A stretch of 64,000 nucleotides of DNA from an uncultured Flavobacteriaceae bacterium (GTDB taxonomy: Bacteria > Bacteroidota > Bacteroidia > Flavobacteriales > Flavobacteriaceae), in contig CANLRK010000003.1 in NCBI GenBank assembly GCA_947493535.1, forward strand, positions 62,001-126,000, written 5' to 3'. How positions within the stretch are numbered: the stretch's first letter is position 1; the number at the start of each line of letters is the position of its first letter. Below the pieces are notes generated by a model. The model saw only the letters and a list, made by a program, of their open reading frames with translations. It was not told the DNA's origin and made no database searches. Positions 1 to 64,000 of the stretch are shown here, piece after piece. The position numbers were made by a program, and so were the translations under genes.

Positions 1-355
1 CTATACTGTTAGATTTTCTTTTAAACGTAATAGTATTACCTTCCAGTGTAATGGTTTTTGAATTGGTTTTACTAGTAATCATGTCTAACATAATATCCCT
101 ATATTGTTTTACGGTCTCTTTATTTCCTATGGCAAATGTTTTAATATCATTAGGATCGGTGTTTTTAAAGTCTTTATAAGAAACAGTATAAAAATCTTTG
201 CCAGTTTGTTTGTTTAATTGTCCGATAAGTTTTCCTAGTAATTCAATTTTTGATAGTTGTTCAAATGCCTTAGTTTCTTTTTTTACTTCTTTTATTTGAG
301 CATTTACTGCAAAACAAGTAATAAAAGCAATTATGTGTAAAATTGTTTTTTTCAT
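1..355 (-). CDS. Secreted hypothetical protein, truncated by window edge
   Basis: An open frame runs from an ATG at 353-355 leftwards off the window without a stop, so only about 118 N-terminal codons are visible. The start MKKTILHIIAFITCFAVNAQ is a typical signal peptide ending in the A-Q cleavage site common in Flavobacteriaceae. The rest is lysine-rich and polar (IKEVKKETKAFEQLSK...), with no catalytic motif I recognise. It is probably a periplasmic or outer-membrane-associated protein. It is divergent from the metallopeptidase gene on its right. The function is unknown and the C-terminus is missing. Confidence 0.7.
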   Translation of the reverse strand, partial: MKKTILHIIAFITCFAVNAQIKEVKKETKAFEQLSKIELLGKLIGQLNKQTGKDFYTVSYKDFKNTDPNDIKTFAIGNKETVKQYRDIMLDMITSKTNSKTITLEGNTITFKRKSNSI

Positions 356-480
356 GGTGTTATTTGTGTTTGAGGTTATTATCAGTGTGCCCTAAAATAC
401 TAAAATATATTAAGTTTATAAAATTGAATTATTGCATGGCCTGATTTAAAAATGTTATCTTGCTCAGCAAACATTTATTA

Positions 481-1314
481 ATGAGTAAAGAAGAGTTCAG
501 TTTTGGATATTTGTTAGCAGGAGCAATTGCAATATCACTGTTATTGTTGATTTTATTTTTATTTGTAAAAATGCTTGATACGGTATATTTGAGTTGGTTT
601 AAGCGTCCTGCATGGGTGCATTTTTATTTGGTTAAAAAGAAGTTGCCACAACACCAAAAAGCCTTGTTGCGTAAAAACAGTAAGTTTTACCGTAATCTTT
701 CTGCAACAGATAAAAAACGATTTGAACACAGGGTGTATAGGTTTATTAATACAAAAGATTTTATAAGTAGGGATGGCTTTTTATTGAATGATGAAAAAAA
801 GCTTCAAATTGCTGCTACAGCAATAATGCTAACTTTTGGTATGCGAAAATATTTATTACCTATTTTAGAGAAAATAATTATTTATCCTGAGGCTTTTTAT
901 TCAACAGTTGATGAGCGTTTTCATAAAGGAGAGTTTAATCCAAAGTTAAAGGCCTTAGTGCTATCATGGAAAGACTTTGAGGAAGGATATAGTATAGAAA
1001 ACGATAATTTAAACTTAGGAATACATGAATTTACGCATGCGATACATTTAAATAGTATTAGAAGAAATGATACGGCTTCAGTAGTGTTTACCGATGGGTT
1101 TAGAGAATTACTTTCGCTGTTAAAAAATGAACAAGTTGCAATGAGTATTAAAAACTCAGATTTTATACGAGATTATGCTTTTACCAACGAGTTTGAATTT
1201 TTAGCTGTAGTTGTAGAAAACTTTATTGAATCTCCTAAAGAGTTTCAAAGACAATTTCCGGTACTGTATAAAAAAATCCAGCAAATGTTTAATTTCCGAT
1301 TTGCTGGATATTAG
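481..1314 (+). CDS. MtfA-like zinc metallopeptidase (M90 family)
   Basis: The product is a 277-residue protein with one N-terminal membrane segment (about residues 8-28, LLAGAIAISLLLLILFLFV) followed by a cytoplasmic-type domain. A HEFTH motif at residues 182-186 matches the zinc site of the MtfA/M90 family (E. coli MtfA is a Mlc-titrating peptidase). The region around it (NLGIHEFTHAIHL) and the downstream GFRELL and NEFEFLAVVVENF stretches also fit the family. I chose the ATG at 481 over an in-frame TTG at 460, because TTG starts are rare here and the seven extra residues add nothing. The substrate is unknown, and the membrane anchor differs from soluble enterobacterial MtfA. Confidence 0.75.
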   Translation: MSKEEFSFGYLLAGAIAISLLLLILFLFVKMLDTVYLSWFKRPAWVHFYLVKKKLPQHQKALLRKNSKFYRNLSATDKKRFEHRVYRFINTKDFISRDGFLLNDEKKLQIAATAIMLTFGMRKYLLPILEKIIIYPEAFYSTVDERFHKGEFNPKLKALVLSWKDFEEGYSIENDNLNLGIHEFTHAIHLNSIRRNDTASVVFTDGFRELLSLLKNEQVAMSIKNSDFIRDYAFTNEFEFLAVVVENFIESPKEFQRQFPVLYKKIQQMFNFRFAGY

Positions 1315-1337
1315 TGTATGTTGATTTTTCTTGTAAA

Positions 1338-2000
1338 CTATGAATTTGCCAATTGTTTTAAATTAGCAATAGATTGCAATTGATTTTCTGATTTAAAAAC
1401 AAAACTACCTGCTACCAGTACATCAGCCCCAGCTGCAATTAATTTTTTCGCATTTTTATCAGTAACACCACCGTCAATTTCTATAAGGGTGTCTAAGGCT
1501 TGTTCGTTAATCATTTGTTTTAGTTTGGTAATTCTTTTGTAGGTAATTTCTTCAAATTTCTGACCTCCAAAACCAGGGTTAATTGACATTAGTAAAACCA
1601 TATAGCATTCAGGTAAAATATCTTCCAAAACAGAAACAGGAGTTGTTAAATTAAGTACAATACCAGCTTTACAACCTGCGGCTTTAATTTGTCTAAGTGT
1701 TCTGTGCAAGTGTACAGTAGATTCATAATGTACTGTAATGATATCTGCGCCAACTTTAGCAAACTCTTCAATGTAGCGTTCAGGTTTTTCTATCATTAAA
1801 TGTACATCTAATGGCTTAGTAGCGTGTTTTTTTATTGCTTGAATTACGGGCATTCCATAAGAAATGTTGGGTACAAAATGACCATCCATGACATCTATAT
1901 GAAACCAATCGGCATCACTAGCATTAACCATTTCGGTGTCACGTTGCAGATTGCCAAAATCTGCTGCAAGCATTGAAGGGGCAATTAATTTTGAATTCAT
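1338..2000 (-). CDS. rpe: Ribulose-phosphate 3-epimerase
   Basis: This 220-residue TIM barrel interconverts ribulose-5-phosphate and xylulose-5-phosphate in the pentose phosphate pathway. Diagnostic segments are IAPSMLAADF at the N-terminus, HIDVMDGHFVPN (metal ligands H and D), HLMIEKPERY, MSINPGFGGQKF and EIDGGV near the C-terminus, in the order and length usual for Rpe. The start was moved to the ATG at 1998-2000 (MNSKLIAPSML). The frame is open upstream to 2033, but a -7 promoter element at 2023-2030 lies inside that extension, so the extension would not be transcribed. The gene lies downstream of rpoD and is separated from it by a terminator. Confidence 0.95.
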   Translation of the reverse strand: MNSKLIAPSMLAADFGNLQRDTEMVNASDADWFHIDVMDGHFVPNISYGMPVIQAIKKHATKPLDVHLMIEKPERYIEEFAKVGADIITVHYESTVHLHRTLRQIKAAGCKAGIVLNLTTPVSVLEDILPECYMVLLMSINPGFGGQKFEEITYKRITKLKQMINEQALDTLIEIDGGVTDKNAKKLIAAGADVLVAGSFVFKSENQLQSIANLKQLANS

Positions 2001-2022
2001 GTTGTTGTGTTGTTTAGAGCTA

Positions 2023-2030
2023 CAAATGTA
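2023..2030 (-). promoter_or_regulatory. Putative -7 element of rpe
   Basis: Read on the minus strand, 2030 to 2023 is TACATTTG, an exact match to the Bacteroidota -7 consensus TAnnTTTG, about 22 bases before the chosen rpe ATG. No TTG is found at the ideal 19-base distance, so only half of the promoter is supported. Confidence 0.45.
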
Positions 2031-2042
2031 CATGTTTTAAAC

Positions 2043-2073
2043 AAAAAAAACTCCGGTAATCAGCCGGAGTTTT
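2043..2073 (-). terminator. Terminator of rpoD
   Basis: The stem CTCCGG/CCGGAG at 2051-2056 and 2064-2069 has a 7-base loop and is extended by A/T pairs. On the minus strand it is followed by a run of eight T, a classical intrinsic terminator between rpoD and rpe. Confidence 0.85.
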
Positions 2074-2153
2074 CATCATCAATCAAAAAACGAACAGCTT
2101 GTTGTCGGTTTACACCGATAATCGAATACTGTCGTTGCGGTAACTTAGGTAAT

Positions 2154-3017
2154 TTAGCCTAAGTAGGTTTTTAATATTTTACTTCTAGAAGTGTGTTTTA
2201 ATCTTCTAATTGCTTTTTCTTTTATTTGTCTTACACGTTCTCTAGTCAAGTCAAAAGTTTCTCCAATTTCTTCTAAAGTCATCGGGTGTTGATCTCCTAA
2301 ACCAAAATATAAGCTAATAACATCAGCTTCACGTGGAGTAAGCGTTTGTAAAGCACGCGTAATTTCTGTACGTAAAGATTCGTGTAACAAAGTACGGTCT
2401 GGGTTTGGTGACTCACCTGAACGCAATACATCGTATAAGTTAGAATCTTCTCCTTCTACTAAAGGTGCATCCATAGATACATGACGTCCTGAGTTTTTCA
2501 TTGACTCTTTTACGTCGTTAATTGTCATATCTAATTCCTTAGCAATTTCTTCAGCTGAAGGAACGCGCTCATGCGCTTGCTCTAAAAATGCATAGGTTTT
2601 ATTAATTTTGTTTATAGAGCCAATTTTATTTAAAGGCAATCGTACAATCCTAGATTGTTCTGCCAAAGCTTGAAGGATTGATTGACGAATCCACCAAACA
2701 GCGTATGATATAAACTTAAATCCACGAGTTTCGTCAAAACGTTGAGCCGCTTTTATTAACCCAAGATTTCCTTCGTTAATTAAATCGGGTAATGTTAATC
2801 CTTGATTTTGATATTGTTTTGCAACAGACACCACAAAACGAAGATTTGCTTTTGTTAATTTTTCTAAGGCTACTTGATCACCTGCTTTAATTCGTTGTGC
2901 TAATTCTACCTCTTCATCGGCAGTAATTAAATCAACTTTTCCTATTTCTTGTAAATACTTGTCTAAAGATGCAGTTTCTCTATTGGTTACCTGCTTGGTG
3001 ATTTTTAGTTGTCTCAT
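2154..3017 (-). CDS. rpoD: Primary sigma factor (sigma-70 group 1, Bacteroidota type)
   Basis: The product is 287 residues, the short form typical of Bacteroidota housekeeping sigma, with no region 1.1. The order is region 1.2 ([20 protein letters not shown]), regions 2.1-2.4 ([18 protein letters not shown], then [15 protein letters not shown]), region 3 ([12 protein letters not shown]) and region 4 with the helix-turn-helix [20 protein letters not shown]. It directs RNA polymerase to TTTG / TAnnTTTG promoters, many of which are visible in this window. A strong Shine-Dalgarno site with ideal spacing precedes the ATG, which is exceptional for this phylum (see finding). The gene is transcribed alone and ends in a hairpin terminator. 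Confidence 0.96.
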
Positions 3018-3024
3018 TAAGTTT

Positions 3025-3030
3025 CCTCCT
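3025..3030 (-). promoter_or_regulatory. Strong Shine-Dalgarno site of rpoD
   Basis: On the minus strand AGGAGG occurs with exactly 7 bases before the rpoD ATG. The other starts I inspected in the window (pnp, rpe, nqrA, the protease genes) have only A/T-rich leaders, as expected for a lineage in which the anti-SD is sequestered. This site fixes the start codon and stands out. Confidence 0.8.
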
Positions 3031-3136
3031 GATTATTTAGTTGTTATTTTGCCTACGCATTAGGTTATACGTATAAAAAGAGGTTTTTGTTACAAAAAAG
3101 ATTAAATATTTTATAACTACTTGATTTTTAATGTTT

Positions 3137-3955
3137 TTATAGTAAAATATTAATGGTGTTTCCGTTTTGAAAAGTTAATGTGGCATTATTGTCGCAGGCG
3201 CCATCACCATAATCGCCAGTAAAAAGTAATCCATTATAATTAAAGTTTATACTTCCGCTAACAAAATACCAACAGCTAAGTTCACGTCTTAAGTTAGTTG
3301 CTATTGTTGCAGAATAGCTACTACCGTTATCAAAAGTTGTGGTCCAGTTTCCTGAAATGGAAAATACATCGTCTGTCCAATCTAATAAGGTGTCGCTACC
3401 TTCAATCCATTCTCTAATAATGCTACCTGTTCGATAACCAACCAAACCAGAAGGCCAGGTTAAAGTAAAGTCTACTACTATAGTAGATTGCGGGTTTCCG
3501 TTTGTGTTATTGCGTATGTGGTAAATTTCGTCGCTTCCTTCAACATCAATAGAGTTAAAGGTGAAATTAATTAACGTATAGGTAATTGTTTTTGTTTCAG
3601 CGGTTAAATCGCCAGTATAACTATAGTGTATTTTTCCGGTAATTACATTTCCATTAGGCATGGTGCAGCCTATTGTTCCGAAATCAAACTCTACTTCATG
3701 TGTTGTTCCATTAGTAGTGTAGGTTCTTGTTACGCAATCAGGTAAGTATGGTACAGACATTGAAGCGCTTTTATTGTTGGCGTCTTCCTCATAATCTTTT
3801 GTTATTATTGAGTTAACTTCTTCAGCTATTTTATTTGCTTCTTCAGATTTTTTAAATTCATCAGCGTTAAAATTTGTTGAAGGGGTAAGGGTTTCTTCTG
3901 TAGAACAGCTTATAATTGTTAAAGCTATGAGTATAAGATGCGTAAGCTTTTTCAT
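3137..3955 (-). CDS. Putative lipoprotein of unknown function
   Basis: The product has 272 residues. The start MKKLTHLILIALTIISCSTE is a lipoprotein signal peptide with lipobox I-I-S-C. A low-complexity charged linker follows (ADEFKKSEEANKIAEEVN), then a beta-rich region from about residue 70 with many T/S/N/G residues and paired cysteines (PDCVTRTYTTNG, FGTIGCTMPNGN, ELSCWYF, DGACDNN). It is likely surface- or periplasm-exposed. I do not recognise a family; it resembles other Flavobacteriaceae beta-sandwich lipoproteins. It sits between pnp and rpoD on the same strand, with its own promoter overlapping the pnp terminator. Confidence 0.7.
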   Translation of the reverse strand: MKKLTHLILIALTIISCSTEETLTPSTNFNADEFKKSEEANKIAEEVNSIITKDYEEDANNKSASMSVPYLPDCVTRTYTTNGTTHEVEFDFGTIGCTMPNGNVITGKIHYSYTGDLTAETKTITYTLINFTFNSIDVEGSDEIYHIRNNTNGNPQSTIVVDFTLTWPSGLVGYRTGSIIREWIEGSDTLLDWTDDVFSISGNWTTTFDNGSSYSATIATNLRRELSCWYFVSGSINFNYNGLLFTGDYGDGACDNNATLTFQNGNTINILL

Positions 3956-3982
3956 TATTTTATATGTTAAGTTTATAAAATT

Positions 3983-4012
3983 CTAATATACAAGAATTTA
4001 TAAAATACAAAA
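3983..4012 (-). promoter_or_regulatory. Putative promoter of the lipoprotein gene, -33 within the pnp terminator
   Basis: On the minus strand TTTTG (4012-4008) is followed after 17 bases by TATATTAG (3990-3983), 27 bases before the ATG. The TTTTG belongs to the T-tract of the pnp terminator. The -7 octamer is identical to that before the third protease gene at 40246-40253. Confidence 0.5.
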
Positions 4013-4041
4013 GCACCTTACTTGTGTTAGGTGCTTTTGTA
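4006..4041 (-). terminator. Terminator of pnp
   Basis: An inverted repeat ACAAAAGCACCT/AGGTGCTTTTGT (4007-4018 and 4029-4040) has a 10-base loop. The T-rich arm on the minus strand gives a U-tract (CTTTTGTATTTT) just after the pnp stop codon. Confidence 0.8.
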
Positions 4042-4060
4042 TTTATAAAAGATTAAATAA

Positions 4061-6217
4061 TTAAGCTTCTTTTTTAGGAGCTGGTTTTTTATTTTCTCTT
4101 GGAGGTCTTGGTAATAAAGCTTTTTTAGAAACTTTTTCTTTTCTTGTTTTTGGGTCTCTACCAAAGTATTTCACATCAAAAACATCGCCCATGTTTACCA
4201 CGTCAGAAACATTTTCAGTACGTTCCCAAGCTAGTTCACTAACGTGTAATAACACTTCGTTACCTGGTGCTTCAGTATATTCAACAACAGCACCAAAGTC
4301 AAGCATTTTAATAACTTTTACTTCGTAAACACTACCTACTTTAGGTTTAAATGTTATAGCATCTATTTTTGCAAGTACAGCATCAATCCCTTCTTGATTA
4401 GTACCTAAAATTTCAACAATTCCTTCTTCTGTAACAGGGTCTTCATTAATAACAATGGTAGTATCTGTTTCTTTTTGAAGTTCTTGAATTACTTTTCCTC
4501 CAGGCCCTATTAATGCTCCAATATACTCATTTGCTATAGTTCTGGTAACCATTTTTGGTGCATGCGCTTTTACATCGGTATTTGGTTGTGCAATAGTGTC
4601 GGTAAGTTTACTTAAAATATGTAAACGTCCATCGCGTGCTTGTTTTAAAGCGTTCACAAGAATCTCGTATGATAATCCTTTTACTTTAATGTCCATTTGA
4701 CAAGCAGTAATACCATCAGCAGTACCTGTAACTTTAAAGTCCATATCACCTAAGTGATCTTCGTCACCTAAGATATCAGATAAAACCGCATAACGATCAC
4801 CGTCAGAAATTAATCCCATAGCGATTCCAGAAACTGGCTTTTTCATTTGTACACCAGCATCCATCATAGCCATTGTACCAGCGCAAACAGTTGCCATTGA
4901 TGACGAACCGTTAGATTCTAATACTTCAGAAACCACACGTACAGTGTAAGGGCAATCTGCAGGAATCATCCCTTTTAAGGCACGTTGTGCTAAGTTACCG
5001 TGTCCTATTTCTCTACGAGAAGTACCTCTTAAAGGTCTTGCTTCTCCTGTTGAAAAAGGAGGAAAGTTATAGTGTAAGTAGAATGACTCCTCGCCTTGAT
5101 GAGTTGGCATATCTATTTGATTAGCCTCGCGAGAAGTTCCTAAAGTAACTGTGGCTAGTGCTTGTGTTTCACCACGTGTAAATATAGAAGAACCATGGGT
5201 TGATGGTAAATAATCTACTTCACACCATATAGGTCTAATATCTGTAGTTTTTCTTCCGTCTAAACGTAAACCTTCAGCTAAAGTTAGTTCACGTACAGCA
5301 TTTTTTTGTGCTTTGTTGAAATACTTGCCTACTAAATCACCATACTCTTCAAGTTCTTCTTCAGAGAACATTGCAATTACTTCTTCTTTTACTTCTGCAA
5401 AAGCATTTGAACGCTCAACTTTTGAAGTTCCTTTTTTAGCAATAGCATAACATTTGTCGTATGCAGCTTGGTGTATTTTAGTTTCTAACTCTTCGTTAGT
5501 TATCTCAGGTTCGTACTCACGAGTTTCTTTTTTACCAAAAGCTTCTGCTAAGCGAACTTGAGCAGCGCATTGTACTTTAATAGCTTCGTGAGCAAACTTG
5601 ATAGCTTCTGCCATTTCTTCTTCACTACACTCATCCATTTCACCTTCAACCATCATAACAGAATCTGCTGATGCTCCTACCATCATGTCAATATCTGCAG
5701 CTGCTAATTGTGTTCTGTTTGGGTTTATAACGAATTCTCCATTAATTCGGGCAACACGCACCTCTGAAATAGGAGTTTCAAAAGGAATATCACTTAATTG
5801 AATTACTGTAGAAGCGGCTAAACCAGCTAAAGCATCTGGCATTACATTATCATCATGAGACATTAACTGAATCATAATTTGGGTTTCAGCATGATAGTCT
5901 TTTGGGAATAATGGACGTAATACACGATCTACTAAACGCATGGTAAGTATTTCGCCGTCACTAGGTCTTGCCTCTCTTTTGAAGAAGCCTCCAGGATAAC
6001 GTCCGGCAGCAGCAAACTTTTCTCTATAATCTACAGTTAATGGAAGAAAGTCTACATCACTTTGTTTGTAGTTAGAAACTACCGTACATAATAACATGGC
6101 TTTTCCCATTTGAACAACAACCGACCCGTGTGCTTGTTTTGCTAACTTTCCGGTTTCGATAGCTATTTCACGTCCATCGCCTAGGTCAATGACCTCTCTA
6201 AAAACTTTTGGAATCAT
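4061..6217 (-). CDS. pnp: Polynucleotide phosphorylase
   Basis: The 718-residue phosphorolytic 3'-5' exoribonuclease acts in mRNA decay and RNA quality control. There are two RNase PH domains: an N-terminal one with the [21 protein letters not shown] signature, and a second with [12 protein letters not shown] and [14 protein letters not shown] domain ([15 protein letters not shown]) and a C-terminal S1 domain ([20 protein letters not shown]) follow, then a basic tail ([14 protein letters not shown]). Length and domain order are normal. It lies downstream of rpsO in the conserved rpsO-pnp arrangement, with a terminator and a second long hairpin between them that could serve readthrough control or processing. 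Confidence 0.97.
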
Positions 6218-6310
6218 AATTTTTTAATTCTTAATTAAACATTGGTTGTTGTGTTGTTGTAGTTGTTGTAAGGCCAATGAAAAACTATAAATTTTCGCTT
6301 CTTCGTTATA

Positions 6311-6341
6311 TTTGGGTCTAAATTAGTGATTTAGACCTAAA
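6311..6341 (-). promoter_or_regulatory. Long hairpin in the pnp leader
   Basis: A 13-bp stem (one G-T wobble) is formed by 6311-6323 and 6329-6341, with a 5-base loop. It lies just downstream of the rpsO terminator and about 95 bases before the pnp start on the minus strand. No T-tract follows, so it is not a terminator. In E. coli a stem-loop at the equivalent place is the RNase III/PNPase autoregulation site; a similar role here is inference. Confidence 0.55.
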
Positions 6342-6344
6342 AGT

Positions 6345-6373
6345 AAAAGAGAGGCGCAAAGCCTCTCTTTTTT
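6345..6373 (-). terminator. Terminator of rpsO
   Basis: The stem AAAAGAGAGGC/GCCTCTCTTTT (6345-6355 and 6361-6371) has the loop GCAAA, with further T on the minus-strand exit side. It is a strong, roughly symmetrical intrinsic terminator directly after the rpsO stop. Confidence 0.85.
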
Positions 6374-6375
6374 GA

Positions 6376-6645
6376 TTATTTTCTTAATCCTAATTCTTTA
6401 ACAATTGCACGATATCTTAAGATATCTTTTTTAGTTAAGTAGTCAAGTAAAGCTCTTCTTTTACCTACTAACTTTACTAATGAGCGCTCAGTATTAAAAT
6501 CTTTACGATTGTTTTTTAAGTGCTCAGTTAAATGGTTGATTCTTAAGGTGAACAATGCTATTTGTCCTTCTGCAGAACCAGTGTTTTTTGCATCTCCTCC
6601 GTGTTTCGCGAAGATTTCCGCTTTAGCTTCTTTAGTTAAATACAT
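6376..6645 (-). CDS. rpsO: 30S ribosomal protein S15
   Basis: The product has 89 residues, the normal S15 length. Diagnostic parts are GSAEGQIALFTLRINHLTEHLKNN, the conserved D/H/S rRNA-contact region (KDFNTERSLVKLVGKRRALLDYL) and the C-terminal YRAIVKELGLRK. It binds the central domain of 16S rRNA early in 30S assembly. It is followed by pnp in the classical order. A consensus promoter (TTG-N19-TATATTTG) and a leader hairpin lie upstream; S15 autoregulates through its leader in several bacteria, so the hairpin is a candidate site. Confidence 0.97.
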   Translation of the reverse strand: MYLTKEAKAEIFAKHGGDAKNTGSAEGQIALFTLRINHLTEHLKNNRKDFNTERSLVKLVGKRRALLDYLTKKDILRYRAIVKELGLRK

Positions 6646-6680
6646 GCTAATATTTGTTTAAATAATTTTTATGTAATATA

Positions 6681-6697
6681 GATACGACTATCGTATC
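6681..6697 (-). promoter_or_regulatory. Leader hairpin of rpsO
   Basis: A perfect inverted repeat GATACGA-CTA-TCGTATC gives a 7-bp stem with a 3-base loop. It begins within a few bases of the transcription start expected from the -7 element at 6704-6711. It could be an S15 autoregulatory site or a 5'-end stabiliser; both are inference. Confidence 0.5.
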
Positions 6698-6703
6698 AAG
6701 CGG

Positions 6704-6733
6704 CAAATATACTATTTAATTGTGAATAATCAA
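6704..6733 (-). promoter_or_regulatory. Promoter of rpsO
   Basis: On the minus strand TTG (6733-6731), a spacer of exactly 19 bases, and TATATTTG (6711-6704) match the full Bacteroidota consensus. Confidence 0.75.
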
Positions 6734-6746
6734 TTAAAAAATATAA

Positions 6747-7604
6747 TTATGCCCTTATTTTATTGTTTTGAATTAAATCTATATAAAGGTTTAGTTTGTC
6801 TTTAAGCTCAGCTCTTGGAGTAATAAAGTCTAAAAACCCTTTGTCTAGTACAAACTCTGCGGTTTGGAAACCTTCAGGTAATTCTTTTCCTGTAGTATCT
6901 TTAACAATACGCGGACCAGCAAAACCAATTAAGGCTCCTGGTTCAGAAATGTTAATGTCTCCTAACATAGCAAATGAAGCTGTTGTACCTCCAGTAGTTG
7001 GATCAGTACATAATGAAATGTATGGTATTTTAGCTTCGGCTAATTGCGCTAATTTAGATGATGTTTTGGCTAATTGCATTAAAGATAATGCAGCTTCCAT
7101 CATACGAGCTCCTCCAGATTTTGAGATAATTAAAAACGGAATATTGTTTTTTAGTGAATGGTCTGCTGCGCGAGCAATTTTTTCACCTACAACAGATCCC
7201 ATAGAACCGCCGATAAAAGAAAAATCCATACAAGCAACCACAAGATCTTTCCCTTTTGATTTACCTACCGCCGTACGAACAGCATCTTTTAAGTTAGTTT
7301 TCTTTTGAGCATCTTTTAAACGATCAGTGTATTTTTTCTTGTCTTCAAATTTTAACGGGTCTTTAGAGGCTAAATTTTCATTAAGTTCCGTGTATTTATT
7401 GTCGTCAAAAAGAATTTCAAAATATTCGTTACTACCAACTCTAACGTGATAACCGTCCTCCGGACTCACATAAAAGTTTCTTGCTAACTCTTCTGCATCA
7501 ACAATTTTTCCTGTAGGTGATTTGTACCAAAGCCCTTTAGGAGTGTCTCTTTTTTGGTCTGTTGAGGTTTGAATTCCTTTTTCTTTTCTTTTAAACCAAG
7601 CCAT
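6747..7604 (-). CDS. accD: Acetyl-CoA carboxylase carboxyltransferase beta subunit (zinc-ribbon cysteines absent)
   Basis: The product has 285 residues. It transfers the carboxyl group from carboxybiotin to acetyl-CoA, the first committed step of fatty acid synthesis. The crotonase-like carboxyltransferase core is intact ([60 protein letters not shown]). The N-terminal segment normally carries a four-cysteine zinc ribbon, but here the four positions are S29, G32, S47 and D50 (KSPTGK and VSPEDG), so no zinc can bind. I believe this occurs elsewhere in the family Flavobacteriaceae. It lies 36 bases downstream of fba on the same strand, probably co-transcribed. Confidence 0.95.
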
Positions 7605-7640
7605 ATATTATAGTAGTTTATGTTTAAACTAGTGTGTAGT

Positions 7641-8708
7641 TTAAAGTGTGTTTATGTTTTTTAAATCTTCAAATGATTTTGTTAAACGAGCTTTGAAAGT
7701 TTTTTCTCCTTCACGTAACCATTTTCTTGGATCGTAATATTTTTTATTTGGTAACTCTTCGCCTTCTGGATTTCCAATTTGCGATTTTAAATAGTCTTGT
7801 TTTTCAAGTATATAATCACGAACTCCTTCGGTAAAGGCATATTGTAAGTCAGTATCAATATTCATTTTTACAACACCGTAATCAATAGCTTCTCTAATTT
7901 CTTCTAAAGTAGAACCAGAGCCTCCGTGAAAAACGAAGTTTATTGGATTTTCTTCTGTGTTGAATTTTTGTTGAACAAACTCTTGAGAGTTTTTTAAAAT
8001 TTTAGGAGTTAATACAACGTTTCCTGGTTTGTAAACACCGTGTACATTTCCGAAAGCCGCAGCAATAGTAAATTGATCACTTACCTTCATAAGTTCTTCA
8101 TAAGCATACGCTACTTCTTCAGGTTGTGTGTATAGTTTAGACACATCAACGTCTGAATTATCTACTCCGTCTTCTTCTCCTCCTGTAATACCTAATTCAA
8201 TTTCTAAAGTCATACCTATTTTGCTCATACGCTCAAGGTATTTTTTACAAATCTCTATATTTTCTTCAATAGGCTCTTCAGATAGGTCAATCATATGAGA
8301 GCTGTAAAGTGGTTTTCCTGTTTCAGCAAAGTGTTTCTCACTAGCATTTAATAGGCCATCAATCCAAGGCAACAATTTTTTTGCAGCATGATCAGTATGT
8401 AAAATTACAGGTACACCATAAGCTTCGGCTAGTAAATGGATGTGTTTTGCTCCAGCAATAGCACCTAATACTGCGGCCTTTTCATTTTCATTAGATAATC
8501 CTTTTCCTGCGTTAAATTGTGCTCCTCCGTTAGAAAATTGAATAATTACCGGAGCGTTAACTGCAGCAGCAGTTTCCATAACAGCATTTACACTGTCTGA
8601 TCCTACTACGTTAACAGCAGGTAAGGCAAAGCCTTTTTCTTTAGCGTAGTTAAAAATTGCTTGAACGTCTTTTCCTGTTGCAACTCCTGCTTTGATGTTA
8701 TGATTCAT
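7641..8708 (-). CDS. fba: Class II fructose-bisphosphate aldolase
   Basis: This 355-residue zinc-dependent TIM-barrel aldolase cleaves or forms fructose-1,6-bisphosphate in glycolysis and gluconeogenesis. Key segments are FALPAVNVVGSDSVNAVMETA, ILHTDHAAKK (catalytic D and zinc H), ELGITGGEEDGVD, AFGNVHGVYKPGNV (zinc H) and FVFHGGSGSTLEEI (zinc H), then VVKMNIDTDLQYAF. Length and motif order match class IIA FbaA. A TACATTTG -7 element lies about 37 bases upstream on the minus strand (8745-8752). It is probably the first gene of an fba-accD unit. Confidence 0.96.
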   Translation of the reverse strand: MNHNIKAGVATGKDVQAIFNYAKEKGFALPAVNVVGSDSVNAVMETAAAVNAPVIIQFSNGGAQFNAGKGLSNENEKAAVLGAIAGAKHIHLLAEAYGVPVILHTDHAAKKLLPWIDGLLNASEKHFAETGKPLYSSHMIDLSEEPIEENIEICKKYLERMSKIGMTLEIELGITGGEEDGVDNSDVDVSKLYTQPEEVAYAYEELMKVSDQFTIAAAFGNVHGVYKPGNVVLTPKILKNSQEFVQQKFNTEENPINFVFHGGSGSTLEEIREAIDYGVVKMNIDTDLQYAFTEGVRDYILEKQDYLKSQIGNPEGEELPNKKYYDPRKWLREGEKTFKARLTKSFEDLKNINTL

Positions 8709-8744
8709 TTTTTGTTGTTGTGTGTTTCTTTAAAAAATAGACTA

Positions 8745-8752
8745 CAAATGTA
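8745..8752 (-). promoter_or_regulatory. Putative -7 element of fba
   Basis: Minus-strand TACATTTG matches TAnnTTTG, 36 bases before the fba ATG. No TTG is seen at 19 bases upstream. Confidence 0.4.
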
Positions 8753-8767
8753 ATAAATTCACTATTG

Positions 8768-11332
8768 TTAAAAAGGATAATTTATACCAAAATTATAAAC
8801 AGCATTTTTGAAGTTGTAGTTTTTAAACCATTTTTCGTTTTCTAGGTAAGGTTCGTAGGTTTTAAAACCTACATCGAATCTTAAAATAAAGAAGCTAAAG
8901 TCATATCGTAATCCCATACCAGAGCCAATAGCTAACTCACTTAAATCGTTTAAAGAGTCAAATGTAAAGGCAGGGTCTTCTTCGTTATCTAAAACATTCC
9001 AGATGTTTCCGGCGTCAACAAAAACAGCGCCTTTCATGTCGCCAAAAAAGGTGTAACGAAGTTCTGCATTTAAGGCTATTTTAAGATTTGCTTCGTTAAA
9101 TTCGTTAATACCACCACTCACTCCTGGTCCTAACGCATAGGCGTCCCAACCTCTATTATCATTACTTCCACCTCCAAAAAAACTTCTAGAGAAAGGTATT
9201 GATTTTGAGTTGCCATATGGAATGGCTATTCCGAAGAAACTTCTTATAGCAAAAATATTATTGTTAGATAAATCCCAATATTTAATATAGTCTAGTTCTG
9301 TTTTTACATATTGTGAGTAGGCAACATTAAATAGCTCGTAGCGATCATTGCTGTTTTTTTCTAAACCAAAGAGATTTGATAATGTAGATAATGTATTTCC
9401 CGCAAATTCAATTTTAGCTCCAAAACGGCTAAAGGTATTGTCTAGTAAACTTGTTCGTGTGTTTCTTATGTAAGAGTAGTTGGTGGTTAAAATTAAGTTG
9501 TTTTCTGTAAGACGTTCTCTACGTTCTTCAATATTTCTAACTTCTTGTTTGTCTTGATTAGACAATAAAGCATCTACGGTAGGTGTGAGATTATTGTTAA
9601 TAACATCATTAATAAATTGATTGGCTTGGTCAGGTATAGCTAACCCATTGCTGGTATATGTTGAGTTTAATGCTATTGAGTTTAACCTATTATATGAGTT
9701 GGCATAAATATTAAAGTATTTATCAGGATTCAGGTTACGTACAAATTGTGCATTAAATAAATCTAAACGATTGGTGACAGATTTTGAAGAATACCACCCA
9801 TAATTAAGAACACCGGTAAAGGTAGTTTTGTCTAACCCAATATTAGTTTGTGTGCTTGCTCCAAGGCTAATGCGGGTTGTGGGCGACATTACTTTGGGGA
9901 TTATTTTTGAGGTGTTTATTGGGAAAAATATTCTTGGAAATGATAATTTTAAATCGGCACCAAACTCTCGTACGTCAAAAAATTGATCTTTTTCATCTGC
10001 AGCATCTTTTGATGCGCCTATTGATCCTCTAAAAGCAAGCTCTAAGTTTTCTGCTCCTCTAAATACATTTCTTGCTAATAAAGATGTACTTAAAGATAGC
10101 CCTAAATTTTGAATGTTATTGTGTAATGCATCAAGACTATATTCTAGTTCAAACTTTTTAAGTGGTGTAAGTAAAATATTTGCAATTAAACTAGTTTGAG
10201 TAGAGTCTCTGTCATCTAATAAATACTTTATATTGGGGTATTTAAATGCTCTTAAGTTGTTTAGTTGGTTTAAGGTTAAGGCTTTGTCGGTGTCTTTGTA
10301 AATAGTGTTTGGTTTGATGAATATTACATCGGAAAGCGCTTTAGGTTTGTAGCGTAATTTATCAAAACTATAAAAATGGTGATTGTTGTATGTAGTAGAA
10401 TCGGTTATTGATTTACTTCTGTTTTTATAGCTAAAATCAGTAAAAACATTTACTTCACTGATTTTATATATTTTATAAGGTTCCTTGTAAGTAGTGTCGT
10501 GTTCACGTACTTTTTGATCTTCAACAAATAACTCAACCCACATGGTTTTCTTAATAGAATCGTAGGCGTTATCAAAATAAATACTTTCTTTTTCAAAAGT
10601 ATATAAGCCAGAGTTGCGCATAAGGGTAGTAATCCTTTCACGCTCATTAATTAAGTGCTGGTCTCTATATTGGGTATTGAGTTTAATTCGTGAGTTTTTA
10701 AGGTGTAAATTGTAGATAGAATCAACAGATTTTGAATCAATTTGTTGTGTAATAGAATCTATAATATAAGGTTTGCCAGTTTCAATAGCATAATTTACCT
10801 TTCCTTTTTGGTTGTTATTGTATTCAATAGAGTAGTTAGTATTTACATCACGCCATCCGTTTTGGGTGTAATATTTATTCAAATTTTCAATACTACTATT
10901 AATTTTGCTAGAGTCAATTATAGCAGGGGGTTCGCCCGATTTTTTTAACCAGTTGTTTAGTCCTGCGTAAGAACGTTGCAGTTTAATGGTTTGTTTTTTA
11001 GATAAAAACCTGTGTAAACGTTGCTCGCGTTTAGGGTTTCTTTTTAACCAGTTTGTAAAGGAAGAGTCAGGTGATTTATCGGCTAAGTTATAAATTCCTA
11101 AGCGTAAAGGGTATAATAAAAATTTACTGTTAGGTTTTGGTTTAATAAGGTTTTCAACTATTTCATCTTTATTGTTTTCTTCATTTACCAAAATATCATT
11201 TTCTGTTAGTAGGTATTCATGTTCCTCTAAATTTTTAGTACTACTACAGGAAATAAAAACCTGAGTAATTATCAGAATAAATGATATTTTTGTGAATAAA
11301 TGTTTCAATAGAATAGTTGAAATTAAATTCAA
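8768..11332 (-). CDS. tamL: TamL-type outer-membrane assembly lipoprotein (BamA/TamA superfamily)
   Basis: The product has 854 residues. The N-terminus has a hydrophobic signal segment ending in the lipobox FISC followed by SSTKN, so it is a lipoprotein. POTRA-like regions follow (IDSITQQI...RIKLNTQY, YKISEVNVFTDF, IFIKPNTIYKDTDKALTLNQLNNLRAFKYPNIKYLL). The C-terminal half is a 16-strand-type Omp85 barrel with the signature region RSFFGGGSNDNRGWDAYALGPG and a terminal FGINYPF ending in aromatic F. A lipidated TamA homologue is the Bacteroidota TamL form, thought to act with TamB in outer-membrane biogenesis. It is divergent from the TrmH-family gene with only 15 bases between the two starts. 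Confidence 0.88.
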   Translation of the reverse strand: MNLISTILLKHLFTKISFILIITQVFISCSSTKNLEEHEYLLTENDILVNEENNKDEIVENLIKPKPNSKFLLYPLRLGIYNLADKSPDSSFTNWLKRNPKREQRLHRFLSKKQTIKLQRSYAGLNNWLKKSGEPPAIIDSSKINSSIENLNKYYTQNGWRDVNTNYSIEYNNNQKGKVNYAIETGKPYIIDSITQQIDSKSVDSIYNLHLKNSRIKLNTQYRDQHLINERERITTLMRNSGLYTFEKESIYFDNAYDSIKKTMWVELFVEDQKVREHDTTYKEPYKIYKISEVNVFTDFSYKNRSKSITDSTTYNNHHFYSFDKLRYKPKALSDVIFIKPNTIYKDTDKALTLNQLNNLRAFKYPNIKYLLDDRDSTQTSLIANILLTPLKKFELEYSLDALHNNIQNLGLSLSTSLLARNVFRGAENLELAFRGSIGASKDAADEKDQFFDVREFGADLKLSFPRIFFPINTSKIIPKVMSPTTRISLGASTQTNIGLDKTTFTGVLNYGWYSSKSVTNRLDLFNAQFVRNLNPDKYFNIYANSYNRLNSIALNSTYTSNGLAIPDQANQFINDVINNNLTPTVDALLSNQDKQEVRNIEERRERLTENNLILTTNYSYIRNTRTSLLDNTFSRFGAKIEFAGNTLSTLSNLFGLEKNSNDRYELFNVAYSQYVKTELDYIKYWDLSNNNIFAIRSFFGIAIPYGNSKSIPFSRSFFGGGSNDNRGWDAYALGPGVSGGINEFNEANLKIALNAELRYTFFGDMKGAVFVDAGNIWNVLDNEEDPAFTFDSLNDLSELAIGSGMGLRYDFSFFILRFDVGFKTYEPYLENEKWFKNYNFKNAVYNFGINYPF

Positions 11333-11347
11333 AAATACATTATTTGG

Positions 11348-12088
11348 ATGTTAAGCAAAAACAGAATTACACTAATAACGAGTTTAAAACAAAAAAAGTA
11401 TCGTATCCAGCATCAAATGTTCGTGGTAGAAGGAATTAAAACGATAAATGAATTTTTAAACTCAAGCTATAATTTGGAGCATTTATATACTGTAAAGCAG
11501 TTTGCTAGTGTAGTAGAAAATAAGCAAACAGTAATTAACGAGAAAGAGTTGAAAAAAATAAGTTTTTTAAAAAACACCAATTCGGCTTTGGCGTTATTTA
11601 AAATGCAATTGCCTAGTGTGATTGATAATACAAAGTTAATTGTTGCTCTAGACAATGTGCGTGATCCAGGAAATTTAGGAACAATAATAAGGCTTTGTGA
11701 CTGGTTTGGTGTAACAGATTTAGTTTGTAATACAGAAACGGTTGATTGTTATAACCCTAAAGTAGTTCAGGCTACAATGGGCTCATTAACTAGGGTGGAT
11801 GTGCATTATGTAGCTTTAGAAAAATATTTGTCAGAGTTGAATAGTATTCCTGTTTATGGAACATTTATGACTGGTGATAATGTATACACTACTCCTTTAG
11901 ATGCAACAAAAGGGATACTAGTTTTAGGAAATGAGGCTAATGGTATATCAGAACAAATAGAAGCTAAGGTTACTCAAAAAATAAGTATTCCGAAGTTTGG
12001 AGCAATTCAAAAAACAGAAAGTTTAAATGTAGCAATGGCCACATCAATAGTTTTAAGCGAGTTTAAAAGAAAAACTATTGCACCGTAA
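11348..12088 (+). CDS. TrmH/SpoU-family RNA 2'-O-methyltransferase
   Basis: The product has 246 residues. An N-terminal substrate-binding region (ITLITSLKQKKYRIQHQMFVVEGIKTINEFL) precedes the SPOUT domain. The domain carries its three motifs: NVRDPGNLGTIIRLCDWFG (motif 1), GILVLGNEANGIS (motif 2) and IPKFGAIQKTESLNVAMATSI (motif 3). It should use SAM to methylate a ribose 2'-OH in tRNA or rRNA; the target nucleotide cannot be read from sequence. It is divergent from tamL, and its 3' end overlaps the end of the convergent porT gene by 14 bases. The order tamL, TrmH, porT, ubiE looks like a conserved flavobacterial neighbourhood. Confidence 0.88.
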   Translation: MLSKNRITLITSLKQKKYRIQHQMFVVEGIKTINEFLNSSYNLEHLYTVKQFASVVENKQTVINEKELKKISFLKNTNSALALFKMQLPSVIDNTKLIVALDNVRDPGNLGTIIRLCDWFGVTDLVCNTETVDCYNPKVVQATMGSLTRVDVHYVALEKYLSELNSIPVYGTFMTGDNVYTTPLDATKGILVLGNEANGISEQIEAKVTQKISIPKFGAIQKTESLNVAMATSIVLSEFKRKTIAP

Positions 12089-12797
12089 AATTGATAAAAA
12101 TACCTCGAGTTTGCATTTTATCAATATTTCCTGTCCATGGGCTATTCGGGTCGTTATCTTCAATAAGTTCATTTCCATTTGCAAAAACACCTCTTATTGA
12201 TGGGGTAAATTTAAAGTATGGAAGGTAAAAGTCGATACCAAAACCAAGCTCTAAAAAACTAGGATTAGAGGTCATTCTGAATTTTCCAGCAGAATTATCA
12301 TCAATACTCTTTTCATTACTAGACATGTTAATGGCAGTAGAAGCACCTGCTAGTAAAAAAGGTTTAAAGTTATTTACTCTTTTAGTACTTATTTTTAATA
12401 ATAACGGTAAGTATACATAGGTGGATTTAATTTCGCGTTCATAGTTAGATACTAACGAAAAATCACTGTTAGTTGTTGTATAAGACTCAGGGTAGGTAAG
12501 TATACGGGTAGTAAAACTTAAACCAGGCTCAAAGCGTAAATCGAAATGATTGGTTAATCGTAAATTACCAATTAGTCCAACATTAAATCCGGTAGAAGTT
12601 TTTACTAAAATATCTTTATGAGCATCTGTTTTATACTGAAACTTAAAATCTAAACTGTTAAAGCCTAAATAATACCCATAGGTTAGGGTTTTCTTGTCCC
12701 AGTTTTCACGATTACGGATACGTTCTTTACTAAACAACTGCCCGAATGCAGTGTTTGTAATACTTATTATAAGAATAAATGTGATTAATTGCTTCAT
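12075..12797 (-). CDS. porT: PorT/SprT family type IX secretion outer-membrane protein
   Basis: The product has 240 residues with a signal peptide (MKQLITFILIISITNTAFGQ) and an eight-strand-type beta-barrel pattern. Features are YGYYLGFNSLDFKF, VGLIGNLRLTNHFDLRFEPGLSF, YVYLPLLLKISTKR and GFGIDFYLPYFKF with a C-terminal GIFINFTVQ. PorT (P. gingivalis) and SprT (F. johnsoniae) are required for type IX secretion and, in gliders, motility. The position next to ubiE supports this assignment, as does the presence in this window of several proteins with T9SS sorting domains and of the plug protein gene. It lies 10 bases downstream of ubiE on the same strand, so it is probably co-transcribed. Confidence 0.85.
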   Translation of the reverse strand: MKQLITFILIISITNTAFGQLFSKERIRNRENWDKKTLTYGYYLGFNSLDFKFQYKTDAHKDILVKTSTGFNVGLIGNLRLTNHFDLRFEPGLSFTTRILTYPESYTTTNSDFSLVSNYEREIKSTYVYLPLLLKISTKRVNNFKPFLLAGASTAINMSSNEKSIDDNSAGKFRMTSNPSFLELGFGIDFYLPYFKFTPSIRGVFANGNELIEDNDPNSPWTGNIDKMQTRGIFINFTVQ

Positions 12798-12807
12798 CTA
12801 AATAACA

Positions 12808-13542
12808 TTACTGCTTGCTAGAAGTGTAAATTGTAGCTACACCAAAAGTTTGCGGATGATCTTTAACATCTATAAACCCAACTTTTCTTAAAATATTGTT
12901 CAATTGTTCTCCATAAGGAAAATTTGCTGCGGATTCTGATAAGTAACCGTAAGCTTTTTTGTCTCTTGAAAACAATTTTCCAATTAAAGGTAATAAAATA
13001 TTTGAATGAAACTGATAACCTTGTTTAAAAGGGAATTTGGTAGGTACAGATGTTTCTAAAATAACAAACTTCCCCTGTGGTTTTAAAACGCGTAATATTT
13101 CGGATAATCCTGTTTCTAAACTCTCAAAGTTACGTACGCCAAAGGAAACAGAAATAGCGTCAAATGAATTATCGTTAAAAGGTAGTTTTTCAGAGTCGCC
13201 AATAATTAAATCTATCCTTTCGGTAAGGTTTTTTTGTGCAACTTTTTGTTTTCCTACGTTTAACATTCCTTCTGAAATGTCTAACCCTGTAATTTTAGCT
13301 TGATTAATACTTTCAGCAAACATTATAGCTAAATCCCCAGTTCCAGTAGCAATATCTAATATTGTTTTAGGTGAAATTTCGTCAACAAGTTTTACAACTT
13401 TTTTTCTCCACTTTTGGTCAATACCAAACGAAATAACCCTGTTTAATCCATCATATTCTTTAGATATGGTATCAAACATTTTGGTTACTTGTTCTTTCTT
13501 TCCAAGGTCAGAATTTTTATAAGGAGTAATGTTTTTAGACAT
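12808..13542 (-). CDS. ubiE: Demethylmenaquinone methyltransferase
   Basis: This 244-residue class I SAM methyltransferase catalyses the last step of menaquinone synthesis (MenG/UbiE). Signature regions are [30 protein letters not shown] near the N-terminus, [13 protein letters not shown] (SAM motif I), [27 protein letters not shown], and [13 protein letters not shown] with the final [10 protein letters not shown]. Start: the frame extends ten codons further to 13572, but [11 protein letters not shown] at 13540-13542 is the family-like start. Menaquinone is the quinone used by the Na+-NQR encoded further along this window. It forms a unit with porT. Confidence 0.95.
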
Positions 13543-13659
13543 GCTATGAAAAATATTTTTGCGAAAATACAATTAAAAATTTGCTTCTACCAAAGTATTG
13601 TCGGGATTAAAGATATGAACTATGTCTTTTTAAATTTTAGTTTTGATAAAAAATAAATT

Positions 13660-13667
13660 TATCTTTG
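13660..13667 (+). promoter_or_regulatory. Putative -7 element of trkA
   Basis: TATCTTTG matches TAnnTTTG exactly, about 73 bases before the trkA ATG. The nearest TTG (13643-13645) is only 14 bases upstream, so the -33 is not convincing. Confidence 0.4.
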
Positions 13668-13739
13668 TAACCTGTAAGTTAGCCAAATAACAAATGTTAG
13701 GTTAAACTATACCGCCCTAAAAATAAAAACAAATAATTA

Positions 13740-15089
13740 ATGAAAATAATTATTGCAGGAGCAGGGGAAGTAGGTTTTCATTTAGCGAAACTACTTTCTT
13801 TTGAAGCGCAAGATATTACGCTGATAGATTGTAATAGAGAAAGTTTGTCTTATGCAGATGATCATCTAGATATTAGAGTAATTAAAGGAGATGCTACTTC
13901 AATAGCAGTTTTAAAAGATGCTAATGTAGCGGCCACAGATTTGTTAATTTCGGTAACATCTTCTGAAACTACAAATATTACTGTATGTGTGTTAGCGAAG
14001 CAATTAGGAGTAAAAAGAACTATTGCACGTATTTCTAATTCAGAATTTATAGAACATAAAGAAGAAATGCAGTTCTCTAAATTAGGTATAGACGAACTTA
14101 TTTCTCCATTATCTTTAGCTGCATCAGAGATAGAATTACTTCTAAATGAATCGGCATTTAATGAACGGTTTGAATTTGAAGGTGGCGCCTTAACTATGTT
14201 AGGGTTAAACTTATCTCGCAATGCCTCTTTTGTGGGAAGAACAGTTAAAGAAGCTGCAAGTTTGTTGCCGGAAATTCATTTTGTACCAATTGCTATACAG
14301 CGTTTCGGAACACAGTATACAGTTATACCAAGAGGGGATACTATTTTTAAAGAAAATGATCAGGTGTATTTTGTAACCTGTTCAGAAGGTTTAGATGAGT
14401 TGTATCGTCTTTCTGGAAAAGTAAAGGAATCCATTAAAGACGTAATGATTTTAGGTGGAAGCGTAATCGGGCAAAAAACAGCAAAAAACTTATCAAAACA
14501 CAAGTTTAAAGTAAAGCTTATTGAAAAAAATAAAACAAAAGCTTTCGATTTGGCTGACGAACTTTCTAGTACATTAATCATTAATGGCGATGGAAGAAAT
14601 GTAGAGTTATTAGAAGAAGAAAATATTGATGAAATGGATGCTTTTGTAGCTGTTACAGGAAATTCAGAAACCAATATTATGTCTTGTTTAATGGCGAAAT
14701 CTAAAGGAGTTAAAAAAACAGTAGCTCTAGTAGAAAACATTGATTACTTTCAGTTGTCTCAGTCTATCGGGGTAGATACTTTAGTAAATAAAAAGTTGAT
14801 TGCTGCAAATGCAATTTTTAGATTTATACGTAAAGGAGATATTGTGGCTTTAACACAATTAAATAACTTAAATGCGGAGCTTATGGAGTTTGAAGTAAAA
14901 GAAACTTCAGGAGTTTGCGGAAAATATATTAAAGATTTAGAGTTTCCAAGGTCCGCAATTATTGGGGGGGTTGTTCGTGAGGAAAAAGGAATGATAGCTT
15001 TAGGTGATTTTAAAATACAAGCTAACGATAAAGTAGTTGTTTGTTGTTTGCCACGAGCAATTAAACGAGTTGAAAACTTATTTTTATAA
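13740..15089 (+). CDS. trkA: Trk potassium uptake regulatory subunit TrkA
   Basis: The product has 449 residues in two RCK modules. The first Rossmann fold (MKIIIAGAGEVGFHLAKLL) is followed by a TrkA-C domain (to about residue 215). The second Rossmann fold (VMILGGSVIGQKTAKNL) is followed by another TrkA-C ending in KVVVCCLPRAIKRVE. It binds NAD(H)/nucleotides and gates the TrkH K+ channel at the inner membrane. It lies 17 bases upstream of trkH, forming a trkAH operon. The second glycine motif is GGSVIG rather than GxGxxG, which may weaken nucleotide binding in that half. Confidence 0.96.
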   Translation: MKIIIAGAGEVGFHLAKLLSFEAQDITLIDCNRESLSYADDHLDIRVIKGDATSIAVLKDANVAATDLLISVTSSETTNITVCVLAKQLGVKRTIARISNSEFIEHKEEMQFSKLGIDELISPLSLAASEIELLLNESAFNERFEFEGGALTMLGLNLSRNASFVGRTVKEAASLLPEIHFVPIAIQRFGTQYTVIPRGDTIFKENDQVYFVTCSEGLDELYRLSGKVKESIKDVMILGGSVIGQKTAKNLSKHKFKVKLIEKNKTKAFDLADELSSTLIINGDGRNVELLEEENIDEMDAFVAVTGNSETNIMSCLMAKSKGVKKTVALVENIDYFQLSQSIGVDTLVNKKLIAANAIFRFIRKGDIVALTQLNNLNAELMEFEVKETSGVCGKYIKDLEFPRSAIIGGVVREEKGMIALGDFKIQANDKVVVCCLPRAIKRVENLFL

Positions 15090-15106
15090 AATAATTAATA
15101 CCACTA

Positions 15107-16600
15107 GTGAAAAAACTTAATACAAAAATTATTTCTCATATCATGGGATTGGTGCTGCTGTTTAACGGTGGTTTTATGCTAATTGCAGCACTTGTGAGTT
15201 TTTTATATGATGATGGTGTAACATTGGATATTGTCCTTGCGGGGTTAACAACTTCTGCAATAGGTGGTATTTTAATGTATATTACTAAAAACCATAAAAA
15301 AGAAATTAAAAAAAGAGAAGGCTATGTGGTGGTAACTTTTGGCTGGTTGCTTATAACCATATCAGGAACACTACCTTATTTATTTACACAAGCCATACCA
15401 AGTGTTACCGATGCTTTTTTTGAAACCATGTCTGGGTATACCACTACAGGAGCTTCAATATTAAGTGATATAGAAATAGTACCAAAAGGGGTTTTGTTTT
15501 GGCGTAGCATGACACATTGGATAGGTGGTATGGGTATTATTGTGTTGGCGGTAGCTATTTTACCGTTGTTAGGTATTGGAGGAATGCAGTTGTTTGCGGC
15601 CGAAGCTCCTGGCCCAAGTGCCGATAAATTGCATCCTAGAATTACCGATACTGCTAAGCGGTTATGGCTAATATATTTTGGATATACAGTAGCAGAGACA
15701 ATTTTGCTAAACCTTGCAGGAATGAGCTTTTTTGATGCCATGAATCATTCTATGGCAACATTATCTACAGGAGGGTTTTCTACTAAAAATGCAAGTGTAG
15801 CTCATTGGAATGATACACCAGTTATACAGTATATCATTACCTTTTTTATGTTTTTAGCGGGAATGAATTTTGTACTAAGTTATTTTGCTTTTAAAGGAAA
15901 AGTGCAAAAGATTATAAAAGACGAGGAGTTTAAGTTTTACGCCGTTTTCACAATTATATTTGTTTTAATGTGTACAACGGTTGTTTATTTTTATGCAAAT
16001 GTTCCTGTGTCAGAATACCATCCTCAAGTTTTAGGGAGTTTTGAAAGTTCTTTTCGACATTCTATATTTCAAGTCATTTCAGTAGTAACAACCACTGGTT
16101 TTGTAACAGCCGACTTTAGTAGTTGGACTCCGTTTTTATCGGTGTTTTTCTTTGGGTTAATGTTTGTTGGTGGGTCGGCAGGTTCAACATCAGGAGGGGT
16201 AAAAGTAGTACGCCATTTACTAATGATTAAAAATGGGTTGCTGGAGTTTAAGCGTACGCTACACCCTAATGCAGTAATACCGGTGCGTTACAATTCAAGG
16301 GCGGTATCAAAAGAAATAGTATTTAATGTACTGGCATTTTTTATACTATTTATGCTCTTATTTATTATTGGGGCTTTAGGTTTGGGGGTGTTAGGTTTGG
16401 ATTTTGAAACCGCAATAGGCGGGGCGGTATCTAGTTTAGGAAATGTAGGGCCTGCCTTTGGTAGTTTAAACCCATTGGCTAATTTTGGTCATTTGCCAGC
16501 CTTAGCAAAATGGTGGTGTGCTTTTTTAATGTTGCTGGGTAGGCTAGAGCTGTTTACTGTAATGATTGTGTTTACTCCTTTTTTCTGGAGGAATAGATGA
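15107..16600 (+). CDS. trkH: Trk potassium uptake channel TrkH
   Basis: This 497-residue polytopic inner-membrane protein has about ten hydrophobic segments in four M1-P-M2 repeats. Selectivity-filter-type loops are visible: MSGYTTTGAS, LSTGGFSTK, VTTTGFVT and SSLGNVGPAFG. It carries K+ uptake coupled to TrkA. The chosen start is a GTG at 15107 (MKKLNTKIISHIMG), because no ATG lies in frame before the first membrane segment except an internal one at residue 13. The final RLELFTVMIVFTPFFWRN is typical of the family C-terminus. It is co-transcribed with trkA and ends two bases from the convergent trmL. Confidence 0.95.
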   Translation: MKKLNTKIISHIMGLVLLFNGGFMLIAALVSFLYDDGVTLDIVLAGLTTSAIGGILMYITKNHKKEIKKREGYVVVTFGWLLITISGTLPYLFTQAIPSVTDAFFETMSGYTTTGASILSDIEIVPKGVLFWRSMTHWIGGMGIIVLAVAILPLLGIGGMQLFAAEAPGPSADKLHPRITDTAKRLWLIYFGYTVAETILLNLAGMSFFDAMNHSMATLSTGGFSTKNASVAHWNDTPVIQYIITFFMFLAGMNFVLSYFAFKGKVQKIIKDEEFKFYAVFTIIFVLMCTTVVYFYANVPVSEYHPQVLGSFESSFRHSIFQVISVVTTTGFVTADFSSWTPFLSVFFFGLMFVGGSAGSTSGGVKVVRHLLMIKNGLLEFKRTLHPNAVIPVRYNSRAVSKEIVFNVLAFFILFMLLFIIGALGLGVLGLDFETAIGGAVSSLGNVGPAFGSLNPLANFGHLPALAKWWCAFLMLLGRLELFTVMIVFTPFFWRNR

Positions 16601-16601
16601 T

Positions 16602-17054
16602 TTATTTTAATTGGCGTATTCCCTCATAGGTTACAATACTTACCGCGTTGGCAAGATTAATACTACGTACATGATTGCTGTATAAAGGTATTTTGTATAG
16701 CTTATCATTGTATTTTTCGGTAATACTCTTTGGGAGTCCTTTCGATTCTTTTCCGAAAATTAAAAATAACTCATCTGTATATTGAATATCCCAAAATTGC
16801 TTTGTGCCATGACTTGATAAGAAAGCCATTTTTTTGTTGTGATGTATATTGAAAAAGTCTTCTACACTTTCATATGTAAACAAGTTAATATGTTTCCAGT
16901 AATCTAGCCCAGCTCGTTTTAAGCGCGTGTCGTTTATTTCAAAACCGAAAGGTTTTACCAAATGTAAATTCGAACCAGAGGCTAAGCATAAGCGACCAAT
17001 GTTTCCTGTATTGTTTGGTATTTCGGGTTCTATTAAAACAATGTTATAAGCCAT
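16602..17054 (-). CDS. trmL: tRNA (cytidine/uridine-34-2'-O)-methyltransferase
   Basis: The product has 150 residues, the minimal SPOUT methyltransferase size. Motifs are IVLIEPEIPNNTGNIGRLCLASGSNLHLVKPFGF, LIFGKESKGLP and HVRSINLANAVSIVTYEGIRQ, as in TrmL/YibK. It methylates the ribose of the wobble base in certain leucine tRNAs using SAM. It follows aspC on the same strand across a 59-base gap that carries a hairpin. Confidence 0.93.
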   Translation of the reverse strand: MAYNIVLIEPEIPNNTGNIGRLCLASGSNLHLVKPFGFEINDTRLKRAGLDYWKHINLFTYESVEDFFNIHHNKKMAFLSSHGTKQFWDIQYTDELFLIFGKESKGLPKSITEKYNDKLYKIPLYSNHVRSINLANAVSIVTYEGIRQLK

Positions 17055-17067
17055 AAGTGTTAAAAGT

Positions 17068-17095
17068 CACCCTATAAGCTATTGCTTATAGGGTG
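17068..17095 (-). terminator. Hairpin after the aminotransferase gene, likely weak terminator
   Basis: A perfect 12-bp stem CACCCTATAAGC/GCTTATAGGGTG has a 4-base loop. On the minus strand it is followed only by ACTTTTAAC, so termination may be partial and let some transcripts continue into trmL. Confidence 0.6.
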
Positions 17096-17113
17096 GATTG
17101 TTATAGTGTGTTT

Positions 17114-18298
17114 TTAACTTAATACTTTTTTTATGCGAGCTAAAGCTTCGCGTAATTGTGCTTCACTGGCAGCATAAGAAATTCGAATACAATTAGGGGC
17201 GCCAAAGGCATCGCCTGTTACCGTAGCTACATGAGCTTCTTTTAATAAAAACAAAGCAAAGTCTGAGGCGTTGTTAATTTTGTTTTCTTTTATTGTTTTT
17301 CCAAAAAAACTTGAAACATCAGGAAAAAGATAAAAAGCTCCGTTAGGAGTATTGGTTTTAAATCCATCAATTTCGTTTAGTAAATTAATTACAATATCAC
17401 GTCTAGATTTAAATTCATCTACCATATATTGAATTTTGCTTATCGGCGCGTCTAGCGCAGCAATTGTAGCACGTTGCGCAATACAGTTTGCTCCAGAGGT
17501 AATTTGTCCTTGCATTTTAGTACAAGCCTTAGCAATCCATTCAGGAGCGCCAATATAGCCAATACGCCATCCTGTCATGGCGAAAGCTTTTGCGACGCCA
17601 TTAACAGTAATTGTCCTGTCGTATAACGATGCTATTCTAGCAAAACTATAATTTTCTCCTTCGTAATTGATGTGTTCGTATATTTCATCAGAAAGGATAA
17701 AAATATCAGGATGCTTTTCTAATACTTTAGCTAATGCTTCATACTCTTCTTTACTATATTTTGCTCCGCTAGGGTTATTAGGGGAATTAAAGAAAATAAG
17801 TTTTGTTTTTGGTGTAATAGCAGCTTCTAATTGTTCAGGAGTTATTTTGAAATCTGTTTCAATAGAAGAAGGGATTTCTTTATAAGTTGCTTCTGCTAAG
17901 GTTGCAATTGCTGAGTAACTTACCCAATATGGTGCTGGTAATAATACTTCATCTCCAGGATTTAATAATACCATGGCAACATTTGCTATGGATTGTTTAG
18001 CTCCTGTTGAAACCACTATTTGATTTGGTGAGTAATTTAGTTGGTTGTCTCTTTTAAACTTTCTACATATCGCTTCTTTTAATTCTTGATAACCGTCTAC
18101 AGGGGTGTAAGAATTGTAGTTGTCGTTAATTGCTTGTATAGCAGCTTCCTTAATAAAATCCGGCGTGTTAAAATCCGGTTCTCCAAGGCTTAAGCCAATA
18201 ATGTCTTTTCCTTGGGCTTTTAATTCTCTTGTTTTAGCAGCCATTTCTAAAGTTTGAGAAACAGGTAAGCTATTAATTCTGTCAGAAAGTAACTTCAT
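17114..18298 (-). CDS. Class I PLP-dependent aspartate aminotransferase
   Basis: This 394-residue fold-type I aminotransferase belongs to the AspC/AspB Igamma group. It interconverts aspartate/2-oxoglutarate and oxaloacetate/glutamate. Motifs are IIGLSLGEPDFNTPDFIKEAA, YTPVDGYQELKEAI, VSTGAKQSI (PLP phosphate), NSPNNPSGA and ILSDEIYEHINY. The Schiff-base lysine is K237 in NGVAKAFAMTGWRIGY, and CIRISYAAS carries the substrate-carboxylate arginine. The residue before the lysine is Ala rather than the usual Ser. It lies downstream of the desaturase gene, separated by a terminator. The exact amino-acid preference cannot be read from sequence. Confidence 0.9.
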   Translation of the reverse strand: MKLLSDRINSLPVSQTLEMAAKTRELKAQGKDIIGLSLGEPDFNTPDFIKEAAIQAINDNYNSYTPVDGYQELKEAICRKFKRDNQLNYSPNQIVVSTGAKQSIANVAMVLLNPGDEVLLPAPYWVSYSAIATLAEATYKEIPSSIETDFKITPEQLEAAITPKTKLIFFNSPNNPSGAKYSKEEYEALAKVLEKHPDIFILSDEIYEHINYEGENYSFARIASLYDRTITVNGVAKAFAMTGWRIGYIGAPEWIAKACTKMQGQITSGANCIAQRATIAALDAPISKIQYMVDEFKSRRDIVINLLNEIDGFKTNTPNGAFYLFPDVSSFFGKTIKENKINNASDFALFLLKEAHVATVTGDAFGAPNCIRISYAASEAQLREALARIKKVLS

Positions 18299-18330
18299 GA
18301 TTTAATCGTTGAATAAAAGTGATGTAAAAT

Positions 18331-18360
18331 AAACCCCATGAATCAAAGCATGGGGTTTTT
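18331..18360 (-). terminator. Terminator of the desaturase gene
   Basis: The stem AAACCCCATG/CATGGGGTTT (18331-18340 and 18349-18358) has an 8-base loop. On the minus strand it lies 7 bases after the desaturase stop and is followed by a T-rich exit. Confidence 0.75.
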
Positions 18361-18366
18361 ATAATG

Positions 18367-19458
18367 TTAAGCAATGCTAGGTTTTTTACCAAGAAGCTCT
18401 AATTGTTTATAGTGTTCAATAATTGCACGCCTCATAGTTTTATATTCGTTATAAGGTAAGCTAAACTCTTTTGCTGTTTCTTTAACAATTTTAGCTATTT
18501 TTTTATAATGTATATGGCTAATGTTAGAGTATAAGTGGTGTTCTACTTGATGGTTTAATCCACCAGTATAAAAACCAACTAACCAGTTTTTAGGAGCAAA
18601 GTTTGAAGTGGTAAATAACTGATGAATAGCCCAAGTGTTTTTCATATTTCCTTTATCATCAGGTAGTGGGGTTTCAGTATTGGGCATAACATGTGCTAAT
18701 TGAAAAATAACACTCAGTATAATTCCTGCAGTGTAGTGCATAACAAAAAAACCAATTAAAACTTCCCACCATGCGAATCCTGAAAAGATAGGTAAGACAA
18801 TCCAAAGTGAATAATAAATTATTTTACTGATAATCAATTTTGTCCATTGTACAGCAGGTTTAGGCGATTTTCCATAAGATAATTTCCTTTTTAAATATCT
18901 GTATGTTTGTGTAAAATCGGTAGTAATAGCCCAGTTTAGAGTTAGTAAACCATATAAAAGAAATGAGTAGTATTGTTGGTATTGATGAATTTTAAGCCAC
19001 TTAGAGTGTTTGGAAAAACGAATAATTCTTCCGGCATCAATATCTTCGTCGTGCCCTTCAATGTTAGTGTAGGTGTGGTGTAAAACATTATGTTGTACTT
19101 GCCAGTTGTATACGTTACCAGCTAAAATATAAATACTACTTCCCATTAATTTATTTACCCATTTTTTACTAGAAAAAGCTTCGTGGTTAGCATCGTGCAT
19201 TACGTTCATTCCTACACCAGCCATACCTATACCAATTACAATTACAAATAATAATTGCACCCAAGTAGGTAAATTAAGTGTAAGTAATAAAATTAAAGGA
19301 GCTAAAAATAAAGTAAACATCACAATTGTTTTAACATATAATTTCCAATTGCCTGTTTTTTTAATGTTATTTTCTTTAAAATATGAATTTACTCGCTTGT
19401 TTAATGTTCTGAAAAACTTAGCAGAGTCTACTCTTGAGAATTTTATAGTAGGATTCAT
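18367..19458 (-). CDS. Membrane fatty acid desaturase (acyl-CoA/acyl-lipid type)
   Basis: The product has 363 residues, with membrane segments around residues 42-62, 66-86 and 190-240. It contains the three histidine boxes of front-end/acyl-lipid desaturases: HDANH at 88-92, HNVLHH at 123-128 and HQVEHH at 303-308. These bind the di-iron centre that introduces a cis double bond. The HQVEHH form with Gln resembles linoleoyl-CoA/delta-6-type enzymes, but the position of desaturation cannot be told from sequence. It is probably used to maintain membrane fluidity at low temperature. It is divergent from rsmG. Confidence 0.88.
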   Translation of the reverse strand: MNPTIKFSRVDSAKFFRTLNKRVNSYFKENNIKKTGNWKLYVKTIVMFTLFLAPLILLLTLNLPTWVQLLFVIVIGIGMAGVGMNVMHDANHEAFSSKKWVNKLMGSSIYILAGNVYNWQVQHNVLHHTYTNIEGHDEDIDAGRIIRFSKHSKWLKIHQYQQYYSFLLYGLLTLNWAITTDFTQTYRYLKRKLSYGKSPKPAVQWTKLIISKIIYYSLWIVLPIFSGFAWWEVLIGFFVMHYTAGIILSVIFQLAHVMPNTETPLPDDKGNMKNTWAIHQLFTTSNFAPKNWLVGFYTGGLNHQVEHHLYSNISHIHYKKIAKIVKETAKEFSLPYNEYKTMRRAIIEHYKQLELLGKKPSIA

Positions 19459-19560
19459 TATGTTAAATATATTAGGGGTTATTCAAACTTATGCTACAAA
19501 TTTATCAATATAAATTATTTATTTGCATTTTTGAGGACAAGTTTTACAGTAATTATTAAC

Positions 19561-19568
19561 TATTTTTG
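19561..19568 (+). promoter_or_regulatory. Putative -7 element of rsmG
   Basis: TATTTTTG matches TAnnTTTG and ends 18 bases before the ATG at 19587. It supports this start over the in-frame TTG at 19566, which lies inside the element itself. Confidence 0.45.
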
Positions 19569-19586
19569 CGCTTTAATATATTTTAC

Positions 19587-20216
19587 ATGGATGTAATTTT
19601 AAAATATTTCCCAAACTTAACAGTTACTCAAATAGAGCAATTTAGAGCTTTAGAGGTTTTGTATAAGGATTGGAATAGCAAAATAAATGTAATATCAAGA
19701 AAAGATATAGATGAATTATATACCAAACATGTGTTACATTCATTAGGTATAGCTAAAGTGCATGAATTTAAATCAGGTAGCTCTGTTTTAGATGTGGGCA
19801 CTGGAGGTGGTTTTCCGGGGATTCCTTTAGCAATTTTATTTCCTGATGTTGATTTTTATTTAATTGATGTAATAGGAAAAAAAATAAAAGTTGTAAAAGC
19901 CGTGTCGGAAGCTTTAGGTTTGGAAAATGTAAAGGCAGAGCAAATACGTGCTGCTAATGTAAATAACCAATTTGATTTTGTAATTAGTAGGGCAGTTACT
20001 AATATGACTGACTTTGTTGGTTGGGTGCGTAAAAAAATTAAAAAAGAAAACAATCATGATATTCGTAACGGAATACTTTATTTAAAAGGAGGCGACTTAA
20101 CCGAGGAGTTGGCTTCTTTTGCTGCAGTGAAGCAAATTAATTTATCAGATTTTTTTGAAGAAGATTTTTTTGAAACCAAGAAGGTAGTTTATCTGCCTAT
20201 TAAATATAAGCCATAA
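19587..20216 (+). CDS. rsmG: 16S rRNA (guanine-527-N7)-methyltransferase
   Basis: This 209-residue Rossmann-fold SAM enzyme methylates G527 of 16S rRNA near the decoding site. Motifs are LYKDWNSKINVISRKDIDELYTKHVLHSL, SVLDVGTGGGFPGIPLAI (SAM motif), FYLIDVIGKKIKVV and FDFVISRAV, with NGILYLKGGDL late in the protein. The ATG at 19587 is used because an upstream in-frame TTG lies in the promoter. It ends at a strong bidirectional hairpin shared with the convergent secreted hydrolase gene. Confidence 0.94.
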   Translation: MDVILKYFPNLTVTQIEQFRALEVLYKDWNSKINVISRKDIDELYTKHVLHSLGIAKVHEFKSGSSVLDVGTGGGFPGIPLAILFPDVDFYLIDVIGKKIKVVKAVSEALGLENVKAEQIRAANVNNQFDFVISRAVTNMTDFVGWVRKKIKKENNHDIRNGILYLKGGDLTEELASFAAVKQINLSDFFEEDFFETKKVVYLPIKYKP

Positions 20217-20246
20217 AAAAGGGTTGTCAATTGACAACCCTTTTTA
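20215..20246. terminator. Bidirectional terminator between rsmG and the secreted hydrolase gene
   Basis: A perfect palindrome GGGTTGTCAA/TTGACAACCC (20221-20240) is flanked by A-run and T-run. It gives U-tracts on both strands and serves both convergent genes. Confidence 0.85.
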
Positions 20247-20253
20247 ATTAAAG

Positions 20254-22731
20254 TTAGTTAGTAATTACCATTTTGGCAGTTAAAAGATTGATATTATCAA
20301 TATTGGTTACGGTTATTAAGTATAGTCCTGTTGTAATAGTTGTTTTAAGTTGTATTGTAGGTTTGTTTTCTGTTTTTTGTTCTAAAACTTTACGTCCGTT
20401 TACATCGTAAATATTAATGTGTAAAAGGTTATTGTTTTTTAAAGTGCTTTGTAGTGTTATTTGATTTGCTTGAGTAGGGTTGTTTAGAAGCTCAATGCTG
20501 TTTTCAGCTAAAATCGTTTCATCTACGTTTAACGGTAAAGGTTCTACAATTTCTTCCCATGCAAAAGCAACGTTGTCTGTAGTAAGTGTTACGTGCGCTT
20601 CATTATTATCAGGCATAAACCAATTTACAAAAGGGGTTTGTGTACTTGTACTTGAGGTTATACCGTCCCATGGAGTATCAGGCGTTCCTATAGAAATATT
20701 TTGATGCCAATCTAAATTAGTATCGTTTAGTGCTAAAGCACTTGTTGCAGGAATAAAGTTGAAATAATCAACGGTTAATGCTGCAAAAAAAGCATCCATA
20801 GTAGGGTCAGATCCACCAAACGAAGCTGCTAGGGCTCCTAAATCAAATAATCCACCTGGTGCGGCATCAATACCGTCTGTATATGTTTTAGCTTTTGAGT
20901 TGGCGTCAGCATAAATATCACAAAAACAAATCCATGGCGCGTCTATCCATATATCATCAACAATAACTTCTTGGTTGGCGTACGGTGTAAACCAAACATC
21001 AAAATAAGCATCGGTCAATGTAGCAACTCCTTCTAAAAAAGCGTCTAAAACTTGATCTCCTGGAGATACTGGGTCGCCATTTTTATGATAGTATGAGTTA
21101 CCAATACCACTACCATTTATAATAGAAATGTTTCTGGTTGTTTCTGGAAAACCACTTGATGTTAGGCTATTTATTTTACTGTAAAAACTAGCGTTGTAAG
21201 CATGAGCTACAGGAAGCGTTATTGAGGTGTCAAACTCTGCTATTTCCCCAGCGGCTAAATGTGGTTCAAAATGATCTACTAACATTTGTCTTGCAGCAGG
21301 CGATTTTAACATGCCGTCAACAATAGGTCTTATAGCTTCCATACTAAAATCACCAGCCCATGTGTCTAAGCCGTAAGCTAAGTAATTAAATAAATGCTGA
21401 AAGCCTATAGGTACATTTGCACCTCTGTGAGGAGAATCGAAAGATAACCAAAGGCGGGTATCATGGTTTAAACCTTGTTGTTCCATATAATTTAAAGCAT
21501 AGCGAGTAATTAGCCCTCCCATGCTAGGTCCTAAAACAACGTTTTGTTCACTGCCAGTTTTCTGGCTGTTAATTGTTGAAATAACTTCGGCTACAATCAT
21601 AGCGTTTCGTTCAATAAAATCGGATCCTCCATCAACTAAAGTGCTTCCCGGGTAATCATTAACATCAATAACACCATCAGTGTTTACATCTGTTGAGTTA
21701 GACATGGACTGTAGAGAACCATCTGATAATTTAAAATATTGAGGGAAATTTATAATAACTATATCAAAATTCTCTTCATTACGAATGCGGTCACCTAAGT
21801 TTTCAGGTGTTCCGTTATTATCGTAACTAAGAAGGTTGTATACAGCGGCAATATTTCTTGTGTCTGCTGGATCAAAACCATCAATTACAAAAATTGGCTT
21901 ATCTAAAACATTATCAGCACCTAGAAACACTTCGTATTCTCCTAAGCCTGCGAAATTTGTAGCGCCAGCATAGTCAGATAAATCTGCCGTAACACCAGAA
22001 ATAATTTCATTGGTAGCCATGTTTCGTTGGTTTCTTATATCGGTGTTGGATAATTCAATATTTATCGATGCATATCTGTGTATAACTTGATTGTTGTCTA
22101 ATTCTAGAATAAAATGGATTCTTTTATTTCCTTCCTGATTATAGGTTACTTGTATAGGTGAATTAATTTCTAAAGCGTAAAGTCCACTACCGTCATCAAA
22201 ATCAGCTTTAATACTACTAATTTGATTGTTGGTGTTGTTGATGAAAAAGTCAGGCTCTAAAATATAGGTGGTTTGCAACCCTTTTTTAGTTTGAACTAAT
22301 GGTGATATTATTGTGGTAGTGTGCTGATTAAAAATATAATCTGATGTGTTACGTGTTACTAGGTTGTTGTTTATAGTTACATCTCCGTTTACAAAGCTAT
22401 CCTCGGTTACAGACTCATAGGTTGTGTGTAATAAACCTATTTTAGCTATGTTTGAATAGTTAATCGGCTTACAAATTGCTTTTAATTGTTGTAGTTTAGA
22501 GAAGGTATTATTTGTGCTGTTGTTAGCTAGTTCTTTATACGCTTGAAGAAAGCCATACATTCCATAAGTGTCATTGTTCTTTCCTAGTGAAGATAATGGA
22601 CTTGTATTTTTTATTAATATTTCGGTTTTTAAGTCCTCTGTGTTAAAATTTGAGTAATCTAAAAATTGGTTTTTTTGAGCTTGTGTTATTCCAAAAGTAA
22701 ATAATAGAATAACTAAGTAATTTTTTTTCAT
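20254..22731 (-). CDS. Secreted alpha/beta-hydrolase (lipase/esterase-like) with T9SS type A sorting domain
   Basis: The product has 825 residues. MKKNYLVILLFTFGITQA is a signal peptide with cleavage before QKNQ. A beta-rich N-terminal region (about 20-250) leads to an alpha/beta-hydrolase domain: KPIFVIDGFDPADTRN, FDIVIINFPQYF and the nucleophile elbow GPSMGG with Ser403, then LWLSFDSPHRGANVPIGFQHL. The C-terminus (about 750-825) has the type A sorting domain pattern NIYDVNGRKVLEQ and TTGLYLITV. It is exported by the type IX system to the surface or medium. The substrate is unknown; the GxSxG elbow and SPHRG region suggest a lipase/esterase-like fold. It is convergent with rsmG. Confidence 0.75.
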   Translation of the reverse strand: MKKNYLVILLFTFGITQAQKNQFLDYSNFNTEDLKTEILIKNTSPLSSLGKNNDTYGMYGFLQAYKELANNSTNNTFSKLQQLKAICKPINYSNIAKIGLLHTTYESVTEDSFVNGDVTINNNLVTRNTSDYIFNQHTTTIISPLVQTKKGLQTTYILEPDFFINNTNNQISSIKADFDDGSGLYALEINSPIQVTYNQEGNKRIHFILELDNNQVIHRYASINIELSNTDIRNQRNMATNEIISGVTADLSDYAGATNFAGLGEYEVFLGADNVLDKPIFVIDGFDPADTRNIAAVYNLLSYDNNGTPENLGDRIRNEENFDIVIINFPQYFKLSDGSLQSMSNSTDVNTDGVIDVNDYPGSTLVDGGSDFIERNAMIVAEVISTINSQKTGSEQNVVLGPSMGGLITRYALNYMEQQGLNHDTRLWLSFDSPHRGANVPIGFQHLFNYLAYGLDTWAGDFSMEAIRPIVDGMLKSPAARQMLVDHFEPHLAAGEIAEFDTSITLPVAHAYNASFYSKINSLTSSGFPETTRNISIINGSGIGNSYYHKNGDPVSPGDQVLDAFLEGVATLTDAYFDVWFTPYANQEVIVDDIWIDAPWICFCDIYADANSKAKTYTDGIDAAPGGLFDLGALAASFGGSDPTMDAFFAALTVDYFNFIPATSALALNDTNLDWHQNISIGTPDTPWDGITSSTSTQTPFVNWFMPDNNEAHVTLTTDNVAFAWEEIVEPLPLNVDETILAENSIELLNNPTQANQITLQSTLKNNNLLHINIYDVNGRKVLEQKTENKPTIQLKTTITTGLYLITVTNIDNINLLTAKMVITN

Positions 22732-22845
22732 AAGTATAACTGATTAGTAACAAAACTACTATGCTTGCATAATAGTTGCGTAATCAATTTATAAAAAGAA
22801 AAAAGTAAACAAGAAATTGTAATATGAAAATCGACAAAACGTAAT

Positions 22846-22878
22846 AAAAAAAAGCCTAAATGCATAATTTAGGCTTTT
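22846..22878 (-). terminator. Terminator of the P5C dehydrogenase gene
   Basis: A 12-bp stem AAAAGCCTAAAT/ATTTAGGCTTTT (22850-22861 and 22867-22878) has a 5-base loop. It exits into an eight-T run on the minus strand. Confidence 0.85.
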
Positions 22879-22898
22879 AAATAATTGTTATGTTATTG

Positions 22899-24524
22899 TT
22901 ATCCTAAAAATGGATACCTGTAATCTTCAGGAGAAACAAACGTTTCTTTAATTAATCTAGGAGAAACCCAACGCAATAAGTTTTGGGCAGAACCAGCTTT
23001 GTCATTTGTTCCTGAAGCTCTAGCTCCTCCGAATGGTTGTTGTCCTACAACAGCTCCTGTTGGTTTGTCGTTAACATAGAAGTTTCCTGCACAATTTTCT
23101 AGAGCTTTAATAGCTTCTTCTAAAGCATAACGGCAATTAGAAAATACGGCTCCAGTAAGTGCATATTCAGAAGTTTCATCTACTAGTTTTAAGGTGTTGG
23201 ACCAATCTTTGTCATCATATACATAAACAGTAACTACAGGGCCAAACAATTCAGTCTCCATAGTAGTGTATTTAGGGTTGGTTGTTAAAATAACAGTAGG
23301 TTCAATAAAATATCCCTTTGATTTGTCGTAGTTTCCACCAGCTATAATTTCTGCATCAGAATCAGCCTTAGCTTGATCTATATATTTTGCAAGTTTATCA
23401 AAAGAACCTTCGTGTATAACTGCAGTAATAAAGTTACTCATGTCTTCAGGAGATCCCATTTTGAATGATGCTACATCTTCCTTTACATGGTTTAATGTTT
23501 CTTCAGCTAATGATTTTGGCAAATATACTCTTGAAGCTGCAGAACATTTTTGTCCTTGAAATTCAAATGCACCACGTGAAATTCCTGTGGCTACTTGTTT
23601 AGGATTTGCAGAAGGGTGGGCAACAATAAAGTCTTTACCTCCTGTTTCACCTACAATTTTAGGATAGGTTTTATAGTTATGGATATTTTCTCCTATTTTT
23701 TTCCAAATTTCTTTAAATATAAAAGTAGATCCTGTAAAGTGAATTCCTGAAAAATCAGGACTCGCTAAAACTGTATCTGTAATCATTATAGGGTCTCCAT
23801 ACACAACATTAATAACGCCATCTGGTACACCGGCTTCTTTAAAAACATCTACAATTACTTTTGCAGAAAATATTTGATGGTCGCTAGGTTTCCAAACTAC
23901 AGTATTCCCCATTAAAGCAGCACTAGCAGGCAAGTTAGCGGCAATAGCTGTAAAGTTAAAAGGAGTAATAGCGTAAATAAAACCTTCTAAAGGTCTGTAT
24001 TCAACTCTATTCCATATTCCGTTTGATGATACAGGTTGTTCTGCATAAATATCTGTCATGAACTTTACGTTAAAACGTAAAAAGTCTATTAATTCACATG
24101 CAGCATCAATTTCTGCTTGATGTATAGTTTTTGATTGAGCAACCATAGTTGCAGCGTTAATTTTTGCTCTATATGGTCCGGCAATTAAATCGGCAGCACG
24201 TAAAAATATAGCAGCGCGTTGTTCCCATGGAGTTTGCGCCCATTTTTTGCGAGCTTCTAAAGCTGTGCTAATTGCTTTGTCTACGTGTTGTTTTTCTGCT
24301 AAGTGGTACGTTCCAACTACATGCTTATGGTCATGTGGTAAGCTCATGTTTTTGGTGTTACCTGTTTTTATTTCTTCACTTCCAATATATAATGGAACAT
24401 CTACTGAGCTGTTGTAATATGATTTGTATTGCTTAGCTACAGCCTCTCTTTCTGGTGATCCTGGCGCATACGATTTTACAGGTTCGTTTACTGGCTCTGG
24501 AACATTGAAAAACCCTTTTCCCAT
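22899..24524 (-). CDS. pruA: L-glutamate gamma-semialdehyde (1-pyrroline-5-carboxylate) dehydrogenase
   Basis: This 541-residue aldehyde dehydrogenase performs the second step of proline catabolism, oxidising glutamate semialdehyde to glutamate with NAD+. Hallmarks are AITPFNFTAIAANLPASAALMGNTVVWKPS (cofactor pocket), FTGST, general base E293 in VGETGGKD and nucleophile C327 in EFQGQKCSAASR, then ETELFGPVVTVYVY and PFGGARASGTNDKAG. The length and the N-terminal FNVPEPVNEPVKSYAPGSPER fit the long P5CDH type of Bacteroidota and eukaryotes. No proline dehydrogenase gene lies next to it. It is transcribed alone. Confidence 0.94.
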   Translation of the reverse strand: MGKGFFNVPEPVNEPVKSYAPGSPEREAVAKQYKSYYNSSVDVPLYIGSEEIKTGNTKNMSLPHDHKHVVGTYHLAEKQHVDKAISTALEARKKWAQTPWEQRAAIFLRAADLIAGPYRAKINAATMVAQSKTIHQAEIDAACELIDFLRFNVKFMTDIYAEQPVSSNGIWNRVEYRPLEGFIYAITPFNFTAIAANLPASAALMGNTVVWKPSDHQIFSAKVIVDVFKEAGVPDGVINVVYGDPIMITDTVLASPDFSGIHFTGSTFIFKEIWKKIGENIHNYKTYPKIVGETGGKDFIVAHPSANPKQVATGISRGAFEFQGQKCSAASRVYLPKSLAEETLNHVKEDVASFKMGSPEDMSNFITAVIHEGSFDKLAKYIDQAKADSDAEIIAGGNYDKSKGYFIEPTVILTTNPKYTTMETELFGPVVTVYVYDDKDWSNTLKLVDETSEYALTGAVFSNCRYALEEAIKALENCAGNFYVNDKPTGAVVGQQPFGGARASGTNDKAGSAQNLLRWVSPRLIKETFVSPEDYRYPFLG

Positions 24525-24568
24525 GGTAAAATTCTGTGTTTTGTGTTAAAATCAATAAATTAAGTCTT

Positions 24569-24576
24569 CAAAAGTA
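24569..24576 (-). promoter_or_regulatory. Putative -7 element of pruA
   Basis: Minus-strand TACTTTTG matches TAnnTTTG, 44 bases before the pruA ATG. A T-run with G lies 13 bases further upstream, closer than the usual spacing. Confidence 0.35.
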
Positions 24577-24685
24577 CTAAAAAATAAAGCAAAAACACGT
24601 GTGTTTTAGGAATAGATGTATGTTTACGGATCCTGTTTACTAGGATATTTTTTGTAAGTTGCATAAAGCAATTTTATCAGGTTAA

Positions 24686-25393
24686 ATGTGTACGCTAAGT
24701 TTTATATATAAAGGAGGGCATGATTTTTTACTTACATCAAGTAGAGATGAGACGGTTAATAGAAAAACTGTTCCGCCTAAAGTATATTATGACGATGAGG
24801 TGTCTATGTTGTATCCTAAAGATCAGATGGCTGGTGGTACTTGGATTGGAGTGAGTTCAAAAAACCGATTATTATGTTTGTTAAATGGGGCTTATGTAAA
24901 GCATACTCGTAAAGAAAGCTATAGAAAAAGCAGAGGGTTAGTTGTGAAAGACTTATTATGCGTGCCACAACTATTCGAAGCTGTAAAAAAATATAATTTA
25001 GAAAATATAGAGCCATTTACACTGGTGTTAATCGATTGGGAGCAACAATTAAGATTAATTGAGTTAGTATGGGATGGTAAGCAAAAGCAATTAACCGAAT
25101 TGCCTTTGATATCAAAAATATGGAGTTCTTCTTCGTTGTATAATAAAGAAATGAAATTGCTGCGTGAGCAATGGTTTGCTAATTTTTTAAGTCAAAACGG
25201 TACTTCGAAAGAAGAGCTTTTTTATTTTCATGAAAATTATGGCGTAGGAGATGCTAATATTGACTTGAGAATTGATAGGGGTTTTTTGAAAACAGTAAGT
25301 ATTAGTCAGTTTGAAAAGAATGATGATTTAGTGAGTGTTGCGTATAAAGATTTGCTAAGTAGTGAAAAGAGTTTGTTTAATTTTGAATTGTAA
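24686..25393 (+). CDS. NRDE/TANGO2-family protein
   Basis: The product has 235 residues. The N-terminal cysteine start MCTLSFIY and the SSRDETVNR stretch are the hallmark of the NRDE (TANGO2, former DUF833) family. MAGGTWIGVSSKNRLLCLLNG is the second conserved block. Family members have an Ntn-hydrolase-like fold with a potential N-terminal Cys2 nucleophile; the biological substrate is not established (heme or lipid roles are proposed for eukaryotic TANGO2). Only 8 bases separate it from the next gene, so the two are probably co-transcribed and functionally linked. Confidence 0.85.
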   Translation: MCTLSFIYKGGHDFLLTSSRDETVNRKTVPPKVYYDDEVSMLYPKDQMAGGTWIGVSSKNRLLCLLNGAYVKHTRKESYRKSRGLVVKDLLCVPQLFEAVKKYNLENIEPFTLVLIDWEQQLRLIELVWDGKQKQLTELPLISKIWSSSSLYNKEMKLLREQWFANFLSQNGTSKEELFYFHENYGVGDANIDLRIDRGFLKTVSISQFEKNDDLVSVAYKDLLSSEKSLFNFEL

Positions 25394-25401
25394 TAAATAG
25401 A

Positions 25402-26433
25402 ATGAGTGATGCTACAGGTATAATGTTGGTACTTGCTTACCCGGAAACTATTGTGATGGTTGCTGATGAGTGGTATTCTCCGTTTTTAAAATATCTAGGA
25501 ATTGGTAAAAAAGATTATGTTCGTGCGGGTCATGCAGCCTTAGTGTTAATTAATAAAGCAACAGGTGAGTTAGAATACCATGATTTTGGAAGATATATTA
25601 CTTCCGAGCCTAACGGAAGGGTTAGGGGAAAGCATTATGATAGGGAGTTAGAGTTTCCGTTGCAGGCAATAATTAAGAATAATGAAATTGTTAATTTATA
25701 CGAGATATTACGTTTTTTAGCAACTAATCCTAAATTAACACATGGCGATGGTAAATTGATAGCTTCTGTTTGTGATAAAATAGATTATAATAAGGCTAGG
25801 AAGCATATTACAAGTATGCAACAACAAGGGCAAATTCGTTATGCTGCTTTTATTAAAAAAGCAAGTAACTGTGCGCGATTTGTTACATCAGCTCTTGTTG
25901 CATCTGTTACTTGTGTGCAGCTTAAAAAGAAGCTGTTACGTTCGCAATGGTTTACGCCAAGTACTATTGGTAATGTTGTTATAGCAAATACGGGTGAAAA
26001 TGTATATGAGGTTTCTGAAAAAGGTGAGGTTGGGGTGTTTGGTTCTTCAGTGAATAAAGAAAACAGAAAATATTTTTTAGATAAGTTGAAAAATCATAAA
26101 CCTAACTATGCTGGTACATTGAGCCCTGTTGAGGTGGTGCATGTGCATAGCAAAGCTCAGTGGCTGGGTGGTATAGCTGCAGGTGCTTGGTATGAATTAA
26201 CTTTAGCTGCAGAATTGTCTAAAAACTTATATCGATTTAGAAGAGTAGCGCCACATGGTTTTGTGGATGTAGATGCTGTTTTTATGGGAGATGAGCATTT
26301 TAACTATCATGAAGAATTTGAAATAATACACTATTCCAATTGCTTATTTTGCACTGTAACTCAGAAAGATAAAAAGTTTGTGTTTAATTATGTGTGTGAT
26401 TTTAATTCAAGGCAAAAGGAGCGCTTAGCTTAA
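25402..26433 (+). CDS. Protein with permuted papain/LRAT-like (NlpC/P60-related) motif
   Basis: The product has 343 residues, with no signal peptide. Residues 41-52 (RAGHAALVLINK) and 156-165 (NCARFVTSAL) resemble the His-first, Cys-second arrangement of circularly permuted NlpC/P60 proteins such as LRAT/HRASLS (H then NCEHFV). The candidate catalytic pair would be H44 and C157, with H60 as another polar partner. The C-terminal half (about 200-343) is unfamiliar; it includes VEVVHVHSKAQWLGGIAAGAWYELT. It could be a lipid or peptide amidase/transferase, or a catalytically dead relative. It lies 8 bases after the NRDE gene, and its 3' end overlaps convergent apaG by 32 bases. The assignment is by motif only. 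Confidence 0.6.
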   Translation: MSDATGIMLVLAYPETIVMVADEWYSPFLKYLGIGKKDYVRAGHAALVLINKATGELEYHDFGRYITSEPNGRVRGKHYDRELEFPLQAIIKNNEIVNLYEILRFLATNPKLTHGDGKLIASVCDKIDYNKARKHITSMQQQGQIRYAAFIKKASNCARFVTSALVASVTCVQLKKKLLRSQWFTPSTIGNVVIANTGENVYEVSEKGEVGVFGSSVNKENRKYFLDKLKNHKPNYAGTLSPVEVVHVHSKAQWLGGIAAGAWYELTLAAELSKNLYRFRRVAPHGFVDVDAVFMGDEHFNYHEEFEIIHYSNCLFCTVTQKDKKFVFNYVCDFNSRQKERLA

Positions 26434-26788
26434 ATGTAGGTATTTGCACACGAAATGTTTTTGACGAATGAAAACTTACCATGTTGTAGTATCCTTTCAT
26501 TGAGCCGTAAGGAGAGGCAAGTAGGCATCCGGAATTATAACTATGAGATTCCCCTGGTTTTAAAACAGGTTTTTTTCCAATTACACCTTCGCCTTCTATT
26601 ATTTCGGTGTGGTTTAAAGAGTCAAAAATTTCCCAATGGCGTGAGGTTAATTGAACAGCTTCTGAGCTTTGGTTTTCAATAGTTACAATGTAGCCAAAAG
26701 CAAAGTGCATTTTATAGTTTTTATAAAATGTACCTTCAAAATTAGTTTCTACAGAAACTTTTATGCCTCTTGTAATTTGTTGAACCAT
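26402..26788 (-). CDS. apaG: ApaG-family protein
   Basis: The product has 128 residues starting MVQQITRGIKVSVETNFEG, the normal ApaG length. It contains the fibronectin-III-like family core: FGYIVTIENQSSEAVQLTSRHWEIFDS, VIGKKPVLKPGESHSYNSGC (pyrophosphate-binding-like region) and GSMKGYYNM. The frame is open to 26827, but the extra 13 codons are not family-like. ApaG's molecular role is unclear (linked to Co2+/Mg2+ phenotypes in Salmonella). It overlaps the end of the convergent upstream gene and lies downstream of the T9SS plug gene on the same strand. Confidence 0.9.
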   Translation of the reverse strand: MVQQITRGIKVSVETNFEGTFYKNYKMHFAFGYIVTIENQSSEAVQLTSRHWEIFDSLNHTEIIEGEGVIGKKPVLKPGESHSYNSGCLLASPYGSMKGYYNMVSFHSSKTFRVQIPTFKLSAPFALN

Positions 26789-26870
26789 AATTTTATAGCC
26801 TGAAAATATTAGCGTAAAAATAATCAATTTTTTTAATACTACGCATAAATTGTTTAGTAGTTGGTTTAAA

Positions 26871-28112
26871 TTAATTGCTAATGTTTACGGAACTGCCACT
26901 ACCGATACCAATAATTCTATCATATCGATCACCTAAATTTCTATAATAAACCAGTATTGTATATTCATTTTCAGTTTGGTAAAAGTTGCCGCTCGTATAA
27001 GAGTAGTCAGGCCTATCGTTATTAAGAGTGATAAATTGATAGTTGGTAAAGCCTTGCTTTATTAAACAAGTGTTTTCATAAATTCCCTTATCATAATTAA
27101 ACTTCATTTCTGAACTTTCATTAGTGTTGTAATTGTTGAAGTTTCCAACCACGTAAATTTTCTTGTTTCCTAGGTTTTCGTAATTTTCTAATGAAAAATG
27201 AATGTAAGCATAGTCAGCTTCAATGTTACTGTTGTCGGTGTTTAAATTACGAACAACAAAAGCACCGTTAATATCAGGGTTATAGGTGTAAGTCTGGTGA
27301 GCTCTTGTTGTATTGGTATATAAATAGTTATGGTAAATGGTGTCCAGTCTAAAACGTTGAATGCTAATATTTCCTCCTCTAATATTTTTGTTGTCGAAAT
27401 AGAAATATTCATTACCCGCCCAAAAGGATGCTTCTTGGTCATAACGATACATTAGTTCGTTACCGATTGTATATTGGGGTTTTAAATTAGTTATGCAATC
27501 GTTAATGTTGTTGTTTTTAATGATTAAGGTTTTGATGGTTTCCTTAGGGTTAACAAAAAAGTTATTACGTGGTTTTATAGAAAACTGAACAATCTGTTTT
27601 TTGTCAATATCCTTTAGCTTTCTACTGCGTTTAATATTTGTTTTTACGGTAGCTTGATTGGTGTAAATAATAAACTTTTTTGAAAAAATTATTTCATCAT
27701 CATCGTTATATATTTCAATTAAGTAGTTTCCGGTTTTAATAATTCTTAAGTCGTTGTTAGGTATTGTTAATGTAAAATGAGAGTAGTTTTGTAAGGTGTT
27801 GTATGAGTTTTCGTAATCTTGAATGTGCTGATCGTCATTTCCTTTGAGGTATTCATTTTTCATTAGCTGAGATGTGGACCAGTCAAAATTACAATGCTTA
27901 ATTTTGTAGTAGTAATCTGCTTCATCTCCATTAATATCATCAAAGCTAAGATGTAGTGTTTTTCCTAACTCAATTAATGGGATTTGTTTTTCTGAGGTGA
28001 GTTCTTTTAATATAATAGTTTTGATGTTGTCGGGTGGGGTAACCTCTTCGTTTGTTTGACTATATAGTATTGAAAAACTTAAGAGTGATATGAAAAAAAA
28101 TAGCGTACGCAT
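26871..28112 (-). CDS. Type IX secretion system plug protein (DUF5103 family)
   Basis: The product has 413 residues with signal peptide MRTLFFFISLLSFSILYSQ. The conserved N-terminal immunoglobulin-like domain (LGKTLHLSFDDINGDEADYYYKIKHCNFDWSTSQLMKNEYLKG) and the middle and C-terminal beta domains (SASFWAGNEYFYFD-type stretch, VVGNFNNYNTNESSEMKFN) fit the DUF5103 family. That family was identified as the Plug protein sealing the periplasmic side of the SprA translocon in F. johnsoniae. It would act on the same secretion pathway that exports the proteases and hydrolase in this window. It lies between apaG and nqrA, with nqrA divergent. Confidence 0.85.
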   Translation of the reverse strand: MRTLFFFISLLSFSILYSQTNEEVTPPDNIKTIILKELTSEKQIPLIELGKTLHLSFDDINGDEADYYYKIKHCNFDWSTSQLMKNEYLKGNDDQHIQDYENSYNTLQNYSHFTLTIPNNDLRIIKTGNYLIEIYNDDDEIIFSKKFIIYTNQATVKTNIKRSRKLKDIDKKQIVQFSIKPRNNFFVNPKETIKTLIIKNNNINDCITNLKPQYTIGNELMYRYDQEASFWAGNEYFYFDNKNIRGGNISIQRFRLDTIYHNYLYTNTTRAHQTYTYNPDINGAFVVRNLNTDNSNIEADYAYIHFSLENYENLGNKKIYVVGNFNNYNTNESSEMKFNYDKGIYENTCLIKQGFTNYQFITLNNDRPDYSYTSGNFYQTENEYTILVYYRNLGDRYDRIIGIGSGSSVNISN

Positions 28113-28251
28113 TTAGTGGTTTTAGAGTTGTTTTTGGTGTAAATATAGGCAAAATATATGCCATTAATAAAGTATGAGCTTTTTGTTATTTAGAGTTGTT
28201 ATAAATAACAAAAATAGCATAACACTATTTTAAGACTTGGCTATTAAATTG

Positions 28252-28259
28252 TAAATTTG
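28252..28259 (+). promoter_or_regulatory. Putative -7 element of the nqr operon
   Basis: TAAATTTG matches TAnnTTTG exactly, 30 bases before the nqrA ATG. A TTG at 28237-28239 is only 12 bases upstream, so the -33 element is unclear. Confidence 0.45.
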
Positions 28260-28289
28260 GCTCGAATTTTTTAGAAAATCTACTCAATT

Positions 28290-29642
28290 ATGTCCAAAGA
28301 CATTCGTATAAGAAAAGGTTTAGATGTTAAGCTTGTAGGTGATGCAGTGCAAGAAACTGCAGCTGCTGTAGCAAGTAATGTCTATGCAATTCAGCTTTCA
28401 GATTTTCATGGAATAATCCCTAAAATGCTAAAGAAAGTTGGTGAAAAAGTACAAGCTGGAGAAGCTGTGTTTTTTAATAAAACTAATGAAAGTATGCATT
28501 TTGTTTCGCCTGTTAGTGGGGAAATTACTGAGATTGTTCGTGGAGAACGAAGAAAAATTTTAACAATTAAAATTGCTGCTGATAAAGAACAGATTTATGC
28601 AACTAGAGCAACTGTAAACGTTGATTCTTCAAATGCTCAAACAATTAAAGAAACATTGTTAGCTTCAGGGTGTTGGGCTTTTATAAAGCAACGTCCTTAT
28701 GATGTTATAGCTAATCCAGAAGTGGCGCCTAAGGCTATTTTTGTATCGGCATACGCAAGTGCGCCTTTAGCTGCTAATTATGATTATGTGTTGGCAGGTA
28801 AAGAAGCGGAGTTGCAAGCTGCGGTTGCAGCATTAAGTAAGCTTACTGATGGTAAGGTTCATGTTTCTGTAGGGAAGAACTCAAACTCGCCTATGGCTGG
28901 TTTAAACGGTGTAATCTTACATAAGGTTTCAGGGCCACACCCTTCAGGAAATGTTGGGACACAAATAAATAAAATAGATCCTGTAAATAAAGGAGAGGTG
29001 GTTTGGACAGTGTCACCACAAGATTTAGTAATTATAGGAGAGTTGTTGCTTACTGGAAAATACAATGCAGAGCGTATTGTTGCTTTAGTAGGTGCTGAGG
29101 TTAAAAAACCTAAGTATTATAAAACTAAAATAGGAGCAGAGGTAGCTACTTTCGTGTACGCTTCAGGTGTGCACTCGGAAAATATTCGTGTAATAAGCGG
29201 GAATGTGTTGACAGGAACTAAAATTGGTCCGGATGGATTTTTAGGAAGTTATGACAACACTGTTACGGTTATTCCTGAAGGAGATGATTATGACTTTTTT
29301 GGATGGAATAAGCCGATTTTTAATAAGTTGTCAACGTCAAGAGCGATGACTTTTTCATGGTTAACTCCCAATAAAAAATATAACCTAAATACAAATACAA
29401 ATGGAGAACATAGGGCTTTTGTAGTTACTGGAGCTTACGAAGAGGTTTTCCCGTTAGATATGTATCCGATGCAAATGTTAAAAGCTTGTATGGTTAAAGA
29501 TTTAGATGCAATGGAGGCTTTAGGAATGTATGAGGTTGCTCCTGAAGATTTTGCTCTTACTGAGTTTATCTGTGTGTCAAAGCAACCACATCAAGCTATT
29601 ATTAGAGAAGGGTTAGACTTAATGTATAAAGAAATAGGATAA
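28290..29642 (+). CDS. nqrA: Na+-translocating NADH:quinone reductase subunit A
   Basis: This 450-residue peripheral cytoplasmic subunit of Na+-NQR is implicated in quinone binding. It has the family's N-terminal barrel-sandwich region (IRIRKGLDVKLVGD, PKMLKKVGEKVQAGEAVFFNK, FVSPVSGEITEIVRGERR), a central Rossmann-like part (GPHPSGNVGTQINKIDPV) and a C-terminal helical region (EEVFPLDMYPMQMLKACMVKDLDAMEALGMYEVAPEDFALTEFIC). It is the first gene of the nqrABCDEF operon, followed by nqrB after 4 bases. Confidence 0.96.
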   Translation: MSKDIRIRKGLDVKLVGDAVQETAAAVASNVYAIQLSDFHGIIPKMLKKVGEKVQAGEAVFFNKTNESMHFVSPVSGEITEIVRGERRKILTIKIAADKEQIYATRATVNVDSSNAQTIKETLLASGCWAFIKQRPYDVIANPEVAPKAIFVSAYASAPLAANYDYVLAGKEAELQAAVAALSKLTDGKVHVSVGKNSNSPMAGLNGVILHKVSGPHPSGNVGTQINKIDPVNKGEVVWTVSPQDLVIIGELLLTGKYNAERIVALVGAEVKKPKYYKTKIGAEVATFVYASGVHSENIRVISGNVLTGTKIGPDGFLGSYDNTVTVIPEGDDYDFFGWNKPIFNKLSTSRAMTFSWLTPNKKYNLNTNTNGEHRAFVVTGAYEEVFPLDMYPMQMLKACMVKDLDAMEALGMYEVAPEDFALTEFICVSKQPHQAIIREGLDLMYKEIG

Positions 29643-29646
29643 CGCC

Positions 29647-30840
29647 ATGGGATTGAAGAGTAATTTACATAATTTAAAAGAAAAGTACAAAGGAACCAAG
29701 ATGGCTCCTGCGTTCAATGCGTTACATACGTTTTTATACTTGCCTAATGAAACAACTCACTCTGGTGGGCATATTCGTATGGCAGATGATTTAAAGCGTA
29801 CCATGAATACAGTTATTATGGCATTAGTGCCATGTTTAATTTTTGGTATGTTTAATGCTGGATACCAACATTATTTAGCAACAGGAGATATTCAAGCTGC
29901 CTCAGCAGGTTTCTTTAGTTCGGAATTTTGGACTATGGATAACTTTATGTTGGGTGCTGCTAAAATATTGCCATTAGTTATAGTTTCTTACGTAGTAGGG
30001 TTAGGTATCGAGTTCATCTTTGCTATTGTTAAAGGTCATGAGGTTGAAGAAGGGTATTTAGTGTCAGGAATGTTAATACCGTTAATTGTACCTGTAGATA
30101 TTCCTTTATGGATGTTGGCAGTGGCAGTAATTTTTGGTGTAGTAATAGGAAAAGAAGTTTTTGGAGGAACAGGAATGAATATTCTTAACCCTGCATTAAC
30201 GGTTAGAGCATTTTTGTTTTTCGCATATCCAACTTGGATGACAGGAGATAAAGTGTGGGTAGAAGGAGCTGTGGAAAGAGCAGGTACACCTGATGCTATT
30301 TCTGGAGAAACAATTTTAGGAAGCTTAGCTCAGGCTAAAGAGCATGGGTATTCTGTAATGGATCAGTTTCTAGGATTTATACCGGGATCTGTTGGAGAAA
30401 CATCAACTATACTAATTTTGCTAGCAGGATTATTTTTGATTTTTACTAAAATAGGTAGTTGGAGAATCATGTTATCTGCGGTAGTAGGTTCATTACTTAT
30501 GGGGTTGATTTTTAACCAAGTAGCACCATCTATGGAAGGTACAAAATTCTTTGCCTTAATGAATGTGCCGTTCTGGCAACATTTATTAGTAGGAGGTTTG
30601 GCTTTTGGTATTGTGTTTATGGCTACCGATCCTGTATCGGCGGCACAAACCAATAAAGGGAAGTGGATATACGGATTTTTAATTGGGTTCTTGTCTGTAA
30701 TGATTCGTGTGTTTAACCCAGCTTTCCCTGAAGGAGTAATGTTAGCTATTTTATTAATGAACGTTTTTGCACCTACTATTGATCATTATGTGGTTCAAGG
30801 AAATGTAAAAAAACGTTTAAAACGTGTAAAAACAGCATAA
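29647..30840 (+). CDS. nqrB: Na+-translocating NADH:quinone reductase subunit B
   Basis: This 397-residue polytopic inner-membrane subunit belongs to the NqrB/RnfD family and carries covalent FMN and riboflavin. About ten hydrophobic segments are visible, with GKEVFGGTGMNILNPALTVRAFLFFAYP as a conserved block. The FMN site expected after the pattern D-x-x-S-G-A-T appears here as DAISGETIL, so Thr222 is the likely flavinylated residue with Glu in place of the usual Ala. Flavinylation would be by ApbE, encoded at 50714. It follows nqrA by 4 bases and precedes nqrC by 3. Confidence 0.95.
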   Translation: MGLKSNLHNLKEKYKGTKMAPAFNALHTFLYLPNETTHSGGHIRMADDLKRTMNTVIMALVPCLIFGMFNAGYQHYLATGDIQAASAGFFSSEFWTMDNFMLGAAKILPLVIVSYVVGLGIEFIFAIVKGHEVEEGYLVSGMLIPLIVPVDIPLWMLAVAVIFGVVIGKEVFGGTGMNILNPALTVRAFLFFAYPTWMTGDKVWVEGAVERAGTPDAISGETILGSLAQAKEHGYSVMDQFLGFIPGSVGETSTILILLAGLFLIFTKIGSWRIMLSAVVGSLLMGLIFNQVAPSMEGTKFFALMNVPFWQHLLVGGLAFGIVFMATDPVSAAQTNKGKWIYGFLIGFLSVMIRVFNPAFPEGVMLAILLMNVFAPTIDHYVVQGNVKKRLKRVKTA

Positions 30841-30843
30841 GTT

Positions 30844-31602
30844 ATGGCTATAGATACAAGTAAAAATTCGTATACAATCCTATTTTCTATCGTAATGGTA
30901 GCTGTAGTAGGAACTTTATTAGCAGGAGTTTCTTCGGCTTTAAGTCCGAATATCAAAGCGAATAAAGAGATCGAAAAAATGCAAAACATTTTATTTGCTA
31001 TGGGAGTAACTAACTCTGAAGATAAAAATGAATTTGCAGATAAAAATAAGGCAAAAGACCTATTTCAAGAATATATAGGTGATGAGCAATATATAATTAA
31101 AGGAACTCAGGCTACTAAAACAACTGATGCTTTTAAAGTTGAGGTTAAGAAGGAGCAAGATAAAGTAAAAGCAAATGCATCATACCAACAGCAGCTTCCA
31201 TTATTTATTGGGAATAAAGATGGTAAAAAGTATTATGTAGTGCCTATGAGAGGTAACGGGTTATGGGATGCAATTTGGGCATATGTTGCTTTAGATGAAA
31301 ATCTAGTAGTGCAAGGAGCTTATTTTGATCATAAAGGAGAAACACCAGGTTTAGGGGCTAACATAAAGGAAGCTTATTTTAGAGATGACTTTATAGGGGA
31401 GCATATTTTTGATGCTGCTGGAAACTTTAAAGGAATTACAGTTAAGAAAGGTAATGGTGATCCTAAGAATGAGAGAAAAACCGATAATGCAGTAGATGCT
31501 ATGGCAGGTGCTACAATTACGGGTGATGGAGTAACAGCAATGCTTAAAAAAGGATTAGCGTTGTATTTACCGTATTTTAAAACCTTAAAAACAGCTAATT
31601 AA
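30844..31602 (+). CDS. nqrC: Na+-translocating NADH:quinone reductase subunit C
   Basis: The product has 252 residues. One N-terminal membrane helix (about 11-33) precedes a periplasmic FMN-binding domain. The flavinylation motif DAMAGATIT has Thr224 as the ApbE target, nearly the same position as T225 of Vibrio NqrC. Other family parts are YVVPMRGNGLWDAIWAYVALD and GETPGLGANIKEAYFRDDFIG. It is in tight operon spacing with nqrB (3 bases) and nqrD (1 base). Confidence 0.96.
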   Translation: MAIDTSKNSYTILFSIVMVAVVGTLLAGVSSALSPNIKANKEIEKMQNILFAMGVTNSEDKNEFADKNKAKDLFQEYIGDEQYIIKGTQATKTTDAFKVEVKKEQDKVKANASYQQQLPLFIGNKDGKKYYVVPMRGNGLWDAIWAYVALDENLVVQGAYFDHKGETPGLGANIKEAYFRDDFIGEHIFDAAGNFKGITVKKGNGDPKNERKTDNAVDAMAGATITGDGVTAMLKKGLALYLPYFKTLKTAN

Positions 31603-31603
31603 T

Positions 31604-32248
31604 ATGGGACTTTCAAAAAAACACAAAGGACTATTGTTAGATCCTTTAGCAGATAATAATCCTATTACAATTCAAGTATTAGGTATTTGTTCAGCCTTGG
31701 CAATTACAGCGCAGTTAAAGCCTTCAATTATAATGGCCGTTTCTGTATTGTTTGTATTAGGAGTTGGTAACGTTGTAATTTCGTTAATGCGTAACATCAT
31801 ACCTTCTAAAATCAGAATTATTGTTCAGTTAATAGTTGTTGCAACCTTGGTAATTATAGTAGATCAAGTATTGAAAGCATTTGCTTATGAATTAAGTAAA
31901 ACACTATCTGTATTTATTGGTTTAATTATTACGAACTGTATTATTATGGGACGTTTTGAGGCTTTTGCTTTAGGAAACAAACCGTGGCCAGCTTTTTTAG
32001 ATGGTATTGGAAATGCTGCTGGATACGGAATATTATTGGTAGTAGTGGCTTTCTTTAGAGAGTTGTTAGGAGCAGGAACTTTATTCGGGATAAAGGTGTT
32101 AGGAGACCCTGTTGAAAAAACAGGTTTATATGCCTATGGATATGAAAATAATGGTTTTATGGTGTTAGCTCCAATGGCGCTAATTGTTGTAGGGATTATT
32201 ATTTGGGTGCAACGTAGTAAAAATCCAGCCTTAGTAGAAGATAACTAG
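31604..32248 (+). CDS. nqrD: Na+-translocating NADH:quinone reductase subunit D
   Basis: This 214-residue integral membrane subunit has six predicted helices (NqrD/RnfE family). Together with NqrE it contributes to the Na+ channel and intramembrane 2Fe-2S site. Conserved segments are LLDPLADNNPITIQVLGICSALA, VFIGLIITNCIIMGRFEAFALGNKPWPAFLDGIGNAAGYG and FFRELLGAGTLFG; the cysteine in TNCI is the family's iron ligand. It follows nqrC after 1 base. A 70-base gap with a hairpin separates it from nqrE, the only real gap in the operon. Confidence 0.96.
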   Translation: MGLSKKHKGLLLDPLADNNPITIQVLGICSALAITAQLKPSIIMAVSVLFVLGVGNVVISLMRNIIPSKIRIIVQLIVVATLVIIVDQVLKAFAYELSKTLSVFIGLIITNCIIMGRFEAFALGNKPWPAFLDGIGNAAGYGILLVVVAFFRELLGAGTLFGIKVLGDPVEKTGLYAYGYENNGFMVLAPMALIVVGIIIWVQRSKNPALVEDN

Positions 32249-32269
32249 GAGATTTAGTAATTTTTAAAA

Positions 32270-32299
32270 CTACAAAACTCACAAATGGAGTAGTTGTAG
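32270..32299 (+). promoter_or_regulatory. Intra-operon hairpin between nqrD and nqrE
   Basis: CTACAA/TTGTAG outer stem (32270-32275, 32294-32299) and ACTC/GAGT inner stem are separated by a small internal loop, with apical loop ACAAATG. No T-tract follows, so it is more likely a processing or stability element than a terminator. Confidence 0.35.
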
Positions 32300-32318
32300 A
32301 AACTAAAAAAATATAAAA

Positions 32319-33035
32319 ATGGAATATTTAGAATTATTATTTAAATCGATATTTACCCAAAACATGGTATTTACATATTTCTTAGGGATGTGTTCATATC
32401 TTGCGGTATCTAAAAAAGTGTCTACTGCGGTAGGTTTAGGAGCTGCTGTAATATTCGTATTGGCTATTACAATGCCATTAAACTGGTTGTTAGATCAGTT
32501 TTTGTTAAAGGACGGAGCTTTAGCATGGTTGGGTGAGGAGTACGCTTCTTACGATTTAAGTTTCTTAACCTTTATCTTATTCATTGCTACTATTGCAACA
32601 ATGGTACAGTTAGTAGAGATTATAGTTGAGAAATTTTCACCATCACTTTATAACTCATTAGGTATCTTTTTACCTCTTATAGCTGTAAACTGTGCTATTT
32701 TAGGAGGGTCGTTATTTATGCAACAAAAAGAATTACCTACAATCGGTCACGCAACGGTGTATGGTATCGGATCTGGAATTGGATGGTTTTTAGCAATTTT
32801 AGCTATTGCTGCAATTCGTGAAAAGATACGTTACTCTAATGTGCCACCAGCATTAAGAGGTTTAGGAATAACATTTATTATTACGGGCTTAATGGCTATT
32901 GGATTCAATAGTTTTGGAGGTATGTTAACAGGTGATGATGGTAAAGCAAAAAAACAAGAAAAAACTGCAGCTGTTGAAACATCAAATTCAGAAACTATAG
33001 CAGTTGTTAATACAAACACAAAAACTGTAAACTAA
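32319..33035 (+). CDS. nqrE: Na+-translocating NADH:quinone reductase subunit E
   Basis: This 238-residue six-helix membrane subunit (NqrE/RnfA family) is the partner of NqrD. Family blocks are [71 protein letters not shown] (iron-ligand Cys in VNCA) and [40 protein letters not shown] polar tail of about 30 residues rich in K, T, E and N follows the last helix and is longer than in Vibrio NqrE. It is followed by nqrF after 2 bases. Confidence 0.96.
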
Positions 33036-33037
33036 AC

Positions 33038-34348
33038 ATGATATATTTAGCGTCAACAGGAGGAGCGATAGCTATCACGGTGATTTCATTGCTAGTGTTA
33101 GTATTAGTATTAGTGGCAATTTTAATTGTTGCTAAAGATAAACTATTACCATCAGGTAATGTAAAAATTACCATAAATGGAGAAAAAGAAATAGAAGTTC
33201 CTTCGGGAGGTACTTTATTAGGTACTTTAGGAGGAGAGAAAATATTTTTACCATCTGCTTGTGGGGGTGGAGGTACTTGTATTCAATGTGAATGTCATGT
33301 TCATGATGGAGGAGGAGAAGCTCTACCAACAGAAACGCCACACTTTACTCGTAAAGAATTACAGCATGGTGCGCGTTTAGCATGTCAGGTTAAAGTAAAA
33401 CAGGACATGAACATTTCTATTCCTGAAGAAGTATTTGGAATTAAGAAATGGGAGGCAACCGTAGTTTCTAACTATAATGTTGCTACCTTTATTAAAGAAT
33501 TTGTGGTTGAGATACCGGAAGACATGGATTACAAGGCAGGAGGGTATATTCAAATTGAAATACCTGAGTGTGAAGTAAAGTATGCTGATATGGATATCAC
33601 GGCACACCCACAGGATCACCCAGGGGAACCTAATAAGTTTGAGGCAGACTGGAATAAGTTTAACTTAAGACCATTAGTAATGAAAAATACTGAGTTGGTT
33701 GAGCGTGCTTACTCTATGGCTTCTTATCCTGCAGAAGGGAGAAAAATCATGTTAAATGTACGTGTAGCAACACCTCCATTTGATCGTGCTAAAGGCGGAT
33801 GGATGGATGTAAATCCAGGGGTTGCATCATCATATATTTTCAATTTAAAAGTTGGGGATAAGTGTACAATATCTGGTCCATACGGTGAGTTCTTTATTAA
33901 TGAGTCTGAAGCAGAAATGCTTTATGTAGGTGGTGGAGCAGGTATGGCACCAATGCGTTCGCATTTATATGAGTTATTCAGAACATTAAAAACTGGAAGA
34001 AAAGTTACGTATTGGTACGGAGGACGTTCTAAAGCTGAATTGTTCTACATACACTACTTTAGAGATTTAGAAAAAGACTTCCCGAATTTCAAATTTTATT
34101 TAGCTTTATCGGAGCCATTGGAAGAGGATAACTGGAAAGTAAAAGAAGATGTAGATTCGCCAGGAGATGGATTTGTAGGATTTATACATCAAGTTGTAAT
34201 AGATCAATACTTGTCCAAACACGAATCGCCAGAAGATATAGAATTGTATTTCTGTGGACCACCATTAATGAATAAAGCTGTTCAGAAAATGGGTGAAGAT
34301 TTTGGTCTTGATGATGAAAATATCCGTTTCGATGATTTCGGAGGATAG
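33038..34348 (+). CDS. nqrF: Na+-translocating NADH:quinone reductase subunit F
   Basis: The 436-residue NADH-oxidising subunit has one N-terminal helix (about 10-32), then a 2Fe-2S ferredoxin domain with C75-x5-C81-x2-C84 and C116 ([21 protein letters not shown]). A ferredoxin-reductase domain with FAD site RAYSMASYP and NADH site [19 protein letters not shown] follows, and it ends [13 protein letters not shown]...FDDFGG. It starts the electron path NADH to FAD to 2Fe-2S. It is the last gene of the operon and ends in a hairpin terminator. Confidence 0.97.
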
Positions 34349-34369
34349 TATAAAAAAATAGAATTTATG

Positions 34370-34404
34370 AAAAGCGACATATGTTAATTATGTCGCTTTT
34401 TTTG
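34370..34404 (+). terminator. Terminator of the nqr operon
   Basis: The stem AAAAGCGACATA/TATGTCGCTTTT has a 7-base loop and is followed by Ts and a G. The same 36-base string recurs after the first protease gene (37401-37436). Its TTTG end lies 20 bases before a TAnnTT element. Confidence 0.9.
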
Positions 34405-34432
34405 TCATTGGATTAATATTATTCTATATTCA
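34401..34432 (+). promoter_or_regulatory. Putative promoter of protease gene 1
   Basis: TTTG at 34401-34404 (the end of the nqrF terminator), a 20-base spacer, and TATATTCA at 34425-34432, 33 bases before the ATG. The -7 matches TAnnTT but not the final TG. Confidence 0.5.
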
Positions 34433-34464
34433 GCGCCTCAAAAAAATAAACCAAATCTAATAAA

Positions 34465-37380
34465 ATGAGAAAAACTACTATTAAAGGGCTTTTGACTAGT
34501 TTTGCTTTAGTTGCTGCTACTTCGTTAAGTGCACAGCAATTGCAAAAAATAGAAGAGAAAGCGCCTTCTCAAATTGTAAAAAAGAAAAACAAGGTAAAGG
34601 GTACGTTTACCAATTTGCAATCAGAAACATTACAAAGCATACAAGAAACAGGCTTTGCAAGATGTTTGAGTGTTGAAAATGAAAAAATACTTCAAAATCA
34701 AAATGGAAGACGTTTTTCAGACGCTCAGTTTGAAGAGTGGTTAGCGCCACATATAGCTAAAATAAAAGCAGATAGAGCTGCTGGAAGAGCTCAAATGGCA
34801 GTGTATAACATTCCAGTAGTAATTCATATTGTACATGATGGTGATGCAGTAAATTCAGTAGGAAATATTGTAGGAGAAAATATTTCCGATGAACAAGCAT
34901 TATCACAAATTCAAGTAATGAATGAAGATTATAGAAGAATGATGGGAACACCTGGAGGAGCAAATACTACGGGTGTAGCTATTGATGCAGAAATTAATTT
35001 CTGTTTAGCTGTAACGGATGAAGTGGGAAATCCAACTACAGGTATTATTAGACATAATATTACTCCATATTCTAATTCACAAACTCCTGGAGTAACTGAT
35101 GACTGGGAGATAAGAAGTGATGTAGAAACTATGAAAACCAATACGCAGTGGGATCCTACTAAATATATGAATATGTGGTGTATAAAACCTGGGGGGAACT
35201 CATTAAATGATCCTATTACCCCTGGTTTAGGTGGTTTGTTAGGGTATGCTCAGTTTCCAAGTAGTTCAGGATTAGGTGGATTAGCAGCCAGTGGAGGAGC
35301 AGCAAATACAGATGGTGTGGTTGCTGGATATGACTCTTTTGGGACTATAGCTGAGGATGATGGTTCGTTTATATTGAACGCTACATATAACCTAGGAAGA
35401 ACTATGACCCATGAAGTAGGTCACTGGTTAGGTTTACGACATATATGGGGTGACACCACTTCTTGTACTGGTGGAGCGTCAGCTGGAGATTATTGTGCGG
35501 ATACACCTGACTCTACTGGGCCAAACTATAATTGTGTTTCTGTAGATAATTGCCCTGCTGATGGTTTGGGGAATGATCAGGTGCAAAATTATATGGATTA
35601 TACCAATGATGCATGTATGGATACTTTTACACAAGATCAAAAAGATAGAATGCAAACAGTGATGTCGGTTTCACCAAGAAGAATGGAATTGGCAACATCA
35701 ACAGCATGTGTGCCAAATGCTCCATACATAGCTTTTGCTAATTTAACATCTAACTTAAACGAAGCTACAGATTGTAGTTTTACTGATTATAGCTTAGCAG
35801 TAACAATTGCAGATGCACCTACAGGTGATGCCAACATAACATTTAATATTGATGGTGGAACTGCTGTCAATACATCTGACTATGAGTTAGTTAACAATTC
35901 GGTTGTATTTCCAAACGGCTCAACAGCTTCACAAAATTTAACAGTACGTGTATACAATGATGGTTTTGTGGAAGGAAATGAAACAGTAGCTATTTCTATG
36001 TCGCTATCAGGAAGCACTGATGCGCAATTAAACACATCAGCAGATTCAATGACAATTACGTTGGTTGATGATGATAGTGCACCTAGTACAATGGCTTCAG
36101 TAGATGTTTTTGACGAAGACTTTGAGGATTTATCTGGTTGGACAGTTAGTGATGCGGATGGTGATGGAACCAATTGGGGATCAGTTAATGGATTAGAAGG
36201 AGCGGTATCTGATGTAGTAGGAGTTGCAGGATATTCAGCTACAAGTGATGATGCGTTTGGCGGGTCAAGCACATTTAACCCAGATAACTATTTAATATCA
36301 CCACAATTTACAATACCAGCAGGAGCTACAAGTGCTTCTTTAGCTTATTTTATTGGTGCGTATAGTACTACTGGGCAATTTCAGGAACATTATTCTGTGT
36401 ATTTTACAACAGATCCAGGAACAAGTTTAACAGAATTTACATTAGAAAACAATCGTCAAATTCCTGCTAATGCGACAACAGAAACTAGAAACCACGATTT
36501 ATTACCATATGCAGGAATGACGGGTAATTTAGTGTTTAGACATCATAATTCAGCCGCAGCACACGGATTTGTTTATTTAGATGGAATTGATGTTAATGCA
36601 GTAATAGGTACAGCTGTACAAACTGTAGAGAACTCGGCTACCCAAGCTCAAGTTTCATTGCTGGAAAGCGGAACTATATATTCAGGAGATGCTACTACAG
36701 GAGATATAATGATGGATATAGTAAACGGAAATAATCAAGATTATGGGTGTGTCTCTGCATATGTATCAAGAGGGTATAATGCTGGTGCACCAGCAGTTAT
36801 GTATCAAGGTGCTGGAGTAGACAATTATGTAATGTCGAAAACTTTTGCAATTCAAGCAAGCTCTCAGCAAGCTTCTGGTACAGGTACAGTGAAGTTTTAT
36901 TTCACGGAAGAAGAAATTTCTGCTTGGGAAACGACTACAGGAAATTCAAGAAATGATTTGGTTATAATTAAAGATGCTAATGTAGTGTCATTAATGCCTG
37001 GTGTGGCAGAAGTAATACCTGCTACAATAGGTTCTTTTGGAACAAATGTAACTTTAGAAGGAAATTTTGGTTCAGGAATAACAGGTGGATATGTATTTGG
37101 TAAAATTTCTGCATTATCAATTTCAGAAAACGAGTTTGAGGTTTTTGGAGTATATCCTAATCCTTCAAACGGAGAAGTAACTTTAACTTTAAGTACAAAC
37201 GAAGATGTAACCGTTTCTTTATTTGATATTAGAGGAAGGAAAGTTTATAATGAGTTTAAGCAAAATAACTCAGATGTGTTTACAACAAAGTTAAACTTTA
37301 GTGGTATGGCTTCTGGAGTATATATGTTAGATGTTCAGAGCGGTTCAAAAAGAGCAGTAAAAAAAATAGTGATAAACTAA
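34465..37380 (+). CDS. Secreted M43 (pappalysin-like) metalloprotease with T9SS type A sorting domain, protease 1
   Basis: The product has 971 residues. Signal peptide MRKTTIKGLLTSFALVAATSLSAQ; a pro-region to about 110 with single cysteine C67 (FARCLSVENE); an M43 catalytic domain with HEVGHWLGLRH at 316-326 and Met-turn in QNYMDYTNDACM. A Calx-beta-like segment (about 425-535), a choice-of-anchor-J/MAM-like domain (DEDFEDLSGWTVSDADGDGTNWG to about 705), a further beta domain and an 80-residue sorting domain (VFGVYPNPSNGEVTL... ASGVYMLDV) follow. It should be exported by the type IX system and degrade extracellular protein. It is the first of five tandem protease genes, transcribed alone. 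Its closest relative in the window is protease 4. Confidence 0.88.
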   Translation: MRKTTIKGLLTSFALVAATSLSAQQLQKIEEKAPSQIVKKKNKVKGTFTNLQSETLQSIQETGFARCLSVENEKILQNQNGRRFSDAQFEEWLAPHIAKIKADRAAGRAQMAVYNIPVVIHIVHDGDAVNSVGNIVGENISDEQALSQIQVMNEDYRRMMGTPGGANTTGVAIDAEINFCLAVTDEVGNPTTGIIRHNITPYSNSQTPGVTDDWEIRSDVETMKTNTQWDPTKYMNMWCIKPGGNSLNDPITPGLGGLLGYAQFPSSSGLGGLAASGGAANTDGVVAGYDSFGTIAEDDGSFILNATYNLGRTMTHEVGHWLGLRHIWGDTTSCTGGASAGDYCADTPDSTGPNYNCVSVDNCPADGLGNDQVQNYMDYTNDACMDTFTQDQKDRMQTVMSVSPRRMELATSTACVPNAPYIAFANLTSNLNEATDCSFTDYSLAVTIADAPTGDANITFNIDGGTAVNTSDYELVNNSVVFPNGSTASQNLTVRVYNDGFVEGNETVAISMSLSGSTDAQLNTSADSMTITLVDDDSAPSTMASVDVFDEDFEDLSGWTVSDADGDGTNWGSVNGLEGAVSDVVGVAGYSATSDDAFGGSSTFNPDNYLISPQFTIPAGATSASLAYFIGAYSTTGQFQEHYSVYFTTDPGTSLTEFTLENNRQIPANATTETRNHDLLPYAGMTGNLVFRHHNSAAAHGFVYLDGIDVNAVIGTAVQTVENSATQAQVSLLESGTIYSGDATTGDIMMDIVNGNNQDYGCVSAYVSRGYNAGAPAVMYQGAGVDNYVMSKTFAIQASSQQASGTGTVKFYFTEEEISAWETTTGNSRNDLVIIKDANVVSLMPGVAEVIPATIGSFGTNVTLEGNFGSGITGGYVFGKISALSISENEFEVFGVYPNPSNGEVTLTLSTNEDVTVSLFDIRGRKVYNEFKQNNSDVFTTKLNFSGMASGVYMLDVQSGSKRAVKKIVIN

Positions 37381-37400
37381 ACATAAAAATAAGATTTATA

Positions 37401-37435
37401 AAAAGCGACATATGTTAATTATGTCGCTTTTTTTG
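37401..37435 (+). terminator. Terminator of protease gene 1 (copy of the nqr terminator)
   Basis: It has the same stem-loop and T-tract as at 34370-34404, identical over 36 bases, with related sequence also just upstream. It lies 20 bases after the stop codon. Confidence 0.9.
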
Positions 37436-37463
37436 TTTATAATTAGATAAAGTGTTACTTTAA
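37432..37463 (+). promoter_or_regulatory. Putative promoter of protease gene 2
   Basis: TTTG at 37432-37435 (the terminator end), a 20-base spacer, and TACTTTAA at 37456-37463, then CCTTAAAA in the leader, 26 bases before the ATG. Confidence 0.45.
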
Positions 37464-37488
37464 CTACCTTAAAATTAAACCATAAACT

Positions 37489-40173
37489 ATGAAAAAAATT
37501 ACTTTTAAAGTGTGTTTTGTTCTTATGTGTGTTTTAGCGACTTCTTCTTTCGCTCAACAAACATGGAGAAATACACCTCTTTCTGAAAAAGAAAAATCTG
37601 ATTTTATACAGAGAAACATTCCTTTAAATGCAAAGGTGTTTTCTGTAAATATGGAAGAATTAAAATCTCAACTGGCATTAGCGCCAAAAAGTGGGGAGTA
37701 TGCTGGAGATTCTAATACGATTATAGCATTGCCAAACTCTAATGGGGATATGATTCGTTACAGAGTTGAAGAGGCGTCTGTTTTTGCTCCGGAAATGCAG
37801 GATAGATATCCTGAAATTAGAGCTTATGCAGGATATGGAGTTGATGATAGAGCGTCATACTTAAGATTCACAGTGTCTCCTTATAATGGAGTAAACGGAA
37901 TTGTACTTACGGGTAACAGAAGTAATTCAGTAGTTATTGAGGCAGTGCCTGGAAATACTTCTAAAGCAGCTTTTTTTAAGCGTTCTCAAAGAACAAGAAG
38001 CGCTAGAAACCCTTTTGAGTGTACAACAGAAGATGAATTGACAATTGATATGGGGAAGGTTGTTACTGAGGAGCAAGTTTCAAGAGCTGCAGATGATGCT
38101 ACCTTAAGAACATTTGACTTAGCAATGTCTGTTACACCAGAATATTCTGCTTTTCACTCGCCAACTCATAACCTTGCAGAGGTAAACGCGGCAATCGCAA
38201 CAACAGTTGCAAGAAATAATGCAGTATATGAAATTGATTTCGCGATTAGATTTGTTTTAATTGCGAATAATGATAATGTGGTGTATTTAGGAAATGCACC
38301 GTCAGATCCTTATGGACCAACTGATGCTAATTACAATTCAGAATTGCAAACTGAATTAACAGGTACTATTGGTGAGGCAAATTACGATGTTGGTCATTTA
38401 ATGGCAGGAGTTGGTAATAATGGTAATGCTGGTTGTATAGGTTGTATTTGTGTTAATGGACAAAAAGGTAGTGGGTATACTACAAGTACAAGTCCTGTAG
38501 GTGATACTTTTGATATTGATTATGTAGCTCATGAGTTAGGGCATCAATTTGGTGGTAGACATACTTTTACGCATGCTTCTGAAGGACCTGGTATAGCACA
38601 AATGGAACCAGGGTCTGGTTCAACTATTATGGGGTATGCAGGTATTACTGGAGCTACAGATGTTCAGTCAAATTCTGACCCTTATTTCCATGCAATTTCA
38701 ATTCAGCAAATTACAACACATGCAAAGTCTAGAGGTTGTGATGTAGAAACGGCTACAGGTAATACAAATCCAGTTATTACTCCAGGAGCTGATTTAACGT
38801 TACCAATTGGTACAGCTTTTAGATTGACTGGTTCTGCTACAGATGCAAATGGAGACGCATTAACTTACTGCTGGGAACAGTATGATGAAGATGATGCTTC
38901 AAATGCTTATCCAGATCCAACTTCAACCAGTAATAACAGGCCATTGTTTAGATCAAGAAACCCGAATACCACAGGTATTAGAACTTTTCCTTTAATGGCT
39001 GATTTGGTAGCTAACGGTGTAAATGGGAATACTTGGGAAAAAGTTCCTACAGTAGGTAGATCGGCAGATTTTAGATTAACTGTTCGTGATAATAGAGCAG
39101 GTGGAGCAGCTAATGTTTTTGATGATATTGTAGTTACTTGGGATGCAAGTAGAGGACCTTTAGAAGTTACGTCTCAAAATTCAGGAGCATTGTGGAGTAG
39201 TGGAACAACAGAAACTGTAACATGGAATGTAAATAGCACAAATTTAATGGCAGGTGCTTCTAATGTAGATATCTTATTGTCAACAGATGGAGGTGTTACT
39301 TTTCCAACAGTATTAGCTTCAAATGTAGCTAATGATGGTAGTGAGATGGTTACTGTTCCTAATACACCAGCGCCTTATTGTAGAGTTATGGTACAACCAA
39401 CTGGAGCACCATTCTTTGCAATTAATACTATGGACTTTCCTATAGATTATAGTGTAGTTACTAACTGTACTCAGTATGATTCTGGGGCTATTAACTTGGT
39501 TATACCAGATGATGGTGCGCAACCAGGATTAGGTACTGTAGTAACTAATGTTATTAATATTGCTGATACTGACGTGATTACTGATGTAAATATTGGAGTA
39601 AATATTACACATACCTATACAAACGATTTATTATTTGCAGTAAATCATCCTGACGCAACACAAGTGTTCCTATGGAATCAGAATTGTGGTGCTGATGCAG
39701 ATATAGATGCGTTATTTGATACTGATGGAGCAGGACCAGTTTGTGGAAGTCCTACAACGGGAACTATTGTAGCGCCATTATCAGATTTTGACGGAAAAAC
39801 ATTGAATGGAGACTGGACTTTCCTTATTGGTGATGCATGGGGAATGGCAGATACAGGTCAAGTAAATAGTTGGTATGTAGAATCTTGTACTACAACAGAA
39901 ACTTTATTATCTGTAAAAGATAATGATTTTGCAACTTTTGGTGTGTATCCAAACCCTTCAAACGGTAAGGTTACAGTTAATTTAAGTACTAGTGCAGATG
40001 TTCAAATGTCGTTGCATGATATTAGAGGTAGACAAGTATATTCTGCATTGCATGCAAATACGTCTAATACGTTTAATAAAAAGGTGGACTTTAGTTTTGT
40101 TTCTTCTGGGGTGTATTTATTACAAGTAGAAAGTGATGGAAGTAAAGCGACTAAAAAATTAGTGATACAATAA
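37489..40173 (+). CDS. Secreted M12B (reprolysin-like) metalloprotease with P-domain and T9SS sorting domain, protease 2
   Basis: The product has 894 residues. Signal peptide (residues 1-22, ending SSFAQ); a beta-rich pro-domain to about 175 ending in a basic stretch (FKRSQRTRSARNPFEC, C178); a catalytic metzincin domain with HELGHQFGGRH at 348-358 and Met-turn STIMGYAG. Ig-like domains follow (about 425-660), then a proprotein-convertase P-domain (CTQYDSGAINLVIPDDG to NSWYVESC, about 665-800) and a type A sorting domain (FGVYPNPSNGKVTVNLS, SSGVYLLQV). The basic stretch before C178 may be the activation site. Its sorting domain differs from those of the M43 neighbours. Family (M12B versus related metzincins) is judged from the motif and from similarity to protease 5. 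Confidence 0.86.
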   Translation: MKKITFKVCFVLMCVLATSSFAQQTWRNTPLSEKEKSDFIQRNIPLNAKVFSVNMEELKSQLALAPKSGEYAGDSNTIIALPNSNGDMIRYRVEEASVFAPEMQDRYPEIRAYAGYGVDDRASYLRFTVSPYNGVNGIVLTGNRSNSVVIEAVPGNTSKAAFFKRSQRTRSARNPFECTTEDELTIDMGKVVTEEQVSRAADDATLRTFDLAMSVTPEYSAFHSPTHNLAEVNAAIATTVARNNAVYEIDFAIRFVLIANNDNVVYLGNAPSDPYGPTDANYNSELQTELTGTIGEANYDVGHLMAGVGNNGNAGCIGCICVNGQKGSGYTTSTSPVGDTFDIDYVAHELGHQFGGRHTFTHASEGPGIAQMEPGSGSTIMGYAGITGATDVQSNSDPYFHAISIQQITTHAKSRGCDVETATGNTNPVITPGADLTLPIGTAFRLTGSATDANGDALTYCWEQYDEDDASNAYPDPTSTSNNRPLFRSRNPNTTGIRTFPLMADLVANGVNGNTWEKVPTVGRSADFRLTVRDNRAGGAANVFDDIVVTWDASRGPLEVTSQNSGALWSSGTTETVTWNVNSTNLMAGASNVDILLSTDGGVTFPTVLASNVANDGSEMVTVPNTPAPYCRVMVQPTGAPFFAINTMDFPIDYSVVTNCTQYDSGAINLVIPDDGAQPGLGTVVTNVINIADTDVITDVNIGVNITHTYTNDLLFAVNHPDATQVFLWNQNCGADADIDALFDTDGAGPVCGSPTTGTIVAPLSDFDGKTLNGDWTFLIGDAWGMADTGQVNSWYVESCTTTETLLSVKDNDFATFGVYPNPSNGKVTVNLSTSADVQMSLHDIRGRQVYSALHANTSNTFNKKVDFSFVSSGVYLLQVESDGSKATKKLVIQ

Positions 40174-40190
40174 ATTCACAATTCTAAATA

Positions 40191-40226
40191 GAAAAACCGA
40201 CATCGTAGTATGTCGGTTTTTTTTTG
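40191..40226 (+). terminator. Terminator of protease gene 2
   Basis: The stem AAAACCGACAT/ATGTCGGTTTT has a 6-base loop and is followed by a long T-run ending in G at 40226. Confidence 0.88.
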
Positions 40227-40253
40227 CTTTTTATCTTGCAATTGTTATATTAG
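40223..40253 (+). promoter_or_regulatory. Putative promoter of protease gene 3
   Basis: TTTG at 40223-40226 (terminator end), spacer of exactly 19 bases, TATATTAG at 40246-40253. The leader has CCTTAAAAAT, as for gene 4. Confidence 0.55.
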
Positions 40254-40274
40254 TCGCCTTAAAAATCCGAAACT

Positions 40275-42410
40275 ATGAAAAAAACTACTTTAAGCATTTT
40301 TTCTTTAGTGTTAATTATGGCTACTATGCTTGTTAATGCGCAAGAAAAAGTAAAACAAAATTCATTGGTGCCTGAACACAGAAATTGTGGTATGGAAAAG
40401 CATGAAAATGAATTGTTAACTAACCCAGAATATGCGAAATCTTTTTATGAAAGACAAGCAAAGTTTCAAGAGAAAGTAATGGAAATTCATCAACAAAAGA
40501 TGAATGGGACATATCAGAAAAAAGCAACACTTTACATCCCAGTAGCTGTTCATTTTATTGGTGTTGGAACAGAGGCTGATAGAGCTTGTTTGGAAGCTTA
40601 TGCGCAAACTCAAATAGACGTTATTAATGAAGATTATACCGGTACAAATGCAGATCAAGCTGCTTTGTGGCCTGCGGCTAGTGCTTTTTATCCAGGATTA
40701 ACTCCTGGTGCTATGGATGTACAATTTTGTATTGCAACTAAAAACCATCCTGCAGGAGCAGATCCTGAAGTATTAGAAGGAAGTCCTTTAGTAACTATAG
40801 GGACTAATGGTTCTAATTTTACACCAAACTTCCCAGAAACTGATGCAACATATTCAGGGTATATGAATTTTATAATTAAAGATATAGGAGCAGGTCTTTT
40901 AGGTTATTCTCCTTTAGCTGGTAGTATTTCGGCTGGTCATGCAGTTGTTATGAATCTAAACTGTTACGGTACAGGTTCTGGTTGTCCAGGTGTAGCTGCT
41001 CCGGCTGCTCCGTTTAATTTAGGAAGAACAGTAACGCATGAGTTAGGGCATTTTTATAACTTAAATCACACGTTTATTGCAGACGGAGATTCTAGTCAAT
41101 GTGCTCAACCTGATGGTGATGGAATTGCCGATACCCCAAAAGTATCAAGTTCAACATATAATTGTCCTGCAGACGGGAGTGTAAATGGTTGTGTTGCAGG
41201 AGAAAAAGCATTGACTATGAATTATATGGATTATGTAAATGATGCATGTATGTATATGTTTACACCAGATCAAGCAACTGTTGTTGAAGCTTATTGGGCT
41301 TCAGTAGCGGGTGATTGGGCAATAGATAAAATAGACTGTCAAGGGCCAACATTTAATATTTCAGCTGATAATTTAGGTAACTGTGGTGCCGACTCTGCTC
41401 AAACTACGGTAAACTTTACTGCCTTAAACGGTTTTAACGAAGTAACTACTTTTTCTGTAACAGGTTTGCCAGCAGGTGCTGCGGCTTCTTTTTCTCCTAC
41501 TACATTAAATGCTACAGGAACAACTACTTTAACTGTAACTGGTTTAAGCGGTGTTACAGACGGAACTTATCCGATAACAGTTACAGGAACTTCAACATCT
41601 GTAACTAAAAATATTTCAATAGATTTAGTTGACGGAACATCTAACTGTACGGTTTCTGCAACTACACCTTGGTTAACAAGTATTACAAGAGTAACATTTA
41701 ATACGATAGATAGAGTTTCAAGTTCGCCAGATGGTACTGGTGCTGATGACCCGACTGATGGGTATTCAGATGCATCTCAAACAGGAGTTAGTACATCTGT
41801 TAATATAGGAGAAATATATAATTTATCTGTTAATGTAGATGCTGATGGATCATATAGAACTCAAACTAAAGTTTGGATTGATTGGAATCAGAACTGTGTT
41901 TTTGATCCGTCAGAAGAATATGATTTAGACCAGGGAGATTTAAGTGTTGGTGCGCCATATTTTGATATCCCAACTACTGGGTCGCCAATGGCTGTTACGG
42001 TTCCTGCTGGAGCAGTACTAGGAGATACAGTTATGAGGGTAGCTACAATTTATTCAGATCCTAATACACCTAATTATCCAACAGCATGTGGTACTCAAAC
42101 AGATGGAGAGGTAGAAGATTATACGATTACTGTATTAGCTCCTTTATCAGTTTCTGAAAACCAGTTTGATGTGTTTGGAGTATATCCAAATCCTTCAAAT
42201 GGTGAAGTAACATTAACTTTAAGTACAAATGAAGATGTAACTGTTTCTTTATTTGATATTAGAGGAAGAAAAGTTTATAATGAACTTAAGCAAAATAACT
42301 CAGATGTATTTACAACAAAGTTAAACTTTAGCGGTATGGCTTCTGGAGTATATATGTTAGATGTTCAGAGCGGTTCAAAAAGAGCAGTTCAAAAATTAGT
42401 GATTAAATAA
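40275..42410 (+). CDS. Secreted M43-like metalloprotease with GEVED domain and T9SS sorting domain, protease 3
   Basis: The product has 711 residues, the shortest of the array. Signal peptide MKKTTLSIFSLVLIMATMLVNA; a short pro-region with C38 in EHRNCGMEKHENE, resembling an M43 cysteine-switch context. The catalytic domain has HELGHFYNLNH at 255-265, with Asn where the metzincin consensus has Gly, and Met-turn MNYMDYVNDACM. A short Ig-like region follows, then a GEVED-type domain (TKVWIDWNQNCVFDPSEEYD to GEVEDYTITV) and a sorting domain almost identical to that of proteases 1 and 4. The catalytic part is clearly more distant from 1 and 4 than they are from each other, so the shared C-terminus suggests module exchange. 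Confidence 0.85.
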   Translation: MKKTTLSIFSLVLIMATMLVNAQEKVKQNSLVPEHRNCGMEKHENELLTNPEYAKSFYERQAKFQEKVMEIHQQKMNGTYQKKATLYIPVAVHFIGVGTEADRACLEAYAQTQIDVINEDYTGTNADQAALWPAASAFYPGLTPGAMDVQFCIATKNHPAGADPEVLEGSPLVTIGTNGSNFTPNFPETDATYSGYMNFIIKDIGAGLLGYSPLAGSISAGHAVVMNLNCYGTGSGCPGVAAPAAPFNLGRTVTHELGHFYNLNHTFIADGDSSQCAQPDGDGIADTPKVSSSTYNCPADGSVNGCVAGEKALTMNYMDYVNDACMYMFTPDQATVVEAYWASVAGDWAIDKIDCQGPTFNISADNLGNCGADSAQTTVNFTALNGFNEVTTFSVTGLPAGAAASFSPTTLNATGTTTLTVTGLSGVTDGTYPITVTGTSTSVTKNISIDLVDGTSNCTVSATTPWLTSITRVTFNTIDRVSSSPDGTGADDPTDGYSDASQTGVSTSVNIGEIYNLSVNVDADGSYRTQTKVWIDWNQNCVFDPSEEYDLDQGDLSVGAPYFDIPTTGSPMAVTVPAGAVLGDTVMRVATIYSDPNTPNYPTACGTQTDGEVEDYTITVLAPLSVSENQFDVFGVYPNPSNGEVTLTLSTNEDVTVSLFDIRGRKVYNELKQNNSDVFTTKLNFSGMASGVYMLDVQSGSKRAVQKLVIK

Positions 42411-42439
42411 GCTTGTTTTAATACTAACTTAACAAAATA

Positions 42440-42478
42440 AAAAAGGCTGATGCATAATGTATCAGCCTTTTTTTTTTT
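42440..42478 (+). terminator. Terminator of protease gene 3
   Basis: The stem AAAAGGCTGATRC-type arms (AAAAGGCTGAT at 42441-42451 paired with ATCAGCCTTTT) has a short loop and is followed by an eleven-T run. Confidence 0.88.
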
Positions 42479-42494
42479 AAAAGCAAGCAATTAG

Positions 42495-42502
42495 TATATT
42501 GT
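42495..42502 (+). promoter_or_regulatory. Putative -7 element of protease gene 4
   Basis: TATATTGT lies 21 bases before the ATG, followed by CCTTAAAAAT in the leader. The expected -33 position falls within the T-run of the preceding terminator, but here no G is present, so this is the weakest case of the set. Confidence 0.4.
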
Positions 42503-42523
42503 GGAGCCTTAAAAATAAAAATT

Positions 42524-45379
42524 ATGAAAAAAAATACGCTTAAAAAATTATTAACAGGCATGTTCGTTATTGGTTTTGCTGTTACACATGCGCAGAAAAC
42601 TAAAAGAACTGTGGCCGAAAAGTTGCCAGATAACTATACACCTAATTTAGAGTTGCAAAGAGCGCCTACTGGAGAAATTAAGTGTGCTACTGTAGAGTAT
42701 AACGATATGCTTAATAAGTATAGGAAAAGTCCAATATCTGTAGAAGATTTTGAAAGATGGATTGCACCGAAAATTGCCGAAATAAAAGCTGCAAGACAAG
42801 CAGGAAAAATGCCACCAATGTATACAATTCCTGTAGTGGTGCATGTAATTCATAATGGTGATGCTGTAGGTTCCAATGAAAATATTGCAGATGCACAAGT
42901 ATTGTCGCAAATTCAAGTGTTTAATGAAGATTTTGGTAACCTAGCAGGTACTCCTGGTGATGGAGGTGAAGGTGTAGATACCGGAATTCGATTCTGTATG
43001 GCGCAAGTAGATCCTAGTGGAAATCCAACAAATGGAATTAACAGAGTAGACTTAGGTCAGGCATCATGGGATTCTATGGCTGCAATTGACGGAACGATGA
43101 AGCCTGCAACTATTTGGGATCCGACCAAGTATTTAAATATGTGGACTTGTAATTTTGGTGGAGGAATGTCTGGAACATTAGGATATGCACAGTTTCCAAC
43201 AGGATCAGGTTTAGATGGTATGCCTGGAGGAGGATGTGTAGCTGCCGAAGCAAGTTCTGATGGAGTAGTTTCTGCATATTCAACTTTCGGTTCTAGAACA
43301 ATATATCCAGCTGGAAATTATAGCGGGACTTCTTATGATAAAGGAAGAACGATGACGCATGAGGTGGGGCACATGTTAGGTTTACGTCATATATGGGGTG
43401 ATACTGCGGCATGTACCAATGATGATTTTTGTGCTGACACACCTGATTCTGATGCATCTAACTTTGGTTGTGCAACTACAGATAGTTGTCCTGCTGATGG
43501 TTTAGGGAATGACCAAACACAAAACTATATGGATTATTCTGATGATTCATGTATGCATATGTTTACACAAGATCAAGCGGATAGAATGGTGGCAGTACTG
43601 TTAAATGCAGATAGAAGAATAGGCTTGTTAAATTCTACAGTGTGTAATCCTATACCAAGTATTCAGTATACAGGTGCCGCATGTGAAACAAGTATGGTTT
43701 CATTAGCGGAACCAAATGGATGTGGAGCTTTTCAAGATGTTAATATTGATGTTGAAATAGATATGGGCGCTTCTCAAAATACAGACGTTACATTTTCTGT
43801 AAATCCTTCATCAACAGCAGTTGAAGGAAGTGATTTTATAATTTTAACACCTTCAGTAACATTTAATGCAGGTTCAATGACAACACAAACTTTAACCGTT
43901 AGAGTGTTTAATAGCGATGCTATTGGATCTGGTGCAAGACAAGCAATTATTGATTTTGTGGTTAATGCAAATGGTGGTGATGCTATTGCAAACACTGATA
44001 GAGATAGTTATACTATTGATGTTGCTTATGATATAGTTAGTGTGCCAAATATGAATAATGGTGCAGTAACTTTGTTTAGTGATGACTTTGAGAGCCATAA
44101 TGCTTTTGAAATCGGAAACGTAGGAGGATGGACATTTAATGATGTTGATGGATCAGGAACTTATGGTGAGGGAGGAGCTTTTGATTGGCCAAATCAGTAT
44201 TATAGCGGAGCGTTTATTACTTTTGATCCTTCTCAAGTAACAGGAGGTACACTACCAGCAAACTGGAATCCTCATGGAGGAAATATGGGGTATTACTGTT
44301 TTAACGCTACAGCACCAGGAAATGACGATTATATATTTACTCCTCAATTAAATTTAGGGACTTCTAGCCAATTTACATTTTGGGCTAAAACATTAGATAA
44401 TACTTGGGGAGAAGAAAGATTTAGAGTAGGGGTTTCAACCACTGATACTAACCCTGCTAGTTTTACGTTTATAACTCCTAACCCATATCAAGAAACAACA
44501 ACAAGTTGGGTTCAATATAGTTATGATTTATCAGCTTACGACAATCAAACGGTTTATTTAACGATTAATTGTGTTTCTAATGATGCATATGTGTTTATGA
44601 TTGATGATGTAGCAGTTACAACAAATGCAACGGTAAATGTGCAAGTAGATGATAATACAGGTGCGCCAGCAACAACAAGTTTAGGTTCAGGAACCCAATA
44701 TTTTTTAGATCCAACTACGAACGATTTTATGTCTGGAATAACCGTTAATGATGCTTCTAATTATGGTTGTACTGATGTAGCAGTGTCTAGAGATATAGCT
44801 ACTGCTGGGGCTCCAGCTGTAATGTATCAAACTGCAGGAGCAGCTAACTTTGTAATGGCTAAAACGTATACGATATCTCCTTCAACTATTAACGCTGCAG
44901 GAAATAGTGATATCACGTTTTACTTTACGGAAGCTGAAATTGCTGCATGGGAAGCTGCTACAGGAAACTTAAGAACTGAATTAGCTATTATAAAAGGAAA
45001 TACAGGTATTCCAGCTACTATTGGATCTTTAGGGAACACTACTGGAGTTAGTTTGACAGCTACATTCTCAGATGGACTAGATGGTACTTATTATTTCGGG
45101 AAGTTATCATCATTAGGAGTGGCGGAAAACCAGTTTGAGGTTTTTGGAGTATATCCAAACCCTTCAAATGGAGAAGTAACTTTAACTTTAAGTGCAAATG
45201 AAGATGTAACTGTTTCTTTATTTGATATTAGAGGAAGAAAAGTATATGCTAAGTTAAATCAAAATAATTCAGATGTATTTACAACAAAGTTAAACTTTAG
45301 TGGTATGGCTTCTGGAGTATATATGTTAGATGTTCAGAGCGGTTCAAAAAGAGCAGTTCAAAAATTAGTGATTAAATAA
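42524..45379 (+). CDS. Secreted M43 (pappalysin-like) metalloprotease with T9SS type A sorting domain, protease 4
   Basis: The product has 951 residues, paralogous to protease 1 along its length. Signal peptide ending in HAQ (about 24); a pro-region with C54 in GEIKCATVEYND; a catalytic domain with HEVGHMLGLRH at 279-289 and Met-turn QNYMDYSDDSCM. A Calx-beta-like region, a choice-of-anchor-J/MAM-like domain (DDFESHNAFEIGNVGGWTF to MIDDVAV, about 520-705), a further beta domain and a sorting domain (VFGVYPNPSNGEVTL, ASGVYMLDV) follow. The sorting domain is close to those of 1 and 3. It is transcribed alone between its own terminator and that of protease 3. Confidence 0.88.
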   Translation: MKKNTLKKLLTGMFVIGFAVTHAQKTKRTVAEKLPDNYTPNLELQRAPTGEIKCATVEYNDMLNKYRKSPISVEDFERWIAPKIAEIKAARQAGKMPPMYTIPVVVHVIHNGDAVGSNENIADAQVLSQIQVFNEDFGNLAGTPGDGGEGVDTGIRFCMAQVDPSGNPTNGINRVDLGQASWDSMAAIDGTMKPATIWDPTKYLNMWTCNFGGGMSGTLGYAQFPTGSGLDGMPGGGCVAAEASSDGVVSAYSTFGSRTIYPAGNYSGTSYDKGRTMTHEVGHMLGLRHIWGDTAACTNDDFCADTPDSDASNFGCATTDSCPADGLGNDQTQNYMDYSDDSCMHMFTQDQADRMVAVLLNADRRIGLLNSTVCNPIPSIQYTGAACETSMVSLAEPNGCGAFQDVNIDVEIDMGASQNTDVTFSVNPSSTAVEGSDFIILTPSVTFNAGSMTTQTLTVRVFNSDAIGSGARQAIIDFVVNANGGDAIANTDRDSYTIDVAYDIVSVPNMNNGAVTLFSDDFESHNAFEIGNVGGWTFNDVDGSGTYGEGGAFDWPNQYYSGAFITFDPSQVTGGTLPANWNPHGGNMGYYCFNATAPGNDDYIFTPQLNLGTSSQFTFWAKTLDNTWGEERFRVGVSTTDTNPASFTFITPNPYQETTTSWVQYSYDLSAYDNQTVYLTINCVSNDAYVFMIDDVAVTTNATVNVQVDDNTGAPATTSLGSGTQYFLDPTTNDFMSGITVNDASNYGCTDVAVSRDIATAGAPAVMYQTAGAANFVMAKTYTISPSTINAAGNSDITFYFTEAEIAAWEAATGNLRTELAIIKGNTGIPATIGSLGNTTGVSLTATFSDGLDGTYYFGKLSSLGVAENQFEVFGVYPNPSNGEVTLTLSANEDVTVSLFDIRGRKVYAKLNQNNSDVFTTKLNFSGMASGVYMLDVQSGSKRAVQKLVIK

Positions 45380-45398
45380 TCATTTGAATATATTTTTT

Positions 45399-45436
45399 AA
45401 AAAAGGCTAACACATAATTATGTGTTAGCCTTTTTG
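45399..45436 (+). terminator. Terminator of protease gene 4
   Basis: A long perfect inverted repeat (AAAAGGCTAACACATAA paired with TTATGTGTTAGCCTTTT) is followed by T and a final G at 45436. Confidence 0.9.
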
Positions 45437-45463
45437 TTAAATGCTAATTAATGACTAAATTTA
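45433..45463 (+). promoter_or_regulatory. Putative promoter of protease gene 5
   Basis: TTTG at 45433-45436 (terminator end), spacer of exactly 19 bases, TAAATTTA at 45456-45463, 20 bases before the ATG. Confidence 0.5.
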
Positions 45464-45483
45464 AATCCCTAAAAAAATAAAAA

Positions 45484-48400
45484 ATGAAAAACTATTACCC
45501 AATCAAACTATTGTCCTGTTTATTTATGGTTTTTTCTACAGCAGCTACTTTTGCACAAAATGATGGAGGCTATTGGAAGAAAATTGACAACAATAAATTA
45601 GAACAGAAAGTAAAGGTGCATCGAGCATCACAACCGAAAGAATTTCAAGTGTTTCAGTTAAACATGGAAGCGTTTAAAACCGCTATCCAAGGAGCTCCAT
45701 TACGAGGGCAAATTGCTGGTAAGTCAAATGTAATAGCAAGTTTTCCAACACCTGAAGGAACTTTTGAGCGTTTTAGAGTTACAGAATCACCAATAATGGA
45801 AGGTGAATTAGCGAAAAAATTTCCGATGATTAAAACTTATAAAGCTGTTGGGGTTGATGACCCAACAGCTACAATGCGTTTTAGTGTTACTCAATTTGGA
45901 TTACACACCATGACCTTGTCAGGAAAAAGAAACTCAATGTATGTAGATCCGTATACTGAAGATAGAGAGTACTACATAGTGTATGATAAAAAATCTTTGG
46001 GAGCGGATACACAAAGTTTTGAATGTTTAACAGATCAAGATGTTAGATTACGTTCTTTAGAGGAAGAAGTTTCAATGAAACGAGTAGACTCTGATGATCA
46101 AAAACTACGTACCTATCGCTTAGCGCAAACCTGTACAGGAGAGTACGGGGCTATATTTGCAGGGGCAGGTACAGATGCACAAAAGAAGGCTAATATTCAA
46201 GCACAGATGGCAATAACTGTAAATAGAGTTAATGAGGTTTATGAACGTGATTTAGCAATAACATTAGTGTTTATAGCACGAAATGATGAGTTAATTTATT
46301 ATAATGGAGGAACTGACCCATGGAATGGTGAATATAATACGAAAACACAAGAGGTAATTACTACCACACTAAACGATGAGTCGTTATATGATATTGGGCA
46401 TAATTTTAATACTTCAGGTGGAGGTAATGCTGGGTGTTTAGGTTGTGTTTGTGTAAGTGTTGTAGGAAATGTATATAATGGAGCTACAAAAGGTAGAGGT
46501 ATGACAGGTAGAGCTAATCCTACAGGAGATCCTTTTGATATTGACTATGTAGCACATGAAATGGGACATCAATTAGATGGTTATCACACTCAAGCAAGTT
46601 CAGGTTGTGTAAGTGGAAATGGTACTACAGAGGTAGAGCCAGGAAGCGGAAGTTCTATTATGGGGTATGCTGGTATTTGCGCAGCTAATGTGCAAAGCAA
46701 TAGTGATGCACACTTCAATTACGTAAACATACGTGATATTACTACAAATATTCAAACAGGAACCAGTAGTTCTTGTGCGATGGAAACACCTTTAGCAAAT
46801 CAGCCACCTACCGCAATTACGGAAGGAGCAGAGTTTTCAATTCCTAAATCAACACCATTTGTTTTACGTGGTGCCTCAACTGACCCAGACGGTACAGCAG
46901 AGCATACCTTTGGATGGTCACAAAACGATCCTGAACCAGGAGGAATGGGGACAAGCGCACCAAGTAGTACAGCTACAAGTGGGCCTGTATATCGTTCTAT
47001 TTTACCAACAGTGTCACCAGATAGGTATATGCCTAAAATTGCGGATGTTGTAGCAGGAAATTTAACACCAACATGGGAGGTAACTCCATCTGTTGCTCGT
47101 GAGTTGAATTTTGCTTTAGTAGTTAGAGATAATGCTTCTGGTTTTGCAAATGGTATAGGTCAAACAGATTCTGAATTGATGAAGGTTAATGTTGAAGACG
47201 TAACACCGTTTACAATGTCATCACCTAATACAGCAGTTTCATGGGAAGTGGCAAGTAGCCAGACAGTAACATGGAATGTAGGGGAAACTACAAACGCAAC
47301 GATCAATTGCCAAAATGTGAATATAAAATTATCTGTTGACGGTGGGTATACCTATCCAATCACATTGTTATCGAATACAGCAAACGACGGTTCTGAAGTA
47401 ATTCAAATTCCTAATCAGATAACGTCAACAGCTAGGATTATGGTAGAAGCAGCCGATAATATTTTTTATGACATTTCTGATACAAACTTTTCAATTGTAG
47501 CACCATCATCTGCAACTTTTGTAATGACATTAGCGGAGGTAGATAAAAACCAAACTATATGTACAGGAGATGCGCCTACTGTAGCTATCAATAATGCAGT
47601 GTTTTCAGGATTTACTGAAAATACAGTGTATACAGCTACTGGTAACCCTACAGGTTCAACTGTGAGTTTTTCAGTGAACAATATAAATGCTACTCAAGAT
47701 TTAACAATGACCTTGAATAATACTGCAGGAATTACACCAGGTAGTTATCCTATTACAATTACAGCAGAAAGTGCTTCAGTAACAAGAACAGATGTTGTTA
47801 CTATAGATGTGTATAGTGCTTCTTTTGATGCACAATCGTTAGTGTTTCCACCAGATGGAGCAACAGGAGTAGGTACAATTACACCATTAACATGGAATCA
47901 AGATGTAAACGCAGCTAGTTACACAATTCAAGTAGCTACAGATATGGCTTTTTCATCTGTAGTGGGTACATATACATCAAATTCTGATCAAACTCAAGTA
48001 AGCGGCTTACAGCCTAATACAACATATTATTGGAGGATAGCACCCGAAAACAACTGTGGTACAGGAGCGTATTCATCTGCAAGAAGCTTTACTACAGTAA
48101 CACCAAGTTGTACTGTGTATAATTCAATACAAAATAATATTACTATTCCGAGTGGAGGTAATCCAAATCAGTACCCATTTACTTTAACTTCAACAATAAC
48201 TATAAGCGGTGCTTCTGCTGCTAGTACTATTACAGATATGAATGTATCTGTAAATATTCAGCACCTATGGGCAGGAGATATGGATTTAAAATTAACTTCA
48301 CCAGCAGGAACAGAAATTATATTATTAGGAAATAGTGTTTGTGATGATGGTACAGATGATATTTATGTAACTTATGATGATGAAGGGTCGCCTTTAGTTT

Positions 48401-48843
48401 GTAGTACTACTTCACCTGCTGTTGGAGGGATTACAATTCCTCAACAAGCATTATCAGCTTTTGATGGAGAAGGACTTAATGGTGATTGGGTTTTGACTGC
48501 TACCGATAGTCATAAAGATGATGGAGGAGAGTTTTTAAACTATAGTTTAGAAATTTGTTCAGCGGAGCCTCTTTTAGGGGTAGATGAAAACTCCTTAGAA
48601 AATTTTGCAGTTTACCCTAACCCTAATACTGGTGCATTCACTTTACACTTTAATTCAAGCGCTATTAACGATATTACAGTAGAAGTATTTGATGTAAGAG
48701 GAAGAAAGGTATATGCCAAATTGTATGAGCCAAAAACTACATTTAATGAAGTAATTCAGTTGAACAATGTTTCTTCAGGGTTGTATTTATTACAAGTTAG
48801 TGATGGGGCAAAATCTGTAACTAAAAAAATGGTTGTTCAATAA
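45484..48843 (+). CDS. Secreted M12B (reprolysin-like) metalloprotease with FN3, P-domain and T9SS sorting domain, protease 5
   Basis: The product has 1119 residues. Signal peptide ending TFAQ (about 25); a pro-domain related to that of protease 2 (NMEAFKTAIQGAP...GVDDPTATMRFSV) with C181 in SFECLTDQD. The catalytic domain has HEMGHQLDGYH at 358-368, where Asp replaces the usual Gly, and Met-turn SSIMGYAG. Ig-like domains, a fibronectin type III domain (FPPDGATGVGTITPLTW to ARSFTT, about 785-875), a P-domain (CTVYNSIQNNITIPSGG to NYSLEIC) and a diverged sorting domain (FAVYPNPNTGAFTLHFN, SSGLYLLQV) follow. It is the last of the array and the largest. The added FN3 domain distinguishes it from protease 2 and may aid substrate or surface binding. 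Confidence 0.86.
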   Translation: MKNYYPIKLLSCLFMVFSTAATFAQNDGGYWKKIDNNKLEQKVKVHRASQPKEFQVFQLNMEAFKTAIQGAPLRGQIAGKSNVIASFPTPEGTFERFRVTESPIMEGELAKKFPMIKTYKAVGVDDPTATMRFSVTQFGLHTMTLSGKRNSMYVDPYTEDREYYIVYDKKSLGADTQSFECLTDQDVRLRSLEEEVSMKRVDSDDQKLRTYRLAQTCTGEYGAIFAGAGTDAQKKANIQAQMAITVNRVNEVYERDLAITLVFIARNDELIYYNGGTDPWNGEYNTKTQEVITTTLNDESLYDIGHNFNTSGGGNAGCLGCVCVSVVGNVYNGATKGRGMTGRANPTGDPFDIDYVAHEMGHQLDGYHTQASSGCVSGNGTTEVEPGSGSSIMGYAGICAANVQSNSDAHFNYVNIRDITTNIQTGTSSSCAMETPLANQPPTAITEGAEFSIPKSTPFVLRGASTDPDGTAEHTFGWSQNDPEPGGMGTSAPSSTATSGPVYRSILPTVSPDRYMPKIADVVAGNLTPTWEVTPSVARELNFALVVRDNASGFANGIGQTDSELMKVNVEDVTPFTMSSPNTAVSWEVASSQTVTWNVGETTNATINCQNVNIKLSVDGGYTYPITLLSNTANDGSEVIQIPNQITSTARIMVEAADNIFYDISDTNFSIVAPSSATFVMTLAEVDKNQTICTGDAPTVAINNAVFSGFTENTVYTATGNPTGSTVSFSVNNINATQDLTMTLNNTAGITPGSYPITITAESASVTRTDVVTIDVYSASFDAQSLVFPPDGATGVGTITPLTWNQDVNAASYTIQVATDMAFSSVVGTYTSNSDQTQVSGLQPNTTYYWRIAPENNCGTGAYSSARSFTTVTPSCTVYNSIQNNITIPSGGNPNQYPFTLTSTITISGASAASTITDMNVSVNIQHLWAGDMDLKLTSPAGTEIILLGNSVCDDGTDDIYVTYDDEGSPLVCSTTSPAVGGITIPQQALSAFDGEGLNGDWVLTATDSHKDDGGEFLNYSLEICSAEPLLGVDENSLENFAVYPNPNTGAFTLHFNSSAINDITVEVFDVRGRKVYAKLYEPKTTFNEVIQLNNVSSGLYLLQVSDGAKSVTKKMVVQ

Positions 48844-48861
48844 CAACAAATTAAAATATAA

Positions 48862-48896
48862 TAAAAAGCTGATACTTTAAAGTGTCAGCTTTTTTG
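48862..48896 (+). terminator. Terminator of protease gene 5
   Basis: AAAAAGCTGATACTT paired with AAGTGTCAGCTTTTT (one G-T-type mismatch) is followed by a T-rich run. It closes the array before the helicase gene. Confidence 0.82.
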
Positions 48897-48934
48897 TTTT
48901 TAGATTTAGTTATAGTTCTAAGATATAGAAATGG

Positions 48935-48942
48935 TATCTTTG
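48935..48942 (+). promoter_or_regulatory. Putative -7 element of the helicase operon
   Basis: TATCTTTG matches TAnnTTTG, 16 bases before the helicase ATG. No TTG is found at 19 bases, in contrast to the protease promoters. Confidence 0.45.
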
Positions 48943-48958
48943 CCAAAAATTAATTGGA

Positions 48959-50323
48959 ATGATTAAGTTTGAAGAATTAAATTTATCGAAGCAGTTGCAA
49001 TACGCAATTGATGATTTAGGTTTTGAACACCCAACTCCTATTCAAGAGAAAGCTTTTAATGTGGTGCGTTCGGGTAGAGATGTAGTTGGGATTGCACAAA
49101 CTGGTACAGGAAAAACCTTTGCCTATATGATGCCTATACTTCGTGATTTAAAATTTTCCAAACAATTAAATCCAAGAGTGTTAGTTTTAGTTCCAACTCG
49201 AGAGTTAGTGCTTCAAGTAGTTGAAGAGATAGAGAAACTTTCTAAGTATATTAACATACGTGTTTTAGGGGTTTATGGAGGTACTAATATCAATACGCAA
49301 AAAACAGCTGTTGCTCAAGGAACTGACATTATTGTTGCAACCCCAGGAAGATTGTATGATTTAGCAATAAGTAGAGCTTTACAGTTAAAGTCAATACAAA
49401 AACTAGTTATTGATGAGGTAGATGTAATGCTCGATTTAGGCTTTAGGTTTCAATTATTAAATATTTTTGATGTATTACCTACAAGGCGTCAAAATATTAT
49501 GTTTTCGGCAACCATGACAGATGATGTTGAAGCATTAATAACGGATTTTTTTAAATCGCCTGAAAAAATAGCCATAGCTGTAAGTGGTACACCTTTACAT
49601 AATATAGCGCAACAATGTTATGATGTGCCAAATTTTTATACCAAAGTAAATTTATTAGCAAATTTATTACAAGATAAAGAAACGTTTCATAAAGTATTAG
49701 TGTTTGTTTCTAACAAGAAAAGTGCCGATAGGCTGTTTGAAGCTTTAGAAGAAGTTTACGGTTCAGAAACATGTGTTATTCATTCAAACAAAACACAAAA
49801 TTATAGAGTGCGTTCCATTCGTCAGTTTGATGAAGGAGAAAATAGAATTTTAGTTGCTACAGATGTAATGGCCAGAGGATTGGATTTGGAAGAGATATCT
49901 CATGTTGTTAATTTTGACACGCCAAATTTTCCTGAAAATTATATGCACCGTATTGGTAGAACAGGTAGGGCTGAGCATGAAGGGAAAACAATATTATTTT
50001 CGACAGAAAAAGAACAAGAATACAAGACTGCAATAGAGAATTTAATGAATTATGAAATACCTAAAATGGAATTTCCTGATGATGTAACAATTTCTGAGCA
50101 GCTTACTCCAGATGAGCGTCCAAAACATATTGAAAGAGATAATCCGCATAAAAGATTAAAAGATGAAGATGCTCCAGGACCTGCATTTCATGAAAAGAGT
50201 GATAAGAATAAGAAAGAAAATTTAGGAGGTTCATATAGGCGAGAGATAGCTAAAAAGTATAAAAAGCCTAAAACAAGAGGTGATAAAACCTACAATCAAC
50301 GAAATAAAAAAAAGCGTAAGTAA
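48959..50323 (+). CDS. DEAD-box family RNA helicase (motif II DEVD)
   Basis: The product has 454 residues. Q-motif GFEHPTPIQEKA, motif I AQTGTGKT (46-53), Ia PTRELVLQ, TPGR, motif II DEVD (152-155) in place of DEAD, motif III SAT, IV LVFVSNK, V TDVMARGLDL and VI HRIGRTGR. The C-terminal 70 residues are very basic and lysine-rich (KKYKKPKTRGDKTYNQRNKKKRK), as in RhlE-type helicases, and likely bind RNA. It unwinds RNA in ribosome assembly or mRNA decay. It is the first of a probable three-gene unit with the next two genes (2- and 10-base gaps). Confidence 0.93.
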   Translation: MIKFEELNLSKQLQYAIDDLGFEHPTPIQEKAFNVVRSGRDVVGIAQTGTGKTFAYMMPILRDLKFSKQLNPRVLVLVPTRELVLQVVEEIEKLSKYINIRVLGVYGGTNINTQKTAVAQGTDIIVATPGRLYDLAISRALQLKSIQKLVIDEVDVMLDLGFRFQLLNIFDVLPTRRQNIMFSATMTDDVEALITDFFKSPEKIAIAVSGTPLHNIAQQCYDVPNFYTKVNLLANLLQDKETFHKVLVFVSNKKSADRLFEALEEVYGSETCVIHSNKTQNYRVRSIRQFDEGENRILVATDVMARGLDLEEISHVVNFDTPNFPENYMHRIGRTGRAEHEGKTILFSTEKEQEYKTAIENLMNYEIPKMEFPDDVTISEQLTPDERPKHIERDNPHKRLKDEDAPGPAFHEKSDKNKKENLGGSYRREIAKKYKKPKTRGDKTYNQRNKKKRK

Positions 50324-50325
50324 CT

Positions 50326-50703
50326 ATGCGAAAACCATTAACAGAGCAAGAGTTGCATAATTTAGCAATGAATATTGTTGGGAAAGATTTAGAAGATCAA
50401 GGTTATGAGTTTATAGCTATAAATAGTAAACTAAAAAGAAACCCTCAATATGTCTGTATTGATAAAAGCGCGCAATATTTTTTTGTGGTGGTAAAAGCTG
50501 TTTTGTTACCTAATGACCCTGATGATTATGATGTTGTATGGATGGAGACTTTCCGAGAACATGCACGTAGTAAGAATGCTAAAGTTTTATATGCTGGGGT
50601 AGGATTAGGGAATAAAGATGTTGAAGGAGATCCATTGTACTTAGATGAGCCATATTTATTAAAATATGATGGAGTAGTGCTTTTAGATGTTGATTTAAAC
50701 TAA
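50326..50703 (+). CDS. Conserved small protein upstream of apbE, unknown function
   Basis: The product has 125 residues and is soluble, with no signal peptide or membrane segment. Sequence features are LNMNIVGKDLEDQGYEFIAINSKL-like N-terminus, QYVCIDKSAQYFFVVVKAV and VVWMETFREHARSKNAKVLYAGVGLGN, suggesting a small alpha/beta fold resembling restriction-endonuclease-like proteins. I recall that databases often name such proteins NADH:quinone reductase subunit F, but only one cysteine is present and no ferredoxin or FAD site. It is squeezed between the helicase (2 bases) and apbE (10 bases), so a link to flavinylation is possible. Confidence 0.65.
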   Translation: MRKPLTEQELHNLAMNIVGKDLEDQGYEFIAINSKLKRNPQYVCIDKSAQYFFVVVKAVLLPNDPDDYDVVWMETFREHARSKNAKVLYAGVGLGNKDVEGDPLYLDEPYLLKYDGVVLLDVDLN

Positions 50704-50713
50704 GTGTAAAGAG

Positions 50714-51694
50714 ATGAAAAGAATAATAGTTCTGTTTTTAGTTTTGGTAGCCTGCAAACAAAGTTCTGTTGTAGAAAAAAAGGTTACTTCAGGTGAAGTT
50801 TTTGGTACGTATTATAATATACAGTTTTTTGATACTAAACCAGTCGATTTTTCTAAAGAATATGATAGTTTGTTTACTGTAATAAACAAATCAATGTCAA
50901 CATATATTGCTAATTCAGATATTTCAAGAATTAATGAAGGAGACTCCACTGTTGAGATAGATGAGCATTTTAAAAAAGTCTTTATGTTGTCTAAAGATAT
51001 TTACACCTCAACTAATGGCTTTTTCGATCCTACAATAGGTGTTTTAGTTAACGCATGGGATTTTGGCCCTAAAGGAAAAGTAGTAGGACTAGATAGTGTT
51101 AAGGTTGATAGTCTTTTAAATTATGTTGGCTACGATAAAGTTTATCTTGAAAAAAATAAAGTAAAAAAAGACTTAAATACATTTATTGATTTTAATGCAA
51201 TAGCTAAAGGGTATGGGTTAGATGTGATTGCTGATTTTTTATCTGAAAAGGGCTATAAAAACTATTTAATTGATATAGGTGGAGAAGTTGTTGCAAAAGG
51301 CAAAAATGTACTGACAGAAAAGCCATGGAGGATAGGTATAGAAAAACCAAATTTTGATGGTACACAAAGTCAACAAAAAGTCATAGAGCTCACTAATGAG
51401 GCTATGGCAACGTCAGGAGTGTATAGGAAATTCAAAATTGATGAAAATGGTAAAAGATATGCTCATATTATTGACACCAAAACTGGGTATCCTAGTAAAA
51501 CAAATATTTTAAGTGTATCTGTTATTGCTCCAACTTGTGCTGAAGCTGATGCTTATGCAACCGCATTTAAAGCAATGGGGGTTAAAAAGGTAAAGCAATT
51601 ACTTTTGAAACATCCTGAGCTTAAGGTGTATTTTATTTATGAGGATAAAAATAAAAAGCTAAAAACCATGTCGTTAAATGGGTTTCCGGAATAA
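50714..51694 (+). CDS. apbE: FAD:protein FMN transferase (lipoprotein)
   Basis: The product has 326 residues. The signal MKRIIVLFLVLVACKQ with lipobox LVAC predicts a lipoprotein facing the periplasm. Family motifs are VFGTYYNIQF, STYIANSDISRIN, DPTIGVLVNAWDFGP, FNAIAKGYGLDVIADFL, YLIDIGGEVVAKG, MATSGVYRKF and YAHIIDTKTGYP, followed by ADAYATAFKAMG. It attaches FMN from FAD to threonine in target proteins; the obvious targets in this window are NqrB (Thr222) and NqrC (Thr224). It is the last gene of the helicase unit and is followed by a terminator. Confidence 0.95.
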   Translation: MKRIIVLFLVLVACKQSSVVEKKVTSGEVFGTYYNIQFFDTKPVDFSKEYDSLFTVINKSMSTYIANSDISRINEGDSTVEIDEHFKKVFMLSKDIYTSTNGFFDPTIGVLVNAWDFGPKGKVVGLDSVKVDSLLNYVGYDKVYLEKNKVKKDLNTFIDFNAIAKGYGLDVIADFLSEKGYKNYLIDIGGEVVAKGKNVLTEKPWRIGIEKPNFDGTQSQQKVIELTNEAMATSGVYRKFKIDENGKRYAHIIDTKTGYPSKTNILSVSVIAPTCAEADAYATAFKAMGVKKVKQLLLKHPELKVYFIYEDKNKKLKTMSLNGFPE

Positions 51695-51718
51695 AAGGAT
51701 ATGTTGATACTTTAAAAA

Positions 51719-51755
51719 TAAAGGGCTTAACATAAAGTTAAGCCCTTATTTATTC
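51719..51755 (+). terminator. Terminator of apbE
   Basis: AAGGGCTTAAC/GTTAAGCCCTT (51721-51731 and 51737-51747) has loop ATAAA and is followed by T-rich sequence. Confidence 0.8.
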
Positions 51756-51896
51756 TATATTTTTTGGGGATTATAGAAATGTGTTTATTTGGGGTTTTTG
51801 TTTCTTTGGGATTATAAACTTACTAATAATAACGAGATTATTTTTATTTATTGTGGTGTGTTTGTTAAAAAATGTTGTGAAAAGCGTAGAGTTGCT

Positions 51897-52664
51897 TTAA
51901 GGTTTATAACAAACTGGTATAATTTCTCCTTTAGCTAAAGCGTATTTAATAATAAGAGGGGTAGATAATTGTTTGGTGTAATCAACTTCATTAACTATAA
52001 ATCCAATTGAGCGAAGTTTATTAAAGTAATCGAGGCCATATATTCTAACATGGTCATATTGACCAAATATTTTTGCGCGCTCTTTTCTATCGGTTATAGA
52101 ATTATCCTCGAAGGTAGTTGCTCTTGATAGGTCTTGGGGAATTTGTAGAATAGCCATTCCTCCTGGTCGCAAAACTCTAAAAACTTCTTTCATAGCTTTT
52201 GTGTCATCAGGAATATGCTCTAATACATGATTGCATAAAATTACATCGTAAGAATCATCTTTAAATGGAAGATTACAAATATCGGCTTTTACATCAGCTA
52301 AAGGAGATTCTAAATCTGTTGTGGTGTACTCAATGTTTTTCATTTTCCTAAAACGCTTGTAAAATGCTTGTTCAGGAGCAAAATGAAGTACTTTGTGATG
52401 ATGAGTAAAAAAATCAGTTTCATTCTTTAAATACAACCATAGCAATCGATGACGTTCTAACGAAAGAGTGGAAGGTGATAATACATTCTCACGTTGAGAA
52501 CCATAGCCATATGGTAAAAAACTTTTAAAACTTTTACCATCTATAGGGTCTGTGAATTTTTTTCCCCGAAGTAAAAAAGCAATAACAGGCCTAATTACAT
52601 AGCTTAATCGTATGAGTATAGGCCTTGGAATAGTGTTGAGAATATACTTAAAGAGTTGCTTCAT
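51897..52664 (-). CDS. Class I SAM-dependent methyltransferase, substrate unknown
   Basis: The product has 255 residues. N-terminal ILNTIPRPILIRLSYVIRPVIAFLLRGK is a basic, hydrophobic stretch that may sit at a membrane. The methyltransferase core shows VLHFAPEQAFYKRF, EYTTTDLESPLADVKADICNLPF, YDVILCNHVLEHIPDD and FRVLRPGGMAILQIP. The C-terminal RIYGLDYFNKLRSIGFIVNEVD is typical of the Methyltransf_11 superfamily. The substrate cannot be deduced. It lies 6 bases downstream of map, with which it is probably co-transcribed. The gap to apbE is a 200-base convergent region with one terminator. Confidence 0.8.
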   Translation of the reverse strand: MKQLFKYILNTIPRPILIRLSYVIRPVIAFLLRGKKFTDPIDGKSFKSFLPYGYGSQRENVLSPSTLSLERHRLLWLYLKNETDFFTHHHKVLHFAPEQAFYKRFRKMKNIEYTTTDLESPLADVKADICNLPFKDDSYDVILCNHVLEHIPDDTKAMKEVFRVLRPGGMAILQIPQDLSRATTFEDNSITDRKERAKIFGQYDHVRIYGLDYFNKLRSIGFIVNEVDYTKQLSTPLIIKYALAKGEIIPVCYKP

Positions 52665-52670
52665 TAAGGG

Positions 52671-53477
52671 TTATTTCTTTCTAAATTCATCTTCCTCATT
52701 ACTTACAATACCTAAAGCTTCATATATATAGTCAAATGTAGATAGTAATTGTGGTTTTCCATCAACAATAGCAACGTCGTGTTCAAAATGTGCAGATGGT
52801 TTTCTGTCTTGAGTTAAAATTGTCCATCCATCACGCAATTGTTGTATTCGGTGTGTACCCATATTAATCATAGGTTCAATAGCAACAACTAACCCTTCTT
52901 TAAACTTTTTTCCTCTCCCTCTCTTACCGTAATTAGGCATTTGTGGATCTTCATGCATTTTTTTTCCAAGACCATGTCCAACTAATTCACGTACAACACC
53001 ATAACCATGGTCTTCACAATATTTTTGAATAGCATAACCAACATCACCTACGCGATTATTAGCTTTAAATTCTCTTATACCTACGTATAAACTTTCTTTG
53101 GTAACCTGCAGAAGTTTTTTTGTTTCAGGAGCTACTTCTCCAACTTCAAAAGTGTAGGCGTGATCACCATAAAATCCGTTTAGAATTGCACCACAATCTA
53201 CTGATAAGATATCTCCATTTTCAAGAGGGGTACTATTTGGTATACCATGTACAACCTGAGCATTAGGTGATATGCATAAGGTGTTAGGGAAGTCATATAA
53301 ACCTAAAAAGCCTGGTGTAGCACCCAAGTCTCTGATATGTTCTTCTGCTATTTTATCGAGTTGTAGTGTGGTAATTCCGGGTTTTATTTCAGCAGCAAGC
53401 ACTCCTAAAGTTTTTGATACTACTAAAGCGCTTTCACGCATTAACTCTATTTCTTCTCTTGATTTTAATTTAATCAT
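52671..53477 (-). CDS. map: Type I methionine aminopeptidase
   Basis: This 268-residue pita-bread-fold enzyme removes the initiator methionine from new proteins. Motifs are IKLKSREEIELMRESALVVSKTL, LSVDCGAILNGFYGDHAYTFEVG (metal Asp ligands), YGVVRELVGHGLGKKMHEDPQMPNYG (His ligand), VVAIEPMINMG (Glu) and FEHDVAIV (Glu). The start codon overlaps the end of the upstream HAD gene by 8 bases, so translational coupling is likely. Confidence 0.96.
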   Translation of the reverse strand: MIKLKSREEIELMRESALVVSKTLGVLAAEIKPGITTLQLDKIAEEHIRDLGATPGFLGLYDFPNTLCISPNAQVVHGIPNSTPLENGDILSVDCGAILNGFYGDHAYTFEVGEVAPETKKLLQVTKESLYVGIREFKANNRVGDVGYAIQKYCEDHGYGVVRELVGHGLGKKMHEDPQMPNYGKRGRGKKFKEGLVVAIEPMINMGTHRIQQLRDGWTILTQDRKPSAHFEHDVAIVDGKPQLLSTFDYIYEALGIVSNEEDEFRKK

Positions 53478-53883
53478 TTGTGAATTTTAAAAATGAAAAC
53501 AACCCTTTTCTTTTACCTCTAAGGTTAGGCGCTTCTTCTTTTGTTAGTGTTTGATATACTTTTCCCCAACCAATAAAACCACCAATGTTTCTGTCGTCAA
53601 TAAACAGGTCGGCAGCTATTTTTCTGCTTTCTTTACCATTATATTCTTCATTAGGGAAACTGCTATTTACAGCATAAAACTCAATGCCGTTTTCTTTACA
53701 AAAAGTAACAGCTTCCTTTAGTTTACTACCATGTCTGTAGGTCCAAAGTATTAGCCGATGTCCATCATTTTGTAATCGTTTTAAAGTTTCGAAAGCAAAC
53801 AGTTGAGGTTTACCAATTTGAGGATAAGCATCGGATACGATTGTTCCGTCAAAATCTACCGCTATGATAAGTTTGTTTGTCAT
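53470..53883 (-). CDS. HAD-superfamily hydrolase, BT0820-like
   Basis: The product has 137 residues. It has the HAD nucleophile motif AVDFDGTIVSD near the N-terminus (DxDGT), RLILWTYRHG (motif II region) and AADLFIDDRNIGGF (motif IV Asp pair). This compact no-cap HAD resembles Bacteroidota BT0820-type phosphatases of uncertain substrate. It heads a unit with map and the methyltransferase, its end overlapping map by 8 bases. A TATTTTTG element (53916-53923, minus) lies 33 bases upstream, at the 3' end of gpmI. Confidence 0.8.
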   Translation of the reverse strand: MTNKLIIAVDFDGTIVSDAYPQIGKPQLFAFETLKRLQNDGHRLILWTYRHGSKLKEAVTFCKENGIEFYAVNSSFPNEEYNGKESRKIAADLFIDDRNIGGFIGWGKVYQTLTKEEAPNLRGKRKGLFSFLKFTND

Positions 53884-53925
53884 GAATTGAATATGATGAT
53901 TTTTGTATGAATGTACAAAAATAGT

Positions 53926-55440
53926 TTAAATCAATGGTTTTTGTGTCATAGAAGCTGGTTGCTTAATGCCAATAAGTTTTAAAATAGTTGGAGCCACATC
54001 ACCGAGAATACCATCGCTTACGTTTTTCACATCTTTATCAACTACAATAATAGGTACTGGATTGGTAGTGTGAGCTGTATTAGGAGTACCGTCTTCATTA
54101 ATCATTTTCTCGCAGTTTCCGTGGTCAGCAATTATTATGGTTGTATAATTATTAGTTAGTGCAGCTTCAACAATTTTTTTTGTGCAAACATCGGTAGCTT
54201 CACAAGATGTAATTGCCGCTTTCATGCTCCCGGTATGTCCTACCATATCAGGATTAGCAAAGTTTAAACAGATAAAATCAGCATCTTTTTTTTCTATTTC
54301 AGGTATAATTGCTTCGGTAATTTTATGCGAACTCATTTCAGGTTGCATATCGTAAGTAGCTACTTTTGGTGAAGGACATAAAATTCTTTTCTCATTTTGA
54401 AAAGGTTCTTCTTGACCACCATTGAAAAAGAAAGTGACGTGTGGATATTTTTCTGTTTCTGCAATACGTATTTGGTGTTTACCGTTAAGGGCTAATATTT
54501 CTCCAAGTGTTTCGGTTAAATTTTCCTTGTCAAAAACAATGTTTATTCCTTTAAAGGAATCGTCGTAGTTTGTCATGGTTGTGTAATGCAAATTCAATTT
54601 TTGCATTTTATATTCAGGAAAATCTTGTTGTGTTAAAGCCTGTGTAAGTTGTCGGCCTCGATCTGTTCTAAAGTTAAAGAAAATAACAACATCGTCATTT
54701 TTAATTGTTGCAACTGGTTGGTTATTTTGATGTATGACTATTGGTGTTATAAACTCATCGGTAATATTGTTATCGTAATGTTGTTCGATACTTTTGATGA
54801 TGTTTTCTGTAGGCTCACCTATACCATTTACTATAAGGTTATAAGCTTTTGCAACACGTTCCCAACGATTATCCCTGTCCATAGCATAATAGCGGCCAAT
54901 AACACTAGCGAGTTTTGTTGGGGTGTTTTGTATATATTTTTCTAGATTAGCAATATGGTTAACACCAGATTTTGGGTCAACATCTCTACCATCTGTGAAA
55001 GCATGGATAAATGAGTTTTGTACTCCATAAGATTTGGCAGCGTCAATTACCCCTTTTAAGTGATTGCTATGAGAATGTACTCCGCCATCGGAAACTAAAC
55101 CTAAAAAATGAACGTTTTTATTGTTGTGTTTTGCGTACTCAAAAGCTTTGATAAGAGCAGCTTCATTTTTTAAAGTGTCATTTTCAATAGCTAAGTTTAT
55201 TTTTACTAAATCTTGATATACAATTCGTCCAGCGCCAAGATTCATATGGCCAACTTCACTATTTCCCATTTGTCCTTTTGGTAACCCAACATTCATTCCG
55301 TGTGTTAAAAGAGTGGCGTTTGGATAATTTTTATATAAACTATCAATAAATGGGGTGTTAGCATGGTAAATAGCTGAAGCGTTTTTATCTTCAGGAATTC
55401 CCCAGCCGTCTAAAATTAAAAGAATTGTTTTTTTGTTCAT
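53926..55440 (-). CDS. gpmI: 2,3-bisphosphoglycerate-independent phosphoglycerate mutase
   Basis: This 504-residue Mn-dependent alkaline-phosphatase-superfamily enzyme interconverts 3- and 2-phosphoglycerate in glycolysis. Motifs are ILLILDGWGIPEDKNASAI, LPKGQMGNSEVGHMNLGAG (catalytic Ser), SHSNHLKG, FTDGRDVDPKSG, GRYYAMDRDNRWERV, FNFRTDRGRQLTQAL, ICLNFANPDMVGHTG and IIADHGNCEKM. Length and motif order are normal. A TATCTTTG -7 element lies about 20 bases upstream. Confidence 0.97.
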   Translation of the reverse strand: MNKKTILLILDGWGIPEDKNASAIYHANTPFIDSLYKNYPNATLLTHGMNVGLPKGQMGNSEVGHMNLGAGRIVYQDLVKINLAIENDTLKNEAALIKAFEYAKHNNKNVHFLGLVSDGGVHSHSNHLKGVIDAAKSYGVQNSFIHAFTDGRDVDPKSGVNHIANLEKYIQNTPTKLASVIGRYYAMDRDNRWERVAKAYNLIVNGIGEPTENIIKSIEQHYDNNITDEFITPIVIHQNNQPVATIKNDDVVIFFNFRTDRGRQLTQALTQQDFPEYKMQKLNLHYTTMTNYDDSFKGINIVFDKENLTETLGEILALNGKHQIRIAETEKYPHVTFFFNGGQEEPFQNEKRILCPSPKVATYDMQPEMSSHKITEAIIPEIEKKDADFICLNFANPDMVGHTGSMKAAITSCEATDVCTKKIVEAALTNNYTTIIIADHGNCEKMINEDGTPNTAHTTNPVPIIVVDKDVKNVSDGILGDVAPTILKLIGIKQPASMTQKPLI

Positions 55441-55459
55441 CGATAAATTGTAATGTTAG

Positions 55460-55467
55460 CAAAGATA
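55460..55467 (-). promoter_or_regulatory. Putative -7 element of gpmI
   Basis: Minus-strand TATCTTTG matches TAnnTTTG, 19 bases before the gpmI ATG. No clear -33 TTG. Confidence 0.45.
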
Positions 55468-55663
55468 CAATAAAAGCATTTTAATTTAGTGATGTAAAGT
55501 GTATGTATCTTGAATGTTACATTTTAAAGTGTTTTTGTGTTTTTTTTAACTAAAAACGTCATCTTACGTTAAACTTTTGTTACATGTTGTTAATCATTGT
55601 TGAAGTTGATGATTAGTTTATAAATTGTACTCAATTAATCATTAATCAAAAAAAATAACAATC

Positions 55664-56077
55664 ATGAAAAAGAATTTTTTATTAGCTGCATTAGTGTGTG
55701 GTTTTTTAACTAATGCTAACACAAAAGTAACACAAGAAACAGCAAGAGCCAATGTGATAACAACAACTGTTATTGAAAAAACAGAAGCGAGTCCATTATG
55801 TCAATCTATAGCTAAAAACGACCTTAAAATGGTTAAAAAGCTTATTGCTATGGGGGCTGATGTTAATAAGTTTTCTGGAGGGAAATCACCTTTAATGTAT
55901 GCGGCCAGGTATAACCGAGTAGAGATAATGAAGGTGTTAATAGATAATGGGGCAAGGGTAAATGCTAAAGATAATAGAGGTAATAATGCTTTAAAACATG
56001 CAAAAAACTCTGGGGCAACAGATGCTGTTAGTTTTTTAGAAGAATTGCGAAAAAATAAAAAGAGAAAGAAAAAATAA
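55664..56077 (+). CDS. Secreted ankyrin-repeat protein
   Basis: The product has 137 residues. MKKNFLLAALVCGFLTNANT is a signal peptide. Two to three ankyrin repeats follow (LCQSIAKNDLKMVKKLIAMGADVNKFSGG, SPLMYAARYNRVEIMKVLIDNGARVNAKDNRG, NNALKHAKNSGATDAVSFL). A strongly basic tail, LRKNKKRKKK, ends the protein. Ankyrin repeats mediate protein contacts; this is probably a periplasmic adaptor, and the partner is unknown. It has its own terminator and is not in an operon. The 223-base leader region (55441-55663) is AT-rich and shows no confident promoter. Confidence 0.85.
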   Translation: MKKNFLLAALVCGFLTNANTKVTQETARANVITTTVIEKTEASPLCQSIAKNDLKMVKKLIAMGADVNKFSGGKSPLMYAARYNRVEIMKVLIDNGARVNAKDNRGNNALKHAKNSGATDAVSFLEELRKNKKRKKK

Positions 56078-56100
56078 ACTATAAATAATAGTAAAATTTC

Positions 56101-56131
56101 AAAAGCAACTTGAATTTCAAGTTGCTTTTTT
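56101..56131 (+). terminator. Terminator of the ankyrin gene
   Basis: AAAAGCAACTTGAA/TTCAAGTTGCTTTT is an almost uninterrupted palindrome followed by T-rich sequence. The remaining gap to 56317 contains a consensus promoter for the next gene and otherwise nothing I recognise. Confidence 0.82.
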
Positions 56132-56244
56132 CTTTTGTGTCCTCTCTACAGATTAATAAATAATGATTATTTAACAAAAAAAGAGTAGTTATCTTTAATT
56201 AAATGCTTTTTTACAACTAAAAATATAGGTTTTACATAAAAAAA

Positions 56245-56275
56245 TTTTGATAACATTAATAAATTGATATATTTG
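56245..56275 (+). promoter_or_regulatory. Promoter of the L,D-transpeptidase gene
   Basis: TTTTG (56245-56249), 18-base spacer and TATATTTG (56268-56275) match the Bacteroidota consensus. The -7 ends 42 bases before the ATG. Confidence 0.65.
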
Positions 56276-56317
56276 ACGTTGTTGAAATAAAACAAACCCA
56301 AACCACCAAATTGACCT

Positions 56318-57022
56318 ATGAAATTTCGCTTTTTACCCCTACTACTTATTTATGTTCTTACTTCTTCATTTACATTAAACACAGCAGTTACCGAGCCATT
56401 AGAAGATAAAATTGTTTCTTCTGAAGAAGCAGATATTGAAACTCTTTATCAAATATTTGTTGAAAAAAACACAAATATGCCTCAATTGGAAAGTTTTTCA
56501 AACGCTATTAAAGGATATAAAAAATTAAAAGCTCAAGGAAAAATAGAAAATGAAACGTTAACAATTATTGATTTTAGCTTATCTTCAAATGCCAAGAGAC
56601 TTTGGGTATTGGATATGGTAAACAATAATGTACTTTTTAATACAGTTGTAGCTCACGGAAGAAATACAGGTGTTGAGTTTGCTACTCGTTTTTCAAACAA
56701 AAATAATTCTAATCAAAGTTCTTTAGGGTTTTACATTACCGATAATACGTATTACGGTAAAAATGGTTTGTCAATGTTTTTAGATGGACAAGAAAAAGGA
56801 ATTAATGATAATGCTAGAAAAAGATATGTAGTATTTCATGGTGCTAAATATGCAAATCCTGATTTTGTTAAACGCAATGGGAGATTAGGTCGTAGTTTAG
56901 GTTGTCCGGCCGTACCTACAGCAGTAAACAAAGCAATCATCAATACAATCAAGAATAAATCATGTTTATTTATTTATCACCCTAATCAGGAGTATTTAAA
57001 TAAATCAAATTTATTGAGTTAA
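56318..57022 (+). CDS. Murein L,D-transpeptidase-like secreted protein (YkuD_2 type)
   Basis: The product has 234 residues. A signal peptide (MKFRFLPLLLIYVLTSSFTL) and a helical linker precede the catalytic domain from about residue 80. The diagnostic segment is RYVVFHGAKYANPDFV with H174 and GRLGRSLGCPAVP with C196, the His and Cys pair of the YkuD fold as in the murein L,D-transpeptidase catalytic-domain family. It likely acts on peptidoglycan in the periplasm. Its 3' end overlaps the convergent L,D-transpeptidase gene by 12 bases. Whether it makes 3-3 crosslinks or attaches proteins cannot be told. Confidence 0.82.
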   Translation: MKFRFLPLLLIYVLTSSFTLNTAVTEPLEDKIVSSEEADIETLYQIFVEKNTNMPQLESFSNAIKGYKKLKAQGKIENETLTIIDFSLSSNAKRLWVLDMVNNNVLFNTVVAHGRNTGVEFATRFSNKNNSNQSSLGFYITDNTYYGKNGLSMFLDGQEKGINDNARKRYVVFHGAKYANPDFVKRNGRLGRSLGCPAVPTAVNKAIINTIKNKSCLFIYHPNQEYLNKSNLLS

Positions 57023-58636
57023 TTTTTTCCCTAGTTCTGAATCATAATTATAAACGTCATTTAGAAATACTGGTTTTGTGTTCTTGTCAAATAACACTGT
57101 CCAGTATAAAAAATGAACGTTTATTTTTTTTGTAGCTAATACACGTTTGGCTTGTTTTTTATCGATAGTACTCATTATTTTTGCTTCTGGCCAATCAATT
57201 ATATTTGCTGCTAGTTGTGTGACATTTTGCACACGAACACATCCAGAACTTTTTGCGCGATAGTTTTTTTCAAAAAGAGATTTACTAGGGGTATCATGTA
57301 GGTAAACCGAAAAATTATTAGGAAAAATAATTTTAAGGCTTCCTAGGGCGTTATTGTTCCCTGCTGCCTGTATATAACGGTAGGAGTAAGGTTCACGAGA
57401 TTTCCAATTGATAGAATCTAAAATCAATTTTTTACCTTGTTTATTATAAACAGAGATGTTTTTTTTTCTCAAGTATTCAATGTTTTTACTTGCAGAAGGT
57501 ATAATATCTTCTTTTTTTATAGTAGGAGGAATGTACCATAAGGGGTTAAAGTCAATGTGTTTAACTACAGAACTAAAAACAGGTGTTTTACGAGCAGTTT
57601 TTCCAACGATAACATTATGAGTTATGCTGTCTTTTTTACTGTAATAAGTTAGTTGATATTGAGGAATATTAACAACAATAGAAGTTTCGCCATAATTTCT
57701 AGGAAACCATCGCCAACGTTCTAGGTTTGCTAAAATGCTATGATAATTGTCAAGATGGGTTCTGTTTAAGGCGTTAACGGTACCTTCACCAATAATAGCA
57801 TCAACTTGTAATTGTTTTTCTTGTTGAAAAAGTTTTATTCTTGTTTGAAGTGTAGAGTCTAGTTGTGTTGAGCCTGTAACTAAGGAATCTTCTAAGTAGC
57901 CTAACTCGTTTAATCGTTTTCGTATAGTTACTATGCGCTGGTTAGTTTGGTTTGGTCTAATTTTATTTCCTTGTTGTACAATTGTTCTTGCTGAATCTGT
58001 ATTAATTAAATTTTTTGCACGAGCAAGTTCAGCTTTTAATTGCTGATATATTTTTTGGTTAGGCTTGTAGTTTTCTAATATCGATATGAGGTTGTTGTTT
58101 TGTATAGATTCGTTTAGTAGTTGGTTGTAAGAATAACTATTCTTAGTTATTTTCCAATCCTTATAAAGTTTATTCGGATTGAGTTTGCCATTTGCTAAAT
58201 GATATGCATAGCTTAAATAAATGTCTGTAAAAAATAAATCTAAAACGGCATTATTTAATGATGAATTTTTACCTGAATGAATAATAGCTTCTAATTGCTT
58301 TAAATTATAATCACTAGGTATTAATCCTTCTTTATCGGCATCTTTTACGGCAAGGTATAGGGCATTTCTATTTTTAAGGCTCCCCCAAGCGGGTTTATTA
58401 TTTCTTAAGTGATAAAAAGCGATAACAGAATCTTTATGCTTTAGTTTTATTTCAGCAGAATCAACGTTAATTTTATGCAACTCATATGCTAACAATTTAG
58501 GAGAAACAACAATATTAGGTTGTTTTTCTATATCGTTTTTAGTAGTAATCTTTTCTGCTGTGTCTGACTTTTTCGTACAAGAAATAAAGATTAAAACTCC
58601 TAAAGTAGCATAGATGTAACGTAAAAATTTATTCAA
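57011..58636 (-). CDS. L,D-transpeptidase lipoprotein (YcbB-like)
   Basis: The product has 541 residues. The N-terminus MNKFLRYIYATLGVLIFISCTKKS has lipobox FISC. An N-terminal scaffold domain (PKLLAYELHKINVDSAEIKLKH...), a peptidoglycan-binding domain 1 (IRKRLNELGYLEDSLVTGSTQLDSTLQTRIKLFQQEKQ, about 235-280) and a YkuD catalytic domain with HDTPSKSLFEKN and SSGCVRV (C466) follow. It is expected to form 3-3 crosslinks in peptidoglycan, anchored in the periplasm. Domain order matches YcbB (LdtD). It is convergent with the smaller L,D-transpeptidase, and followed upstream on its own strand by the M48 peptidase gene after 6 bases. Confidence 0.88.
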   Translation of the reverse strand: MNKFLRYIYATLGVLIFISCTKKSDTAEKITTKNDIEKQPNIVVSPKLLAYELHKINVDSAEIKLKHKDSVIAFYHLRNNKPAWGSLKNRNALYLAVKDADKEGLIPSDYNLKQLEAIIHSGKNSSLNNAVLDLFFTDIYLSYAYHLANGKLNPNKLYKDWKITKNSYSYNQLLNESIQNNNLISILENYKPNQKIYQQLKAELARAKNLINTDSARTIVQQGNKIRPNQTNQRIVTIRKRLNELGYLEDSLVTGSTQLDSTLQTRIKLFQQEKQLQVDAIIGEGTVNALNRTHLDNYHSILANLERWRWFPRNYGETSIVVNIPQYQLTYYSKKDSITHNVIVGKTARKTPVFSSVVKHIDFNPLWYIPPTIKKEDIIPSASKNIEYLRKKNISVYNKQGKKLILDSINWKSREPYSYRYIQAAGNNNALGSLKIIFPNNFSVYLHDTPSKSLFEKNYRAKSSGCVRVQNVTQLAANIIDWPEAKIMSTIDKKQAKRVLATKKINVHFLYWTVLFDKNTKPVFLNDVYNYDSELGKKLTQ

Positions 58637-58642
58637 ATTTAT

Positions 58643-59407
58643 TTAACGATTATATTTTTCAATAGCCTCTCTAATTTTTTCAATTCTGTTTTCTGGATCT
58701 GGATGAGTACTTTGAAACTCGGGAACTCTGTTAGGTCCTGCGGCATCTTTTAAAATCTTCATTACTCCAATCATTTCTTCAGGATTATACCCAGCGTTAA
58801 TCATAAATTGTACTCCAAGTTCATCACTTTCTAGTTCATCATCTCTACCATTGGCTAAAAGAGTAGTTTGGCCAATTCCATTAACTACACCACCCATATC
58901 TGCACCAACAGAGGCTCCAGTAGAAACTGTTTTCCAAAATTCAGATTCCGCTATGCGTTCCGCTGAGTGCTTTCCTAACACATGTCCAATTTCATGTCCC
59001 AAAACACCAGCTAATTGATCTTCGTTTTGTAGTTTGTCAAGTAGCGCAAATGTGATAAAACATTGCCCTCCTGGTAAAGCAAACGCATTAATTGTTTCAT
59101 TATCGGCTAATAAATGAAATTCATATTGGTAAGGGGTTTGACTAGCTATACTTGAGCTAACAAGTTTTTCTCCTACCATATCCACATAGGCTTGAAGACG
59201 TTCATCAGGATACAAACCACCGTGTTGTTGTGCCATTTGATTTCTACTGTCTAAACCAATTCTAATTTCTTGTTCTGGACTCATAGTAATCGTTTGTTTA
59301 CGTCCAGTATACGGATTTACTTCTTGTCTGCTGCACTTTTGTAGGTAAGCAAAAGCGACAATAGCGATACCAATTAATAACCTTATTTTAAATTTATTTC
59401 CTCTCAT
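58643..59407 (-). CDS. M48-family metalloprotease (BepA/LoiP-like)
   Basis: The product has 254 residues. The N-terminus MRGNKFKIRLLIGIAIVAFAYLQKCSRQ is hydrophobic with C25, a possible but non-canonical lipobox (LQKC). The zinc motif GHEIGHVLGKH has H138, E139 and H142; ELESDELGVQFM holds the third ligand. FALPGGQCFITFALLDKLQNEDQLAGVL is the usual M48 block. It is probably a periplasmic quality-control peptidase for envelope proteins. It lies 6 bases upstream of the L,D-transpeptidase lipoprotein gene, so the two may be co-expressed in envelope maintenance. Confidence 0.88.
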   Translation of the reverse strand: MRGNKFKIRLLIGIAIVAFAYLQKCSRQEVNPYTGRKQTITMSPEQEIRIGLDSRNQMAQQHGGLYPDERLQAYVDMVGEKLVSSSIASQTPYQYEFHLLADNETINAFALPGGQCFITFALLDKLQNEDQLAGVLGHEIGHVLGKHSAERIAESEFWKTVSTGASVGADMGGVVNGIGQTTLLANGRDDELESDELGVQFMINAGYNPEEMIGVMKILKDAAGPNRVPEFQSTHPDPENRIEKIREAIEKYNR

Positions 59408-59518
59408 TTTTTTAATCTATTCTATACAAGATACAAAAATCTTTGTTTCTATGGAATAGATGTGATGTTTAATAATAAATAAGTTATTTAAGAAGAAACA
59501 ATAAAAACTACTTCTGCT

Positions 59519-60460
59519 TTATGAGGTAGTTGTATGCATTACGAAATGAGTGCCAATTTCGGGAATTTGAAAAGAGTCTCCTATTGTTTCAAAACCGAAG
59601 TCAGTATAAAAGTTAACTGCACTTTCACGAGCGTTGCACCAAATAAATCGGATTCCTTTATTTTTTAATATTTTAAAAGCCTCATTGAGTAGTAGTTGTC
59701 CGAATTTTTTTCCTTGAAATTGTTGCAATATTGCCATTCCGCGTAATTGGTATTGAAATGATGTAGAGAAAAAATCATGGGAGTTTTTCATAAAACTAGC
59801 AACGCCAATAAGCTCATCGTAGTAATAAAGCCCAATATGGAATGTAGTATCTAATTCATCATGTGTAAAAATACAAGATTCAATAGGCTTGCCTTGTCTT
59901 AACACTTTGTGTCGAACAGGATGTGTAGTTAAAGCGGTTATTTCTTTTACGAATACAAATGAGTTTTTTATATGGTATATATTGGTTAGGTTGTTCTCAT
60001 GCATGCGTTGTTCAATAAACTGCAACCCTGATTTTAAAGCTACTTTTATAGAAGCTTCATTTTTTACTTGTGCATAAACATAAATGTTTTGTATACGCAA
60101 TTTATTAAAAGCATAAGAAATAACACCTTTGCACGCTTCGGTAGCATAACCTTTTTTCCAATGCTTTTCCATAAACCGATAACCAAGGTCAACATAGTTT
60201 TCTTCTGGATGATATTTTAGTCCGCACCAGCCTAAAAAAGCACCCTGCTTTTTACAGCACACGGCCCATCTACCCATTTGATATTGATCATACGGATTGT
60301 AATTTGTAATAAATTGTTCGGCTTCATGAATATTTTTAAAGGCAACATCACCAGTATACTGCATAACTTTTGGGTTGTTATTCATGCTTAATAGTGCTGT
60401 AGCATCTTTAGGTAAAAACCTTCTAAGGTATAACCGTTCGGTTTCAAGAACTCGTTCCAT
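59519..60460 (-). CDS. Fused double GNAT acetyltransferase
   Basis: The product has 313 residues in two GNAT domains. The first (about 1-170) is RimJ-like: LETERLYLRRFLPKDATALLSM, CGLKYHPEENYVDLGYRFMEKHWKKGYATEACKGVI and IYVYAQVKNEASIKVALKSGL. The second (about 185-310) has ELIGVASFMKN, LRGMAILQQFQGKKFGQLLLNEAF (acetyl-CoA loop QxxGxG-like) and IRFIWCNARESAVNFYTDFGFE. The acceptor is unknown for either half. It is divergent from the single-domain GNAT gene at 60518, with overlapping -7 elements between them. Confidence 0.85.
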   Translation of the reverse strand: MERVLETERLYLRRFLPKDATALLSMNNNPKVMQYTGDVAFKNIHEAEQFITNYNPYDQYQMGRWAVCCKKQGAFLGWCGLKYHPEENYVDLGYRFMEKHWKKGYATEACKGVISYAFNKLRIQNIYVYAQVKNEASIKVALKSGLQFIEQRMHENNLTNIYHIKNSFVFVKEITALTTHPVRHKVLRQGKPIESCIFTHDELDTTFHIGLYYYDELIGVASFMKNSHDFFSTSFQYQLRGMAILQQFQGKKFGQLLLNEAFKILKNKGIRFIWCNARESAVNFYTDFGFETIGDSFQIPEIGTHFVMHTTTS

Positions 60461-60486
60461 GGGCAGAAAGCTAATTGTTTTTTAGC

Positions 60487-60506
60487 TAAATTTGAAAGCA
60501 AAAATA
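60487..60506. promoter_or_regulatory. Divergent back-to-back -7 elements of two GNAT genes
   Basis: The plus strand has TAAATTTG at 60487-60494, for the gene at 60518. The minus strand has TATTTTTG at 60506-60499, for the gene ending at 60460. Only four bases separate them, so polymerases would compete. No good -33 TTG is seen for either. Confidence 0.45.
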
Positions 60507-60517
60507 GGCATTCATAA

Positions 60518-60952
60518 ATGAATATAAGTATAAAAATTTTACCAAAAGATCAAATTTTAAGCATTATTCCGTTAATGATGGAGTACACTGAAAATAAGAT
60601 TGATCAAGTGGTTTTAGAAGAACGTTTTCAGGAAATGGCTGCTCAGAACTATGAATGTGCAGTGTTGTATGACGAAGACAAACTTATAGGTATTGCAGGT
60701 ATGTGGTTTATGACTAGGCATTATGCTGGGAAAAGTATGGAGCCAGACCACGTATATATTACTAAAAAGTATCAACGAAAAGGTTTAGGGAAGCAGTTTT
60801 TTAAATGGATGCATGAGTATGCTATAAGTAAAGGGTGTAATTCTAGCGAATTAAATACATATGTTGAAAATTATCCATCTCATAAGTTTTATTACAATGA
60901 AGGATATGAAATTTATGGATATCATTTTTATAAGAATTTGAAAAGTAAATAG
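60518..60952 (+). CDS. GNAT-family N-acetyltransferase
   Basis: The 144-residue single GNAT domain shows KDQILSIIPLMMEYTENKI, LIGIAGMWFMTRHYAGKSMEPDHVYI and the acetyl-CoA loop YQRKGLGKQFFKWMHEYA (RxxGxG type). The C-terminus SSELNTYVENYPSHKFYYNEGYEIYGYHFYK is also characteristic. The substrate is unknown. It is divergent from the double GNAT gene. No terminator is obvious in the 100 bases to the tRNA promoter. Confidence 0.82.
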   Translation: MNISIKILPKDQILSIIPLMMEYTENKIDQVVLEERFQEMAAQNYECAVLYDEDKLIGIAGMWFMTRHYAGKSMEPDHVYITKKYQRKGLGKQFFKWMHEYAISKGCNSSELNTYVENYPSHKFYYNEGYEIYGYHFYKNLKSK

Positions 60953-61019
60953 AGATGATTATGTATGTGTTTGATATATAATAGATTGCTAAATATTTTG
61001 ATTTTTATTAAAAAAACAT

Positions 61020-61051
61020 TTGGTTATAATTATTAAATCTAATTATATTTG
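61020..61051 (+). promoter_or_regulatory. Promoter of tRNA-Gly copy 1
   Basis: TTG (61020-61022), 21-base spacer and TATATTTG (61044-61051), 10 bases before the mature tRNA 5' end. Confidence 0.65.
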
Positions 61052-61061
61052 CCAGACGAAT

Positions 61062-61134
61062 GCGAGAGTAGCTCAGTTGGTAGAGCGTCAGCCTTCCAAG
61101 CTGAATGTCGCCGGTTCGAACCCGGTCTCTCGCT
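61062..61134 (+). tRNA. tRNA-Gly (anticodon TCC), copy 1
   Basis: Perfect 7-bp acceptor stem GCGAGAG/CTCTCGC, D-arm GCTC/GAGC, anticodon stem TCAGC/GCTGA with loop CTTCCAA (anticodon TCC), T-arm with TTCGAAC, discriminator T. It is 73 bases, with CCA not encoded. It decodes GGA/GGG glycine codons. It is immediately followed by its own terminator. Confidence 0.96.
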
Positions 61135-61142
61135 CAATATGT

Positions 61143-61177
61143 AAAAAAGGGTTTTCTGAAAAGAAAACCCTTTTTTT
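61143..61177 (+). terminator. Terminator of tRNA-Gly copy 1
   Basis: The stem GGGTTTTC/GAAAACCC has loop TGAAAA and flanking A- and T-runs. The second copy differs by one compensated base pair. Confidence 0.85.
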
Positions 61178-61206
61178 ATAACTGTTTTTCTTTATCAAAA
61201 AAATAG

Positions 61207-61238
61207 TTGTGTATAAAAATATAAAATTAGTATATTTG
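61207..61238 (+). promoter_or_regulatory. Promoter of tRNA-Gly copy 2
   Basis: TTG (61207-61209), 21-base spacer and TATATTTG (61231-61238), the same architecture as copy 1. Confidence 0.65.
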
Positions 61239-61247
61239 CCCACGAAT

Positions 61248-61320
61248 GCGAGAGTAGCTCAGTTGGTAGAGCGTCAGCCTTCCAAGCTGAATGTCGCCGG
61301 TTCGAACCCGGTCTCTCGCT
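61248..61320 (+). tRNA. tRNA-Gly (anticodon TCC), copy 2
   Basis: It is identical in sequence to copy 1 across the whole tRNA, placed exactly 186 bases downstream. The duplicated unit includes its promoter and terminator, so each copy is independently transcribed. Confidence 0.96.
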
Positions 61321-61328
61321 CAATATGT

Positions 61329-61363
61329 AAAAAAGGATTTTCTGAAAAGAAAATCCTTTTTTT
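61329..61363 (+). terminator. Terminator of tRNA-Gly copy 2
   Basis: The stem GGATTTTC/GAAAATCC has loop TGAAAA and a T-run. It overlaps the last bases of the convergent gene's stop codon (61362) and may also serve it. Confidence 0.85.
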
Positions 61364-61817
61364 ATGCATTTTTTTTTGTGTATTTAGCTAAAAGTTTATG
61401 GGTTTGTTTTTGTAGTTTCTTTTTAAAGAAAGAGGTGTTTCCAATAAGAAACCCTTTAATTCCAAATGCCTGAGTAGCCCATTTGTGTAAATTGAAAACA
61501 TCGGTGTGTTTGTAAATTTTTCCATCTTTAAATACAAAGCTTGCATCAATTTTATTATGTACTCTTTTGCCAGTACCCGAAAAGTTATACTTCGCTTCCC
61601 AGTGAGCGCTAGTATTGGTTATATGGCTGTAATTCAAAGAAAAATTTTGAGCATTTTCGCAAAGCATTCTCCACATGTTTTTGGCATCATTGCCTCTTAT
61701 TGTTCCAAATGCTGGATCTGTAAACTCGATATCATCATGATAAAAAGAAATCATTTTTTCAGCATCTTGTTGTTGAAAAGCTAAATAAAATTGAGTTATA
61801 ATTTCTTGTTGTGTCAT
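61362..61817 (-). CDS. NTF2/SnoaL-like protein
   Basis: The product has 151 residues. The NTF2-like cone fold is suggested by ITQFYLAFQQQDAEKMISFYHDDIEFTDPAFGTIRGNDAKNMWRML, HWEAKYNFSGTGKRVHNKIDASFVFKDGKIYKHTDVFNLHKWATQAFG. A lysine-rich tail follows. Such proteins are small ligand-binding proteins or enzymes; no function can be assigned. It is probably the second gene of a unit with pepE (8-base gap). Its stop lies inside the terminator of tRNA copy 2. Confidence 0.8.
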   Translation of the reverse strand: MTQQEIITQFYLAFQQQDAEKMISFYHDDIEFTDPAFGTIRGNDAKNMWRMLCENAQNFSLNYSHITNTSAHWEAKYNFSGTGKRVHNKIDASFVFKDGKIYKHTDVFNLHKWATQAFGIKGFLIGNTSFFKKKLQKQTHKLLAKYTKKNA

Positions 61818-61825
61818 TATAATAT

Positions 61826-62533
61826 TTAATTAAGATTAGAAAAATCGTGTTGCGGTTGTACCTCATAAGGTGTTTTGTTATGTTCAAATACACGAGCGGC
61901 TAAATTTCCTTCAAGTGTAATTTTATTTCCAATTACGTTTAACCAACTTCCTTCACGTAGCCCTACAACAGGTACAGAGCTAAATTTGTGAAATTCTTTA
62001 ATACGTGTTTCTCTAGTTTCCCCTTTATGCGTAGAACTTGGATCCGGATCTAAATAATGAGGATTTATATTAAACGAAATACATCCTAGTGTACTAAAAC
62101 TTGGGGGGTAAACTATAGGCATATCATTTGTAGTATTCATGGTAAGTCCGCAAATATTACTTCCTGCGCTTGTGCCTAGGTATGGAGTTCCATTGTTAAT
62201 TATTTGCTTTAAGGTAGCCATTACATTGTGTTTATATAGTTGGCTTACCAATAAAAAGGTGTTTCCGCCTCCGGTAAATATTCCTTGTGCATTGTGTAAA
62301 GCTTTACTAAAATCATCAAACTCATGTAACCCTTTAACTTGTATGTTAATAGTTGCAAATGCTTTTTTAGCTATGGTTGTATATTCATCATGACTGATTC
62401 CGCTAGGCCTAGCAAAAGGAATAAAGACTATTTCGGTACAATTTTTAAAATGTTGTTGTAAAGTAGGTAGTAAATATTCTAAGTAACCACTCCCGTGTAT
62501 TGTTGAAGTACTAGCAATAATTAGTTTTTTCAT
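61826..62533 (-). CDS. pepE: Peptidase E (alpha-aspartyl dipeptidase, S51)
   Basis: The product has 235 residues. The nucleophile elbow GTSAGSN has S122, and the positions D137 (NDMPI) and H159 (NPHYLD) match the Ser-Asp-His set of E. coli PepE (S120, D135, H157). GIFTGGGNTFLLVSQLY is the conserved upstream block, and PSSTHKGETRETRI fits the substrate loop. It hydrolyses Asp-X dipeptides in the cytoplasm. It is upstream of the NTF2-like gene on the same strand. Confidence 0.93.
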   Translation of the reverse strand: MKKLIIASTSTIHGSGYLEYLLPTLQQHFKNCTEIVFIPFARPSGISHDEYTTIAKKAFATINIQVKGLHEFDDFSKALHNAQGIFTGGGNTFLLVSQLYKHNVMATLKQIINNGTPYLGTSAGSNICGLTMNTTNDMPIVYPPSFSTLGCISFNINPHYLDPDPSSTHKGETRETRIKEFHKFSSVPVVGLREGSWLNVIGNKITLEGNLAARVFEHNKTPYEVQPQHDFSNLN

Positions 62534-62636
62534 AATATAGTTGTGTATTGTTGTAAAATTACTGAATATGTTTCTTTAACAAAACTTTACATTCAATTAA
62601 ACTATTATTTAACAAATAATGAATTTGCTTTATAGC

Positions 62637-63392
62637 ATGAAAAAAATATTACATTATTTATTTTTGTTATGCTTCCTTAATTCTTTTAGTCAAGTATTAT
62701 TACATGGTGAGGTAGGTAATTCAGGAGACACTGAGGGAATTCATGTGTTTAATAAAACCTATCAAAAATATACAATAACCGACGAGAAAGGAAAGTTTTT
62801 AATTCCTGTACGAGTTAATGATACATTGGTTTTAAGTGCAATACAGTATCAATTAAAACGAATAGTGATTACTAAAAAAATGCTTGCAAATGGTCCTTTA
62901 TATATTATGTTAGAAACAAAAGTTAATGAGTTAGATGCTGTATATATAAAACCCAAGTTATCAGGTAATTTATTATCCGATTCTCAACGAATACATACAA
63001 CTGATAAAGTTACAGCTATTACTTTGGGCTTGCCTAATGCCCATGTAAAACCACCTTCAGCACCTGAAAGGAAGTTGTACACGGCAACGCATACAGGAGG
63101 TGGTTTACCTTTGGAAGCATTGATTAATGCAATAAATGGCCGAACAAAAATGTTGAAAAAACAAGTAGCACGTTATAAAAAAGTTAAGTTGGAAAATTCA
63201 GTTTTTGAAAATTTTAAAAGCATACTGCTGAATGATTTTGGCATACCTAATGATAAATTATACGACTTTCTATACTATAGTTCCAATGATACTTTGTTTG
63301 CACAAATCGTGAAAACTAATAGTAAAATTGTTATTTATGATTTTTTACAAGCGAAAGCAGTAAAGTATAGAGCATTGCAAAAGTTAAAATAA
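62637..63392 (+). CDS. Exported protein with carboxypeptidase-regulatory-like domain
   Basis: The product has 251 residues from the ATG at 62637 (MKKILHYLFLLCFLNSFSQ, a signal peptide); the frame opens six codons earlier at 62619. Residues about 20-100 (LLHGEVGNSGDTEGIHVFNKTYQKYTITDEKGKFLIPVRVNDTLVLSAIQYQ) form a CarboxypepD_reg-like beta-sandwich, as at the N-terminus of TonB-dependent transporters, but here no barrel follows. The rest is basic and helical (KKVKLENSVFENFKSILLNDFG). The role is unknown; a surface or periplasmic accessory is likely. It lies 44 bases upstream of the next gene on the same strand. Confidence 0.75.
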   Translation: MKKILHYLFLLCFLNSFSQVLLHGEVGNSGDTEGIHVFNKTYQKYTITDEKGKFLIPVRVNDTLVLSAIQYQLKRIVITKKMLANGPLYIMLETKVNELDAVYIKPKLSGNLLSDSQRIHTTDKVTAITLGLPNAHVKPPSAPERKLYTATHTGGGLPLEALINAINGRTKMLKKQVARYKKVKLENSVFENFKSILLNDFGIPNDKLYDFLYYSSNDTLFAQIVKTNSKIVIYDFLQAKAVKYRALQKLK

Positions 63393-63436
63393 TACATGGC
63401 GTAGTATTTGTAACAATTTTGAAAAAATAACTACTA

Positions 63437-63949
63437 ATGAAAAAATCAATTATAATGAATGGTAAAATAAAAGCATTGGTGATTTTTCTATTTATTGTGT
63501 TGTCAGGTTTTACCTCAATACATAAATATTATGTTAGTGTTACGGATGTTGAATATTCAGGAAAGTCAAAGGCTTTACAAATAACATCCCGTTTGTTTAT
63601 TGATGATTTTGAAAAAGTATTGCACGAACGTTATGAGAATTCAATTAAAATAGACAATCAAAACAAGGCTGATTACTACATAGCAAGTTACTATACTAAA
63701 AAGTTTGTGGTTACAGTAAATAAGCAACCTCAAAAGCTAAAATTTATAGGAAAAGAAATTGAAGATGATATGGTGGTTAGTTATTTTGAAATTGAAAATG
63801 TGCCCACAATCAACACTCTAGCGATAACAAATAAATTGTTGTTTGATCAATTTGAAGGACAACAAAACATAACTCATATTAAGATTAACAACACAAAGAA
63901 AAGTTTTTTACTCATAAAAGATAAGCCTTCAGGACTGTTAAATTTATAA
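63437..63949 (+). CDS. DUF6702-like exported protein
   Basis: The product has 170 residues. A membrane/signal segment (about 10-28, IKALVIFLFIVLSGFTSI) is followed by HKYYVSVTDVEYSGKSKALQITSRLFIDDFEKVLHERYE. This pattern matches my memory of a flavobacterial family (DUF6702) that precedes M1 peptidase genes. The function is unknown. The C-terminus ends close to the window's right edge, so whatever lies downstream is not visible. Residues 1-7 may be a false start, since an in-frame ATG at residue 7 would also precede the hydrophobic segment. Confidence 0.65.
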   Translation: MKKSIIMNGKIKALVIFLFIVLSGFTSIHKYYVSVTDVEYSGKSKALQITSRLFIDDFEKVLHERYENSIKIDNQNKADYYIASYYTKKFVVTVNKQPQKLKFIGKEIEDDMVVSYFEIENVPTINTLAITNKLLFDQFEGQQNITHIKINNTKKSFLLIKDKPSGLLNL

Positions 63950-64000
63950 TAATTTATCGGCAGTTTTTAATAAAAAGGCTATATTTCAGACCAAATTTTT

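Follow-up and report, generated by a model that had tools for sequence, protein, structure and literature searches.

A probable Shine-Dalgarno sequence of intermediate strength before the primary sigma factor gene rpoD in Flavobacteriaceae

Does a Shine-Dalgarno (SD) sequence serve the primary sigma factor gene in a lineage that otherwise avoids such sequences? The question was raised by the hexamer AGGAGG in front of rpoD in the window, i.e. the whole 64,000-nucleotide stretch of DNA analyzed here (GenBank assembly GCA_947493535.1, contig CANLRK010000003.1, from an uncultured Flavobacteriaceae bacterium). In a screen of 200 Flavobacteriales, SD-dependent control was limited to rpsU, and SDs were absent from the ribosomal genes of the order except rpsU (PMC9976891). 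A literature search returned no title or abstract describing an SD on rpoD in Bacteroidota; supplementary tables may list this gene. The word “rpoD” has no occurrence in the main texts of PMC9976891, PMC8710568, PMC10783764, PMC9723704 and PMC6847099. By the leader comparisons below, rpoD seems to be a second gene with an SD, in an order for which the literature names only rpsU.

The rpoD gene (287 aa) occupies positions 2154–3017 of the minus strand, and its relatives in 80 named loci are 74–98% identical. The start codon, an ATG at 3015–3017, is well placed, since the RpoD N-terminus from the first Met was conserved in 169 of the 189 leaders collected. Upstream of it, the minus strand reads TAATC-AGGAGG-AAACTTA-ATG, with AGGAGG at 3025–3030 and a 7-nt spacer at 3018–3024; the hexamer was thus found exactly where the earlier note had put it, 7 nt before the ATG. 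AGGAGG is complementary over its whole length to the 3' tail of the genome's own 16S (GGAACACCUCCUUUCU), and pairing with the CCUCCU there amounts to 6 bp and -8.6 kcal/mol (16S locus L010).

To describe other genes on the same scale, the SD zone of their leaders was scored for its strongest continuous pairing with the 16S tail. Background genes were ORFs of at least 120 aa, taken from the most upstream ATG, in two genomes (the present one and a relative, G177). With rpoD excluded, a correctly spaced AGGAG was present in 0 of 698 background leaders from the two genomes, and eight of these paired at -4 or better. Over 400 kb of contig C1 of the present genome, no AGGAG was located 6–10 nt from the start of any of 335 genes; the mock zone held two, and the best pairing in the SD zone was -5.4. 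The 400 kb of G177 were chosen to include rpoD, which supplied the sole AGGAG among 315 genes and the strongest pairing as well (-5.3; runner-up -5.1). Within the window, rpoD alone among 50 genes has a spaced AGGAG. The assertion that other leaders lack an SD was therefore borne out in both the window and the 335-gene sample. A second strong pairing in the window (-7.4) was discounted; it falls at an ATG inside a longer ORF (8768–11332). The pattern AGGAGG-N7-ATG had 22 matches across the whole genome, and the reversed pattern had six. None of the 21 matches other than rpoD is an evident gene start: six lead into ORFs of at most 24 aa, and 15 lie in frames that are open for at least 14 codons upstream. 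At the match with 14 open codons (L338), a true start is unlikely.

For the study of conservation, 189 distinct rpoD leaders were assembled. Named genomes supplied 79 of them (one of the 80 found was dropped), and numbered genomes of the same family supplied 110, after two of 112 had proved identical to named ones. In RpoD sequence, these 110 genomes are among the closest of the matches listed. AGGAG was found 6–10 nt from the ATG in 49 of the 110 family leaders and in none of them when the zone was shifted by 17 nt (mock zone). A 4-base core without AGGAG was present in a further 16 (mock zone, four), and 45 leaders had neither. After leaders at least 70% alike had been removed, 22 of 78 contained AGGAG and 35 had the core or more; by chance, 0.09 occurrences of AGGAG were expected in these 78 leaders, with a maximum of two in 2000 shuffles. 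In the wider named set, AGGAG was present in 7 of 59 canonical leaders, and 16 of the 59 paired at -4 or better (mock zone, 0); among the named-set leaders with another N-terminus, 0 of 20 paired this well.

The earlier note had proposed that conservation be sought for AGGAGG itself. Conservation held for the AGGAG core, as just described, and failed for the exact hexamer, which occurs in only 4 of the 189 leaders, three of them (the window's included) from the present genus; AGGAGG as a conserved unit was consequently rejected. Elsewhere in the genus, AGGAGG-N7 is retained in two genomes (L092 and L093) and missing from the third (L094). The form common to the relatives is AGGAG, mostly followed by A: this base, and not the pairing G, came next in 23 of 27 non-redundant leaders, which argues that pairing strength is not being maximized.

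In a 77-row rpoD tree, the 4-base core appeared in several separate groups of Flavobacteriaceae (Flavobacterium, Aquimarina/Salinimicrobium, Altibacter/Aequorivita, and the present genus with Tamlana), and at least 10 changes were needed to account for its distribution. The two Flavobacterium leaders L032 and L038 have GAGGAG. None of the 14 rows of a second sigma clade had the core; in at least one assembly, this clade represents a paralogue (L039 and L063). In other families, the core was found in 6 of 30 leaders (f14, 2/2; f3, 1/1; f7, 2/10; f11, 1/3). Canonical CACCUCC 16S tails were read in the present genome and in five others of the family. One rpoD that is 98% identical (L011) is carried by a contig titled “Candidatus Rokubacteria”; it groups with Flavobacteriaceae in the tree, and the contig is probably a mislabelled bin.

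The start codon of rpoD has an unusual context. The base at -3 (position 3020, minus strand) is U, which is disfavoured in the Kozak-like context. In F. johnsoniae, high ribosome density accompanies A at -3, -6, -12 and -13, and the best-read genes have U at -3 less often (PMC6847099). T stood at -3 in 90% of the 78 non-redundant family rpoD leaders vs. 25–30% of background genes, about half of which have A there. A occupied -2 in 87% of the same 78 leaders, and in the window both -2 and -3 are T. This conservation at -3 and -2 was seen in leaders that have an SD and in those that lack one. With U at -3, and with G at -12 in 46% of family leaders, rpoD has a poor initiation context.

The promoter is distinctive, too. 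A -35-like box, TGTAAC (3089–3094, minus strand), and a -10-like box, CGTATAA (3065–3071, minus strand), lie upstream of the gene, with 17 nt between GTAAC and CGTA. The arrangement GTAAC-N16/17-CGTA was present upstream in 162 of 189 rpoD leaders vs. 0 of 335 background genes; the commonest letters of the boxes are TTTTTTGTAACA and TACGTATAAC, arranged as TTTTTTGTAACA-N-TACGTATAAC, and the -10 box is on average 52 nt upstream of the ATG. TGTAAC-N14-19-CGTATAA occurs twice in the whole genome, once before rpoD. The usual -7 box, TAnnTTTG, was located no more than 100 nt from the ATG in only 10 of 162 non-redundant rpoD leaders vs. 105 of 335 background genes. The 162 leaders with the boxes agree with the consensus for promoters of the ECF type (a GTAAC-like -35 and a CGTA -10, 16–17 nt apart). 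As judged from these motifs, the rpoD promoter resembles an ECF promoter and is nearly exclusive to rpoD, and transcription of the primary sigma gene seems not to use the usual box of the primary sigma factor.

Relatives with an altered anti-SD offered a comparison. The anti-SD pattern UCUCA was found in 43 of 296 genomes of the order, 40 of them in one family (f5, probably Weeksellaceae), most of whose genomes have it. The rpsU leader in this family is AAATGAGATGT, the new complement of the changed anti-SD. The 24 distinct rpoD leaders of f5 had a mean pairing of -2.5 with the changed tail and -2.9 with the canonical one (mock zone with the changed tail, -0.1). Five of these leaders are from genomes that do not match UCUCA (G401, G456, G503, G508 and G546), and the remaining 19 gave the same answer (-2.4 and -3.0, respectively). 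Covariation of the rpoD SD with the anti-SD was thus not found in general among the 24 leaders. The exception was genus g276, in which the changed tail paired better in 4 of 4 distinct leaders (-5.0 to -9.6 vs. -2.5 to -5.4). AGGAG was present in 1 of 30 f5 leaders (L211, at 12 nt); the site may simply have been lost in this family, and the claim of an rpoD SD is retained for families with the canonical tail. Many f5 rpoD leaders (within L203–L232) have a short hairpin in the place of the SD, with arm sequences that differ; the mean folding z was only -1.0 (24 leaders), so no conserved structure is claimed. Further variants of the 16S tail in the order are CACCUCAUUU (L383, genome G310 of f12) and AACUCCUUAUU (L384/L390, G301 of f3). 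The rpoD leader of G310 contains TGAGG 19 nt from the ATG; as an SD it was set aside, being too far from the ATG and seen in one genome. The rpsU leader of the f5 genome G456 (L240), in which a search for 16S found none, is AAAAGAGATGTAA, a sequence that suggests yet another anti-SD.

What, then, is the AGGAGG before rpoD? A single 6-mer in a single genome could be accidental, but recurrence in relatives was sought and found, and the contrast in AGGAG between the leaders of the family (49 of 110) and the controls (0 of 698) makes chance scarcely credible. Nor is it at all probable that the site acts at the DNA level, as an operator or part of the promoter. A strongly conserved promoter does lie upstream, its -10 box at the mean distance given above; however, among 58 leaders holding AGGAG, the standard deviation of the distance to the ATG was 1.08 nt vs. 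5.2 nt for the distance to the -10 box. The register is therefore kept with the start codon, the signature of a translation signal. The distance to the ATG was 7–10 nt in 56 of the 58, with a peak at 8–9 nt, the usual distance of an SD from a start codon. This peak also counts against the idea that an RNA-binding protein or a small RNA binds here, near the start, and that the likeness to an SD is incidental; so do the extensions of the motif (AAGGAG, GAAGGAG, AAAGGAG and AGGAGG), which match the 16S complement, although this agreement is partly circular given that the script selects pairing stretches. The biased flank (A after AGGAG) and the short hairpin that replaces the site in many f5 leaders would suit such a binding site, which we regard as improbable overall. 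Accessibility did not set the bases apart: they were not more open (0.58 unpaired) than the remainder of the leader (0.65). No hairpin is claimed after the promoter in the present family (mean z, -0.5 over 107 leaders).

A further reading holds that ribosomes without bS21 preferentially translate rpoD, such that sigma synthesis would rise together with rpsU when bS21 is short or the 30S subunit unfinished. The present genome has the rpsU leader expected for such control (outside the window): AGAGAGGAGGU pairs over 11 bp, with one wobble, at -16.7 kcal/mol by the method used for rpoD, in keeping with the published account of rpsU. In F. johnsoniae, a C-terminal deletion in bS21 raised a tuf reporter bearing the 7-bp AGGAGGU more than 2-fold (PMC9976891), and the rpoD site is one base pair shorter; U at -3 should also make its leader a poor template for complete ribosomes. 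Against this, an extended SD of 9–13 bp and below -13 kcal/mol (calculated with another program) is required for bS21-dependent control, and a weak AGGA on tuf showed virtually no effect of the bS21 mutation (PMC9976891), whereas rpoD reaches 6 bp and -8.6 kcal/mol in the present genome and typically -5.3 kcal/mol in relatives. Since AGGAGGU responds and AGGA does not, AGGAGG falls at the upper edge of the range between them, and the typical AGGAGA lower. Moreover, rpoD on the whole does not track changes in the anti-SD as rpsU does, and the number of bS21 genes was not linked to AGGAG before rpoD (25 of 55 genomes with two or more genes, 11 of 24 with one). Of the earlier proposal that sigma synthesis is tied to rpsU-type control, the conserved AGGAG core survives; the weaker pairing, the want of general covariation and the bS21 gene counts speak against the rest. 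Preferential reading by bS21-lacking ribosomes is accordingly judged unlikely. Two or three bS21 genes were present in 55 of 80 family genomes, including copies (L243, L248 and L252) whose leaders lack an SD; a built-in heterogeneity of ribosomes is possible.

The site is present, rare in its genome, recurrent in the family, anchored to the start codon and complementary to the 16S tail of its own organism. It looks selected, and we consider it probable that the site is a genuine, intermediate-strength SD by which initiation is raised on an mRNA with a poor context. Pairing with the 16S tail would be the working contact by which translation is raised, to judge from the sequences compared. The standard, SD-blind ribosome would be expected to read the rpoD leader poorly because U replaces A at -3 and G often stands at -12, where A is favoured. 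Pairing of five to seven bases with the 16S tail could then lift initiation whenever that tail is unbound or can be drawn out of the bS21/bS18/bS6 pocket, and in this way would help to determine how much primary sigma factor is made.

An SD that recurs before the primary sigma gene and is anchored to its start codon implies possible use of the hidden anti-SD by a second gene, one outside the ribosomal set, and a possible role for pairing of intermediate strength. Conserved sites of such strength can escape a threshold applied per genome. If the SD acts through ordinary ribosomes, SD blindness is graded; if it acts through tail-exposed ones, ribosome assembly is joined to global transcription. 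A more speculative extension, to which we give little credence, would make rpoD a second client of SD-reading ribosomes (bS21-free or tail-exposed): unfinished or bS21-poor 30S subunits would favour sigma synthesis, U at -3 would gate complete ribosomes, and the ECF-like promoter would decouple rpoD from its own activity. Were this true, the state of ribosome assembly would be linked to transcription capacity.

Known systems resemble the rpoD leader in part. CGT in the -10 box has been ascribed to ECF factors in Flavobacterium psychrophilum, and the rpoD promoter shares this feature with the ECF-type motif SM6 of that organism; SM6 was described for secretion and envelope genes (PMC9723704). 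The closest counterpart of the SD itself is the extended SD of rpsU in the autoregulation of bS21 in Bacteroidota (McNutt et al. 2023, PMC9976891), likewise an SD in an SD-avoiding lineage, with the same 16S tail as partner and the same position before the ATG. The rpsU SD, however, comprises 9–13 bp at -14 to -21 kcal/mol (PMC9976891), compared to 5–7 bp and mostly -5 to -9 kcal/mol for rpoD. It follows changes in the anti-SD, which the rpoD SD in general does not, and it precedes the gene for a protein that hides the anti-SD, whereas rpoD encodes a sigma factor and has U at -3. In other orders of Bacteroidia, the SDs of rpsR (-7 to -14 kcal/mol) are intermediate like that of rpoD; there, SDs are described on rpsR and other ribosomal genes (PMC9976891), whereas rpoD is non-ribosomal.
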